Assembly: GCA_014189895.1 (NCBI GenBank)
Contig: BJFQ01000010.1
Coordinates: forward strand, 1 to 43,041
Source: Acidobacteriota bacterium
GTDB lineage: Bacteria > Acidobacteriota > Holophagae > Holophagales > Holophagaceae
Reading direction: 5' to 3'
DNA length: 43,041 bases
A program made the position numbers and the translations under genes. Below are positions 1 through 43,041 of the stretch, piece after piece. Under the pieces are notes generated by a model. It saw only the letters and a program-made list of their open reading frames with translations. It ran no database searches and was not told the origin of the DNA. How positions within the stretch are numbered: position 1 is the first letter of the stretch; every line of letters begins with the position of its first letter.

Positions 1-1063
1 GTAATAAAACGATAGGCGCTTTGAGGGCTCCTAGGGCTACAAAAGTGGAATCAACATTGGTGGCTTTGGAATCATTAATGAAACGAATACCCTCATGTTC
101 TGCAAAGAAGGAAAGCCGGTGCTTTAGACCCTCATATCTCTTAAGGCTATTTCTGATGGAATCGATACTTATGCCTGATACTCCTGCCATAAGACATGCT
201 ACGAGCACATTTTCAACATTATGTTCCCCGGGAATAAGTAACTGATCCTTGTGTAAAACAATTTCCGACTGATTACCGGTTAAATTGAGACGTATATTTC
301 CATCGTCACCGAGAAAACATCCAGGAGCATCCATGGGGGTTAGCGAAAAGAAAAAGTTAACGGCTCCTGATTGATCATATCGAGACAGCTCGGGCTTATT
401 ATGAGGTGAAATACGGACATCTCCGGCTTTCTGATTACTAAATATCCTGAGCTTTGCCTCTCTATAGTTATCCATAGACTTATGGCGAGCTAAATGGTCG
501 GGAGTCAAGTTGAGAAAAGCTGCGACGTCAGCCTTAAACATTGAAACAGACTCCAGCTGATAACTACTTAGCTCGAGACAAAAAAAGGTATCCGATCGTG
601 CCTGCCCTAATGCCTCTGTAAACGGCATCCCAATATTGCCGCAGGCAATTCCATGTCTTCTGCTTCCATTAATGAGTGCAGAAAGAAGATGGGTAGTCGT
701 GCTTTTTCCATTGGTACCAGTAATGGCCAATATCTTGCTTTGAGAAAATTTCTTTTTACTTTCGAGGAACGCAAACTCAATTTCTCCTAGTACGGGAATC
801 CCCTGCTTTAAGGCTCCCTGGACGATCGGGCTTGTAAGGGGAACACCCGGGCTATGAATAAGTCGGTCAAAATCCTTAATCTTTTCTGCAGTTTGAAGTC
901 CTGGAAGATACTCAACTTGCAACTTGCTGAGTTCATGAATTTCAGATAAGTCCAAGGCTTTAGATTCATCCGTAAGAGTGACACTATCTTGATGAGCAAG
1001 AAAGCGAACAATGGAGAAGCCAGACTTCCCAGCACCCACAACAATTGTTTTAGTTTTGGACAT
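1..1063 (-). CDS. murD: UDP-N-acetylmuramoylalanine--D-glutamate ligase (partial, C-terminus beyond window)
   Basis: MurD adds D-glutamate to UDP-MurNAc-L-Ala in the cytoplasm. The frame is open from an ATG at 1063 down to base 1, so the C-terminus is cut off by the window edge. Reading the minus strand by eye gives an N-terminal Rossmann-like start (TIVVGAGKSGFS), the Mur ligase ATP loop GTNGKSTTTHLL, then LELSSYQLES, LNLTPDHLARH and, near the end of the visible part, HRLSFFAEHEG followed by FINDSKATN. This order is typical of MurD. It starts 5 bp after the mraY stop and is the last dcw gene visible here. Confidence 0.95.
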   Translation of the reverse strand, partial: MSKTKTIVVGAGKSGFSIVRFLAHQDSVTLTDESKALDLSEIHELSKLQVEYLPGLQTAEKIKDFDRLIHSPGVPLTSPIVQGALKQGIPVLGEIEFAFLESKKKFSQSKILAITGTNGKSTTTHLLSALINGSRRHGIACGNIGMPFTEALGQARSDTFFCLELSSYQLESVSMFKADVAAFLNLTPDHLARHKSMDNYREAKLRIFSNQKAGDVRISPHNKPELSRYDQSGAVNFFFSLTPMDAPGCFLGDDGNIRLNLTGNQSEIVLHKDQLLIPGEHNVENVLVACLMAGVSGISIDSIRNSLKRYEGLKHRLSFFAEHEGIRFINDSKATNVDSTFVALGALKAPIVLL

Positions 1064-1068
1064 AGAGG

Positions 1069-2154
1069 TTATCTAAGTTTAAGTGAACTTAGGCCGAGGA
1101 GGCACAGTACGATGGCAACAATCCAAAGTCGAATAACTACTTTAGTTTCAGGGAGTCCACTCAATTCCATGTGGTGATGAAATGGGGCCATCCGAAAAAT
1201 TCGGCGGCCGTTACGCAAGCGAAAACTCCCCACCTGGAGAATAACGCTCAAGGATTCCAAAAAGAAAACACCGCCGACAAGTATTATGATGATTTCCTGT
1301 TTAATCAGGATGGCTGTAGTTCCTAGGATTGCTCCAAGGCTGAGGGAGCCCGTATCACCCATGAATACCTCAGCGGGGTGAGCATTGAACCATAAGAACC
1401 CAAGCGCTGCTCCAGCAACTGCACCCATGACGACAGTTAGTTCGGACGCAGAGGAAATATAAGGAACAACAAGATAATTAGCCAATTTAATATTACTGGC
1501 TACATAGGTAAGAAACGTGAACGCAGAAGCAGCAATCACAACAGTGCCGGCGGCAAGGCCATCGAGTCCATCGGTCAAATTCACCCCATTACTGGTACCT
1601 ATGATGACAAGCATGATCCATCCAATCATCCATAGACCTATATCAGGGTGAAGGTCTTTGAAGAAGGGAAAGGAAACAGCCAGGGAAAAGGGGCCCCTTT
1701 GCTCGAACTGGATGACTAAAACGGCAATGACAAAGGAAAGGATCATCATGAGGAATATCTTTTGCCTGCCCTTGAGGCCGAGATTATCTTTCTTCAATAG
1801 TTTTTTATAATCATCCAAAAGACCAATACCTCCAAACGTCACGAGGGCAAATAAACAGAGGAGTACGGACGGATTGGTCAGATCAACCCAAAGGATGCAA
1901 GATGAGAGAATCGAGAATATGATCAGAAGCCCCCCCATCGTAGGGGTGCCTTGTTTACCTTGATGTGTTTTAGGTGCATCTTCCAAGATAGGCTGCGCAG
2001 CTTTAATGGATTTTAAAAAACTAATTAACTTCGGGCCAAGCAGCAGTGAAATAAGGAGCGCAGTCACACCAGCCAAGGCCGTTCGAAAGGTTATATATTT
2101 AAGGACACTAATCCCCGCAATGTCTTGAAAATGAAGAAGGAATCGTGCCAGCAT
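1069..2154 (-). CDS. mraY: Phospho-N-acetylmuramoyl-pentapeptide transferase
   Basis: MraY is the integral membrane enzyme that transfers phospho-MurNAc-pentapeptide from UDP to undecaprenyl phosphate, making lipid I. The 361-residue product has about ten hydrophobic segments and the family motifs: GLLDDYKK near residues 112-119, NGVNLTDGLDG near 190-200, FMGDTGSLSLG near 264-274 and the HHH of PFHHHMELSG near 326-328. The frame is open one codon further to a TTG at 2157. The ATG at 2154 is preferred because an AGG lies a short distance upstream. It sits between murF and murD with gaps of a few bases, so it is surely cotranscribed. Confidence 0.97.
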   Translation of the reverse strand: MLARFLLHFQDIAGISVLKYITFRTALAGVTALLISLLLGPKLISFLKSIKAAQPILEDAPKTHQGKQGTPTMGGLLIIFSILSSCILWVDLTNPSVLLCLFALVTFGGIGLLDDYKKLLKKDNLGLKGRQKIFLMMILSFVIAVLVIQFEQRGPFSLAVSFPFFKDLHPDIGLWMIGWIMLVIIGTSNGVNLTDGLDGLAAGTVVIAASAFTFLTYVASNIKLANYLVVPYISSASELTVVMGAVAGAALGFLWFNAHPAEVFMGDTGSLSLGAILGTTAILIKQEIIIILVGGVFFLESLSVILQVGSFRLRNGRRIFRMAPFHHHMELSGLPETKVVIRLWIVAIVLCLLGLSSLKLR

Positions 2155-2163
2155 CAAACCAAC

Positions 2164-3537
2164 CTATGAGGACTTCATTGTATTTTGATTAGAGTTTAGA
2201 ATCCACTCCACCGCCAGCTCGGACTTCCAATATCGACTTCCTTTGACTAGAATTCGACAGCCTACAGGAATGCTGGATAGACCATCTGCTGCATCTTTAA
2301 GTTCTTCAAATGAGGGAAAACTTGTTGAGCCATTTCCAAACCCCTTTGATAAATAAGTGGCAAAGTCTCCATAGCAAAGTAGGCGATTGAAGCCCAACTC
2401 CCTTAGACGGAGGCCTACTATTTCATGTTGTTGGGTTGCGGACTGTCCCAGTTCACGCATAGAACCTAATACTGCAATCAATTCTCCGCCTGGGAGGCCT
2501 TTTAGGCTGTGAGCCGTCGCAATGATGGACTCAGGACTAGCATTGTAACTTTCGTCGAGCAGATGCCCGCCGTGGGCTAGGTGGTGCACCCTACCCCTTC
2601 CGGCTTCAGGTATTAGAGCAAGAGCCCCTGATGTAACCTGCTGCTCACTAGAGCCCGATTCCAGGGCAATAGCTATTGCAAGAGCTGCATTTATGACATG
2701 ATGCCTCCCTTTAAGTTGGATATGGACTGGGAATTGATGATGAGGACCTTTATAGACAAAGAACTCTCCAAGCAGACCTTTAGATTCATGGTTCAAAATC
2801 TGCCTAGGGCTTGTTGGGCCGACAGGTAAAGAATGACAATGTTTTGCCCAAGTTTGCACTGCAACCCATTGACAATGTTCATCATCTTCAGGAAAGACCC
2901 ATGACCCGCCGGACTGGATGCCTTCAACTAATTCGCCTTTGGCTCTCGCAATTCCCCTTATACCATCGGGGAAATTCTCGATATGAGCGTGGCCAATGCC
3001 AGTTAATATCCCAAAATCTAGGGGGGCAATCTCGGTCAGTCGCTTAATTTCTCCGGGAGTACTCATGCCCATTTCTAAAACTGCCGATTGTACATTTTCA
3101 GGAAAAAGCGCCAGTGACATTGGAAGACCCAGCGTGTTGTTAAAGTTTCCTGGTGTCTTCCATGCACTAGTCATTGCAGATAGAAATTCCTTGGTCGTAG
3201 TTTTACCTGCACTTCCCGTCACACCAAATACTCGAGAAGGACGGAATGTCTCGAACCTTCTCTGACCCCATATTTGAATAGATTCGGTTGTATTTTCCAC
3301 AATTATTTGAGGGACTTCACAGTTAGTAGCATGCTCTACGATCAGACATGAGGCTCCTCGGTGGAGCGCATCGGGGATAAAGTCGTGTCCATCTCTATTC
3401 GCACGAAGCGCAACGAAACATTCTTGGTTTTGAATTTGTTTCGAATTAAATGAAATACCCTTAGGGGTAACTGTCGGGTCCCCGATAAGGTTCCCCGCTA
3501 GAATCTCTGAAATCTTTCCAAGATTCCAGAGACTCAT
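2164..3537 (-). CDS. murF: UDP-N-acetylmuramoyl-tripeptide--D-alanyl-D-alanine ligase
   Basis: MurF adds the D-Ala-D-Ala dipeptide to UDP-MurNAc-tripeptide. Visible motifs in order are the ATP loop GVTGSAGKTTTKE, GNFNNTLGLPMSL, LEMGMSTPGEI, the central-domain HHVINAALAIAIA and DESYNASPESI in the C-terminal domain. The frame is open to 3567, but the ATG at 3537 is chosen. It has AGGAAGAG just upstream, forms an ATGA overlap with the murE stop and gives MSLWNLGKI at the N-terminus (457 residues, a normal length). Confidence 0.96.
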   Translation of the reverse strand: MSLWNLGKISEILAGNLIGDPTVTPKGISFNSKQIQNQECFVALRANRDGHDFIPDALHRGASCLIVEHATNCEVPQIIVENTTESIQIWGQRRFETFRPSRVFGVTGSAGKTTTKEFLSAMTSAWKTPGNFNNTLGLPMSLALFPENVQSAVLEMGMSTPGEIKRLTEIAPLDFGILTGIGHAHIENFPDGIRGIARAKGELVEGIQSGGSWVFPEDDEHCQWVAVQTWAKHCHSLPVGPTSPRQILNHESKGLLGEFFVYKGPHHQFPVHIQLKGRHHVINAALAIAIALESGSSEQQVTSGALALIPEAGRGRVHHLAHGGHLLDESYNASPESIIATAHSLKGLPGGELIAVLGSMRELGQSATQQHEIVGLRLRELGFNRLLCYGDFATYLSKGFGNGSTSFPSFEELKDAADGLSSIPVGCRILVKGSRYWKSELAVEWILNSNQNTMKSS

Positions 3538-5000
3538 AATCTCTTCCTGAGGTTGTATTCCGCGCACCCTCTATCGCTGTAAGGATGCTTTACTCCTTTG
3601 ATTTCTTGATAACTTTCATGGCCTTTACCGGCCATGATCAGGAGATCTCCAGGGCAAAGATCCGCAATTGCAAGAGCAACTGCCTGAGACCTATCTTGGA
3701 TTCGGTGGTAAATAGATGAATTATTAAGTTTTACATGTTCTAGACCTGCGGCAGCATCATTCAAAATACTCTCAGCGTCCTCATCTCTGGGGTTATCAGA
3801 GGTATGCCAAATCACATCTGCGTAGTCGGATACTATCTTGGCCATCGCGGGCCGTTTAGTACTATCCCTGTTACCTCCACAGCCAAAAAGAACATGAAGC
3901 CTTGATCCACTTGGGACTAATTTTTTCCCTTCAGTGCATATTTTTTCCAATGCATCTGGTGTATGCGCATAATCTACAAGGACGCCGTAAGGCTGGCTGT
4001 CAACAATCTTAATTTTCTCGAACCTTCCTTTGGCTCCAACCAGTTGATCTAAAATAGGCTGTAATCCTGCTAGATCAAGACCAAGCTCTGAATAGATAGC
4101 TAGCGCAAAACCCAAGTTGTACACATTGAAGCTTCCAATAAGAGGACTTCTGAAAAAGAAAGAACCTTTAGGGGTATTAAAATCAAATTCGGTATTCGTT
4201 GGAGTTAAACGAAGTCCTGAAATACGATAATCAGCTTCATTATTAATTCCCAATGTAATTAGTGGGACCATTGCTTTGAGCCTCTGCCCGTAGGGATCGT
4301 CAGCATTGGCAATGAACTTATCAGATTGCCGGACTAACCGAGCCTTAGATCTAAAGTAGGTTTCCATGTCCCCATGGAAGTCCAGGTGATCATGGGTCAA
4401 ATTTGTAAAGGCTCCCACGGCGAATTGGGCTCCTTCCACTCTACTCATTTCAAGGCCAATACTGCTGACCTCGACTGACACGTAGCGATCCCCTGATTCG
4501 AAAGATTGCTTTATCCCCGAAAATAAATCTGTGCTTTCAGGAGTAGTACGAATCGATTCCATACTTACCCCGCCAGTTATATTTTGCACGGTTCCTATTA
4601 GCCCGCAGGGATGTCCTGAAAGAGATAGTATCTGCTGAACAAGCGTTGTCGTGGTCGTCTTTCCGTTGGTGCCCGTGATGCCTATCAATTTAAGGGATTG
4701 ATTAGGATATGAATAAAAGCGTTTGGCCAATTGAGCCATAGAGAATCTAAGGTTTCTAATTACTAGTAAGGCTATTTCCGGAGGGACAAGAATTTCTTCC
4801 TCACTGACAACTCCAACACAACCCTTCTCGATCGCTTGTGCAACAAAATGATTCCCATTGAACGATTGACCTTTAAGTGCAACGAACAGATAGCCCTTCT
4901 GAACCTTACGCGAATCATGAGTGATGCCAAGAACTATGGGGTCTAAGGCCCGAATGTCGTTCTCGACGAGCATCCCCTTGACTAAATCGGATAATTTCAA
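3534..5000 (-). CDS. murE: UDP-N-acetylmuramoyl-tripeptide synthetase, meso-diaminopimelate type
   Basis: MurE adds the third stem-peptide residue. The ATP loop GITGTNGKTTTTT is at about residues 107-119, the central domain contains TNLTHDHLDFHGDM, and DNPRDE is at 402-407. The DNPR motif is the known signature for meso-diaminopimelate as substrate rather than lysine. GKGHE follows near the C-terminus. The start is a TTG at 5000 with GGAG five bases upstream, overlapping the ftsI stop as TTGA. The next in-frame ATG (4973) would trim nine residues. Length 488 is normal. Confidence 0.96.
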   Translation of the reverse strand: MKLSDLVKGMLVENDIRALDPIVLGITHDSRKVQKGYLFVALKGQSFNGNHFVAQAIEKGCVGVVSEEEILVPPEIALLVIRNLRFSMAQLAKRFYSYPNQSLKLIGITGTNGKTTTTTLVQQILSLSGHPCGLIGTVQNITGGVSMESIRTTPESTDLFSGIKQSFESGDRYVSVEVSSIGLEMSRVEGAQFAVGAFTNLTHDHLDFHGDMETYFRSKARLVRQSDKFIANADDPYGQRLKAMVPLITLGINNEADYRISGLRLTPTNTEFDFNTPKGSFFFRSPLIGSFNVYNLGFALAIYSELGLDLAGLQPILDQLVGAKGRFEKIKIVDSQPYGVLVDYAHTPDALEKICTEGKKLVPSGSRLHVLFGCGGNRDSTKRPAMAKIVSDYADVIWHTSDNPRDEDAESILNDAAAGLEHVKLNNSSIYHRIQDRSQAVALAIADLCPGDLLIMAGKGHESYQEIKGVKHPYSDRGCAEYNLRKRL

Positions 5001-7096
5001 GGACTCTCCGTTATTACCTTAATAATCTGTCCTTTCTCAAGATCAGCGTGAGGCACGGGATCCTGAGATTGGACTTTGTGAATCTTGGCCTGTTTATTTC
5101 CTAAAGATACTCTAGGGGTGCCTCCAGAGGCAACGATACGCTGGAGTGCAACCTTCAAACTCAGTCCTTTCAAATCTGGGACTTTATTAGAGTCCGGAAT
5201 CCATTCTTCAATAGATGGATCAGGCCAGTTACCAAGATTCAGGGTAATGGGGAGATTATTAGCTGAGATATTTGTTGGTGTTTTTTTATATCTAATAATA
5301 TTGTCAGCAATTTGTTTGAAGGCGGGCGCTGCAATATCTCCTCCATCGCCACCAAACTGGGCATCGTCTAACATCACTAGAATTCCATACTGCGGTTTAT
5401 CGGCAGGAAAGAAGCCCATGTAGGATGCATACTGATGACGGTTATCATCTTGACGACCATTGACTCTTTTATAAGAAGTCCCAGTTTTTCCGAATGAACC
5501 TACGCCGTCTAACCTGGCTCGCTTTGCGGTACCTTCCAAAACAACATCTTGCAGAATATCTCTCATCAGCGCGCTTGTTTTTTCGCTAATTACTCTCTTT
5601 TTTTCCTCGGGTGGGAATGTTTTTATGATGCTACCGTCTTCAGTGAATATATTCTTCACTAACATCGGTTTCATTAAGATACCCCCGTTGGCAATAGCGC
5701 TGCCCGCCATCAAGACGTGCAGAGGGGACGTCAATAGAGAATACCCATAGGTCAACGTGTATTGAGTACTCCCACTCCATTCCTTAACTGGAAGAATAGG
5801 TGTTCTGATTTCACCGGGTACACCCAATCCAGAGGGTTGTCCGAATCCAAATTTATTTAGATAAGAATAAAAGTCTTCCCGGGATAATCTGGTGCCAATC
5901 TTAGCGGTTCCGATATTGGAGCTCTTAGCAAGGACCTCATTTACTTTGAGAAACCCATTTTTTCCGTGATCCCTGATGACCTGCCCAAAGGGCGTCCTGA
6001 AAGGGCCCCTGCAATCTATCGACTCTTCCAGATTGACCAAGTTCTCTTCGAGAGCCATGGCTACCGTAAAAACCTTCATTGTCGAGCCAGGCTCGTAGCC
6101 ATCCTCAACGGCGTGAAATTTACGTGCAGCCAACGCTTCTTCTAGGGTCCTCTTGGACTTCGTTACGCTTATATTTGGATCAAAGGTGGGATAGCTAGCA
6201 GCTCCAAGGATCTCTCCCGTGTTTGGGTTGACGATAATAGCATAGGCACTTTGGGGTCTAGACTTTTCTACAGCCGTAGCGAGGGCTTCTTCGGCATAAC
6301 GCTGGATTGTTGAATCTAAGGTAAGTTCTAGATTGAAACCGGGGATAGGCTCTTGAGTGATTCTATTGTTATCCACCATCACTCGATTTCGGCCATCGAC
6401 GTAAACACTTCTTTCTCCGTTCTGCCCCTTGATCAGATCATTATAGACTTGTTCCATTCCGAGCTTGCCTTCTCCATCAATATCTGTAAACCCTACTATT
6501 TGTGCTGCATAAGTACCCTTAGGGTAGGAACGTATAAATACTTTCTCCAGGGTTAGCCCAAAACGACTGACGCCTTTAGACTCGACTTGACGAGTAGCCT
6601 CTGGACTGAGGGGACGAGCTATATAGACGAACGGCTTTTTAGTTAGTAATTTATTTAGAATCTGACCAGGCTCCATGCCGATGAGAGGCGACAACAGATT
6701 CGCTACATACCTAGCTGAAGATCGATCAGGCTCACCCCAATTGATCTGTTTACCCACCTTCTTATGCTGGGGATAGAAAAAAGAAGGTCGAACAGCCAAA
6801 GAAGAAGTTTCTATGGATTCTGCCAATGAGAAACCATTACGATCAATAATTTTCCCACGCTTCGCTATGATGGGTTGCGAGGTCATTTGTTGATTGTTAG
6901 CCAATCGACTCATGTCAGTATGTAAAAATATCTGAAGTTGGAAAAGCCTAAAGATAATGATTAAAATCCAACTGACTAAAATCCACTGGATAATTTTAAA
7001 ACGAGGAGAACTCGTATTTTCTTCGGGCAAAAATCTTCGATAACTACGCCTCAGCCTATCCAGTATTTTGATAAGATTTTGGATGCTGGATTTCAT
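4997..7096 (-). CDS. ftsI: Division-specific transpeptidase (class B PBP, FtsI/PBP3-like) with one PASTA domain
   Basis: This is a septal peptidoglycan transpeptidase anchored in the inner membrane. The 699-residue protein has one N-terminal membrane segment (about 36-58), a class B dimerisation domain, and the three penicillin-binding motifs: STMK at 338-341, SSN at 392-394 and KTGT at 537-540. A single PASTA-like domain follows at the C-terminus (about 638-698, starting VPDLKGLSLKVAL). Its place between ftsL and murE is the standard dcw position of ftsI. PASTA-bearing class B PBPs are best known from Gram-positive and some deep-branching diderm lineages. No clear Shine-Dalgarno sequence is seen before the ATG. 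Confidence 0.95.
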   Translation of the reverse strand: MKSSIQNLIKILDRLRRSYRRFLPEENTSSPRFKIIQWILVSWILIIIFRLFQLQIFLHTDMSRLANNQQMTSQPIIAKRGKIIDRNGFSLAESIETSSLAVRPSFFYPQHKKVGKQINWGEPDRSSARYVANLLSPLIGMEPGQILNKLLTKKPFVYIARPLSPEATRQVESKGVSRFGLTLEKVFIRSYPKGTYAAQIVGFTDIDGEGKLGMEQVYNDLIKGQNGERSVYVDGRNRVMVDNNRITQEPIPGFNLELTLDSTIQRYAEEALATAVEKSRPQSAYAIIVNPNTGEILGAASYPTFDPNISVTKSKRTLEEALAARKFHAVEDGYEPGSTMKVFTVAMALEENLVNLEESIDCRGPFRTPFGQVIRDHGKNGFLKVNEVLAKSSNIGTAKIGTRLSREDFYSYLNKFGFGQPSGLGVPGEIRTPILPVKEWSGSTQYTLTYGYSLLTSPLHVLMAGSAIANGGILMKPMLVKNIFTEDGSIIKTFPPEEKKRVISEKTSALMRDILQDVVLEGTAKRARLDGVGSFGKTGTSYKRVNGRQDDNRHQYASYMGFFPADKPQYGILVMLDDAQFGGDGGDIAAPAFKQIADNIIRYKKTPTNISANNLPITLNLGNWPDPSIEEWIPDSNKVPDLKGLSLKVALQRIVASGGTPRVSLGNKQAKIHKVQSQDPVPHADLEKGQIIKVITESP

Positions 7097-7129
7097 CAGG
7101 ATGCGCCATATTTAAGATAGAAATATTTA

Positions 7130-7504
7130 TTACTGAGTTGATATAACTGAGTTAACAGATATATTTTTATTCATTTTAGCCATACTTTGGTCTTCGGAGT
7201 TGAATACACGTGGGATCGTGACAATATCTTGGCCACTTTTACCAAAGACCATTTTTCTATTTATGGCAAATTCCTCAATTTGTTGATCGAGAGGGAATCT
7301 GCTTTGACTGACTCTCAGGGAACTTTTAACTTCTTCTTCCTTTTGAATATGTTCCTGAATTTTAGACGTCATAATACTCACTTTAATGGCTTCAACATTA
7401 ATGTACAGCATGGATATCCATGGGAAAAGAAGGGCCAGGGTAAACCCAATGACCCTACCGATACTAACGCTTCCTTGAGAATTCATGGGAGAGGATGAAG
7501 GCAT
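7130..7504 (-). CDS. ftsL: FtsL-like cell division protein
   Basis: A small bitopic membrane protein of 124 residues: a short cytoplasmic tail, one hydrophobic segment at about 17-36 (VIGFTLALLFPWISMLYINV), then a polar region with heptad-like character. FtsL is poorly conserved, so the call rests on size, topology and position between rsmH and ftsI. The ATG at 7504 has AAGGA six bases upstream, overlapping the rsmH stop. An alternative ATG lies six codons in. Confidence 0.75.
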   Translation of the reverse strand: MPSSSPMNSQGSVSIGRVIGFTLALLFPWISMLYINVEAIKVSIMTSKIQEHIQKEEEVKSSLRVSQSRFPLDQQIEEFAINRKMVFGKSGQDIVTIPRVFNSEDQSMAKMNKNISVNSVISTQ

Positions 7505-7512
7505 AGGGGTCC

Positions 7513-8475
7513 TTATAACTTGGAGATCACTCTTAATCGAGCTGATCGAGATGAGGGATTGGATTGGATTTCGGATGCTTCTGGAGTAACTCCATTGGGG
7601 GTTAATATATCTACTTCCTTGGTTAGTTTTGTTGGTGAAAGACGGCCCGGACCATCATAGATACCCGACATTTTTCTGAAGGTTTGCTTCACAATCCGAT
7701 CTTCGAGACTATGAAAAGAAATAACTCCCATCCGACCGGAGGGTGCTAGGTTTTTAAATGCATTGTGTAAGGTGTGGCTCAGGCGATCGAGTTCTCCATT
7801 CACCGCAATGCGTATAGCTTGAAAGGTTTTAGTTGCAGGGTTCGAGTGCCCTTTGCGTTTAGCCACCTCGAGAGGTAAGACTTGGTGAACAGCTTTGGCT
7901 AAATCGAGGGTAGTTTGTAACTGCCCCGTTTCAAGCATTTTCAATATCGATCGAGCTATGGGTCTAGAAGCCCTTTCTTCACCATATATCCAAAGCGCAT
8001 AGGCTAGAGTTGCTTCGTCTTGCCGCTGTATCCACTCAAGGGCGGTCAGTCCATTTTGATTGTCCATCCTCATATCCAATGGCCCCTCTTGGGAAAAACT
8101 AAAACCCCTCTCTGGCTTCTTGAGTTGATAAGTTGATACACCTAAGTCAGCAAGAATAGAATCAAAACCAATAGGCGCACAGGTCATCTTGATCTGATCA
8201 AATGCTTCGTCGTGCCATACATCATCGTGATTGATATTTAGAATAGAGACTCGTGAATCGCCTTCGAATCGAGATTTTGAAAATGCAACAGCTTCAGGAT
8301 CCCGATCGATTCCAACATACCTGAAAGTAGAGGGTTTATTTTTAAGAATGACTTCCGCATGGCCGCCGAGGCCCATCGTCATATCGAGGAAATTGGATTC
8401 AGATTCCTGACCCAGGAAGCCTTTAACTTCTTCACATAGGACGGGGATATGGGTAGGAACAGTTAGGGTCATCAT
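7513..8475 (-). CDS. rsmH: 16S rRNA (cytosine(1402)-N(4))-methyltransferase
   Basis: RsmH (MraW) uses S-adenosylmethionine to methylate N4 of C1402 in the 16S rRNA decoding centre. The N-terminus HIPVLCEEV, the SAM-binding MTMGLGGHAE (about 32-41), ADLGVSTYQL, RGFSFSQEGPLDMRMD and the C-terminal VISFHSLEDRIVKQTF are all diagnostic. Length 320 is normal. The start overlaps the mraZ stop as ATGA. A second ATG follows immediately, so the exact start is uncertain by one codon. Confidence 0.97.
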   Translation of the reverse strand: MMTLTVPTHIPVLCEEVKGFLGQESESNFLDMTMGLGGHAEVILKNKPSTFRYVGIDRDPEAVAFSKSRFEGDSRVSILNINHDDVWHDEAFDQIKMTCAPIGFDSILADLGVSTYQLKKPERGFSFSQEGPLDMRMDNQNGLTALEWIQRQDEATLAYALWIYGEERASRPIARSILKMLETGQLQTTLDLAKAVHQVLPLEVAKRKGHSNPATKTFQAIRIAVNGELDRLSHTLHNAFKNLAPSGRMGVISFHSLEDRIVKQTFRKMSGIYDGPGRLSPTKLTKEVDILTPNGVTPEASEIQSNPSSRSARLRVISKL

Positions 8476-8954
8476 TTAGCCCCCAGGCTGGATAAAGTCA
8501 TTAGATCCTCGGGGGTAACAGGATCCTGGGAGGATAATTCTTGATATGAGGTCGTATTCCATAGGGCTAAGTGATCAATCATCCCCAAGATGGATATTTC
8601 TCCTACGAGTTTGGCTTGCTCTCTAAGTTTTTGAGGGATAACGAGACGCCCTTGATTATCTGGAGTAACTTCTGAACCATGAAATGAGAGACTATGAATC
8701 ATTTTCCTTTTACTCGGATGCATAAATGGGAGATTGACCAATACTTTTTCATGTTGTTCCCAAATAACTAAAGGGAAGAGCACTAAAGATTTTCCTAAAT
8801 CAAAAGAAGTAAGGTAGAAATCAATACTGTCAATATTTTTATTTTTGTCTTTATTTTTAAGGGTTTTTTCAAGCGCAGATCTAAAGATCGAAGGAAGTTT
8901 TAATCTCCCCTTCTCATCTATGGTCGCTGGCGAATTTCCCCGAAGTGTTAGCAT
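8472..8954 (-). CDS. mraZ: Transcriptional regulator MraZ
   Basis: First gene of the dcw operon. MraZ is a ring-forming DNA-binding protein with two AbrB-like (SpoVT/AbrB) repeats. It is known in E. coli to repress its own operon through repeated TGG-containing boxes. Both repeats are visible: IDEKGRLKLPSIFRSALE near residues 12-29 and VTPDNQGRLVIPQKLREQA near 95-115. Length 160 is slightly above the usual 140-150. The ATG at 8954 is preceded by AAGGAC at a rather long spacing. A matching operator array lies 37-79 bases upstream. Confidence 0.95.
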   Translation of the reverse strand: MLTLRGNSPATIDEKGRLKLPSIFRSALEKTLKNKDKNKNIDSIDFYLTSFDLGKSLVLFPLVIWEQHEKVLVNLPFMHPSKRKMIHSLSFHGSEVTPDNQGRLVIPQKLREQAKLVGEISILGMIDHLALWNTTSYQELSSQDPVTPEDLMTLSSLGAK

Positions 8955-8990
8955 TGAGTGAATGTCCTTATTTTGTGTAAAATAAATGAA

Positions 8991-9033
8991 CCACTTTAAT
9001 CCATTTATGGCCTAAAAAAGCCATTTCATTCCA
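8991..9033 (-). promoter_or_regulatory. Putative MraZ operator: five boxes at exact 10-bp spacing
   Basis: Read on the strand of mraZ, TGG triplets begin at 9033, 9023, 9003 and 8993, with an AGG filling the 9013 position, so there are five boxes in perfect 10-bp phase. The box nearest the gene reads AAAGTGG and the farthest AGTGGAATG. E. coli MraZ is known to bind direct repeats of TGGGN spaced by ten bases in front of mraZ, which matches in spacing and location. A weak promoter (TTGATT, 16-bp spacer, TATTTT) can be drawn upstream of the array. That part is uncertain. Confidence 0.7.
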
Positions 9034-9173
9034 CTCAGTATGTAAAAGTCTGGAAATGTTACAAGGGAGAAAATAAACGAAAGTCTAATATAATCAACAA
9101 TTGTGATAAATATTCAATCCCTAGTTAGGGTCCTGAAGAATACATACTATAGGTTGTTAGGTGGGTTGTAATC

Positions 9174-10214
9174 ATGTCTGATGAGGGTTTTAAAGAGTTG
9201 GGATTATCTCCGATCACCCTCGGGCAGATATTCGAAGAACTTCGGGAGGGTGTTGTCTTATTTAGCAACGGACCCGACTTATCCCAAATTCAAGTGGTCT
9301 TTTTTAACTCAGCAGCGCTCAGGATACTTGGCGAAGATAGCGCTCTAAGCTCCAGGGTGCCCCTTCCCCAGGTATTCAGAGAGCCTGAGTGCATGAAATG
9401 GATATGGTCGGGGCCCAATGACGAGTACAGTCTCGAGCATAAATATGCGTTGTTATCTCTGAGGAGAAAATTGATTGATAGCCAAAGCGAATCTTATATT
9501 TTGATTACCTTCGAAGATATTACACGTCGAGTTCGTCTCGAAGAAACGCGTCAGAAGTTTATCTCCAACATGGGTCATGAGCTGAAAACCCCGATTACCT
9601 CTATGTCTTTAGCCTTAGAGAACCTTCAGGATGGGGGGGAAGCTCTATTCGATCAGAATATGGGTATTCTCAATAGGTCAGTTGAAAGGATGAAGCAATT
9701 AATTGAAGACTTATCTGATCTATCTAGTATCGAGACTGCAGCAATATTAAAAAAAGAAGATCTACTTAATTTACATGAATTTACTTCTGAGATTCTTCAT
9801 GATTTCAATGGAAGAACTCTAGAGCGCGGGGTCACCTTGGCTAGTCAAATAGATCCTCACTTTGAGGGCATTTCCGTAAAAACAAACAAGCTTCGGCTCT
9901 ATCAAATGATCCACAATCTCATCTCTAATGCCTTTAAATATGCTAACCCCCAATCAAAGGTTCTCCTGAGTTTCAATCTAGTTGAAGGTCGCATGGTGAT
10001 CCAAGTCCAAGATGAGGGACCTGGAATAGCTATTTTCGAACAAGAAAAGATTTTCGAGAGGTTCTATCGGACATCATCAGCAAGAGGTTTACCAGGAACT
10101 GGTCTTGGGCTGTCTATCGTGAAGCAACTTGCAAAGAAACTAGGCGGCACTATAAGCGTAAAAAGTGAACTAGGTGGAAGTTCTGTATTTACCTTATCTC
10201 TCCCCTTGGCTTAA
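9174..10214 (+). CDS. Cytoplasmic PAS-domain sensor histidine kinase
   Basis: A 346-residue PhoR-like kinase without a membrane segment. An N-terminal PAS-like region covers about residues 15-120. A HisKA domain follows with the phospho-acceptor His135 in SNMGHELKTPIT. The HATPase domain contains NLISNAFKYA, DEGPGI, the F-box-like IFERFYR and the G2 box GTGLGLSIVKQL. Known kinases of this type phosphorylate an aspartate on a response regulator, but no response regulator gene is adjacent. It is divergent from mraZ, with a 219-bp shared upstream region. The stimulus cannot be read from the sequence. Confidence 0.92.
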   Translation: MSDEGFKELGLSPITLGQIFEELREGVVLFSNGPDLSQIQVVFFNSAALRILGEDSALSSRVPLPQVFREPECMKWIWSGPNDEYSLEHKYALLSLRRKLIDSQSESYILITFEDITRRVRLEETRQKFISNMGHELKTPITSMSLALENLQDGGEALFDQNMGILNRSVERMKQLIEDLSDLSSIETAAILKKEDLLNLHEFTSEILHDFNGRTLERGVTLASQIDPHFEGISVKTNKLRLYQMIHNLISNAFKYANPQSKVLLSFNLVEGRMVIQVQDEGPGIAIFEQEKIFERFYRTSSARGLPGTGLGLSIVKQLAKKLGGTISVKSELGGSSVFTLSLPLA

Positions 10215-10561
10215 TCTTTAACTAATTTGGGGCCTAGGGGCTTACCGCCCATTAGATGGAAATGCAAATGATAAACTGTCTGACCTCCATCGTTCCCGCT
10301 ATTTGTGAGCAGCCTAAATCCAGACTTATCAACTCTGAACTCTTTTGCTAGTTGAGATGCTACTTCTGGAATACGAGAGATGATTGAGCTCATTTCTTTT
10401 GGAATGCTAGATAAATTATCTACGTGTTGCTTTGGTATGATCAAAATATGAACAGGAGCCTGAGGATGAATATCTTTGAATGCCATGAGAGTCTCATCGC
10501 TATAAACTACATTGGCTTGCAAAGTCCCCTCGGCAATCTTGCAAAACAAACAATTTTCCAT
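10211..10561 (-). CDS. HIT family hydrolase (HinT-like)
   Basis: Histidine-triad nucleotide hydrolases cleave purine nucleoside phosphoramidates and adenylates in the cytoplasm. The N-terminal CLFCKI, the middle PVHILIIPKQHVDNL and the C-terminal histidine triad YHLHFHLMGG are all present, so this is a HinT/PKCI-type enzyme. The frame is open to an ATG at 10573, but the ATG at 10561 has GGAG six bases upstream and gives the family-like MENCLFCKI (116 residues). The stop overlaps the end of the convergent kinase gene by four bases. The start lies 10 bases from the divergent trmL start. Confidence 0.95.
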   Translation of the reverse strand: MENCLFCKIAEGTLQANVVYSDETLMAFKDIHPQAPVHILIIPKQHVDNLSSIPKEMSSIISRIPEVASQLAKEFRVDKSGFRLLTNSGNDGGQTVYHLHFHLMGGKPLGPKLVKD

Positions 10562-10571
10562 AGCAGTCTCC

Positions 10572-11027
10572 ATGTTTAATATTGTCCTACATCAACCCGA
10601 GATCCCACAGAACACAGGAAGTATCGGGAGGCTATGCGTCAACAATAATTGCAAATTACACCTAATTAGACCCTTGGGATTTGAAACATCGGACTACTAC
10701 TTAAGGAGATCAGGGCTAGATTATTGGAAAAAACTGAATCCAGATTTTTATGACGATTGGCAGGACTTTAAAACCAAGAATCGAAGTATGCGTTTATTTT
10801 TGTTTTCTACTAAAGGAATGCGAAAACATACGGAGGTCGATTGGCAGCCGCAAGATGGTTTGGTTTTTGGATCAGAGACCTCCGGCTTACCTCGCCCTCT
10901 CATCGAGGAATACCTAGACAGTAGTATAAGAATCCCTATGATCGGGGACTTCACTCGAAGTCTCAACCTTGCTCAATCGGTTGCCATAGGACTCTACGAG
11001 GGTCTCAGGGTAGTCCATAATTGGTGA
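10572..11027 (+). CDS. trmL: tRNA (cytidine/uridine-2'-O-)-methyltransferase TrmL
   Basis: A SPOUT-class methyltransferase that 2'-O-methylates the wobble nucleotide 34 of certain leucine tRNAs. The 151-residue product begins MFNIVLHQPEIPQNTG, exactly where TrmL proteins start. It carries the SPOUT motifs NTGSIGRL, FGSETSGLP and SLNLAQSVAIGLYE, which form the knotted SAM site. The frame is open further upstream, but homology places the start at 10572, although no Shine-Dalgarno sequence is visible there. A leucine tRNA with CAG anticodon, a plausible but unproven substrate, is encoded at 25486. Confidence 0.95.
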   Translation: MFNIVLHQPEIPQNTGSIGRLCVNNNCKLHLIRPLGFETSDYYLRRSGLDYWKKLNPDFYDDWQDFKTKNRSMRLFLFSTKGMRKHTEVDWQPQDGLVFGSETSGLPRPLIEEYLDSSIRIPMIGDFTRSLNLAQSVAIGLYEGLRVVHNW

Positions 11028-11082
11028 GGAAAATGTCTCAATTGTTTGCCCCTAAGATATGTGCTAGGTGACAATAGAACTT

Positions 11083-11475
11083 ATGGCCCCTATTCGAGTT
11101 GTGATCGCAAAGCCTGGTCTCGACGGACATGATCGAGGAGCAAAAATTATAGCTCGCTCTCTTAGGGATGCAGGAATGGAAGTAATTTATACGGGACTTA
11201 GGCAATCTCCGTCCCAAATTGTGGCCGCTGTCGTCCAAGAGGATGCTCGTGTTTTAGGCTTGTCCATACTGAGCGGAGCCCATAATCAATTGGTGCCGGC
11301 CATCATGGAAGGCTTGAAGAAGGCGGGCGCTACAGACACTATTGTTTTCTTAGGTGGCATTATTCCTGACACAGATCTACCTGCCTTGAAAAACCTAGGA
11401 GTCCGAGAAGTATTTCAGCCAGGAACCAATACTAATGATGTTGTTTCGTTTATTAAAAAAGAAATCAACAAGTAA
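11083..11475 (+). CDS. Stand-alone B12-binding domain protein (methylmalonyl-CoA mutase C-terminal type)
   Basis: The 130-residue product is a cobalamin-binding Rossmann-like domain alone. DGHDRG at residues 14-19 supplies the DxHxxG motif, whose His16 would ligate cobalt from below (base-off/His-on). LGLSILSG and FLGGIIPD are the other conserved loops. In known mutases this domain is the C-terminus of the large chain or a separate small subunit, but no catalytic chain lies nearby, so the partner must be elsewhere. A GTG at 11068 is a possible earlier start. The ATG at 11083 is preferred because it gives MAPIRVVIAKPGLDGH and has AGGTGA upstream. It converges on lolA with abutting stop codons. 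Confidence 0.88.
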   Translation: MAPIRVVIAKPGLDGHDRGAKIIARSLRDAGMEVIYTGLRQSPSQIVAAVVQEDARVLGLSILSGAHNQLVPAIMEGLKKAGATDTIVFLGGIIPDTDLPALKNLGVREVFQPGTNTNDVVSFIKKEINK

Positions 11476-12057
11476 TTATTTCACCCAACGAGTCTTGTCA
11501 GGAAGGGCCAAGAAGAGTCTTTTACGTCCCTCAACATGGAGAGGTTTCATCTTGATGAAAGACAAAATCTGCGTCCCCCCAGAGCTGTCTACCCACTGAA
11601 TAGATTCAAGATAAGAATCTCCAAATCTAAGTTGGATCGGAAAGCCTTTGGGGGTGATGCCGAAACCCTGAACGTTATAGATGTTAGGCTTAACTTGAGT
11701 GACTTGTTTGATTAGATTAGATTCTTGACCGTAGACTATACTCCAAAGGCCATGGCCTTGAAGATTGGCTGATATGACAGAACGAGTAGCGGTTCTTGTT
11801 GAAGGATCATACTGGACGATGGTATTTCCATCTGAGGTTATTGAGATCCCCGAATCATAGTCCATGCGAAATTGTCCTTTTTCTCCGATAAAGAGCTGTC
11901 CTTTTTCTTTTGATGCGCCAAAGATTGGACTAGAACTAGATTGTAAGAAAAGAGACTCCACATTGGTCAAGCTTTGTCTTAGCCTTTCCTCAAAAGACCT
12001 CTCCTCTATTTGAGCTACTAGGCTGCTTATCATTATAAGAAATAAGCTAGTCCTCAT
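11476..12057 (-). CDS. lolA: LolA-like outer-membrane lipoprotein carrier protein
   Basis: LolA ferries lipoproteins across the periplasm to the outer membrane. The 193-residue product begins with a short hydrophobic export signal (about residues 4-15). A LolA-like half-barrel pattern follows, with alternating strands such as GQLFIGEKGQFRMDYD, SDGNTIVQYDP and ESIQWVDSSGG. Sequence similarity is moderate, so the family is clearer than the exact role. It lies 13 bases downstream of the peroxiredoxin gene and is probably in one transcript with it and lexA. Confidence 0.8.
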   Translation of the reverse strand: MRTSLFLIMISSLVAQIEERSFEERLRQSLTNVESLFLQSSSSPIFGASKEKGQLFIGEKGQFRMDYDSGISITSDGNTIVQYDPSTRTATRSVISANLQGHGLWSIVYGQESNLIKQVTQVKPNIYNVQGFGITPKGFPIQLRFGDSYLESIQWVDSSGGTQILSFIKMKPLHVEGRKRLFLALPDKTRWVK

Positions 12058-12070
12058 AGAGAGTCTTCGA

Positions 12071-12622
12071 TCAGGGTTTGAGGAGCCTAAGGGTTTCTAG
12101 GACTTGTGAGTCATGGGCGGACGACTTTACATCTTTAATAATTTTTTTGATGACCCCATCTTTACCGATGATAAATGTCCACCGTTTTGCAATACCTACA
12201 AGGGGCATAGCTACGCCGTATTTGTTGATTAACTCTTTGCTTGGATCAGCTAGCAGACTAAAGGGCAATTGGTACTTCTGTGCGAACTCTTGATGCGATG
12301 CAACATCATCAGCGCTCACACCTAGAATCACTGCATCCATTGCCTTGATGGCACCAATGTTATCTCGCAGATTACAGGCTTGCGCTGTACAACCCGGAGT
12401 ATCATCTTTGGGGTAAAAATATAAAATTACGTTCGATTTATTTTTAAATTGCGACAGATTGACCATTTGGCTATTTTGGTCCAGAGCTGAAAAAAGAGGA
12501 GCTGCCTGCCCTTCTTTTGGTCCTGGAGCGTCCGGTACTGATCCACCCAAAAGACTTAATATATTCAAAGACACCACGATTACACCTTTCAGAAAGTATT
12601 TCAAATGATCCCCCAAATTCAA
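12071..12622 (-). CDS. bcp: Peroxiredoxin of the BCP/PrxQ type, probably exported or membrane-anchored
   Basis: A thiol peroxidase that reduces hydroperoxides. The active-site segment FYPKDDTPGCTAQACNLRD gives the peroxidatic Cys78 and a resolving Cys83 five residues later, the arrangement of atypical two-cysteine PrxQ enzymes. About 40 residues precede the domain, including a hydrophobic stretch at 10-27, so it is likely periplasmic or tethered to the inner membrane. Most BCP proteins are cytoplasmic. The start is a TTG at 12622 with GAGG six bases upstream. No in-frame ATG exists before the catalytic domain. Confidence 0.9.
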   Translation of the reverse strand: MNLGDHLKYFLKGVIVVSLNILSLLGGSVPDAPGPKEGQAAPLFSALDQNSQMVNLSQFKNKSNVILYFYPKDDTPGCTAQACNLRDNIGAIKAMDAVILGVSADDVASHQEFAQKYQLPFSLLADPSKELINKYGVAMPLVGIAKRWTFIIGKDGVIKKIIKDVKSSAHDSQVLETLRLLKP

Positions 12623-12640
12623 TCTAGCCTCTTTATGAAA

Positions 12641-13279
12641 CTAGAAACTTCTCATTACACCTACCAGTTTACCCTGAATTTCTACTTGTTCCTCTTGGTA
12701 GCGGGTAGGCTTCATTTCTGAATTGTGAGGTATCAATAAAATACCATCAGAATCCCTTCGGAATTCCTTAAGTGTTGCTTCATCCCCATCAATTAGAGCA
12801 ACAACTCGATCTCCATTTCTATATTCAGATTTTTTTTGCAAAATGACAAAGTCGCCATCTAGAACAGCGTCTTGGGTCATTGAATTGCCCTTGACCCGAA
12901 GAATAAATAAGTCTTCTCTGTTTCTATGTATGGTATTTGGCACCTCTAGGGGAATACTTCGGCTATCTGGAGTAAGCGGAGATCCGGCAGCAATATCACC
13001 ACAAAAGGGGATGAACCTTGAAGAGCTCGGAGTAGCCTCTTGATATAGTGGGTTAGGTTCAGAAGCAATTACGACAATGTTGTTACCTTTGCCCTGGCTT
13101 CGTGCCAAAAAGCCTTTTTCAATCAAATGTTGGACATGTTTATGAACCGTAGAAACTGCATGGGTCTTAACTCCCTTCGCTATTTCAGTGAGAGTCGGAC
13201 TTCGTCGCTCTTTCCTGACAAAATCCCTAATAAACGTAAGGACTGCAGATTGACGCTTGGTAAGATCAGATGATTTCAT
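12641..13279 (-). CDS. lexA: LexA repressor (SOS response)
   Basis: LexA represses DNA-damage genes and is inactivated by RecA-stimulated self-cleavage. The winged-helix DNA-binding domain covers about residues 1-65. The cleavage bond is Ala98-Gly99 in DIAAGSP, and the Ser-Lys dyad is Ser133 (GNSM) with Lys171 (EATLKEF). Length 212 is typical. The gene is divergent from korA. The probable promoter lies directly against the start codon, leaving almost no leader, and a dyad there is a candidate for self-repression. Confidence 0.96.
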   Translation of the reverse strand: MKSSDLTKRQSAVLTFIRDFVRKERRSPTLTEIAKGVKTHAVSTVHKHVQHLIEKGFLARSQGKGNNIVVIASEPNPLYQEATPSSSRFIPFCGDIAAGSPLTPDSRSIPLEVPNTIHRNREDLFILRVKGNSMTQDAVLDGDFVILQKKSEYRNGDRVVALIDGDEATLKEFRRDSDGILLIPHNSEMKPTRYQEEQVEIQGKLVGVMRSF

Positions 13280-13281
13280 AG

Positions 13282-13315
13282 CCTAAAGATTAGGAGAAAA
13301 AAACAGAGGGGTCAA
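13282..13315 (-). promoter_or_regulatory. Putative lexA promoter with overlapping dyad operator
   Basis: On the minus strand TTGACC (13315-13310) and TAATCT (13292-13287) are separated by 17 bases, a plausible sigma-70 pair with a weak -10. A-rich tracts lie further upstream. The perfect inverted repeat CCTAATCTTTAGG (13294-13282) covers the -10 and ends three bases before the ATG. A repressor bound there would block transcription, which suits LexA self-control. The sequence is not one of the LexA boxes I know, so this is inference. Confidence 0.4.
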
Positions 13316-13384
13316 TCTCTTTTTTTTCGTTTTTTTTGGCCCTGTAAATTGACAATCTAAAATGTCGAGAATCCCTTCTATTTA

Positions 13385-13413
13385 TTGGGCTTTCTTCTAC
13401 TTTGTGTGATAAT
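13385..13413 (+). promoter_or_regulatory. Putative sigma-70 promoter of korAB
   Basis: TTGGGC at 13385-13390 and GATAAT at 13408-13413 are spaced by 17 bases, giving a start near 13420 and a leader of about 47 nt before korA. The leader contains an inverted repeat, CGTATC (13422-13427) and GATACG (13441-13446), which could fold as a hairpin or serve as an operator. A strong AGGAG precedes the ATG. Confidence 0.5.
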
Positions 13414-13466
13414 TTAATTTCCGTATCGGCTCGGAATTAGGATACGTGAGTATTTAGGAGCGCTAA

Positions 13467-15269
13467 ATGTTTTCAGGCACTATGTCCCCATCTCCTGATG
13501 TAAGGGTTAACGATTTTTCCATTCAGATTGCCACAGTTAATGGTTCTGGATCCCAAACAGCCAATAACGTTCTGATGCGTTCAGTCTTCCAAATGGGTGT
13601 TCCAGTTAGCGGAAAGAATTTATTCCCCTCCAACATCGCTGGTCTTCCAACGTGGTTCACTATTCGCGCAAGTGCCCAAGGATATACTGCACGCAGGGCA
13701 ACCAACGAAATGTTAATTCTTATGAACCCTGAAACAGCTAAAGAGGACATTCAAAAGTCAGATAGTGGTTGTTTGGTCATTTATGATGAACCGCTAAAGC
13801 TCGAAGGCTTGCGGGATGATCTGCATTATTTTCCTGTCCCTTTTCAAAAAATTGTTACTGCATGCTGCCCAGAACCTAAACTCCATAAGTTAGTGAAGAA
13901 CATGATTTATGTTGGAGTCACATGTTTTTTATTAGAAATTGATACCGAAGAAGCAGAGAAGGCCATAGCAAAGCAGCTTAAGGGCAAAGCAAAGGCCATT
14001 GAAATCAATGTAGGAGCTATTAAAGCAGGCTTCCTATGGGCAAAAGAAAATATCAAGACCAAGAGTCCCCTTAAAGTCAAAAGGGACAATAAAACCGAGG
14101 GCAAGATTATCGTTGATGGCAACGAGGCTTCGGCCATTGGCTGCATGTTTGGTGGAGTAACTGTCCTTGCATGGTACCCCATCACACCAGCCAGCAGTTT
14201 GTCAGAAAGCCTGATTGATTATCTAGAGGAATACCGAAAAACGCCCGATGGAAAATCTACTTATGCTGTAGTCCAGATGGAAGATGAGTTGGCCTCTGCT
14301 GGAGCTGTTCTTGGAGCGGGATGGGCTGGGGCTCGAAGTATGACTACGACATCGGGTCCGGGCATCTCACTGATGAGCGAATTTATCGGCCTAGGATACT
14401 TTAGTGAAATACCAGGGGTTTTCTTCAACGTTGCAAGAACTGGTCCATCGACGGGCCTCCCCACGAGGACTATGCAGGGAGATATCGATATCTGTGCTAA
14501 GTGCAGTCATGGCGATACGCTGCACATTAATCTTTACCCGGGCAATATGCAGGAGTGCTTCGAGTTTGCCTACCAGTCATTCGATTTAGCTGAACGCTTC
14601 CAAACTCCAATATTTGTTGTTTCAGATTTAGATCTTGGAATGCAAAATTGGATGTCTGATCCCTTTGCTTATCCTGATAAACCATACGATCGCGGGAAGG
14701 TATTGAACCAAAAACAACTGAGCGAAATCACAGAATTTGCTCGCTATCGCGATGTGGATAACGATGGAATACCCTATCGTTCCCTCCCCGGTACTCCGGG
14801 AGGAAAAGGAGCCTATTTTACAAGGGGAAGCGGCCATAATGACCGAGCCTTATACTCAGAAAAACCCGAAGATTACGTTGCTGTTGTAGATCGACTGAAA
14901 CGAAAGTATTACTCTGCCAAGACCTACGTGCCTAAACCCGTCTTCAGAAATAGCGGCAACAGCGCAGGCATCATCGCCTTTGGTTCAAGCGATCCTGCGG
15001 TAATAGAAGCTCAAGATGAACTAGCCCGTATGGGACAAAAATTGGACTATATGAGGCTTCGAGCCCTCCCCTTCACTGCGGAAGTGGATGAATTTATTAA
15101 AGCCAAAAAAGCGATCTATGTCGTAGACCAAAATAGAGATGGACAAATGGCCGGACTCTTAAAGGAAGCTTATCCTGCCGATGCGACAAAGTTTATTTCC
15201 GTCCTTCATTACAATGGACTAGCTCTCGACGCACAATCTGTAGTCAATCAAATTATTTCTAAAGTATAG
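13467..15269 (+). CDS. korA: 2-oxoacid:ferredoxin oxidoreductase, fused gamma-alpha subunit
   Basis: Large chain of a thiamine-dependent enzyme that oxidatively decarboxylates a 2-oxoacid (probably 2-oxoglutarate) to the acyl-CoA while reducing ferredoxin. It can run in reverse when reductant is available. Residues 1 to about 195 form the gamma domain (start of a GSGSQTANNVLMRSVF pattern). From about 215 comes the alpha domain with WYPITPASSLSESL, VQMEDELASAGAVLGAGWAG and TTTSGPGISLMSEF. Length 600 is typical of this fused form. The substrate is inferred from the KorA-type fusion rather than from a diagnostic residue. AGGAG lies seven bases before the ATG. korB follows after 8 bp. Confidence 0.93.
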   Translation: MFSGTMSPSPDVRVNDFSIQIATVNGSGSQTANNVLMRSVFQMGVPVSGKNLFPSNIAGLPTWFTIRASAQGYTARRATNEMLILMNPETAKEDIQKSDSGCLVIYDEPLKLEGLRDDLHYFPVPFQKIVTACCPEPKLHKLVKNMIYVGVTCFLLEIDTEEAEKAIAKQLKGKAKAIEINVGAIKAGFLWAKENIKTKSPLKVKRDNKTEGKIIVDGNEASAIGCMFGGVTVLAWYPITPASSLSESLIDYLEEYRKTPDGKSTYAVVQMEDELASAGAVLGAGWAGARSMTTTSGPGISLMSEFIGLGYFSEIPGVFFNVARTGPSTGLPTRTMQGDIDICAKCSHGDTLHINLYPGNMQECFEFAYQSFDLAERFQTPIFVVSDLDLGMQNWMSDPFAYPDKPYDRGKVLNQKQLSEITEFARYRDVDNDGIPYRSLPGTPGGKGAYFTRGSGHNDRALYSEKPEDYVAVVDRLKRKYYSAKTYVPKPVFRNSGNSAGIIAFGSSDPAVIEAQDELARMGQKLDYMRLRALPFTAEVDEFIKAKKAIYVVDQNRDGQMAGLLKEAYPADATKFISVLHYNGLALDAQSVVNQIISKV

Positions 15270-15277
15270 GATTCATA

Positions 15278-16324
15278 ATGTCAAACACCCCTGCTGCAAG
15301 CTCTGTTCCTCCTAGCAACCAACTAGGTCTCACAAAACAGGATTACGTTGGTTCTAAGTCCACCCTTTGCGCTGGCTGTGGTCATGATTCAATCACCGCA
15401 CAATTAATTAATGCTGCTTGGGAAATGAATGTCGATGGCACTCGAGTGGCTAAACTTTCCGGTATTGGTTGTTCATCTAAAACTCCTGCCTACTTCTTCA
15501 ATCAAGCCTGGGGCTTCAATGCTGTCCATGGCCGAATGCCCTCAGTAGCGACTGGAGCATCAATGGCAAATAGAAACCTAATCAATATTGGTGTTTCTGG
15601 AGACGGAGACTCTATGAGTATTGGATTAGGCCAACTTTGCCATATGATTCGCCGCAATGTTCCAATCATCTACATTATTGAAGACAACGGAGTCTACGGT
15701 CTCACGAAGGGTCAGTTTTCAGCCACTGCGGACAAAGGATCTGTTCTCAAATATGGAAGTATTAATTCACTAGAGCCCATCGATCCTGTCACATTAGCCA
15801 TCGAACTAGGTTGTGGATTCGTAGCAAGATCTTTTAGTGGTAACCCAAAACAAATGAATGCGATCCTAAAAGCTGCATTTGCTTATGAAGGCACCTCGAT
15901 TATTGATATTGTCTCACCCTGCGTGACGTTCAACAACCATGACAGCTCCACTAAGTCATATAAAAATGTCAAAGATCACGAAATGCCTCTACATGAATTA
16001 GGTTTTGTGGCCTTTAACGAGTTAGAAAATATAGAAATAGCTGCTGGTGAATCTAAAACAGTAGATTTCCCCGATGGTTCAAAGGTGACTTTTAGAAACA
16101 TTCATGAGAATTATGATCCGACTGATGCTGTAGGAGCGATAAAGCTAGTCAAAGAGTCTTTGTCGAAAAACGAGTTTCTTACGGGGCTCCTCTATATCCG
16201 ACCGGGATCTCCTGATTTCAATAAAGTATTAAACTTGGTTGACGAGCCTTTGGCGAGCCTTGACCTCAAGGCCCTCAAACCAAGCCCTCAAATACTTTCT
16301 GAGATTATGGAATCTCTGGCCTAA
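15278..16324 (+). CDS. korB: 2-oxoacid:ferredoxin oxidoreductase, beta subunit
   Basis: Small chain carrying thiamine diphosphate and one [4Fe-4S] cluster, partner of korA. Probable cluster ligands are Cys31 and Cys34 (LCAGCGHD), Cys65 (GIGCSSK) and the cysteine of SPCVTFNN. The thiamine motif is GDGDSMSIGLGQLCH, continuing to EDNGVYGLTKGQ. Length 348 is normal for KorB. Both genes lie in a simple two-gene operon with no delta ferredoxin subunit, as is usual for this type. Confidence 0.94.
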   Translation: MSNTPAASSVPPSNQLGLTKQDYVGSKSTLCAGCGHDSITAQLINAAWEMNVDGTRVAKLSGIGCSSKTPAYFFNQAWGFNAVHGRMPSVATGASMANRNLINIGVSGDGDSMSIGLGQLCHMIRRNVPIIYIIEDNGVYGLTKGQFSATADKGSVLKYGSINSLEPIDPVTLAIELGCGFVARSFSGNPKQMNAILKAAFAYEGTSIIDIVSPCVTFNNHDSSTKSYKNVKDHEMPLHELGFVAFNELENIEIAAGESKTVDFPDGSKVTFRNIHENYDPTDAVGAIKLVKESLSKNEFLTGLLYIRPGSPDFNKVLNLVDEPLASLDLKALKPSPQILSEIMESLA

Positions 16325-16363
16325 TTGGCCTGAAAGCATTCTCCTTAGAATATGCCTAGGGAG

Positions 16364-16439
16364 TGGTGGAGCTGAACGGGATCGAACCGTCGACCTCTGC
16401 ATTGCGAACGCAGCGCTCTCCCAGCTGAGCTACAGCCCC
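16364..16439 (-). tRNA. tRNA-Ala, anticodon CGC
   Basis: A complete 76-nt cloverleaf on the minus strand: acceptor GGGGCTG with CAGCTCC, D-arm GCTC/GAGC, anticodon stem CTGCG/TGCAG around loop TTCGCAA, T-arm GACGG/CCGTT with TTCGATC. The 3' CCA is encoded (16366-16364). The anticodon CGC occupies 16406-16404 and reads GCG. The gene is opposite in direction to korB and ruvA, so it has its own promoter. Confidence 0.97.
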
Positions 16440-16496
16440 AATGAAGTTAGTTTAACTATGAATGTATTCGTTGGCTACTCTCGATATCCTTAAATA

Positions 16497-17093
16497 ATGA
16501 TAGGTCTCGTCAAAGGCACGCTGTTCAAGAAACAGAGTCATCAAGCGATTATTGAATGCGCAGGGGTAGGTTATGTCTGTTCGATTTCTGTGTCCACATT
16601 CGCCCACTTACCATCAGAGGGATCCCCTGTCGTACTGTTTACCGAATTGGTCGTTAGAGAAAACGATATCAGCCTTGTTGGCTTTTATAGTTTGGAAGAA
16701 AAAGAACTGTATCTAAAACTTATCCAAGTTGACGGCATTGGTACCAAGTTGGCCTTAGATATTCTCGGGGCTCAGGGCTACAGCCTTCTCATCCAAGCCA
16801 TTCAACAAAGGAATATCGACTATCTTGTGTCCATTAAAGGGATAGGGAAGAAAACTGCTGAAAAGATCTGTTTTCAGTTAAGCGAGAAACTCGGGGGTAT
16901 AGCAGGACTTCATGGAATCGGTGAAACTGCGCCTACGAGCCCCCTAGAAGAAGATCTTAAATCCGTTCTAATCAATCTAGGCTATAAGGATGAAGCGATT
17001 CGTCAAGCTATAGGCCAAATCAGAACCCTAGATCCAATGCCCTCTTTAGAAGAGTCGATCAAGTTAGTCTTACGAAAAGAAAAGAAAAAATAG
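16497..17093 (+). CDS. ruvA: Holliday junction branch migration protein RuvA
   Basis: RuvA binds four-way junctions and loads the RuvB motor. The N-terminal OB-fold begins MIGLVKGTL. Two helix-hairpin-helix motifs follow, VDGIGTKLALDIL (about 78-90) and IKGIGKKTAEKI (about 113-124). The C-terminal RuvB-binding domain includes LINLGYKDEAIRQAI. Length 198 is normal. ruvB and ruvC are not adjacent. The gene ends 8 bp before the end of the convergent smc gene. Confidence 0.96.
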   Translation: MIGLVKGTLFKKQSHQAIIECAGVGYVCSISVSTFAHLPSEGSPVVLFTELVVRENDISLVGFYSLEEKELYLKLIQVDGIGTKLALDILGAQGYSLLIQAIQQRNIDYLVSIKGIGKKTAEKICFQLSEKLGGIAGLHGIGETAPTSPLEEDLKSVLINLGYKDEAIRQAIGQIRTLDPMPSLEESIKLVLRKEKKK

Positions 17094-17101
17094 GACTGTC
17101 C

Positions 17102-19720
17102 CTACTGGGCTTCTGCTATTTTTTTAGCCTCGGCAAACTCCACGCTAACTATTTGCGAACACCCGGGTTCAGAATGCGTAACTCCGTAGAGAGTGTCGCA
17201 TTCCACCATGGTTGATGTCTGATGCGTGATGACAATAAATTGAGTCTGCTTCGACATTTTTTTAACTAGTTCAGCAAAGCTTTTGGTCTTGACCTGGTCT
17301 AATGCTGCATCTACTTCATCTAAAATACAAAAAGGCGATGGCTTGTAGTGAAAAATAGCGAAAAGGAGAGAAATAGCCGCTAGGGCTTTTTCACCGCCCG
17401 AGAGCAGATTGATAGTTTTGGGTGTTTTTCCAGGGGGTTGCGCCATAATCTCGATCCCACAGTCAAGAATATCCTCTGTTTCATCGAGAGTTAACCTAGC
17501 CGTACCCCCTCCAAAAAGATCGACAAAGACTTCTTTAAATTTTCCATTAATGAAATCGAAAGCCTCTTTGAATCTTGCTTTCGATGTTTCATTAATCTCA
17601 TTGATTGTAAGCTCTAGATTTTTGATAGCTTCTGTCACGTCTTGTCGTTGAGTGGTCATGTCGGTCAAGCGTGACTCAGAAGTTTCTAGTTCCTCGATAG
17701 CTAACGCATTCACTGTTCCAATATCCATTCTTTTACTTTGAAGCTCGGTGATACGCGTCTGATAGAAAAGTTCTCCCTCGTCCCAAAGTTCGCGTTCTTC
17801 CTTAGTGATAGTTGCAATAAAAAGTTGTGGCTCCATTCTGAAAGCTATTTCGATTTCTTTAGAGAGAGTGTCGAGAAAGCCATTAATCTCAGTAGCTTTA
17901 ACAACAATATCGGTTCTCAGGTTTCTTGCATTATCAAGTACTTCTTGGAATTCACGGGTTCCTCTCTCGAGATCTTTGAGTTGTTCCGCTTCGGTCTCTA
18001 GGATCGGTTGATAATCCGTAAGTTCCTTTTGGAGCTCTTCTCTTTGGATTAACAATTCTTGGACTTCAAGCTCAATTTCAGAGACACGAACGACCGCTTG
18101 CTCACTTTTGACCCTGAAGTCTTCTTCATCTCGAATTAAGCGAGCGCGTTCTGCCTCTAGTTCAAATTGTGTTTTCTGAGTTGCTTTATGTTGTGTCTGG
18201 ATAGCATCTCTTTGTGCCCACGAAGCATCGCGATCTCTTGCTGTTTTAAAATTCAAACTTCTGAGTTCTTCCAAATGAGGTTGCTTAATGCTCAATTGCT
18301 TGGTTAAGTCCGCAATTTGAGAATCCTGTGCGGTATCTTGCGCAACAGCAGCACTTGCTGTTTCGCCAAGTAAGTGATTGTTGGTCTGAATTTCGCTTTG
18401 AAGAGAGCGCGAAGCACGAATGAGGAAATCCTTCGCCGAATCCATGTCGGGGGCCTCAAGTGCGCCTTGGATGTTCTGGCTAACGATTTGAAGTGACAAG
18501 TTAACTGCCCCGATGCGCTCCTGATAACGAGTCACCTTGACATTTTGAGAGTTTGTTTTCTGAGATCGGAGCTCCTCCAAATCCATTTCTAACTTTCGAG
18601 TAATACCCGTGGCAAAAGCTAGGGCTTCATCCGAGAGGCGCAGGAGGCTCTCTCTTTCTTCCAGGACCCTATTGGCCTCGAGTAGTTGGCTTTCAAGATC
18701 AGCGAACATCTTGGATTCAGATAATTGCCGAATCCCTAATTCCTCTAATCGACCGGAAAGTCTTTGGCGTTGAACTTTGGCATCTTCTTGAAATTTTATT
18801 TGAAACTTCTTTTCTTGTTCATTCAAAGAGAGCCTTTGGTCCAAGGCCATAATGCTTCTTCCGCGCTCATTTTGTGAATGCTGTTGTCGTTCAAGAGCAG
18901 TCTTAAGGCCCTCGACGGCTGAAACTTTGTCCGCCACCTGGGAGGTTAGGTCGCCCACCTGACGCTCTATTTCATCACGTTCTTTTTGAATATCCCTTCT
19001 TGCTTTTTCAATATCTTCCCAGCGTCCTGCTAAAAGGATCCGCTGAAATTTTTCAATTTCTGAATCAATGGCTACGGCTTTTTTTGCCTGAGTAGCTTGT
19101 CGTTTTAAGCTTCCCATTTGCTTGGAGAGCTCATGAATAATGTCATCGAGCCGGACAAGATTGGCTCTTGTATCATCTAGTCTTCGCTCAGCCTCAATTT
19201 TTCTAACTTTATAACGAGTAATTCCTGCAGCTTCTTCAATTAAGGATCTTCGATCTTGTGGAGTTTTATTGAGTATCAAATCAATCTGACCTTGCTGAAT
19301 ATATGAATATGCTCTGGTGCCCATGCCGGTATCCATTAACAAATTCTGGATATCTCTCAATCGGGACTCTTTGCCGTCAATTCGGTACTCACTATTTGAG
19401 TCTCGATAGAGTCGACGAGAAATGGTTGTTTCCTTCATGGTGGATGGATTACTTTGATCAGGCATCTCCATCAGAACCTTTACTTCGGCAAATCCCATTG
19501 CTTTTCGCTTCATGGTTCCCGCAAAAATAACTTCGGACATCTCGCTACTTCTGAGAACAGTGGGCCTCTGCTCTCCTAGGGCCCATGATATTCCGTCCCC
19601 TATATTCGACTTACCGCACCCATTGGGACCAACAACCCCCGTCATACCTGGTTTAAAAGATAATTTATAGGTATCCGGGAATGACTTAAACCCATGTAAT
19701 TCAAGGCTAATGAGACGCAA
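17102..19720 (-). CDS. smc: Smc-type chromosome segregation ATPase, short and apparently without a hinge domain
   Basis: An 872-residue protein with a complete SMC head. Walker A GPNGCGKSN is at 31-39, the Q-loop region IQQGQIDLIL at 141-150, the ABC signature LSGGEKAL at 773-780, Walker B FCILDEVDAALD at 797-808 and the H-loop ITHQT at 831-835. The N-terminal MRLISLELHGFKSFPD is typical of Smc. Known bacterial Smc is about 1150-1200 residues with a conserved hinge of 150 or more residues joining two arms. Here the arms are about 245 and 240 residues, and the middle (about 410-465) is short, low in complexity and shows no hinge motif and no CxxC zinc hook. The frame is unbroken. The start is a TTG with GGAG upstream. 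Confidence 0.9.
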   Translation of the reverse strand: MRLISLELHGFKSFPDTYKLSFKPGMTGVVGPNGCGKSNIGDGISWALGEQRPTVLRSSEMSEVIFAGTMKRKAMGFAEVKVLMEMPDQSNPSTMKETTISRRLYRDSNSEYRIDGKESRLRDIQNLLMDTGMGTRAYSYIQQGQIDLILNKTPQDRRSLIEEAAGITRYKVRKIEAERRLDDTRANLVRLDDIIHELSKQMGSLKRQATQAKKAVAIDSEIEKFQRILLAGRWEDIEKARRDIQKERDEIERQVGDLTSQVADKVSAVEGLKTALERQQHSQNERGRSIMALDQRLSLNEQEKKFQIKFQEDAKVQRQRLSGRLEELGIRQLSESKMFADLESQLLEANRVLEERESLLRLSDEALAFATGITRKLEMDLEELRSQKTNSQNVKVTRYQERIGAVNLSLQIVSQNIQGALEAPDMDSAKDFLIRASRSLQSEIQTNNHLLGETASAAVAQDTAQDSQIADLTKQLSIKQPHLEELRSLNFKTARDRDASWAQRDAIQTQHKATQKTQFELEAERARLIRDEEDFRVKSEQAVVRVSEIELEVQELLIQREELQKELTDYQPILETEAEQLKDLERGTREFQEVLDNARNLRTDIVVKATEINGFLDTLSKEIEIAFRMEPQLFIATITKEERELWDEGELFYQTRITELQSKRMDIGTVNALAIEELETSESRLTDMTTQRQDVTEAIKNLELTINEINETSKARFKEAFDFINGKFKEVFVDLFGGGTARLTLDETEDILDCGIEIMAQPPGKTPKTINLLSGGEKALAAISLLFAIFHYKPSPFCILDEVDAALDQVKTKSFAELVKKMSKQTQFIVITHQTSTMVECDTLYGVTHSEPGCSQIVSVEFAEAKKIAEAQ

Positions 19721-19862
19721 AGGGGGGTAGCTCCAAGGTCTTAAGATTAAAGGAGAATAGTATAGAAAACACCTTCTACTTTCATACCACGTCAGCCCCC
19801 CCGAAGGGAAAGGGTCTTTTGGGGGTTAAAATTAATATTCTTACAATCTTGGAGATACCTTC
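19721..19862. other. Divergent intergenic region between smc and the pil operon
   Basis: A non-coding stretch holding the control regions of smc (leftward) and the pil operon (rightward). A rightward promoter can be drawn as TTGGGG (19819-19824), 17-bp spacer, TACAAT (19842-19847). Its start site would fall near 19854, which is very close to the small ORF that begins at 19863, so the assignment is doubtful. A C-run at 19796-19802 and a G-run at 19821-19825 could pair, but no T-run follows. Confidence 0.4.
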
Positions 19863-20015
19863 TTGAACCTTTATGAGTGGACTAAAATCGATCCCCCCTT
19901 CGGGAGTCTTTTCTATCCCTTGGTCGGCATAGCATTATTCAGTTGGGGCTGGTTCTTGGGGCAAAATAGGGCTGAGAGAATTTTTAACAAAATGCAAAAA
20001 GATAAGGATAAGTAG
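19863..20015 (+). CDS. Small putative membrane protein at the head of the pil operon
   Basis: A 50-codon frame not previously marked as a gene. It starts at a TTG with GGAG eight bases upstream and ends five bases before the pilM ATG. The product has a short polar start (NLYEWTKIDPPFG), one strong hydrophobic segment (SLFYPLVGIALFSWGWFLG, about residues 15-33) and a basic tail ending KMQKDKDK. This is a single-pass topology with the tail probably in the cytoplasm. I do not recognise a family. A role with the pilus/secretion complex is suggested only by position. It could be a non-coding coincidence. Confidence 0.5.
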   Translation: MNLYEWTKIDPPFGSLFYPLVGIALFSWGWFLGQNRAERIFNKMQKDKDK

Positions 20016-20020
20016 GCTGT

Positions 20021-20761
20021 ATGAGTTCATCTTTAGATCAGACGCGATATTGGCCAATATTGATTGAGCCTTCAAGGATTCTCATTAACCAGATCGCTTA
20101 TCCTTCAAGCCTCACAGACATCGGCGAAAGTATGAAAAGAGCCTTATTAGGTATCCCGCCTTCCCCCTGTAAGGTCATTCTTGATGATTTTATAGTTCCT
20201 TCATATCTTATTGAGCCTATTGAAGATTTACCATCTGACCCAGCATCCCAATCGGCTTTTTTTCACTGGCGATACCAGCAACTATCAGGCGTAACCAGTG
20301 ACTTTAAGGTGGTGGCTTACCCTCTGGGAATAAAAGGATGGATCCTAAATGGAATATCAACGGACCTTCTAGGAAAACTCGAAGATACTCTTAGATCTCT
20401 AGATTTCCGGGTTACATCGATGGTCCCCAAATGGTCACATCTCATGAACCACTTGTTCCTCACCGGTAGAGAGGTACCCTCATGCCTTATTTGTCTTTCT
20501 CCCACTGAACAAGGTCGTTATCGGGGAACTCTGATCGCCTGGAGCGACTCTCTGAATCTATTTCGTCAATGGTCAGATGAGGCAGATCTTGACACATGGA
20601 ATCAGGATAGGATATATCCGACTCTTGCCTATTTAGAGCGAACTTGGTCTCAAAAGTCAGAATTGTACATCTATGGAACTACGACTCCCTGGCTAATCAA
20701 TGGCTATCGCCCTATTGCTGTCACAGAAGACATCTTCGTAGGTAGTAGCCATGTCTCCTAA
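20021..20761 (+). CDS. pilM: PilM-like (type IV pilus assembly) protein, degenerate
   Basis: The call rests on position: the first full gene of a pilM-N-O-P-secretin operon, overlapping pilN by 11 bp. Known PilM is an actin-like cytoplasmic ATPase of about 350 residues that binds the N-terminus of PilN. This product has 246 residues and I cannot find the usual N-terminal nucleotide-binding motif (G-[ILV]-D-x-G-S), nor a second phosphate loop. The late segment TPTLAYLERTW with LYIYGTT resembles the end of a PilM/GspL-like domain. It may keep the scaffold role without ATP binding. Confidence 0.6.
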   Translation: MSSSLDQTRYWPILIEPSRILINQIAYPSSLTDIGESMKRALLGIPPSPCKVILDDFIVPSYLIEPIEDLPSDPASQSAFFHWRYQQLSGVTSDFKVVAYPLGIKGWILNGISTDLLGKLEDTLRSLDFRVTSMVPKWSHLMNHLFLTGREVPSCLICLSPTEQGRYRGTLIAWSDSLNLFRQWSDEADLDTWNQDRIYPTLAYLERTWSQKSELYIYGTTTPWLINGYRPIAVTEDIFVGSSHVS

Positions 20762-21362
20762 GCCGATTGAAATTAATTTCATTACACCTGAAGTTTGGTG
20801 GAATCCTAAACGAAGTAAATGGGGCCGCTATATCTCGTTATCGGGGGTTTCCCTACTCACGCTAGTTGCCGTGATAATGCTTGGTATGGCTGCAAGAATT
20901 TTTTCAGTTTCCTATGCGACTTCCCAAAATACTGAACAAATACAGTTATCGCTTGATCGCATGAAAGAGATCCAAAAGCAATTATCAAGTTTTGATCTAG
21001 ATCGTGAAACGCCAAGATGGAAATTAGCTGAGAAGCTTCTGCAAGAAAAAACCATTCCATGGTCCCGATTACTATACGAAATCGAAGTCGCATTACCTGA
21101 TGGCGTAAGACTCAGGGATATACAGAAAACACGGGGAGTAGATCAACAGGTTGTCCTTAAGTTTCATGGAGAATCCACAACTGAAGAGGGAAAGGTTAAA
21201 TTTATCCAACAGCTCGGATCTAGTCCTATTTTCAAAGAACTTATCCTAGAAAGGGAAAATCAGGGGGCACAGGGGGGTTGGGAATTTGAAATGACCCTTC
21301 CTGTCAAAAATGTAATCCTTCCAGTCGCCCCGCCTAGTCCCGGTTCGAAGGATACGTTCTAA
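20751..21362 (+). CDS. pilN: PilN-like type IV pilus inner-membrane protein
   Basis: A bitopic inner-membrane protein of 203 residues. The N-terminal IEINFITPE corresponds to the short INLLP-type motif that known PilN uses to dock on PilM. A membrane segment (about 29-48) follows, then a coiled stretch and a periplasmic ferredoxin-like domain (about 100-190). The stop codon overlaps the pilO ATG by one base. With PilM and PilO it forms the alignment subcomplex linking the inner-membrane motor to the secretin. Confidence 0.82.
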   Translation: MSPKPIEINFITPEVWWNPKRSKWGRYISLSGVSLLTLVAVIMLGMAARIFSVSYATSQNTEQIQLSLDRMKEIQKQLSSFDLDRETPRWKLAEKLLQEKTIPWSRLLYEIEVALPDGVRLRDIQKTRGVDQQVVLKFHGESTTEEGKVKFIQQLGSSPIFKELILERENQGAQGGWEFEMTLPVKNVILPVAPPSPGSKDTF

Positions 21363-21937
21363 TGGACAAACTTCATCAGGCGACTAAGCATTTCATCTCG
21401 GGCTCCGTAGCCTGGATCTTGAGCCTATTATCGATTTTTATAGTAATTCCTCAGCTCCGCAATTCCATTGCAAATGAAACGAAAGCACAAAAGGATTCTG
21501 CGTTCGACTTTACCAACAAAAAGAATCAACTCGATAGTCTAATTAAATTATCAGACAAGATACGCCAAGGCCAAGATTCTCTGGTTCGAATCCAGAGCCT
21601 TTTGCCCAATATGCCTTCAAGCCAACTCCAGCTATCCTTGAGCCGAGAACTTCATAAGCTATCGAGAGTTCATAATGTCAGATTACAAAGTGTCAAGTAT
21701 GCTAGGCCTTCCAGGGAAGGGCAAAAAAATACGGAACTTGAATCTATCGAGTCTGAATTCGTCACGACGGGAATATACAGCGATCTTCGGGCATTTATGC
21801 TTTCCCTCGAAACAGCAGGACTTCCATATGCAGTCCGTGAGGCTCGTCTAGAAGAGTCCCCAGAGGGCTTGAAACTTACCGTGAATCTGCGGGCATTCAA
21901 GAAGCCTGATGTTTTGTTTCGCGAGGGTAACCAATGA
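21362..21937 (+). CDS. pilO: PilO-like type IV pilus inner-membrane protein
   Basis: A bitopic protein of 191 residues with one membrane segment at about 14-30 (SVAWILSLLSIFIVIPQ). A coiled-coil stretch rich in K, Q and D follows, then a periplasmic domain (about 85-180) with the PilO-like pattern PSSQLQLSLSRELHKLS, FVTTGIYSDLRAFMLSLE and LEESPEGLKLTVNLRAF. Known PilO pairs with PilN through these ferredoxin-like domains. The stop overlaps the next gene as ATGA. Confidence 0.82.
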   Translation: MDKLHQATKHFISGSVAWILSLLSIFIVIPQLRNSIANETKAQKDSAFDFTNKKNQLDSLIKLSDKIRQGQDSLVRIQSLLPNMPSSQLQLSLSRELHKLSRVHNVRLQSVKYARPSREGQKNTELESIESEFVTTGIYSDLRAFMLSLETAGLPYAVREARLEESPEGLKLTVNLRAFKKPDVLFREGNQ

Positions 21938-22560
21938 ATCCCTTGAGGATTTTGTTAGAAAGAATAAACCTATCTATTTCGCTTGCAGGCATGAAGCAAG
22001 AAATTCTTACCAATCGAAGAACCCAAGTGGGTATTGTCATACTTTCGGGGCTACTTGCCATACTCCTGTGGCCCAACTCCAGCCAACCCCAAAGAACCCT
22101 TGTCGGCACAGACTCCGTTTCTATGGCGGCTTTGCGATCTCTTCCTGATCTCTCCGCTCTAGATCAATCATCTGAGATACCTCCCTTGCCCAAACTTCTC
22201 AGAGATCCTTTTTTGTTCGAAGGTCCCAAGCCGCCTGAAATTATAAAAAAAGCCAAGCCAATGCCGCCCCCTCCCGAGCCTACTGCCGAAGAGATTGCCC
22301 AAAAAGAATTAGAACAGGATCGACAACTAGAAATGGCTACGGCCCCGAATGAATACAGATTCATTGGGTTTCTCAGAACCAGCAAAGCTGGCGTAACTGG
22401 GGCATTTATGAACGGCGAAGAACCTACCAATTTAAAAATAGGGTCGATTATTCGAGGTCGATGGAAATTAATCGAGATAAAGGAAGACAATGCACGGTTT
22501 CAGAACCTTAAATACCCTGATTTATTCTTTGCAGCATCTGCTAGCAGTATTGAAAACTAG
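21934..22560 (+). CDS. pilP: PilP/GspC-like periplasmic linker protein
   Basis: The 208-residue product has one membrane segment at about 33-46 (VGIVILSGLLAILL), a long proline-rich linker (KPMPPPPEPTAEE, about 102-114) and a small C-terminal beta domain (YRFIGFL ... VTGAFMNGE ... LKIGSIIRGRWKLIEI). This beta domain resembles the homology region by which PilP or GspC binds the secretin N-domains. Known PilP is usually a lipoprotein. This one is a membrane-anchored form closer to GspC in layout. Confidence 0.72.
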   Translation: MNPLRILLERINLSISLAGMKQEILTNRRTQVGIVILSGLLAILLWPNSSQPQRTLVGTDSVSMAALRSLPDLSALDQSSEIPPLPKLLRDPFLFEGPKPPEIIKKAKPMPPPPEPTAEEIAQKELEQDRQLEMATAPNEYRFIGFLRTSKAGVTGAFMNGEEPTNLKIGSIIRGRWKLIEIKEDNARFQNLKYPDLFFAASASSIEN

Positions 22561-22608
22561 CCAGATTCATTGAAATGCCCTTTTTTTGAGGGATACTAGA
22601 AAGTGACC

Positions 22609-24927
22609 ATGAGAACCCCAAAGCAAATAAAGTCCCTACTTGTCCTCGTTATTTTAACCCTAGGTTCATTCGGCTGTGCCCTTCAGAAGGCCAATCAAGC
22701 TTTTGAAGAGGGCCGATATGAGGATTCCCTCCAGGGCTATCGTGCCATCGTACAAAACGACCCTTCAAATGTGAAAGCTCGAATAGGCCTTCAGCGTTCT
22801 GCTCAGCAAGCCGCTGAACAAGTATTGAGGGAAGCTCAGGAACTTGAGCGAAGAGGGGGCAGCGATGTAGCCATTCAGAATTTAGTTGCCAAAGCGCTCA
22901 CCTTTAATTTTGATAATCAAATTGCACAAGATTGGCTTCTGCGTCTTCAACAAAAAATCGAGAAAGCCAAAACCCAATCTGCTCCCGAAGATATGGACGA
23001 TATTAAAGCGCGAGTTGAACAAGAAAATACCCTTCTTCTCAATCCTAATTCACTAGATGGTATTGATATTTCCTTCACCCGTCGAACTTCTCTTAAAGAA
23101 ATTCTGGGGACACTGGGTAAGGCAGCAGGGATTAACGTCATTCTTCATACAAGTTTTCAAGATAATTCCATCTCTATTGACTTGAAAGGCCTTTCTTTTT
23201 ATAAGGCCTTAGATACCCTGATGCTTCAAAATGAAATGTTTTACAAAGTGGTGGACAAGAACACCATTATGGTTTTTAAAGCTACTCCGCAAAATCGAGA
23301 GCAATTCGAAAATCAGATCATCAAAACCTACTTTTTATCTAATGCAGACCCCAATGAGGTCCGCGCAACTTTAGTTACGCTCATTCCCCAACTCAGGGTG
23401 TTCACCGACAAGCGGATGAATGCAATTATTGTCAAAGCGAAGCCCCTAGAGTTAGGAATAACTGACCGCGTTATCGGCCAACTCGACAAAGCCCTGCCCG
23501 AGGTAATGGTTTATCTAGAACTTATGGAAGTCACCGAAAGCAGTTTGCAGAAAGTCGGACTCCTTCCCGTTCTGGGCGCTGGCGATGATTCAGGAACCTT
23601 TCGAATTGGAGCAACCACAGTAAATCAAAGCAGTGGCCTCAATTCAGCCACAAATACCCTTTCTATTTCTTCAGCAAATATCCGGACTCTATTCCCTAAC
23701 TTGGCCCTTGATTTTTTGAAAAGCAATGGAGATGCAAGATTAGTCGCCAGTCCTAACGTCAGAACTGTCAGCGGAGGCAAAGGCGAAGTCAATATCGGAG
23801 ATAAGATTAGTACCACTCAGTCAGCGCTCACGAGCGGACTCCTCGGAGCCAATCAATCAGGGGCCCAAAGTTCTTCCAATACCACTGGCCTCGGGGGGTT
23901 AGGGCAAGTATCGTTCAGTTACGAGGATGTGGGAGTTAAGATATCTGTAGAACCTAGGGTTCATTACAATGGCGAGATTACTCTCAAAATCGAAGCCTCT
24001 GTGACAACCCTCAAGGCTGGCTCGGCCCCCGGACGGCCCGATCTAGGCCGAAGAGAAATTAAAACTACAGCGCGGTTGAAAGACGGAGAAACAGCCATCT
24101 TTGGTGGGCTTCTAAAGGACGAAGAGCAAAAACAATTTCAGGGTATCTGGGGTGTTTCGGAAATGCCCCTTATTGGAAGATTGATCGGCAACACCCGTAA
24201 TCAGAAGGCAAAGACAGACGTGATTCTGACCATCCGAGCTGTTCAAGTAAGGAAACCTGTTCTCACAGAAAGTGATTTTAAGGGCTTCAATCCCGAAGAT
24301 ATGGGAGAAGGCTCTAAATCCACGATGCCCAAAGAGGCTAAAAATAATCCTACGGAAACCCCTACCAACATCGATTCCTCTGCTTCCGTCGCTATAGAGA
24401 AAAAGCCGATTTCTCAGGAAATGCTTATTTCGATTCCACCTGAGTCCATCAAGGAGACTTTAAGTGTGGCTCCTCGCGCAGATCTGGCAACTGGGAAAGT
24501 GCTAACTGTACCTGTAAAAACAAAACCTGCGGACTCTGATTTGATTATTTTCATGTCTCCTCCTGTATCGCAAGCAATGAAAGGAGATAGCCTCACCATC
24601 GACTTAAATATTAGTGGTGGAGTTGGTATTACCTCGGGTCAACTAGATCTCTTAATTCCGCCGGGATTAAAAGTTATAAGCGTAAAACAGGGGGACTTTC
24701 TATTAAATGATTCCGGGGCTTTGGATTACACCGAAGATGGTGCGGGCATCTGTCGGATTAGTTTTAAGCGGAATGGACAGGGTGAGGATAGCGGCAATTT
24801 ACTCTCCCTTAGCCTAACCGCCGTTCAATCAGGCAATGCACCCGTAATTATTCAAAAGGCCGCTATTTTTATCGGGCCCAACCCTATTTCGGCACGCTGG
24901 GTGAATTCGCTCTTTAACATTCAGTAA
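22609..24927 (+). CDS. Secretin (PilQ/GspD family) with N-terminal TPR-like and C-terminal cohesin-like regions
   Basis: Outer-membrane channel of the pilus/secretion system, 772 residues from the ATG at 22609 (a GTG two codons earlier is possible). A lipoprotein-like signal ends at Cys23 (LGSFGC; the lipobox is imperfect). TPR-like helices follow at about 27-115, then an STN/secretin N-domain (about 153-225), a further N-domain (about 235-305) and the secretin core with ARLVASPNVRT, VGVKISVEPRV and MPLIGRLIGNT. A linker rich in P, T, K and S leads to a C-terminal beta domain of about 130 residues (starting DLIIFMSPPVSQAMKGDSL) that looks like a cohesin fold. Confidence 0.9.
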   Translation: MRTPKQIKSLLVLVILTLGSFGCALQKANQAFEEGRYEDSLQGYRAIVQNDPSNVKARIGLQRSAQQAAEQVLREAQELERRGGSDVAIQNLVAKALTFNFDNQIAQDWLLRLQQKIEKAKTQSAPEDMDDIKARVEQENTLLLNPNSLDGIDISFTRRTSLKEILGTLGKAAGINVILHTSFQDNSISIDLKGLSFYKALDTLMLQNEMFYKVVDKNTIMVFKATPQNREQFENQIIKTYFLSNADPNEVRATLVTLIPQLRVFTDKRMNAIIVKAKPLELGITDRVIGQLDKALPEVMVYLELMEVTESSLQKVGLLPVLGAGDDSGTFRIGATTVNQSSGLNSATNTLSISSANIRTLFPNLALDFLKSNGDARLVASPNVRTVSGGKGEVNIGDKISTTQSALTSGLLGANQSGAQSSSNTTGLGGLGQVSFSYEDVGVKISVEPRVHYNGEITLKIEASVTTLKAGSAPGRPDLGRREIKTTARLKDGETAIFGGLLKDEEQKQFQGIWGVSEMPLIGRLIGNTRNQKAKTDVILTIRAVQVRKPVLTESDFKGFNPEDMGEGSKSTMPKEAKNNPTETPTNIDSSASVAIEKKPISQEMLISIPPESIKETLSVAPRADLATGKVLTVPVKTKPADSDLIIFMSPPVSQAMKGDSLTIDLNISGGVGITSGQLDLLIPPGLKVISVKQGDFLLNDSGALDYTEDGAGICRISFKRNGQGEDSGNLLSLSLTAVQSGNAPVIIQKAAIFIGPNPISARWVNSLFNIQ

Positions 24928-24929
24928 TC

Positions 24930-25394
24930 ATGAATATTACAAACGCCAAGGGTTTCACCCTTCTCGAATTGGTTATCACGGCGACCGTTCTGCTTATTCT
25001 AGCCTCGGCATCGGTTCCTCTAGTTAAGAATGGTATTCGCCGAGACAAGGAACTTGAACTCTCAAGAAACCTCAGGGAAATAAGACTTGCGATAGATGAA
25101 TACAGAAAAGCTGCAGAATTTCAAAAAATAAAAACTCCTGCTACAGAAAATAATTTGTGTCCCTCAACTCTGGAAGAACTCGTGGAAGGCGTAGCTGCGA
25201 CTGGAAGTGCATCAAAGAAAATTAAATTCTTGAGGCGTATCCCCGTGGACCCCTTCACGGGCAAGGCAGAATGGGGGTTGAGAAGTACTTCAGATGACCC
25301 CAAATCTCGAAGCTGGGGAGGTGGTCATATCTACGACGTTTATTCACTAGCGCCGGGTACTGGGCTGAATGGAATTCCCTATACTGATTGGTAG
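24930..25394 (+). CDS. gspG: Type II secretion-type major pseudopilin (GspG-like)
   Basis: A prepilin-like protein of 154 residues. The class III leader is MNITNAKG, with cleavage after Gly8 giving an N-terminal Phe and the conserved Glu at mature position +5 (FTLLELVI). A hydrophobic helix and a globular part follow. IPVDPFTGKAEWGLRS and IYDVYS match the calcium-site region of GspG-type pseudopilins more than a long pilin. It starts two bases after the secretin stop and closes the operon. The assembly ATPase, platform protein and prepilin peptidase are not in the window. Confidence 0.85.
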   Translation: MNITNAKGFTLLELVITATVLLILASASVPLVKNGIRRDKELELSRNLREIRLAIDEYRKAAEFQKIKTPATENNLCPSTLEELVEGVAATGSASKKIKFLRRIPVDPFTGKAEWGLRSTSDDPKSRSWGGGHIYDVYSLAPGTGLNGIPYTDW

Positions 25395-25485
25395 GGGCTT
25401 TTAATCGTTGATCAATTAACCGAGAAGCGTTAACCTAAAACTTCGTCCTCAGAGGCCCTAGGGCCTATTGACCTAAATCTTTGAA

Positions 25486-25572
25486 GCGGATATGGCGGAA
25501 TTGGTAGACGCGCTAGATTCAGGTTCTAGTGCTCGCAAGGGCATGGGGGTTCGAGTCCCTCTATCCGCACCA
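25486..25572 (+). tRNA. tRNA-Leu, anticodon CAG
   Basis: An 87-nt class II tRNA with encoded CCA. Acceptor GCGGATA pairs with TATCCGC. The anticodon stem is CTAGA/TCTAG around TTCAGGT, with anticodon CAG at 25520-25522 (reads CUG). The long variable arm is TGCTC-GCAA-GGGCA, and the T-loop is TTCGAGT. The D-arm has the GG needed for T-loop contact. It lies between the pseudopilin gene and rpsO. Confidence 0.98.
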
Positions 25573-25585
25573 AGGATAGAGCCAG

Positions 25586-25633
25586 TTCCAAATCTTTTGA
25601 TTAAAATTATAAGGTGTCCAACCTTATTTGGAC
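25586..25633 (+). promoter_or_regulatory. Putative rpsO promoter and/or leader hairpins
   Basis: TTCCAA (25586-25591) and TATAAG (25608-25613) are 16 bases apart and could form a promoter. The next bases contain two mutually exclusive stems: AAGGT (25611-25615) with ACCTT (25621-25625), and GTCCAA (25616-25621) with TTGGAC (25628-25633). The promoter and the hairpin readings conflict, because the first stem would not be transcribed from this promoter. It could form in read-through RNA from the tRNA. Confidence 0.3.
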
Positions 25634-25705
25634 TTTGACCCTTGAAGCGGCATCGGGACTGCGACTTGTGGTGACGGGAATGATCCCCTTTTTTTGGGAG
25701 CCCAT

Positions 25706-25975
25706 ATGGCCCTTACTAATGAACAAAAACAAAAAGTCATCCAAGACTTTAAAACCCACGACAGTGATACCGGCTCACCTGAAGTCCAGATCGCTATCCT
25801 AACGGAACAGTTGAACTTACTCAGTGAACATTTCAAAGTTCACGTTAAAGATCACCACTCCCGAAGAGGGCTAATGATTCTTGTGAGTCAGCGACGGCGT
25901 CTGCTTGAATATCTAAAGAAAAAAGATAAATCTCGATATGAAAAGTTAATTGATCGGCTCAATCTCCGACATTAA
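25706..25975 (+). CDS. rpsO: 30S ribosomal protein S15
   Basis: S15 binds the central domain of 16S rRNA early in 30S assembly. The 89-residue product has the family length and the motifs [25 protein letters not shown] and [19 protein letters not shown]. The ATG at 25706 has GGGAG five bases upstream. The frame extends four codons further to a TTG, which is not needed. pnp, the usual neighbour, is absent. In other bacteria S15 represses its own translation through its leader. Confidence 0.98.
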
Positions 25976-26012
25976 TTTTTCTTGATTGTTATTCTGGGAC
26001 TAGTTTACTGCG

Positions 26013-26642
26013 ATGTTGACACCTCTTCCCATCCCAGAGAATCCTAATCCCTATCAAACAATCAAAACGTCTGAAATTTATGCTTCTCCCTGGATAACGG
26101 TGAGAGAAGATGCTTTTCGGCATCGGCAAGGAGCCCAAGGGATCTATTCGGTGGTCTCTATCAAACATCAAGCATGTGGGGTAGTGGCAATAGATGATGA
26201 CGATCGCTTAGTCCTCGTCGGACAATGGCGTTATCCCCTGGAAGAATATTCTTGGGAGATCCCTGAAGGGGGAGGAGGGCTTGATGAGAGCCCCATTGAA
26301 TGCATGAAACGGGAACTTGCTGAAGAATGCCAATTGGAAGCAAGGTGCTGGATTCCACTTGGCTACTATCGACCGAGCAACTCTAAGACCGACGAAGAAG
26401 CTTTTCTTTTTTTAGCTGAAGACCTTAGCCCTTGCTCGGGCGAATCTGAAAGTGACGAAGAACTTATGGTCAGAAGGGAGCCTTTCAGTGAGTGCCTCGA
26501 AAGGATTTCTTCGGGTGAATTGACTGATGGCCTTACGGTAACCGGAATCTTCATGGCGCATGCCTATAGAAAAGGATTACTCCCTACCCTGTCGGATGAA
26601 CTCCAACAACGTTTTTTCACTACAAGGGTGAGTCCAGCATGA
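26013..26642 (+). CDS. Nudix hydrolase (ADP-ribose pyrophosphatase-like)
   Basis: Nudix enzymes cleave nucleoside diphosphates linked to another group. The 209-residue product has WITVREDAF and YSVVSIKHQACGVVAI before the Nudix box. Its glutamates are in GGLDES and RELAEE, the metal-binding core, and the box fits G-x5-E-x7-REL-x-EE. The usual glycine after EE-x is a glutamine here (EECQL). The upstream WRYPLEEYSWEIPEGG is characteristic of ADP-ribose pyrophosphatases. It overlaps tsaC by four bases. Confidence 0.9.
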   Translation: MLTPLPIPENPNPYQTIKTSEIYASPWITVREDAFRHRQGAQGIYSVVSIKHQACGVVAIDDDDRLVLVGQWRYPLEEYSWEIPEGGGGLDESPIECMKRELAEECQLEARCWIPLGYYRPSNSKTDEEAFLFLAEDLSPCSGESESDEELMVRREPFSECLERISSGELTDGLTVTGIFMAHAYRKGLLPTLSDELQQRFFTTRVSPA

Positions 26643-27244
26643 TCATTACCCTCGAAACTATAGACGATAAATCCCTTAACGGCATAGCCGCCTGTCTGAA
26701 AAGCGGGGGAGTGATCGCCTATCCAACTGACACTATCTATGGAATGGGCTGTCTTGCTTCAGATTCTCGAGCGATAGAAAAAATCTTTAAACTAAAGGCT
26801 CGTGACGAGACTAAACCCATGAGCCTGCTGTGCTCGAGTCACGATATGTTGTCTAAATATTGCCAGCCCCTTACACCTATAAAAAAAGACCTGTTAAGGC
26901 GTCTTCTGCCGGGTCCCTATACCTTCATTCTTTCAGCAAATGGAAACGTACCTCCTGCGTTGGTAGGAGAGCCACGGAAAACCGTTGGACTAAGGATACC
27001 CCGCCATGATTTTTGTATCTCTATCGCGAACTACCTTAACGAGGCCATTATCACAACCTCGGTCAATCGATCAGGGGAAATTCCCCTCAATGATCCGCTT
27101 GCTATCGACGCATCTTTTGGTTCCGATTTAGACGCAATTGTTATTCACGAGCCTCCTCTTGGACAATCCAGTACTATTCTCGACATTACCGGTGAGATGC
27201 CCATATTAATCCGTGCCGGGGCTGGAATCTGGCCTTTGTCCTAG
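26639..27244 (+). CDS. tsaC: L-threonylcarbamoyladenylate synthase
   Basis: The Sua5/YrdC/YwlC-family enzyme makes threonylcarbamoyl-AMP from threonine, bicarbonate and ATP for the t6A37 modification of tRNAs reading ANN codons. The 201-residue product is the short (TsaC) form without a Sua5 domain. Motifs are GGVIAYPTDTIYGMGC (about 23-38), KARDETKPMSLL, LLPGPYTFIL, VGLRIPRH and the late SVNRSGE. The start overlaps the Nudix stop as ATGA. Confidence 0.95.
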   Translation: MIITLETIDDKSLNGIAACLKSGGVIAYPTDTIYGMGCLASDSRAIEKIFKLKARDETKPMSLLCSSHDMLSKYCQPLTPIKKDLLRRLLPGPYTFILSANGNVPPALVGEPRKTVGLRIPRHDFCISIANYLNEAIITTSVNRSGEIPLNDPLAIDASFGSDLDAIVIHEPPLGQSSTILDITGEMPILIRAGAGIWPLS

Positions 27245-27287
27245 TTTTTATAGGGCAAGCTAGTGACGTATTTGCTATATTTAAGTT

Positions 27288-27367
27288 GTTCGAGGAGCGT
27301 TGCGCGACTACGTTTCTAGAGAGTCCCAGGCTCGAACATCCATCTTGGATTCAATAACGACGCTCAT
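27288..27367 (+). promoter_or_regulatory. S-adenosylhomocysteine (SAH) riboswitch
   Basis: The leader of ahcY contains the known SAH aptamer layout. GTTCGAG (27288-27294) pairs with CTCGAAC (27331-27337). The conserved GAGGAGCGTTGC and CCCAGGCTCG blocks are present. GAGCGT (27295-27300) pairs with ACGCTC (27360-27365) to close the pseudoknot, and ATCCA-TCT-TGGAT makes the small internal hairpin. A -10-like TATATT at 27276-27281 would start transcription at about 27288, right at the aptamer. A further hairpin GGTGAG/CTCACC (27387-27410) and the GGAG before the ATG may be the expression platform. Known SAH riboswitches turn the gene on when SAH is high. Confidence 0.93.
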
Positions 27368-27435
27368 CTGTTACCAAAAGGTATCGGGTGAGTTAAGTAA
27401 GCATCTCACCAGGTCACCTGATCTCGGAGATTCAT

Positions 27436-28845
27436 ATGAGCGTTATTAACAAGCAAGATTACGAGATTGCAAATATTAATTTGGCTCCTTGGGGCCGTAA
27501 AGAAATCCTCATAGCCCAGGAAGAAATGCCTGCCTTAATGAGTATTCGACACGAGTACTTAAATGCGAAGCCCCTAGCGGGCGCCCGAATCGCTGGCTCG
27601 CTCCATATGACCATACAAACGGCTGTCCTTATAGAGACTCTTAGGGCCCTAGGGGCTGATGTCCGATGGGCTTCATGCAATATCTACTCGACCCAAGATC
27701 ACGCTGCAGCAGCAATCGCGGAAGCGGGAACTCCGGTCTTTGCGGTTAAAGGCGAGAGTCTCGAAGAGTACTGGGAATTCACACATCGTATCTTCGACTT
27801 TGAAGAACAAGAGCCCAATATGATCTTGGATGATGGTGGCGACGCTACCCTTCTTCTTCACTTAGGTAGTAAAGCAGAATCCGATCTGACGGTTTTGTCT
27901 AATCCCAAAAGCGAAGAAGAGTCGATACTTTTTTCTTCCATTAAAAAAAGACTGAAGACCTCTGCGAATTGGTACAGTACAAAATTGGCTTCCATTAAAG
28001 GCGTGACCGAAGAAACAACGACCGGTGTTCACCGACTCTACGATATGTTCAAAGCGGGAGATCTAAAGATTCCTGCCATCAATGTCAACGATTCCGTCAC
28101 CAAAAGTAAATTTGATAATTTATACGGATGCCGCGAGTCCCTCGTTGATGCCATTAAACGCGCCACAGATGTCATGATTGCTGGAAAGGTTGCTGTAGTT
28201 TGTGGATACGGAGATGTCGGTAAAGGTTCAGCCCAAGCTCTTCGTGCCCTCTCTGCTCAAGTTTGGGTGACTGAAGTAGATCCAATTTGTGCTCTTCAGG
28301 CAGCCATGGAAGGATATCGTGTCGTCACCATGGATGAGGTCGCCTCTCTAGCAGATATTTTTGTCACTGCCACGGGTAATTATCATGTCATTACCCATGA
28401 GCACATGTCCAAAATGAAAAATGATGCCATTGTTTGTAATATTGGCCATTTCGATAATGAGATTGATGTAGTCTCCCTAGAAAAGTATGAGTGGGAAGAG
28501 ATTAAACCCCAAGTCGATCATGTAATCTTTCCTAACGGTAAAAGAATCATTCTTCTCGCACGAGGTCGCCTAGTTAATTTAGGTTGTGGAACGGGACACC
28601 CCAGCTACGTGATGAGCAGTTCTTTTGCTAATCAAGTGCTGGCCCAAATTGAACTTTGGACAGAACGGGATACCCAAAAATACCCTGTGGGTGTTTACAC
28701 ACTTCCCAAAGCCTTGGACGAAAAGGTGGCGCGCCTTCAACTTTCAAAACTGAATGCTCAACTCACTCAATTGACCCAAGAACAAGCCCAGTATATTGGT
28801 GTATCAAACCAAGGACCATTCAAGTCTAATTCATACCGCTACTAA
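27436..28845 (+). CDS. ahcY: Adenosylhomocysteinase (S-adenosyl-L-homocysteine hydrolase)
   Basis: Splits S-adenosylhomocysteine, the product of all SAM methylations, into adenosine and homocysteine, using bound NAD. The 469-residue protein begins with the substrate domain ([32 protein letters not shown]). It contains the insertion of about 40 residues typical of many bacterial enzymes, then [14 protein letters not shown], the NAD loop [24 protein letters not shown] and [14 protein letters not shown]. The C-terminal lysine-tyrosine region ends SNSYRY. The preceding SAH riboswitch fits the function exactly. sdaA converges on it with a 1-bp gap. Confidence 0.98.
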
Positions 28846-28846
28846 A

Positions 28847-30256
28847 CTAGCACTCAGGCAAATTAACCGAAACCCCTTCAGGAACACCCACCACCTGAAG
28901 GGCGAGGCCTCCCCGAGAAGTTTCCTTGTACTTTGTTTTCATGTCGGCGCCGGTCAAGCGCATAGTTTCAATAACATTATCGAGGCTGACAAAATGATTA
29001 CCATCACCATGGAGAGCAAGTCTCGCAGCTTGAATCGCTTTGACGGAAGCCATGGCGTTCCGTTCGATGCAGGGAATCTGAACCAAGCCACCGATCGGAT
29101 CGCAGGTTAGACCCAAATGATGTTCCATCCCGATCTCAGCTGCATTTTCAACTTGCTTGGGGGTCCCGCCTAATACTTCAGCTAAAGCTCCAGCTGCCAT
29201 AGAACATGCCGATCCCACTTCTCCTTGACAGCCAACTTCAGCTCCGCTAATGCTTGCATTCTTTTTATATAAAGTTCCGATAGCTCCCGCTGTGAGCAAG
29301 AATTTAACCACGCCTTCGTCTGAAGCTCCATCCGTAAAGCGACGATAAAAATGGAGAACGGCGGGAATGATGCCTGCAGCGCCATTAGTGGGGGCTGTAA
29401 CGACCTTTCCTCCAGCTGCATTTTCTTCATTGACGGCTAGCGCATATAAACTAACCCAATCCATGAGGGCTAAGGGGTCTTTGAGATTCTCTGGGCGATC
29501 GCTTAGAGTTTTGAATAGCGCAGGGGCCCGCCGAAGAACTTTTAGGCCACCCGGAAGTATCCCCGAAGATTGGCAGCCTCGCCTAACACAGGCTTCCATT
29601 GCTCTCCAAATCGACAGGAGCTTAGCCTTAGTTTCAGATTCACTCCTCCATGCAGCTTCATTGGCCAACATGACATCGCTAATTGAGAGATTGTGGGTTG
29701 CGCAATGGTCGAGAAGTTCTATAGCTGAGTTAAAAGGAAATTGGAGGGACAATTCTCGTGGCTTAAGGGGGTCGCCACCTAAAGGTGCTTCCGGATCTAA
29801 CACAAAGCCTCCACCAACCGAATAGTAGGTCCCTTCATGCAACAACTCTTCTTTGGCTCCAAGGGAAACGAACCGCATTCCATTGGGATGGTAAGGAAGC
29901 GCTTTGTATTCGAAATGGATGGCTTCAGATTCGCGCCAATGGATCGGATACTGACCTAAAAGAGAGAGGCTCTGATTGACTTCAATGTCCTGAAGCACAC
30001 CCGGGATCTTATCGACATCTACATCTTCAGGGGTGTAACCCATGAGACCTAAAGATAACGCCTTGGGGGTACCGTGCCCCCTACCAGTAGCCCCCAAAGA
30101 ACCATAAAGAAATATTTTTATTTTACAGATTTTTCCAATGATCCCCATCTCTTGTATCTTTAAGGCATAAATTCTTGCAGCAGTCATGGGGCCAACAGTA
30201 TGAGAACTACTGGGGCCAATACCGATTTTAAATAAATCTAACGTTGAAACAGCCAT
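28847..30256 (-). CDS. sdaA: L-serine ammonia-lyase (iron-sulfur type)
   Basis: Deaminates L-serine to pyruvate with an oxygen-sensitive [4Fe-4S] cluster. It is the single-chain form with both domains: N-terminal LDLFKIGIGPSSSHTVGPM and C-terminal NGAAGIIPAVL, GCQGEVGSACSMAAG, HHLGLTCDPIGGLVQIPC. The cysteines in the last two motifs are the likely cluster ligands. The frame is open to 30292, but the ATG at 30256 has AGGA six bases upstream and gives the normal N-terminus (469 residues). Upstream on the same strand is the DUF309 gene. Confidence 0.95.
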   Translation of the reverse strand: MAVSTLDLFKIGIGPSSSHTVGPMTAARIYALKIQEMGIIGKICKIKIFLYGSLGATGRGHGTPKALSLGLMGYTPEDVDVDKIPGVLQDIEVNQSLSLLGQYPIHWRESEAIHFEYKALPYHPNGMRFVSLGAKEELLHEGTYYSVGGGFVLDPEAPLGGDPLKPRELSLQFPFNSAIELLDHCATHNLSISDVMLANEAAWRSESETKAKLLSIWRAMEACVRRGCQSSGILPGGLKVLRRAPALFKTLSDRPENLKDPLALMDWVSLYALAVNEENAAGGKVVTAPTNGAAGIIPAVLHFYRRFTDGASDEGVVKFLLTAGAIGTLYKKNASISGAEVGCQGEVGSACSMAAGALAEVLGGTPKQVENAAEIGMEHHLGLTCDPIGGLVQIPCIERNAMASVKAIQAARLALHGDGNHFVSLDNVIETMRLTGADMKTKYKETSRGGLALQVVGVPEGVSVNLPEC

Positions 30257-30295
30257 GGTGTGTCCTGTCTCAATCCTATCGCGACTCGACAAAGC

Positions 30296-31060
30296 CTATG
30301 TAAGATTCCAACGAGGCCTCGGTTGTTTCCAAACCTTCCCCCAGTCCGAAGCGTCTCCTGGGTCAAGTTCTAGTGCAATGTAGTCTAGGGCTTTCAGTGA
30401 CTCATGGATCTCAAGATTACCCGTGGACAACGTCAATCGATCCTGACCTTTGAGCCGGCCTAGGGCATCTTTCCATACAGCTTGTGCTCCAGCCGCATTC
30501 TGGTGTTGAATATGATGAAATCCGGCCGCTAGAAGAATGAGGGATTGGAGATTTAGTTTTTCCTCCCCTTTAGCACTGAGCCACAAGGGTTCAAGGGCAT
30601 CATGACATTCAAAAAAAAGTCCATTATTGAAGAGGGAAATTCCGCATCTAAAATCATAGTCAAGCCCGGGATTGATCCCCGTGAGCGAGGATAATTGCCA
30701 ACCGATCCTGAGCGAAACCATCGGTGCCCATGATCGCCAAGAGTCATGGGCACCCCAACCCGCCTCTTGCATCGAGGCCGTATCAGGGAAAAGTTCTTGG
30801 TGATAGTGCCAAGACACGGAAGGCTCTTTGACCTCAACTGCAGCCAGCATTTTGGCCGCTTGCACGAAGAGTTCTTCTTCGGGTATTCCTTGCATGAAAT
30901 TCTTTCGGACACCAGGGGAACCTAGGATCAAGGGCCATACCAGGTGCTGACGCTCTTGGGGATTATGAATAGCTTTTTCAAATCTTTTTCTGATAAATCG
31001 TTGTATCTCCAGGGGAAGGAGAGGCTGGCGTTGCCAAAAAGGAGACGTTAGATGTTCCAA
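30296..31060 (-). CDS. DUF309-domain protein
   Basis: The C-terminal half carries the DUF309 motif: SLFNNGLFFECHDALEPLW, then LILLAAGFHHIQHQN. This family is a small helical bundle of unknown function. The N-terminal 130 residues are rich in tryptophan and aromatic residues and match nothing I recognise, so the 254-residue protein is longer than the bare domain. The start is a TTG with AGGAAG six bases upstream, three bases after the yaaA stop, so the two are translated together. Function unknown. Confidence 0.75.
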   Translation of the reverse strand: MEHLTSPFWQRQPLLPLEIQRFIRKRFEKAIHNPQERQHLVWPLILGSPGVRKNFMQGIPEEELFVQAAKMLAAVEVKEPSVSWHYHQELFPDTASMQEAGWGAHDSWRSWAPMVSLRIGWQLSSLTGINPGLDYDFRCGISLFNNGLFFECHDALEPLWLSAKGEEKLNLQSLILLAAGFHHIQHQNAAGAQAVWKDALGRLKGQDRLTLSTGNLEIHESLKALDYIALELDPGDASDWGKVWKQPRPRWNLT

Positions 31061-31063
31061 TGC

Positions 31064-31792
31064 TCACTTCCTCTTTGTATCAATGGTTATGACTAGTTCT
31101 TTTCCCCCATACTCATTCTCGTTCATCTCCGTAATACGGCACGAGGGCAATATAGCTTTGAAAACTTGCTTTGGGCTCCCCTTCTGATGAACAAGGATCC
31201 ATCGAGCAAGTAGGCCGCGATAGTATTTCGACCAATGGCTTACTTTTTTACCTGAGCCATCTAGAATCATGGCCGTATTACGCTCTCTCCCCCATAAGTG
31301 AATTAAGGAACTTTGATCTTCCGGTATTAGAGACCAAACAGGGCCTTTGGGTATCTTATTTAGTTCGGATAAAAACTGTTTTTGGAGGTGCGCTTTAAGC
31401 CCTTCGAGACTATTCATCTTCAATTTATAAAACGGCAGAAGTTCGTCTCCACGAACGAGTCCACGGAGATTAGATAGTACGAAAATTTGCTGCCACATTT
31501 TGAGGGGGATCGAAGAAGCGTCAAGAGCTTCGAAGGCAACCCCCTGGTATCGACCAAGGGCTGGTAACAAGGGTAACGGTTTATGAAGATTTTTGCATTG
31601 AGTGATCACCTTATTGAAAAGATCGCCCTTGGTACCGAGGATTTTTAGCAATTCTGAGCGAGAAGCGTCTCGAATTTTTTTTTGGAGAGACATTCTAACC
31701 CATGCTTGGTCTTTATTTTCTGAGAGAGTGCCCAATCTGCCGCCTTCTTTTTTGTCTTCCGAAGGAGCGAGAAGGATAGAAGGTTGTGACAT
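31064..31792 (-). CDS. yaaA: YaaA-like (DUF328/UPF0246) protein
   Basis: E. coli YaaA is induced by peroxide and lowers free iron during stress. The 242-residue product has the family marks SILLAPSEDKK at the start, ALGRYQGVAFEALDASS in the middle and FVLSNLRGLVRGDELLPFYKLKM. The usual late motif around N-x-A-x-x-E-Y appears here as HWSKYYRGLLARW, so conservation is partial. It sits three bases after tolQ on the same strand. Confidence 0.8.
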   Translation of the reverse strand: MSQPSILLAPSEDKKEGGRLGTLSENKDQAWVRMSLQKKIRDASRSELLKILGTKGDLFNKVITQCKNLHKPLPLLPALGRYQGVAFEALDASSIPLKMWQQIFVLSNLRGLVRGDELLPFYKLKMNSLEGLKAHLQKQFLSELNKIPKGPVWSLIPEDQSSLIHLWGRERNTAMILDGSGKKVSHWSKYYRGLLARWILVHQKGSPKQVFKAILPSCRITEMNENEYGGKELVITIDTKRK

Positions 31793-31795
31793 CTT

Positions 31796-32473
31796 TTATG
31801 ATTGATGATCGATGGTAGAAATGATTTCTAGCGAGAAGTCATCAATAGCATTTTGCCAAGACTTCAATTCTCCTTGGAAATAGTTATAGGCCATCAGGGC
31901 CGGGATAGCTGCTACCAAACCAAGCGCCGTAGCAATGAGAGATTCGCTGATGCCCGGAGCAACGCTCGCTAAGTTTGCATTACCCGACATACCAATCCCA
32001 CGGAACGCTCCGATGATACCCCAAACAGTTCCGAGCAAGCCCACGAAAGGAGAGACTGCGGCCACTGTTGCGAGCGTACCCATCTGCGACTCGATTAATC
32101 CCATCTGGACGACTCCTGAACGCTGCAGCGTTCTTTCGATGGAAAGGATTCTTTCTGAAGGGCTTTTGGCTTGCATGATGGGAGAAGCCATTTCCTGCTT
32201 CGTGGCCCGACATAAAGCCAACAGTGGCGATCCTTCGAATTCTCCAGATCTGCGATCGATTTCTTTCCAACCCTTCCCTTCGTCATACAGTATCCGAAGC
32301 TCTAGGGATGTTTTTTTCATCGAAGCAAAAGTCTTCGCTTTTCTAAAAATAATGGACCAGCTCCAGACGGAAAAAATAAAAAGAATCAACAGGATAAATT
32401 GAGCAAAAATACTCGCATTAAGGAGCACCTGAAACAGATTTACTTCTACTTGCGCCATGCCCAAGAAGGCCAT
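31796..32473 (-). CDS. tolQ: TolQ/ExbB-family proton channel subunit
   Basis: Inner-membrane ring protein that couples proton flow to movement of TolA or TonB. The 225-residue product has three membrane segments: about 18-42, about 130-155 (LATVAAVSPFVGLLGTVWGII) and about 170-195 (GISESLIATALGLVAAIPALMAYNYF). The proton-path pattern is normal. The ATG at 32473 has GGAG six bases upstream. A partner gene tolR/exbD would be expected next, but the next gene is yaaA-like. TolQ and ExbB cannot be told apart with confidence here. Confidence 0.85.
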   Translation of the reverse strand: MAFLGMAQVEVNLFQVLLNASIFAQFILLILFIFSVWSWSIIFRKAKTFASMKKTSLELRILYDEGKGWKEIDRRSGEFEGSPLLALCRATKQEMASPIMQAKSPSERILSIERTLQRSGVVQMGLIESQMGTLATVAAVSPFVGLLGTVWGIIGAFRGIGMSGNANLASVAPGISESLIATALGLVAAIPALMAYNYFQGELKSWQNAIDDFSLEIISTIDHQS

Positions 32474-32548
32474 AAAGGACTCCGATACTTGCTCATCATA
32501 TCAAGAGTGGTCGGTATTTCGAGATACACTATTAAAAAGGTGGGTCTC

Positions 32549-33934
32549 ATGAAAATAGCGGTAGTTGGCTCAGGCTATGTAGGGCTTGTGACTGCTGTCT
32601 GTTTTGCCCATATCGGAGTTGAAGTAGCGGCCGTCGATAAAGACACAAATAAGATCGATGCCTTGCGGTTAGGAAAAAGTCCTATTTATGAGCCAGGCTT
32701 AGAGGAACTCCTCGCCTCAACTCTCCGAGTTGGCCGGTTGTCTTTTCATAATCAGTTAGGGGAGGCTCTCGAGGGTGCTCGTGTAGTTTTCATCTGCGTA
32801 GGCACCCCTCAAGGGCAAAACGGACAAGCCAATATGGATTATGTCTTCCAAGTCGCTGCCGAAATAGCTGAATGCCTTGCTCAAAAACCAAGAATAAAGG
32901 ATGGTCTGATCGTAGTTACTAAAAGCACCGTACCCGTAGGAACTGCCTCAAGAATTCAGAAAATCATCGACGACCATTTAGCCTCGAAAGGTGTTTCTTC
33001 TATATTTGAGGTTGCCAGTAACCCAGAGTTTTTGAAGGAAGGTGATGCGATCTTCGATTTTATGAACCCCGATCGCGTTGTCGTCGGCTGTCAGAGCAAA
33101 GACGCCGAGCACGTTATGCATAACCTCTATGCTCCTTTGTTAAAAAATGCGGACGGGGCATGGTTTTCTATGAAGCCTAAAAGCTCCGAGCTCACTAAGT
33201 ATGCTTCGAATGCGATGCTAGCGACTCGTATCAGCTTCATGAATGAAATAGCCAACCTTTCTGAAAAAGTAGGAGCAGACATTGATGATGTGAAACGAGC
33301 TGTCGGGGCGGATAAGCGAATTGGTAAATCATTCCTGAATCCAGGCCCCGGATTCGGTGGAAGTTGTTTTCCAAAAGATGTATCTGCCCTCTTGTCTTTA
33401 GGAGATCAGGTAGGCGAAGATCTCAAAGTCCTTCGGGCTACCCTCCAAACAAATCAATATCAAAAGAAGATCTTACTTCGAAAAATAGCTAGGCTATTCT
33501 CAATTGATCCCCTAGACCCCTCAAGGCCTCTCTCCGGTCGGCGCATTACGCTTTGGGGACTCGCTTTCAAGGCAAATACGGATGATGTTCGTGAAAGCGT
33601 ATCGCTGGATCTTGTTCGAGACTTAGTCAGACTAGGGGCTGAAGTGATAGCCCATGACTTTATAGCAATGGAAAACTTCAAAATGGCACTTTCTGAAGAG
33701 GCGCTCTCCATCATTTACGAGGCTGATCCTATTCAGGCGACCAAGAATGCAGATCTACTCGTGATTGCTACCGAATGGACTAACTACCAGAAAATTGATC
33801 TTGGGGAGGTGGCTCGCCTTATGAAGTATAAACAAATCATTGATGCCAGAAATTTATTCTCCCCCTACGAATTGGCAAAGTCCGGTTGGATGTATGACTC
33901 AATTGGACGACCTAAAGGTGAGATACCTCTATGA
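32549..33934 (+). CDS. ugd: UDP-glucose 6-dehydrogenase
   Basis: Oxidises UDP-glucose twice to UDP-glucuronate, a precursor of surface polysaccharides and glycans. The NAD loop VVGSGYVGLVTAVCFAH opens the 461-residue protein. Then come STVPVGT, SNPEFLKEGDA, NAMLATRISFMNEIA and GFGGSCFPKD with the catalytic Cys273, and GLAFKANTDDVRES near the C-terminus. The frame is open upstream to 32399, but the ATG at 32549 is at the NAD loop and has AAGGTGG upstream. The start of tolQ is 75 bp away on the other strand. Confidence 0.96.
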   Translation: MKIAVVGSGYVGLVTAVCFAHIGVEVAAVDKDTNKIDALRLGKSPIYEPGLEELLASTLRVGRLSFHNQLGEALEGARVVFICVGTPQGQNGQANMDYVFQVAAEIAECLAQKPRIKDGLIVVTKSTVPVGTASRIQKIIDDHLASKGVSSIFEVASNPEFLKEGDAIFDFMNPDRVVVGCQSKDAEHVMHNLYAPLLKNADGAWFSMKPKSSELTKYASNAMLATRISFMNEIANLSEKVGADIDDVKRAVGADKRIGKSFLNPGPGFGGSCFPKDVSALLSLGDQVGEDLKVLRATLQTNQYQKKILLRKIARLFSIDPLDPSRPLSGRRITLWGLAFKANTDDVRESVSLDLVRDLVRLGAEVIAHDFIAMENFKMALSEEALSIIYEADPIQATKNADLLVIATEWTNYQKIDLGEVARLMKYKQIIDARNLFSPYELAKSGWMYDSIGRPKGEIPL

Positions 33935-34275
33935 GAATCGCTCTCTTAGAAATAGCTCACGCACGATCGGGAGACAAGGGAGATGCTTCTAATATTGGAT
34001 TAATTGCTTACACTAACGCAGGATACGAAGTACTGAAACGTTGTGTCACTAAAGAACTCGTAAAGCGGCATTTCGCATTAATCTGCTTTGGAGAAGTCGA
34101 GAGATTCGAGGTACCCAACCTTAAAGCCCTCAATTTCATTCTTCATAACTCTTTAGGCGGGGGAGGAAGCGAGAGCGTTAAGACCGATGCCCAAGGTAAA
34201 ACCCATGGACAGGGCTTGCTCCAGATGGAAATAGACCTTCCCGACGGCGTCTCCCTTAGTGACCTACTCCCCTAG
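33931..34275 (+). CDS. AtuA-like C-terminal domain protein (stand-alone)
   Basis: The 114-residue product matches the C-terminal domain of AtuA-type acyclic terpene utilisation proteins: AHARSGDKGDASNIGLIAY at the start and NFILHNSLGGGGSESVKTD, then GKTHGQGLLQMEI. Here it stands alone and overlaps the ugd stop as ATGA. The domain has no proven activity that I know of. The overlap suggests translational coupling to ugd, which is an odd partner. Confidence 0.75.
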   Translation: MRIALLEIAHARSGDKGDASNIGLIAYTNAGYEVLKRCVTKELVKRHFALICFGEVERFEVPNLKALNFILHNSLGGGGSESVKTDAQGKTHGQGLLQMEIDLPDGVSLSDLLP

Positions 34276-34314
34276 TGTCGAGTGCGTTAAACTGAAAACA
34301 TCAACGAGGTACCT

Positions 34315-34494
34315 ATGGGAAACTTAGGCTTAACAGAGATGCTATTGATCGGAGTAGTCCTTCTTCTTTTCTTCGGACCTTCTCGTCTTCCCGAACTTGG
34401 CAAAAGTATTGGCAAAGGTATTCAGGAATTCAAGAAAGCCAGCAAAGAAATTACCGACTCTGTCAAAGACGATGTTTCTGACACCAAGAAATAA
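34315..34494 (+). CDS. tatA: Sec-independent translocase protein TatA
   Basis: Pore-forming subunit of the twin-arginine translocase for folded proteins. The product has only 59 residues. It reads MGNLGLTEMLLIGVVLLLFF, then the hinge FGPSRLPELG and the amphipathic helix KSIGKGIQEFKKASKE, and ends acidic and basic (DDVSDTKK). This is a normal, minimal TatA. GAGG precedes the ATG. tatC follows after about 50 bp. Confidence 0.94.
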   Translation: MGNLGLTEMLLIGVVLLLFFGPSRLPELGKSIGKGIQEFKKASKEITDSVKDDVSDTKK

Positions 34495-34545
34495 TCAGAA
34501 AGTCTTCCTATTCAAAACTTCATTGAAAGTTGAGTGCTAGAAGAA

Positions 34546-35316
34546 ATGGCTCTACCTGAAACTCCAGCCGATAAAATGAGTTTCTGGGAGCATCTCCAGG
34601 AACTGAGAATACGATTCATTCGAATTCTGATCGCTGTAGTTGCCTCGTTCTCTCTTACCTACGCTTTTCGATTTCAAATTTGGGAATTAGTCCAGCGTCC
34701 CCTTCTCTTTGCTATTTCTAGGCAAACAGGACAGGATGTAGACCAAATTAAACCCTGGGCCTTTACGAGTTTAACGGAGCCCTTTTTTAGCTTAATGAGG
34801 CTTTCCATTTGGACAGCTTGTCTCATCGCTATTCCAATTGTATTTTATCAAGTTTGGGCTTTCATCCGACCCGGCTTATTACCAAGAGAGCGGAACTATA
34901 TGGCGCCCTTTGTGGGGGTGACTAGCCTCTGCTTCATCGGTGGTATTTGTTTTGCCTATGTGTATGGGTTTCGATTTTTAGGAGACGTACTCTTTACTGA
35001 AGCCATGGGGGCTGGACTGAGGGCCAATCTTCATATCGATGAGTACCTCGATCTATTCATTGGAACACTGGCAATGACTGGAGTCATCTTCGAACTACCT
35101 GTTCTTTTCTATTTTCTATCTCGTTTCAGAGTGGTTACTGCAAAGCAGATGCTCAGATACTGGCGACATGCAGCGGTAACGATTGTAGTCATAAGCACGA
35201 TAGCGACCCCGGGTGATGTCGTTGTCACTTCTATCTTTTTTAGTCTGATCCTCTTGAGCCTCTATATGATATCGGTCTTAGTGGCTTGGCTTGCTGAACC
35301 CAAAGAGACGTCCTGA
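34546..35316 (+). CDS. tatC: Sec-independent translocase protein TatC
   Basis: Membrane receptor for twin-arginine signal peptides. About six hydrophobic segments are seen, with MSFWEHLQELRIRF at the N-terminus, SLTEPFFSLMRL, FIRPGLLPRERNYM, FELPVLFYFLSRFRVV and STIATPGDVV. The start is uncertain: ATG at 34546, GTG at 34534 (four residues longer) or ATG at 34576. No tatB is seen between tatA and tatC, so this looks like a two-component TatAC system unless tatB is elsewhere. Confidence 0.95.
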   Translation: MALPETPADKMSFWEHLQELRIRFIRILIAVVASFSLTYAFRFQIWELVQRPLLFAISRQTGQDVDQIKPWAFTSLTEPFFSLMRLSIWTACLIAIPIVFYQVWAFIRPGLLPRERNYMAPFVGVTSLCFIGGICFAYVYGFRFLGDVLFTEAMGAGLRANLHIDEYLDLFIGTLAMTGVIFELPVLFYFLSRFRVVTAKQMLRYWRHAAVTIVVISTIATPGDVVVTSIFFSLILLSLYMISVLVAWLAEPKETS

Positions 35317-35340
35317 TTAATAATCTATTAGGAGATTGAG

Positions 35341-36231
35341 ATGGCTATCAAATCAATTGGAATTGTGGGAGCTGGACAGATGGGGAGCGGTATTGCTCAT
35401 GTCGCATCCCTAACGAATCACGAAGTTATCCTTCAAGATGTCAGTTCAATGGCGTGCGAAAAAAGTTTATCTTTTATTTCTAAAAATATGCAAAAGAGTG
35501 TTGAAAAAGAGAAGATTACGGAGGAGGAGAAGAGTCGCGCCCTTCAATCTATCCGATGCGTAACTAAGCTTGATGATTTAAGGGATTGCGACATTATCAT
35601 CGAGGCTGCAACTGAAAAATGGGATATTAAAGAGGGTATTTTTAAAAATTTAGATCGCATCTGTAAACCCGAGACGATTCTAGCTTCTAATACAAGTTCA
35701 ATCTCCATTAATCAGATCGCAGGCGCCACGGCGAGGCCCACGCAAGTAATCGGTATGCACTTTATGAATCCTGTGCCAATCATGGTTTTGGTCGAGGTAA
35801 TACGAGGATCACGTACGTCTGATCAGACGTACAGCGACGTTATGATGCTCTCAAAAACTCTTGGAAAAATACCTCTAGGATGTAATGACTCACCAGGATT
35901 CGTAAGTAATCGTATTCTTTTACCCATGATTAATGAAGCGGTATACACGCTTGCCGAAGGGGTTGCTTCTATCGAGAGTATTGATGGGATCATGAAGCTT
36001 GGCATGAACCACCCGATGGGGCCCCTCACACTAGCTGACTTTATTGGCCTCGATACTTGTCTCTACATTTTGAACGTCATACATAGTGGAATGAAACAAG
36101 ATAAATATCGTCCCTGCCCGCTCTTGGAAGCCTATGTTCAAGCGGGGTTTCTCGGGAAGAAAACTGGCAAGGGCTTCTACGACTACTCGACTGGAGAACC
36201 TCGACCTCACTACCTGCCCGGAAGATCTTAG
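35341..36231 (+). CDS. 3-hydroxyacyl-CoA dehydrogenase (3-hydroxybutyryl-CoA type)
   Basis: NAD(P)-dependent enzyme of 296 residues converting 3-hydroxyacyl-CoA and 3-oxoacyl-CoA. The NAD loop GIVGAGQMGSGIAHVAS is at about 7-23. The catalytic region SNTSSISI and GMHFMNPVPIMVLVEVI follows, then the C-terminal helical domain with DSPGFVSNRILLPMINEA and HPMGPLTLADFIGLD. The size fits the single-domain HbdA/PaaH class rather than the fused FadB. AGGAG precedes the ATG. Chain-length preference cannot be read. It ends in a 4-bp convergent overlap with the next gene. Confidence 0.93.
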   Translation: MAIKSIGIVGAGQMGSGIAHVASLTNHEVILQDVSSMACEKSLSFISKNMQKSVEKEKITEEEKSRALQSIRCVTKLDDLRDCDIIIEAATEKWDIKEGIFKNLDRICKPETILASNTSSISINQIAGATARPTQVIGMHFMNPVPIMVLVEVIRGSRTSDQTYSDVMMLSKTLGKIPLGCNDSPGFVSNRILLPMINEAVYTLAEGVASIESIDGIMKLGMNHPMGPLTLADFIGLDTCLYILNVIHSGMKQDKYRPCPLLEAYVQAGFLGKKTGKGFYDYSTGEPRPHYLPGRS

Positions 36232-37517
36232 TCTAAGAGCCGGTCTAGTTGTCGACTTAGGTCAGAACTTCCTTGGCTATTAGCGAGCGACTTACAGAGA
36301 GAGCACATGGCGTAGCTCCAGACCTGCGGCTCGATATGGCCGCGTAAATGAATCAAGGAAGCTAGGGCAAGGCTATGATGGCTGTAGTTATATATCGGAT
36401 CTCCCCAAGAAACGGCAAGAGCTACTTCCCTCTCGACATCTGCAGGCAAATTAGCAGTATTCAATGAAGAATGGGCGATGCTAAATGCTTTTTGGGGCTC
36501 TACGTCTAGTATGGCATCCGATAAGTTTACTTTTGATCCACCGTCCTCAACCTGAGTACTCATTCGCAAAGACTCTTCCTCGCTTGGAAAAAGATTAACC
36601 AAAGCAGCGGCCTGTGACCAAACTGCTAAGTCTGACTTTGCATCGTCACTAAACCAGAGAGACTCGAGGTAGGTGAAAAGCCAAGAGGTTTTGCCTTCGA
36701 GATCTCTCCGAGCATCGAGTAACTTATCGCTACTCGACAGAATCAGAACTTTAAGCATCTCGGCGGAATGCAGTCCATCTGAGGTTGCCGAAGTCCACTC
36801 ATTAAGCATCTGAACTAACCCAAATTCATTCACTGCCTTTCTGAGACGGGTGGTATCTTCAGGTGCAAAAACCATAGAACCAGCTAATGGCCGAGACGGA
36901 ACTTGATCAAGTCGCTTTTGCGCGCGCTCGTTCCAAAAGGTATCTGGTGCGCCGGCTGCGAGCCAAGCACAAATGCCCAAAAGCCATCGACCGGTAGCCT
37001 TGGGTCTCCCCAATTGAATAAATAGATATTTCATGTGATGAATAAAAACCATCTTATGGCCCATATTCGACATATCATTTTTAACCAAGCTAACCAAAAA
37101 GTCGAAGTCGTCATCTGTGGGAACATTTATTCCCATCACTTCACCAAAAGCGATTTCTGGAAGTTGTTTTTGTATGCCTAATTTTATATTCTGAAAAGAT
37201 CCTGATCCCATAAGAGGTTTTTTTGCTGAAGTCGCCCTTCCTTCTTGGGCAAAATAATGAAGTTGAGTGCCCAACGCCCTCCTGAAACTTCTGGCGTCTA
37301 AAATCCCCCTTAGCCGAAAAATGGAAGAGAGCCCCAGAAGACCGTGAGGCATATGAGGCAAGAAGCCGGGCCAATCAATAACCGGAACTAGTACTTTAAC
37401 GGCTGAGCGAACTGCCAAAATAAGGTCTTGATCATTTTGGCTGGTATTCACATACGCTGAGAAAAAATCTTCGGTCGGGCGGGATAGCTCTTCTACCCAT
37501 CTCTGCATGGCTATCAT
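36228..37517 (-). CDS. Hypothetical protein, second gene of an unknown pair
   Basis: I do not recognise this 429-residue protein. It is predicted soluble and mostly helical, with no signal peptide. Histidine-bearing stretches stand out: PHMPHGLLGLSS (about 54-65), GHKMVFIHHMKYLFIQLG (about 153-170) and YNYSHHSLALASLIHLRGH near the C-terminus. These could be metal or cofactor sites, but no catalytic motif is certain. The start ATG directly follows the stop of the upstream gene (TAAATG), with GAGG upstream, so the two genes are coupled. The stop overlaps the convergent dehydrogenase by four bases. Confidence 0.7.
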   Translation of the reverse strand: MIAMQRWVEELSRPTEDFFSAYVNTSQNDQDLILAVRSAVKVLVPVIDWPGFLPHMPHGLLGLSSIFRLRGILDARSFRRALGTQLHYFAQEGRATSAKKPLMGSGSFQNIKLGIQKQLPEIAFGEVMGINVPTDDDFDFLVSLVKNDMSNMGHKMVFIHHMKYLFIQLGRPKATGRWLLGICAWLAAGAPDTFWNERAQKRLDQVPSRPLAGSMVFAPEDTTRLRKAVNEFGLVQMLNEWTSATSDGLHSAEMLKVLILSSSDKLLDARRDLEGKTSWLFTYLESLWFSDDAKSDLAVWSQAAALVNLFPSEEESLRMSTQVEDGGSKVNLSDAILDVEPQKAFSIAHSSLNTANLPADVEREVALAVSWGDPIYNYSHHSLALASLIHLRGHIEPQVWSYAMCSLCKSLANSQGSSDLSRQLDRLLD

Positions 37518-38153
37518 TTAAGACCTCGCGGGGAGTTTCCAAAACTCTGCAACGAGGTTTGACCAATGAAAATCAAAAGAACGATCCCAGACCGGTGAAC
37601 CCGGTATAAGATCTGCCTTTTTTAATTTTTCAGTTAGTTCTATTCTTAGAGATTCTATGCTATCTCCAAGTTGCAGTTGTGCGTAGCGAATAAGATCTTT
37701 ATAACCCTGTCGTTCTTCTTTGAAGACATCTAGATAGATCGGAGACTCTGCCGAAGGCATAGCATAGAGTTTAGCCTGCCATATTCGAAATAAACTTTGG
37801 GCTTCCGGATCCTCCCGAAGGGGAGATTTCACCAGATTCCAATCTCTGATTTGATCCGAAGTCTCGTGGCGATCCAAAGCTGTCCTTAGTTTGAAAATTT
37901 TATCGATATCCGGTTGAATGTGTCCGATAGATATGAATGACTTGGGTCTTTCTTTTTTTAACCTTCTCTCGAAGTATCTTTTCATTGCTGAAACAATAAG
38001 GTCAGGAGGAATGGAGTGACCTTCCCATTCTTTGATCTTTTGGAAGTCATCAACGCTTAAAAACGCACTTCGACCATGGAGATGGAATGCCCACTCGGCT
38101 TCAATCCAATCGTATTCTTCTCGAGAGTAGGTCATTTGATCATCCGCTTTCAT
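37518..38153 (-). CDS. Hypothetical protein, first gene of an unknown pair
   Basis: A soluble 211-residue protein of unknown function. The N-terminal half has a compact pattern, YDWIEAEWAFHLHGRSA, then IPPDLIVSAMKRYFERRLK followed by ERPKSFISIGHIQPDI. The C-terminal half (about 110-205) is helical with LRIELTEKLKKADLIPG. There is no signal peptide or membrane segment. The mix of helices and basic residues near 57-72 would allow nucleic-acid binding, but that is a guess. It is divergent from map across a 128-bp region that holds an inverted repeat. Confidence 0.68.
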   Translation of the reverse strand: MKADDQMTYSREEYDWIEAEWAFHLHGRSAFLSVDDFQKIKEWEGHSIPPDLIVSAMKRYFERRLKKERPKSFISIGHIQPDIDKIFKLRTALDRHETSDQIRDWNLVKSPLREDPEAQSLFRIWQAKLYAMPSAESPIYLDVFKEERQGYKDLIRYAQLQLGDSIESLRIELTEKLKKADLIPGSPVWDRSFDFHWSNLVAEFWKLPARS

Positions 38154-38165
38154 GAGCTTGGGCTT

Positions 38166-38201
38166 TTGGTCCCTACAGTAATCATCCTATATAAGGACCA
38201 A
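38166..38201. repeat. Inverted repeat in the map divergent promoter region
   Basis: TTGGTCC (38166-38172) and GGACCAA (38195-38201) form a perfect 7-bp inverted repeat separated by 22 bases, extendable by two wobble pairs. The spacer is AT-rich and contains CTATATAA, a possible -10 region. The position between the start of the 211-residue gene and map makes an operator or leader hairpin plausible. Confidence 0.45.
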
Positions 38202-38281
38202 GGCAGCCTGATCTACCCTGACCCTTCAATTGATTTTATCGATGGAAGGCGGACAAAGGATAAACTGAAAGAGAGGCTTAT

Positions 38282-39079
38282 GTGGTGTTATTCCGAGAAC
38301 AGATCCGTTATAAATCCCGCAAGGAAGTCGATAAACTTAGGGAAGCGGGGCGGCTTGCAGCGAATGCCCTCCGCCTAGCAGCCAAGGCGGCTAAACCTGG
38401 CATTACGCTTTTGGAACTTGATAAATTAGCCGAAAATTACATCCGTAAACAGGGGGCTGTTCCCGGGTTCAAGGGTTACCATGGCTTTCCAGCAACTCTT
38501 TGTACGTCAGTAAATGATAAGGTGGTTCACGGTATCCCTTCGGACTACACCCTCAGGGATGGGGATGTGCTGTCAATTGATTGTGGGGCGAAACTAGATG
38601 GTTTCAATGGCGATACCTGTCTGACGGTTGGTGTAGGTCATATTTCTGACAAATCAGAAAGTCTGATCCGTACTGCCCAGTTAGCCATGTTTCGCGGGAT
38701 TGAATTTTCTAAGGTAGGAAACCGACTGGGCGATATGTCAACAGCAGTTCAGTCTTTTGCCGAAGAGGCTGGTTACTCTGTCGTACGGGAATACATTGGC
38801 CATGGCATCGGTCGAGATCTTCATGAAGATCCTCAAGTCGTTTACGCCGATCAGCCTCCGGGAACCGGATTTCGTTTTGAACCAGGGATGACAATTACGA
38901 TTGAGCCCATACTAGTCGATGGCTCTCATGCTTGTCTCGTAGAATCTGATGGATGGACTGTTCGAACTAAGGATGGCAGTTGGAGCGCTCAGTTTGAACA
39001 TATGATCGCTATCACCAACGAAGGTCCTAAGATTCTTAGCCTTCCAGATCCAGATTTCGAACTAGCAAGTGGATTGTAA
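38282..39079 (+). CDS. map: Methionine aminopeptidase, type I
   Basis: Removes the initiator methionine from nascent proteins. The 265-residue product has a short N-terminal extension (VLFREQIRYKSRKEVDKLREAG), then the pita-bread fold with the five metal ligands in LSIDCGAK, FNGDTC, YIGHGIGRDLHE, TITIEPIL and QFEHMIAI. The start is a GTG at 38282 with GAGAGG upstream. Another GTG follows at once. It is the first gene of a plus-strand run continuing through uppP. Confidence 0.96.
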   Translation: MVLFREQIRYKSRKEVDKLREAGRLAANALRLAAKAAKPGITLLELDKLAENYIRKQGAVPGFKGYHGFPATLCTSVNDKVVHGIPSDYTLRDGDVLSIDCGAKLDGFNGDTCLTVGVGHISDKSESLIRTAQLAMFRGIEFSKVGNRLGDMSTAVQSFAEEAGYSVVREYIGHGIGRDLHEDPQVVYADQPPGTGFRFEPGMTITIEPILVDGSHACLVESDGWTVRTKDGSWSAQFEHMIAITNEGPKILSLPDPDFELASGL

Positions 39080-39086
39080 GGCTTCC

Positions 39087-39929
39087 ATGCTGGTATCTTC
39101 GCCCGCTAAACTTAATCGATACTTAGCAATTAAAGGCAAAAGATCTGACGGTTACCACGAAGTAGAGCTTATCTCAACCACGCTCGACCATGTCTCTCAA
39201 CTCAGTGATGATATTGAATTAGTAAAAAGTCAGGATTTTGACTTTATTTGCGAAGGACCCGAATCCAACGGGGTTCCGAATAATGAAGACAATCTAGTAT
39301 TGAGGGCGCTTCGACTGATAGAGCAAAAATGGAATACTCAACTGCTTATTCGTATAAGGGTCCATAAGCGCATTCCTCATGGCGCAGGGCTTGGTGGCGG
39401 CAGTAGTAATGCCGCGAGTGTCTTAAGGTCGCTTCCTATCCTATTCGATAGACCTATGCCGGAATCTGAACTTCTAGCAATGGCTTCGCAGATTGGGAGT
39501 GATGTTCCTCTATTCATCCTCGGTGGAACAACCCTGGGATTGAACAAGGGTGAAAAAGTGGAAAGGCTCCCTTCCTTCACTATTGGTCCTCAGATTATTG
39601 TCAATACAGGACTCTCCATCCGAACTGAAGAGGTCTACAAGTGCATCAATCATGATTCTTTTCCTCCTTCTTCCATCAAGAATTTACTCATGAGTGGACA
39701 ATCTATTCCCCGGCGTAATGATTTAGCGCCCTTTGCCTATCAAGTGAACTCCAACCTCCAAAAAATTGCGTCTGTTCTTTCTAGCACTGGTGGAGACGCA
39801 ATGCTGTGTGGCTCTGGAGGATGTTTTAGCGCCCTTTATGCGAGCGATGACGCTTGTAGGGCCGCTATGCATTGGCTACATGAGCACAAGCCACATTGGA
39901 AGGTTTACAACATTGGGCTACCCCGATGA
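39087..39929 (+). CDS. ispE: 4-diphosphocytidyl-2-C-methyl-D-erythritol kinase
   Basis: IspE phosphorylates CDP-methylerythritol in the non-mevalonate (MEP) pathway of isoprenoid synthesis, which feeds undecaprenyl phosphate. The GHMP-kinase motifs are SPAKLNRYLAIKGKRSDGYH at the start, the ATP loop PHGAGLGGGSSNAAS (about 97-111) and the late MLCGSGGCFSALY. The frame is open to a GTG at 39069. The ATG at 39087 has AAGG six bases upstream and fits the family start (280 residues). It begins 7 bp after map and overlaps the next gene as ATGA. Confidence 0.95.
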   Translation: MLVSSPAKLNRYLAIKGKRSDGYHEVELISTTLDHVSQLSDDIELVKSQDFDFICEGPESNGVPNNEDNLVLRALRLIEQKWNTQLLIRIRVHKRIPHGAGLGGGSSNAASVLRSLPILFDRPMPESELLAMASQIGSDVPLFILGGTTLGLNKGEKVERLPSFTIGPQIIVNTGLSIRTEEVYKCINHDSFPPSSIKNLLMSGQSIPRRNDLAPFAYQVNSNLQKIASVLSSTGGDAMLCGSGGCFSALYASDDACRAAMHWLHEHKPHWKVYNIGLPR

Positions 39930-41200
39930 AACAAAAGGCTAAATTCGCACTTTTATTTACGGTCTTCATTGACCTCTTAGGATTTGGGATTGTCATCCCG
40001 ATCCTCCCTCTCTACGCTAAAAATATTTCGGCTAACCCTAGCCCCTGGATGATCGGCATTAATCAATGGTTCGACTTTAGTAATCCCGGAGCCTTTTGGG
40101 CCGGATTAGCCATGGTGAGTTTTACCTCTATGCAATTTGTAGCAACTCCAATTTTGGGCCGATGGTCAGATAAAATTGGCCGACGACCCTTACTCTACAT
40201 CTCACTCATGGGATCAGCACTTGGCTATCTTGTCCTGGGTTTGACCATGAGATATGAATGGGTCATTGCAGCCCGTATTTTGGATGGATTGACTGGTGGC
40301 AATATTGCTGTTGCTCAAGCTGCTATGGCAGATATTTCGACTCCCGAAGATCGAAGCAAGTCCCTAGGGATGATGGGCGCTGCCTTCGGTATGGGGTTTG
40401 TCCTGGGACCCGCATTAGCAGGAATTCTGAGCGGCTCTTCATGGGGAAATTGGCTCCTAGAGGCCTATGGTTTACATCTACCCTTCCTGGTCGCTTCGGT
40501 AATGAGTTTGATCGCATCACTCTCTGTGCTTTTTTTCTTACCGGAAACCCTTTCCGCTGAAAATCGAGAAAAAACAAAACATAAAAAAAGAGGACATGCG
40601 ATCTTACAGGCGTTAAAAAGGCCTCAAATGCCGACTCTTCTTCTAATTTCTCTTCTGACCGTTACGGGCTTTGGTATGTTTGAAGGATCCTTTGCTCTTA
40701 TGACCAACCAGCGTTTTGGATTTGGACAGAAAGAGGTCGGCTACCTTTTCGGGGTCGTTGGGCTTCTGATTGCGATTTATCAAGGTGCTATTGTGAGGAT
40801 TATCAGTAAATTAATTCCAGAGCAAAAATTATTAATTCTCGGCTTAACCCTCCTCATTGTTGCCTTTGTCTCCTTACCAATTGCTCCGCTCTATTGGCCT
40901 TTTTATCTTTGTGTCATCCCGGCAGCATGGGGCTCGGGGATGAATAATACTTCGACCTTTGCCCTAGCCTCCAAGCTAACTCCCCCGGAAGATCAGGGGA
41001 GTCTTTTTGGCGTTCTTGGAGCAGTGCAGAGCCTTGGAAGAATTCTGGGCCCTGCTATCGGCACCCTTGCATTTGCTCAATACGGCTATCGTATGCCCTT
41101 TCATGTTGCTGTCGGGTTCATTGTATTGGCCTTGGGCGCAGGCGTAGCCCTACTTTCAGCCCAGCCCAATAATGATTCAAACAACTCTCGTCATCCCTAG
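39926..41200 (+). CDS. Major facilitator superfamily transporter (TetA-like, DHA1 family)
   Basis: A 424-residue inner-membrane transporter with about twelve hydrophobic segments. The N-terminal FIDLLGFGIVIPILPLYA and the loop 2-3 motif GRWSDKIGRRPLLYISLMG are typical of tetracycline-type and other drug/H+ antiporters. A charged central loop (NREKTKHKKRGH) separates the two halves. The substrate cannot be read from the sequence, and resistance should not be assumed. The ATG at 39926 overlaps the ispE stop. Confidence 0.88.
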   Translation: MKQKAKFALLFTVFIDLLGFGIVIPILPLYAKNISANPSPWMIGINQWFDFSNPGAFWAGLAMVSFTSMQFVATPILGRWSDKIGRRPLLYISLMGSALGYLVLGLTMRYEWVIAARILDGLTGGNIAVAQAAMADISTPEDRSKSLGMMGAAFGMGFVLGPALAGILSGSSWGNWLLEAYGLHLPFLVASVMSLIASLSVLFFLPETLSAENREKTKHKKRGHAILQALKRPQMPTLLLISLLTVTGFGMFEGSFALMTNQRFGFGQKEVGYLFGVVGLLIAIYQGAIVRIISKLIPEQKLLILGLTLLIVAFVSLPIAPLYWPFYLCVIPAAWGSGMNNTSTFALASKLTPPEDQGSLFGVLGAVQSLGRILGPAIGTLAFAQYGYRMPFHVAVGFIVLALGAGVALLSAQPNNDSNNSRHP

Positions 41201-41213
41201 AGGTTAGCGACGC

Positions 41214-41924
41214 ATGGACCCCTTCGATCGATCACAACCTGCAACTATCCTTTTTGATCTTGATGGGACTCTCGTAGATCCGTTCTTGGGAATCAAGCAT
41301 TGTCTCCAAAAGATTTCTCAATCGCACAACTTTCCAATGCCCGCTGACAATCAAATCAAAGAATCCATTGGTTTGGGTATGAGAGAAGCGCTTCGTCGAC
41401 TAAATCTATTTAGCGATACCAAGGATCTTGACCATGCGCTCCTTTCTTTTTGGGACGCCTACCGTGAAGATGGGCTATTCGAGCACGAACTTTATCAAGG
41501 TATCTACGGTCTATTACATCGACTTAAACGTCAAGGACATCGTATCTACATCGTGAGTTCAAAACCGGGCATTTTTGCACGAAGAATTGCATATCAGTTC
41601 GACCTAAATCTAATTTTTGATGCCATATTGGGGTCCTCTCTTACAGAGGAATGGCAAACTAAAAAACAGGTTTTAGATGGGTTGATTGCCTCTGGCGCCA
41701 TTCAGGGTCGAGGGATCATGGTCGGCGATCGCGCTGATGATATCCTCGCTGGTAAAATTCACGGTCTTTACACGATTGCGGTGAGTTACGGCTACGGATC
41801 CCCTTTTGAAATTAAGGAAAGTCAACCAGATTTCACTGCTCGGTCGGTGGCCGATCTTGATCAATGGTTTCAATCTACGTTCCCCTCGGATGAACTATTT
41901 GATCCTTTCAATCGATCCGAGTAG
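41214..41924 (+). CDS. HAD-family hydrolase (phosphoglycolate phosphatase-like)
   Basis: A 236-residue phosphatase of the haloacid dehalogenase superfamily. The four motifs are FDLDGTLVDP (about 14-23, nucleophile Asp and acid Asp), the Ser of IYIVSSKPG, a Lys in the KKQ region (about 148-150) and MVGDRADDILAGK (about 162-174). An alpha-helical cap lies between motifs I and II, as in Gph or PpaX. The exact substrate is not fixed. It follows the transporter by 13 bp and precedes uppP. Confidence 0.9.
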   Translation: MDPFDRSQPATILFDLDGTLVDPFLGIKHCLQKISQSHNFPMPADNQIKESIGLGMREALRRLNLFSDTKDLDHALLSFWDAYREDGLFEHELYQGIYGLLHRLKRQGHRIYIVSSKPGIFARRIAYQFDLNLIFDAILGSSLTEEWQTKKQVLDGLIASGAIQGRGIMVGDRADDILAGKIHGLYTIAVSYGYGSPFEIKESQPDFTARSVADLDQWFQSTFPSDELFDPFNRSE

Positions 41925-41990
41925 AGACCTAGGACTGATTTCTGGGATCGCTAAATCAATAGACCGTACGATGCAAGTCATGACATAGTT

Positions 41991-42872
41991 ATGGATATGG
42001 AATTTATTTATGCCATTATCTTAGGAGCCATTCAAGGGATTACAGAATTTTTACCTGTGAGCTCTACGGCGCATTTGACTCTAGCAGAGCATCTATTGCT
42101 CGGAAAGGGAATGCCACTGGCGTTTGATGTCTTACTTCATGTAGGAACGCTCTTGGCACTCCTAATCTATTTTCGCGATGATCTCAGATTGATCCATCAG
42201 GGACTTCGGGGCAGAAATCACGAAGGATCCAATCTTGGTCGCATGATTGCTTTTGCTATGGTTCCTACAGTTATATTTGGATTTTTAACCAGGTCCACTA
42301 AGGGATGGGCTAAGGATCATTTATGGGTCTATGGCTTAGGTTTATTAATTACAGCTTGGATGCTTTATCAAGCCAATCTTAAATCTAGTCAAAACTCCGG
42401 TAAACCTCTTTCGTCGCTAAAGAAGCAAGATGCCTTGGCGATCGGAGCCATGCAAGGAATTGGTGGGGGTTTTGGGATTTCAAGATCTGGATCGACCATT
42501 TCGATTGGCACCTTGAGAGGGCTTAGTTTAAACGCTGCAACGCGATTTAGTTTCCTGTTGGGAATCCCCACCATAGCGGCAGCGACACTGTTCGAATTTA
42601 AATATTTTATAAAGGCATGGGTTTTTAATACTCCTCTGCCTGACTCAATTGGATTTGAGGGTGGGAATTACCCGCTGCTATCTTGCCTCATGGGTGTCAT
42701 CGTCGCTTTCGTGTCGGGTTATTTTTCTATCTCCCTTCTCGACCGCCTGACAAAAAATCCAAAGCTAAATGGTTTCGCTTTCTATTGCCTATGTATGGGA
42801 ACGCTACTTCTGATTTTGGGGACCGTTGGCATTGATGGACTACAGAATTTAGGCGGAATTCCTCATCGATAA
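41991..42872 (+). CDS. uppP: Undecaprenyl-diphosphate phosphatase
   Basis: BacA/UppP removes one phosphate from undecaprenyl diphosphate at the membrane, recycling the carrier lipid used by MraY. The 293-residue polytopic protein has both family motifs: GAIQGITEFLPVSSTAH (about 12-28) and GGGFGISRSGSTIS (about 155-168). FDVLLHVGTLLALLIYFRDD is also typical. The start may be ATG 41991 or 41997. No clear Shine-Dalgarno sequence is seen. Confidence 0.96.
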   Translation: MDMEFIYAIILGAIQGITEFLPVSSTAHLTLAEHLLLGKGMPLAFDVLLHVGTLLALLIYFRDDLRLIHQGLRGRNHEGSNLGRMIAFAMVPTVIFGFLTRSTKGWAKDHLWVYGLGLLITAWMLYQANLKSSQNSGKPLSSLKKQDALAIGAMQGIGGGFGISRSGSTISIGTLRGLSLNAATRFSFLLGIPTIAAATLFEFKYFIKAWVFNTPLPDSIGFEGGNYPLLSCLMGVIVAFVSGYFSISLLDRLTKNPKLNGFAFYCLCMGTLLLILGTVGIDGLQNLGGIPHR

Positions 42873-42906
42873 TATGTGATATAGTTGCCTCTAGGATAAA
42901 CACACA

Positions 42907-43041
42907 ATGATTGAAGTTTCTGATGTTTATAAGTCATTCACACTAAAAGATAAGAGAACTTTGAAGATCAAAACGATTGCCGCAGTCCGGGGGGTATCCT
43001 TTCAGGTTCAGCCTGGCGAGATATACGGACTTCTGGGCCCT
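42907..43041 (+). CDS. ABC transporter ATP-binding protein (partial, C-terminus beyond window)
   Basis: Only the first 45 codons are in the window. They read as the N-terminus of an ABC ATPase: MIEVSDVYKSF, AAVRGVSFQVQPGEIYGLLG, ending at the start of the Walker A loop (GLLGP). Such proteins often drive export with a separate membrane subunit. The wording VRGVSFQVQPGEIYGLLGP resembles NatA-type exporters, but this is a weak basis. AGGA lies ten bases before the ATG. Confidence 0.85.
   Translation, partial: MIEVSDVYKSFTLKDKRTLKIKTIAAVRGVSFQVQPGEIYGLLGP

Follow-up and report, generated by a model that had tools for sequence, protein, structure and literature searches.

A sole, hinge-less Smc in a streamlined genus of Holophagaceae

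The only Smc found in the genome of a streamlined member of the Holophagaceae has almost certainly lost its hinge domain, together with the distal ~70-80 residues of both coiled-coil arms. The gene is located in the window (the whole stretch of DNA analyzed here, 43,041 nucleotides; GC content, 44.6%) of genome G000, which measures 1.17 Mb, is 97% complete, and belongs to a genus grouping with three species. We infer that the grouping most likely corresponds to Acidiparvus (UBA12189), a planktonic genus of the Holophagaceae. Genomes of this streamlined freshwater genus are 1.12-1.37 Mb in size with 44.3-48.7% GC (PMC11561045).

The smc reading frame was intact and encoded 872 amino acids (Table 1), as described in the first-pass annotation. 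The protein scored 721.6 bits against the NCBIfam model TIGR02168 (SMC_prok_B; cut-off, 567). Both of its ends aligned to the heads of Bacillus subtilis Smc, and the ABC-type head motifs (Walker A, signature, and Walker B) were all intact, confirming the full Smc head that had been recognized at the two ends. Only five cysteines are present (residues 35, 754, 798, 841, and 854), all of them in the head; as annotated earlier, the protein contains no CxxC zinc hook, and no other metal-hook motif was found in it. In addition to this gene, a search of the genome for Smc returned ABC-type ATPases and a frame of RecN size, but no second Smc. The 872-aa protein is the chromosomal housekeeping Smc and the sole Smc found in the genome.

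Table 1. Coordinates of smc, its parts, and associated genes (window positions unless a genome and contig are given)
Feature	Position	Strand	Basis or remark
Hinge-less Smc, 872 aa, TTG start	17102..19720	-	SMC_prok_B score; equal length and 88% identity in sister species
N-terminal half of ATPase head, residues 1-165; Walker A GPNGCGKS 31-38	19226..19720	-	dN/dS 0.02
N-terminal coiled-coil arm, residues 166-422, one predicted helix	18455..19225	-	AlphaFold2 model
Tip turn, residues 423-425; relatives have distal arms and hinge here (~300 aa)	18446..18454	-	Comparison, AlphaFold2
C-terminal coiled-coil arm, residues 426-711; joint-like region ~627-672, GTVN 668-671	17588..18445	-	AlphaFold2, sequence
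C-terminal half of ATPase head, residues 712-872; signature LSGGEK 773-778, Walker B FCILDEVD 797-804	17105..17587	-	dN/dS 0.016
ruvA, conserved neighbor	16497..17093	+	TIGR00084, 4e-49; near smc in G005 and G002 as well
Pilus/secretin cluster, conserved neighbor upstream of smc	20021..25394	+	NCBIfam; gene order alike in G003, G005, and G002
Secretin	22603-24927	+	NCBIfam
Pilin-like gene	24930-25394	+	NCBIfam
scpB 3' end, G000 (L109)	G000:C9:50051-50158		Cut by contig end
scpB 3' end, G001 (L110)	G001:C13:6977-7051		Cut by contig end

The surroundings of the gene are those of the family. The pilus cluster, smc, and ruvA adjoin in G002 and G005, and the pilus cluster adjoins smc in G003; the four genes of the cluster upstream of the secretin had no NCBIfam match. 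In a tree built from the heads only, the short Smc and its counterpart in G002 grouped with Holophagaceae on a long branch (0.9), their exact place within the family being unsettled. Judged by sequence and gene order, the hinge-less gene is the syntenic orthologue of the Holophagaceae Smc, and the alternative named in the first-pass annotation, a paralogue accompanying a canonical Smc, was not borne out. Nearby, the window also carries a tRNA-Ala (CGC) at 16364-16439, between oxidoreductase genes and ruvA, and a tRNA-Leu (CAG) at 25486-25572, downstream of the pilus cluster. A 183-aa frame at 12071-12622 matched a stretch of G002 over just 42 aa (50% identity), where that stretch may be cut off.

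The overall outline of the protein, a head plus a coiled-coil hairpin with no SMC hinge, is like that of Rad50/SbcC, with which hinge-less SMCs have previously been compared (PMC12153180). It is thus conceivable, if improbable, that the protein is no longer a condensin and acts as a head-kleisin DNA clamp or a repair-type ATPase. However, its best family is SMC_prok_B, whereas the Rad50 model PRK02224 gave 51.3 bits, far under its cut-off of 1087; in addition, the zinc hook is missing, the kleisin ScpA is retained in the genome, and the RecN-sized gene exists separately. No MukB/MksB-type family was present among the best 25 of 31 NCBIfam matches, and the predicted structure described below contained no mini-hinge.

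We then compared the protein with its relatives. The Pfam hinge model PF06470 had no match in the genome of the window and none in any of the 34 genomes searched from other genera of the family, and it reached an E value of only 0.0036 with the isolated hinge regions of relatives. A missing PF06470 match was rejected as a test of hinge loss; on its own it carries little weight because the model also fails on family genera that bear a hinge. The loss was instead assessed by direct alignment, with a family hinge profile, and from structure. The Smc proteins of 27 family relatives (1167-1182 aa) aligned end to end with the 872-aa form, and their ~300 additional residues were located between residues ~425 and ~470 of the short protein. 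When this extra region was modeled with AlphaFold from 23 relatives (pLDDT, 88.6), the best PDB matches in Foldseek were the SMC hinges of human, Pyrococcus, Geobacillus, and Thermotoga, with E values down to 1e-8 and a probability of 1.00. When the family hinge profile was searched against PDB sequences, no hinge came up; hinges were recognized by the fold comparison alone. The modeled fold indicates that the ~300 residues of the relatives are a divergent but true SMC hinge plus the distal arms. Searched against the genus's three genomes, the family hinge profile matched nothing at E ≤ 10, compared with E values of 1e-87 to 1e-112 in four family controls. Since the hinge of the relatives is real and its profile is absent from these genomes, the genus has, with near certainty, lost the hinge along with the distal arms. 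The absence of a hinge noted in the first-pass annotation is therefore upheld by direct comparison, with none present at residues 380-500, and not by the PF06470 result. The hinge of Holophagaceae Smc (e.g., L061:1668-2468) is too divergent for PF06470, although its predicted fold is that of a normal SMC hinge; Pfam-based surveys would miscall the Smc of this family as hinge-less.

An 872-aa hinge-less Smc was also encoded by a second species of the genus (G002, a Holophagaceae MAG; L089 on JALRCU010000009.1), with 88% identity and no gaps; all 27 relatives aligned above bear the hinge. A survey of 77 family genomes returned an Smc match for all 48 that were near-complete; of the matches listed, those in the two genomes of the genus were the sole ones to span the whole 872-aa query without a break. 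The third genome of the genus (G001, 84% complete) is without the whole 11-kb region, so that only two species are known to carry the short form. The smc frames of the two species were 81% identical in DNA, and their overall dN/dS was 0.049. The ratio was ~0.02 for the heads, 0.05 for the arms, and 0.15 for the tip (residues 401-480); dS exceeded 1 and is therefore imprecise. The tip evolved fastest, with 59% identity. These ratios point to strong purifying selection on the hinge-less Smc. Because the sister species carries a gapless 872-aa protein and dN/dS is 0.049, the short Smc is, on this comparison, neither a frameshift nor an assembly error, the two faults that had been named as possible refutations. 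The sequence does come from a MAG, but a MAG of another species, deposited separately, contains the short form as well, and this and the conserved flanking genes make an assembly or binning artefact extremely improbable. Hardly more probable is a gene decaying in a shrinking genome and heading for loss. The streamlined genome of 1.17 Mb and the long branch in the head tree might suggest such decay, but it is largely refuted by the selection on an open frame that has equal length in the two species and intact head motifs.

AlphaFold2 modeling of the 872-aa Smc (pLDDT, 81.7; pTM, 0.48) predicted two long antiparallel coiled-coil arms, and a Foldseek search with the model matched Smc heads, as expected. 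In the numbering of the model, which is that of the protein minus one, the chain runs from the head through a helix at 166-421, a three-residue turn, a helix at 425-626, and a joint-like break extending to 672, from which a helix leads back to the head. The single-chain model contained no tip domain, the arms being joined by the three-residue turn. A low-complexity linker of ~50 residues (410-465), as proposed in the first-pass annotation, does not agree with this predicted helical hairpin, in which two continuous helices meet at ~423-425. The arm lengths given there (~245 and ~240 residues) also need revision to ~257 and ~286 aa, with head borders uncertain by ~10 residues. By equally rough borders, the arms of the relative L061 are ~337 and ~358 aa long. 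Among natural prokaryotic Smc proteins, arm lengths fall into groups around 238, 341, and 515 aa; B. subtilis Smc remains functional when its arms are shortened to 253-267 aa (PMC5344682). The arms of the relatives are thus near the 341-aa class, and those of the short form are only near the lower class, with borders too uncertain to test the fit.

Next, the partners of Smc were searched for in the three genomes of the genus. ScpA was full length and conserved in all three, and ParB was also present in all three. A sensitive search detected the 3' end of scpB, including the stop codon, at contig ends in G000 and G001. ScpB was not found in G002, and a whole ScpB was recovered in none of the three genomes. 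The search for scpA and scpB suggested in the first-pass annotation thus succeeded for the former and yielded only tails of the latter. Several further MAGs of Holophagaceae (e.g., G019, G009, and G012) likewise have scpB at or close to the end of a contig, and the scpB locus seems hard to assemble or bin. ScpB is probably there in the genus and unassembled, and we do not claim its loss. The idea that hinge loss goes with ScpB loss was rejected when the ScpB tail surfaced at the contig ends of G000 and G001. In G002, two parS-like sites (L125; G002:C4:880-895 and 1245-1260) lie 365 bp apart, each with one mismatch. The best site in G000 was a single one with two mismatches and is not convincing, and no parS was found within the window or beside parB.

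The first-pass annotation offered two readings, a different mode of dimerization or a protein that may not act as a classical condensin. The presence of ScpA and ParB in the genome, together with the strong purifying selection, favors a working Smc-ScpA(B) machine. The whole is best explained, in our somewhat confident view, by a housekeeping Smc of a streamlined genus that has lost its hinge and works through Smc-ScpA(B). The protein, left as an ATPase head with a closed coiled-coil hairpin, would continue to function in a Smc-ScpA(B) complex that is loaded by ParB. In this complex, ATP-dependent engagement of the heads would keep two Smc molecules paired, ScpA would connect one head at its neck with the other at its cap, and the parallel arms would zip together and add to the hold on the dimer. 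At the far end there would be a rod tip, open or weakly closed, in place of a hinge-closed ring. Dimerization through engaged heads, ScpA, and arm-arm zipping is the likeliest mechanism, although we give it about equal chances of being right or wrong. Such pairing is plausible because B. subtilis grows normally when an unrelated zinc hook takes the place of its Smc hinge, so that the hinge fold is not critical (PMC5344682), and because arm-arm contacts probably contribute to dimerization of hinge-less B. subtilis Smc, according to a passage of PMC5526789 citing Minnen 2016. The swap in B. subtilis keeps a dimerizer, however, and therefore sets no precedent there for full function without one at the tip.

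It is also possible, though unlikely, that the shortened tip is itself a new dimerization device, with two hairpins joining at their ends to form a small four-helix bundle and the ring staying closed. Stretches of the tip are conserved in both species (ASxSLQSEIxTNNxLLGE), the whole protein is under strong selection, and B. subtilis accepts an unrelated dimerizer (PMC5344682). But the tip is the least conserved part of the protein and has no cysteine or other metal-hook motif. Furthermore, the tip hydrophobic residues that the two species have in common are confined to a single face of each helix. This pattern resembles a simple two-helix coil, fits a plain hairpin, and argues weakly against a tip-tip bundle. 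That a separate protein holds the tips together, or that a partner such as ParB clusters Smc monomers, appears improbable. ParB is present and the function of the hinge must go somewhere, but a profile search detected no free-standing hinge homologue in the genomes of the genus, and no candidate adjoins smc, the neighbors being the ordinary ones of the family.

The hinge-less Smc can be set beside known systems. In its head, arms, joint-like region, score above the curated cut-off, Holophagaceae orthology, and accompanying ScpA, the 872-aa protein is like the Smc of Smc-ScpAB of the B. subtilis type; it differs in having no hinge and in arms that are each ~70-80 aa shorter than in relatives. 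Smc(Zh), the B. subtilis Smc bearing a Rad50 zinc hook, likewise dispenses with the hinge fold but is engineered and still has a dimerizer at the tip (PMC5344682). Hinge-less SMCs have already been reported as an oceanic clade near actinobacterial Smc, with the host unnamed (PMC12153180), and this earlier publication lowers the novelty of our finding. That clade shares with the present protein the SMC head, the antiparallel arm, and the absence of both hinge and CxxC. It branches by actinobacterial Smc, whereas the 872-aa Smc groups and is syntenic with Holophagaceae; our tree was built without actinobacterial Smc, and the two are set apart by description. Unlike the clade, the 872-aa Smc has a known genome, a kleisin, and a sister species, and the ancestral hinge is visible in sister genera. 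Compared by description in this way, the Holophagaceae case is likely a second, independent, and genome-anchored loss of the hinge. More tentatively, and with rather less than even confidence, we suggest that independent losses of the hinge have taken place among streamlined plankton from two or more phyla, in each of which a sole Smc with ScpA(B) still organizes the chromosome without a tip dimerizer.

The hinge is regarded as one of the core elements of Smc rings, and it is debated whether its opening or closing plays a role in loading and loop extrusion. Hinge loss may accompany genome streamlining, which, with two cases at most, is a lead and not a rule. With the Holophagaceae protein, the puzzling hinge-less SMCs of the ocean gain a counterpart that is anchored in a genome; being natural, sole, and strongly selected, this protein is a ready test object. 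If the reading of independent losses in two phyla is true, a natural Smc motor would be an open clamp or rod and not a hinge-closed ring. If the hinge-less Smc-ScpA(B) compacts or extrudes DNA, the motor would need no hinge-closed ring.
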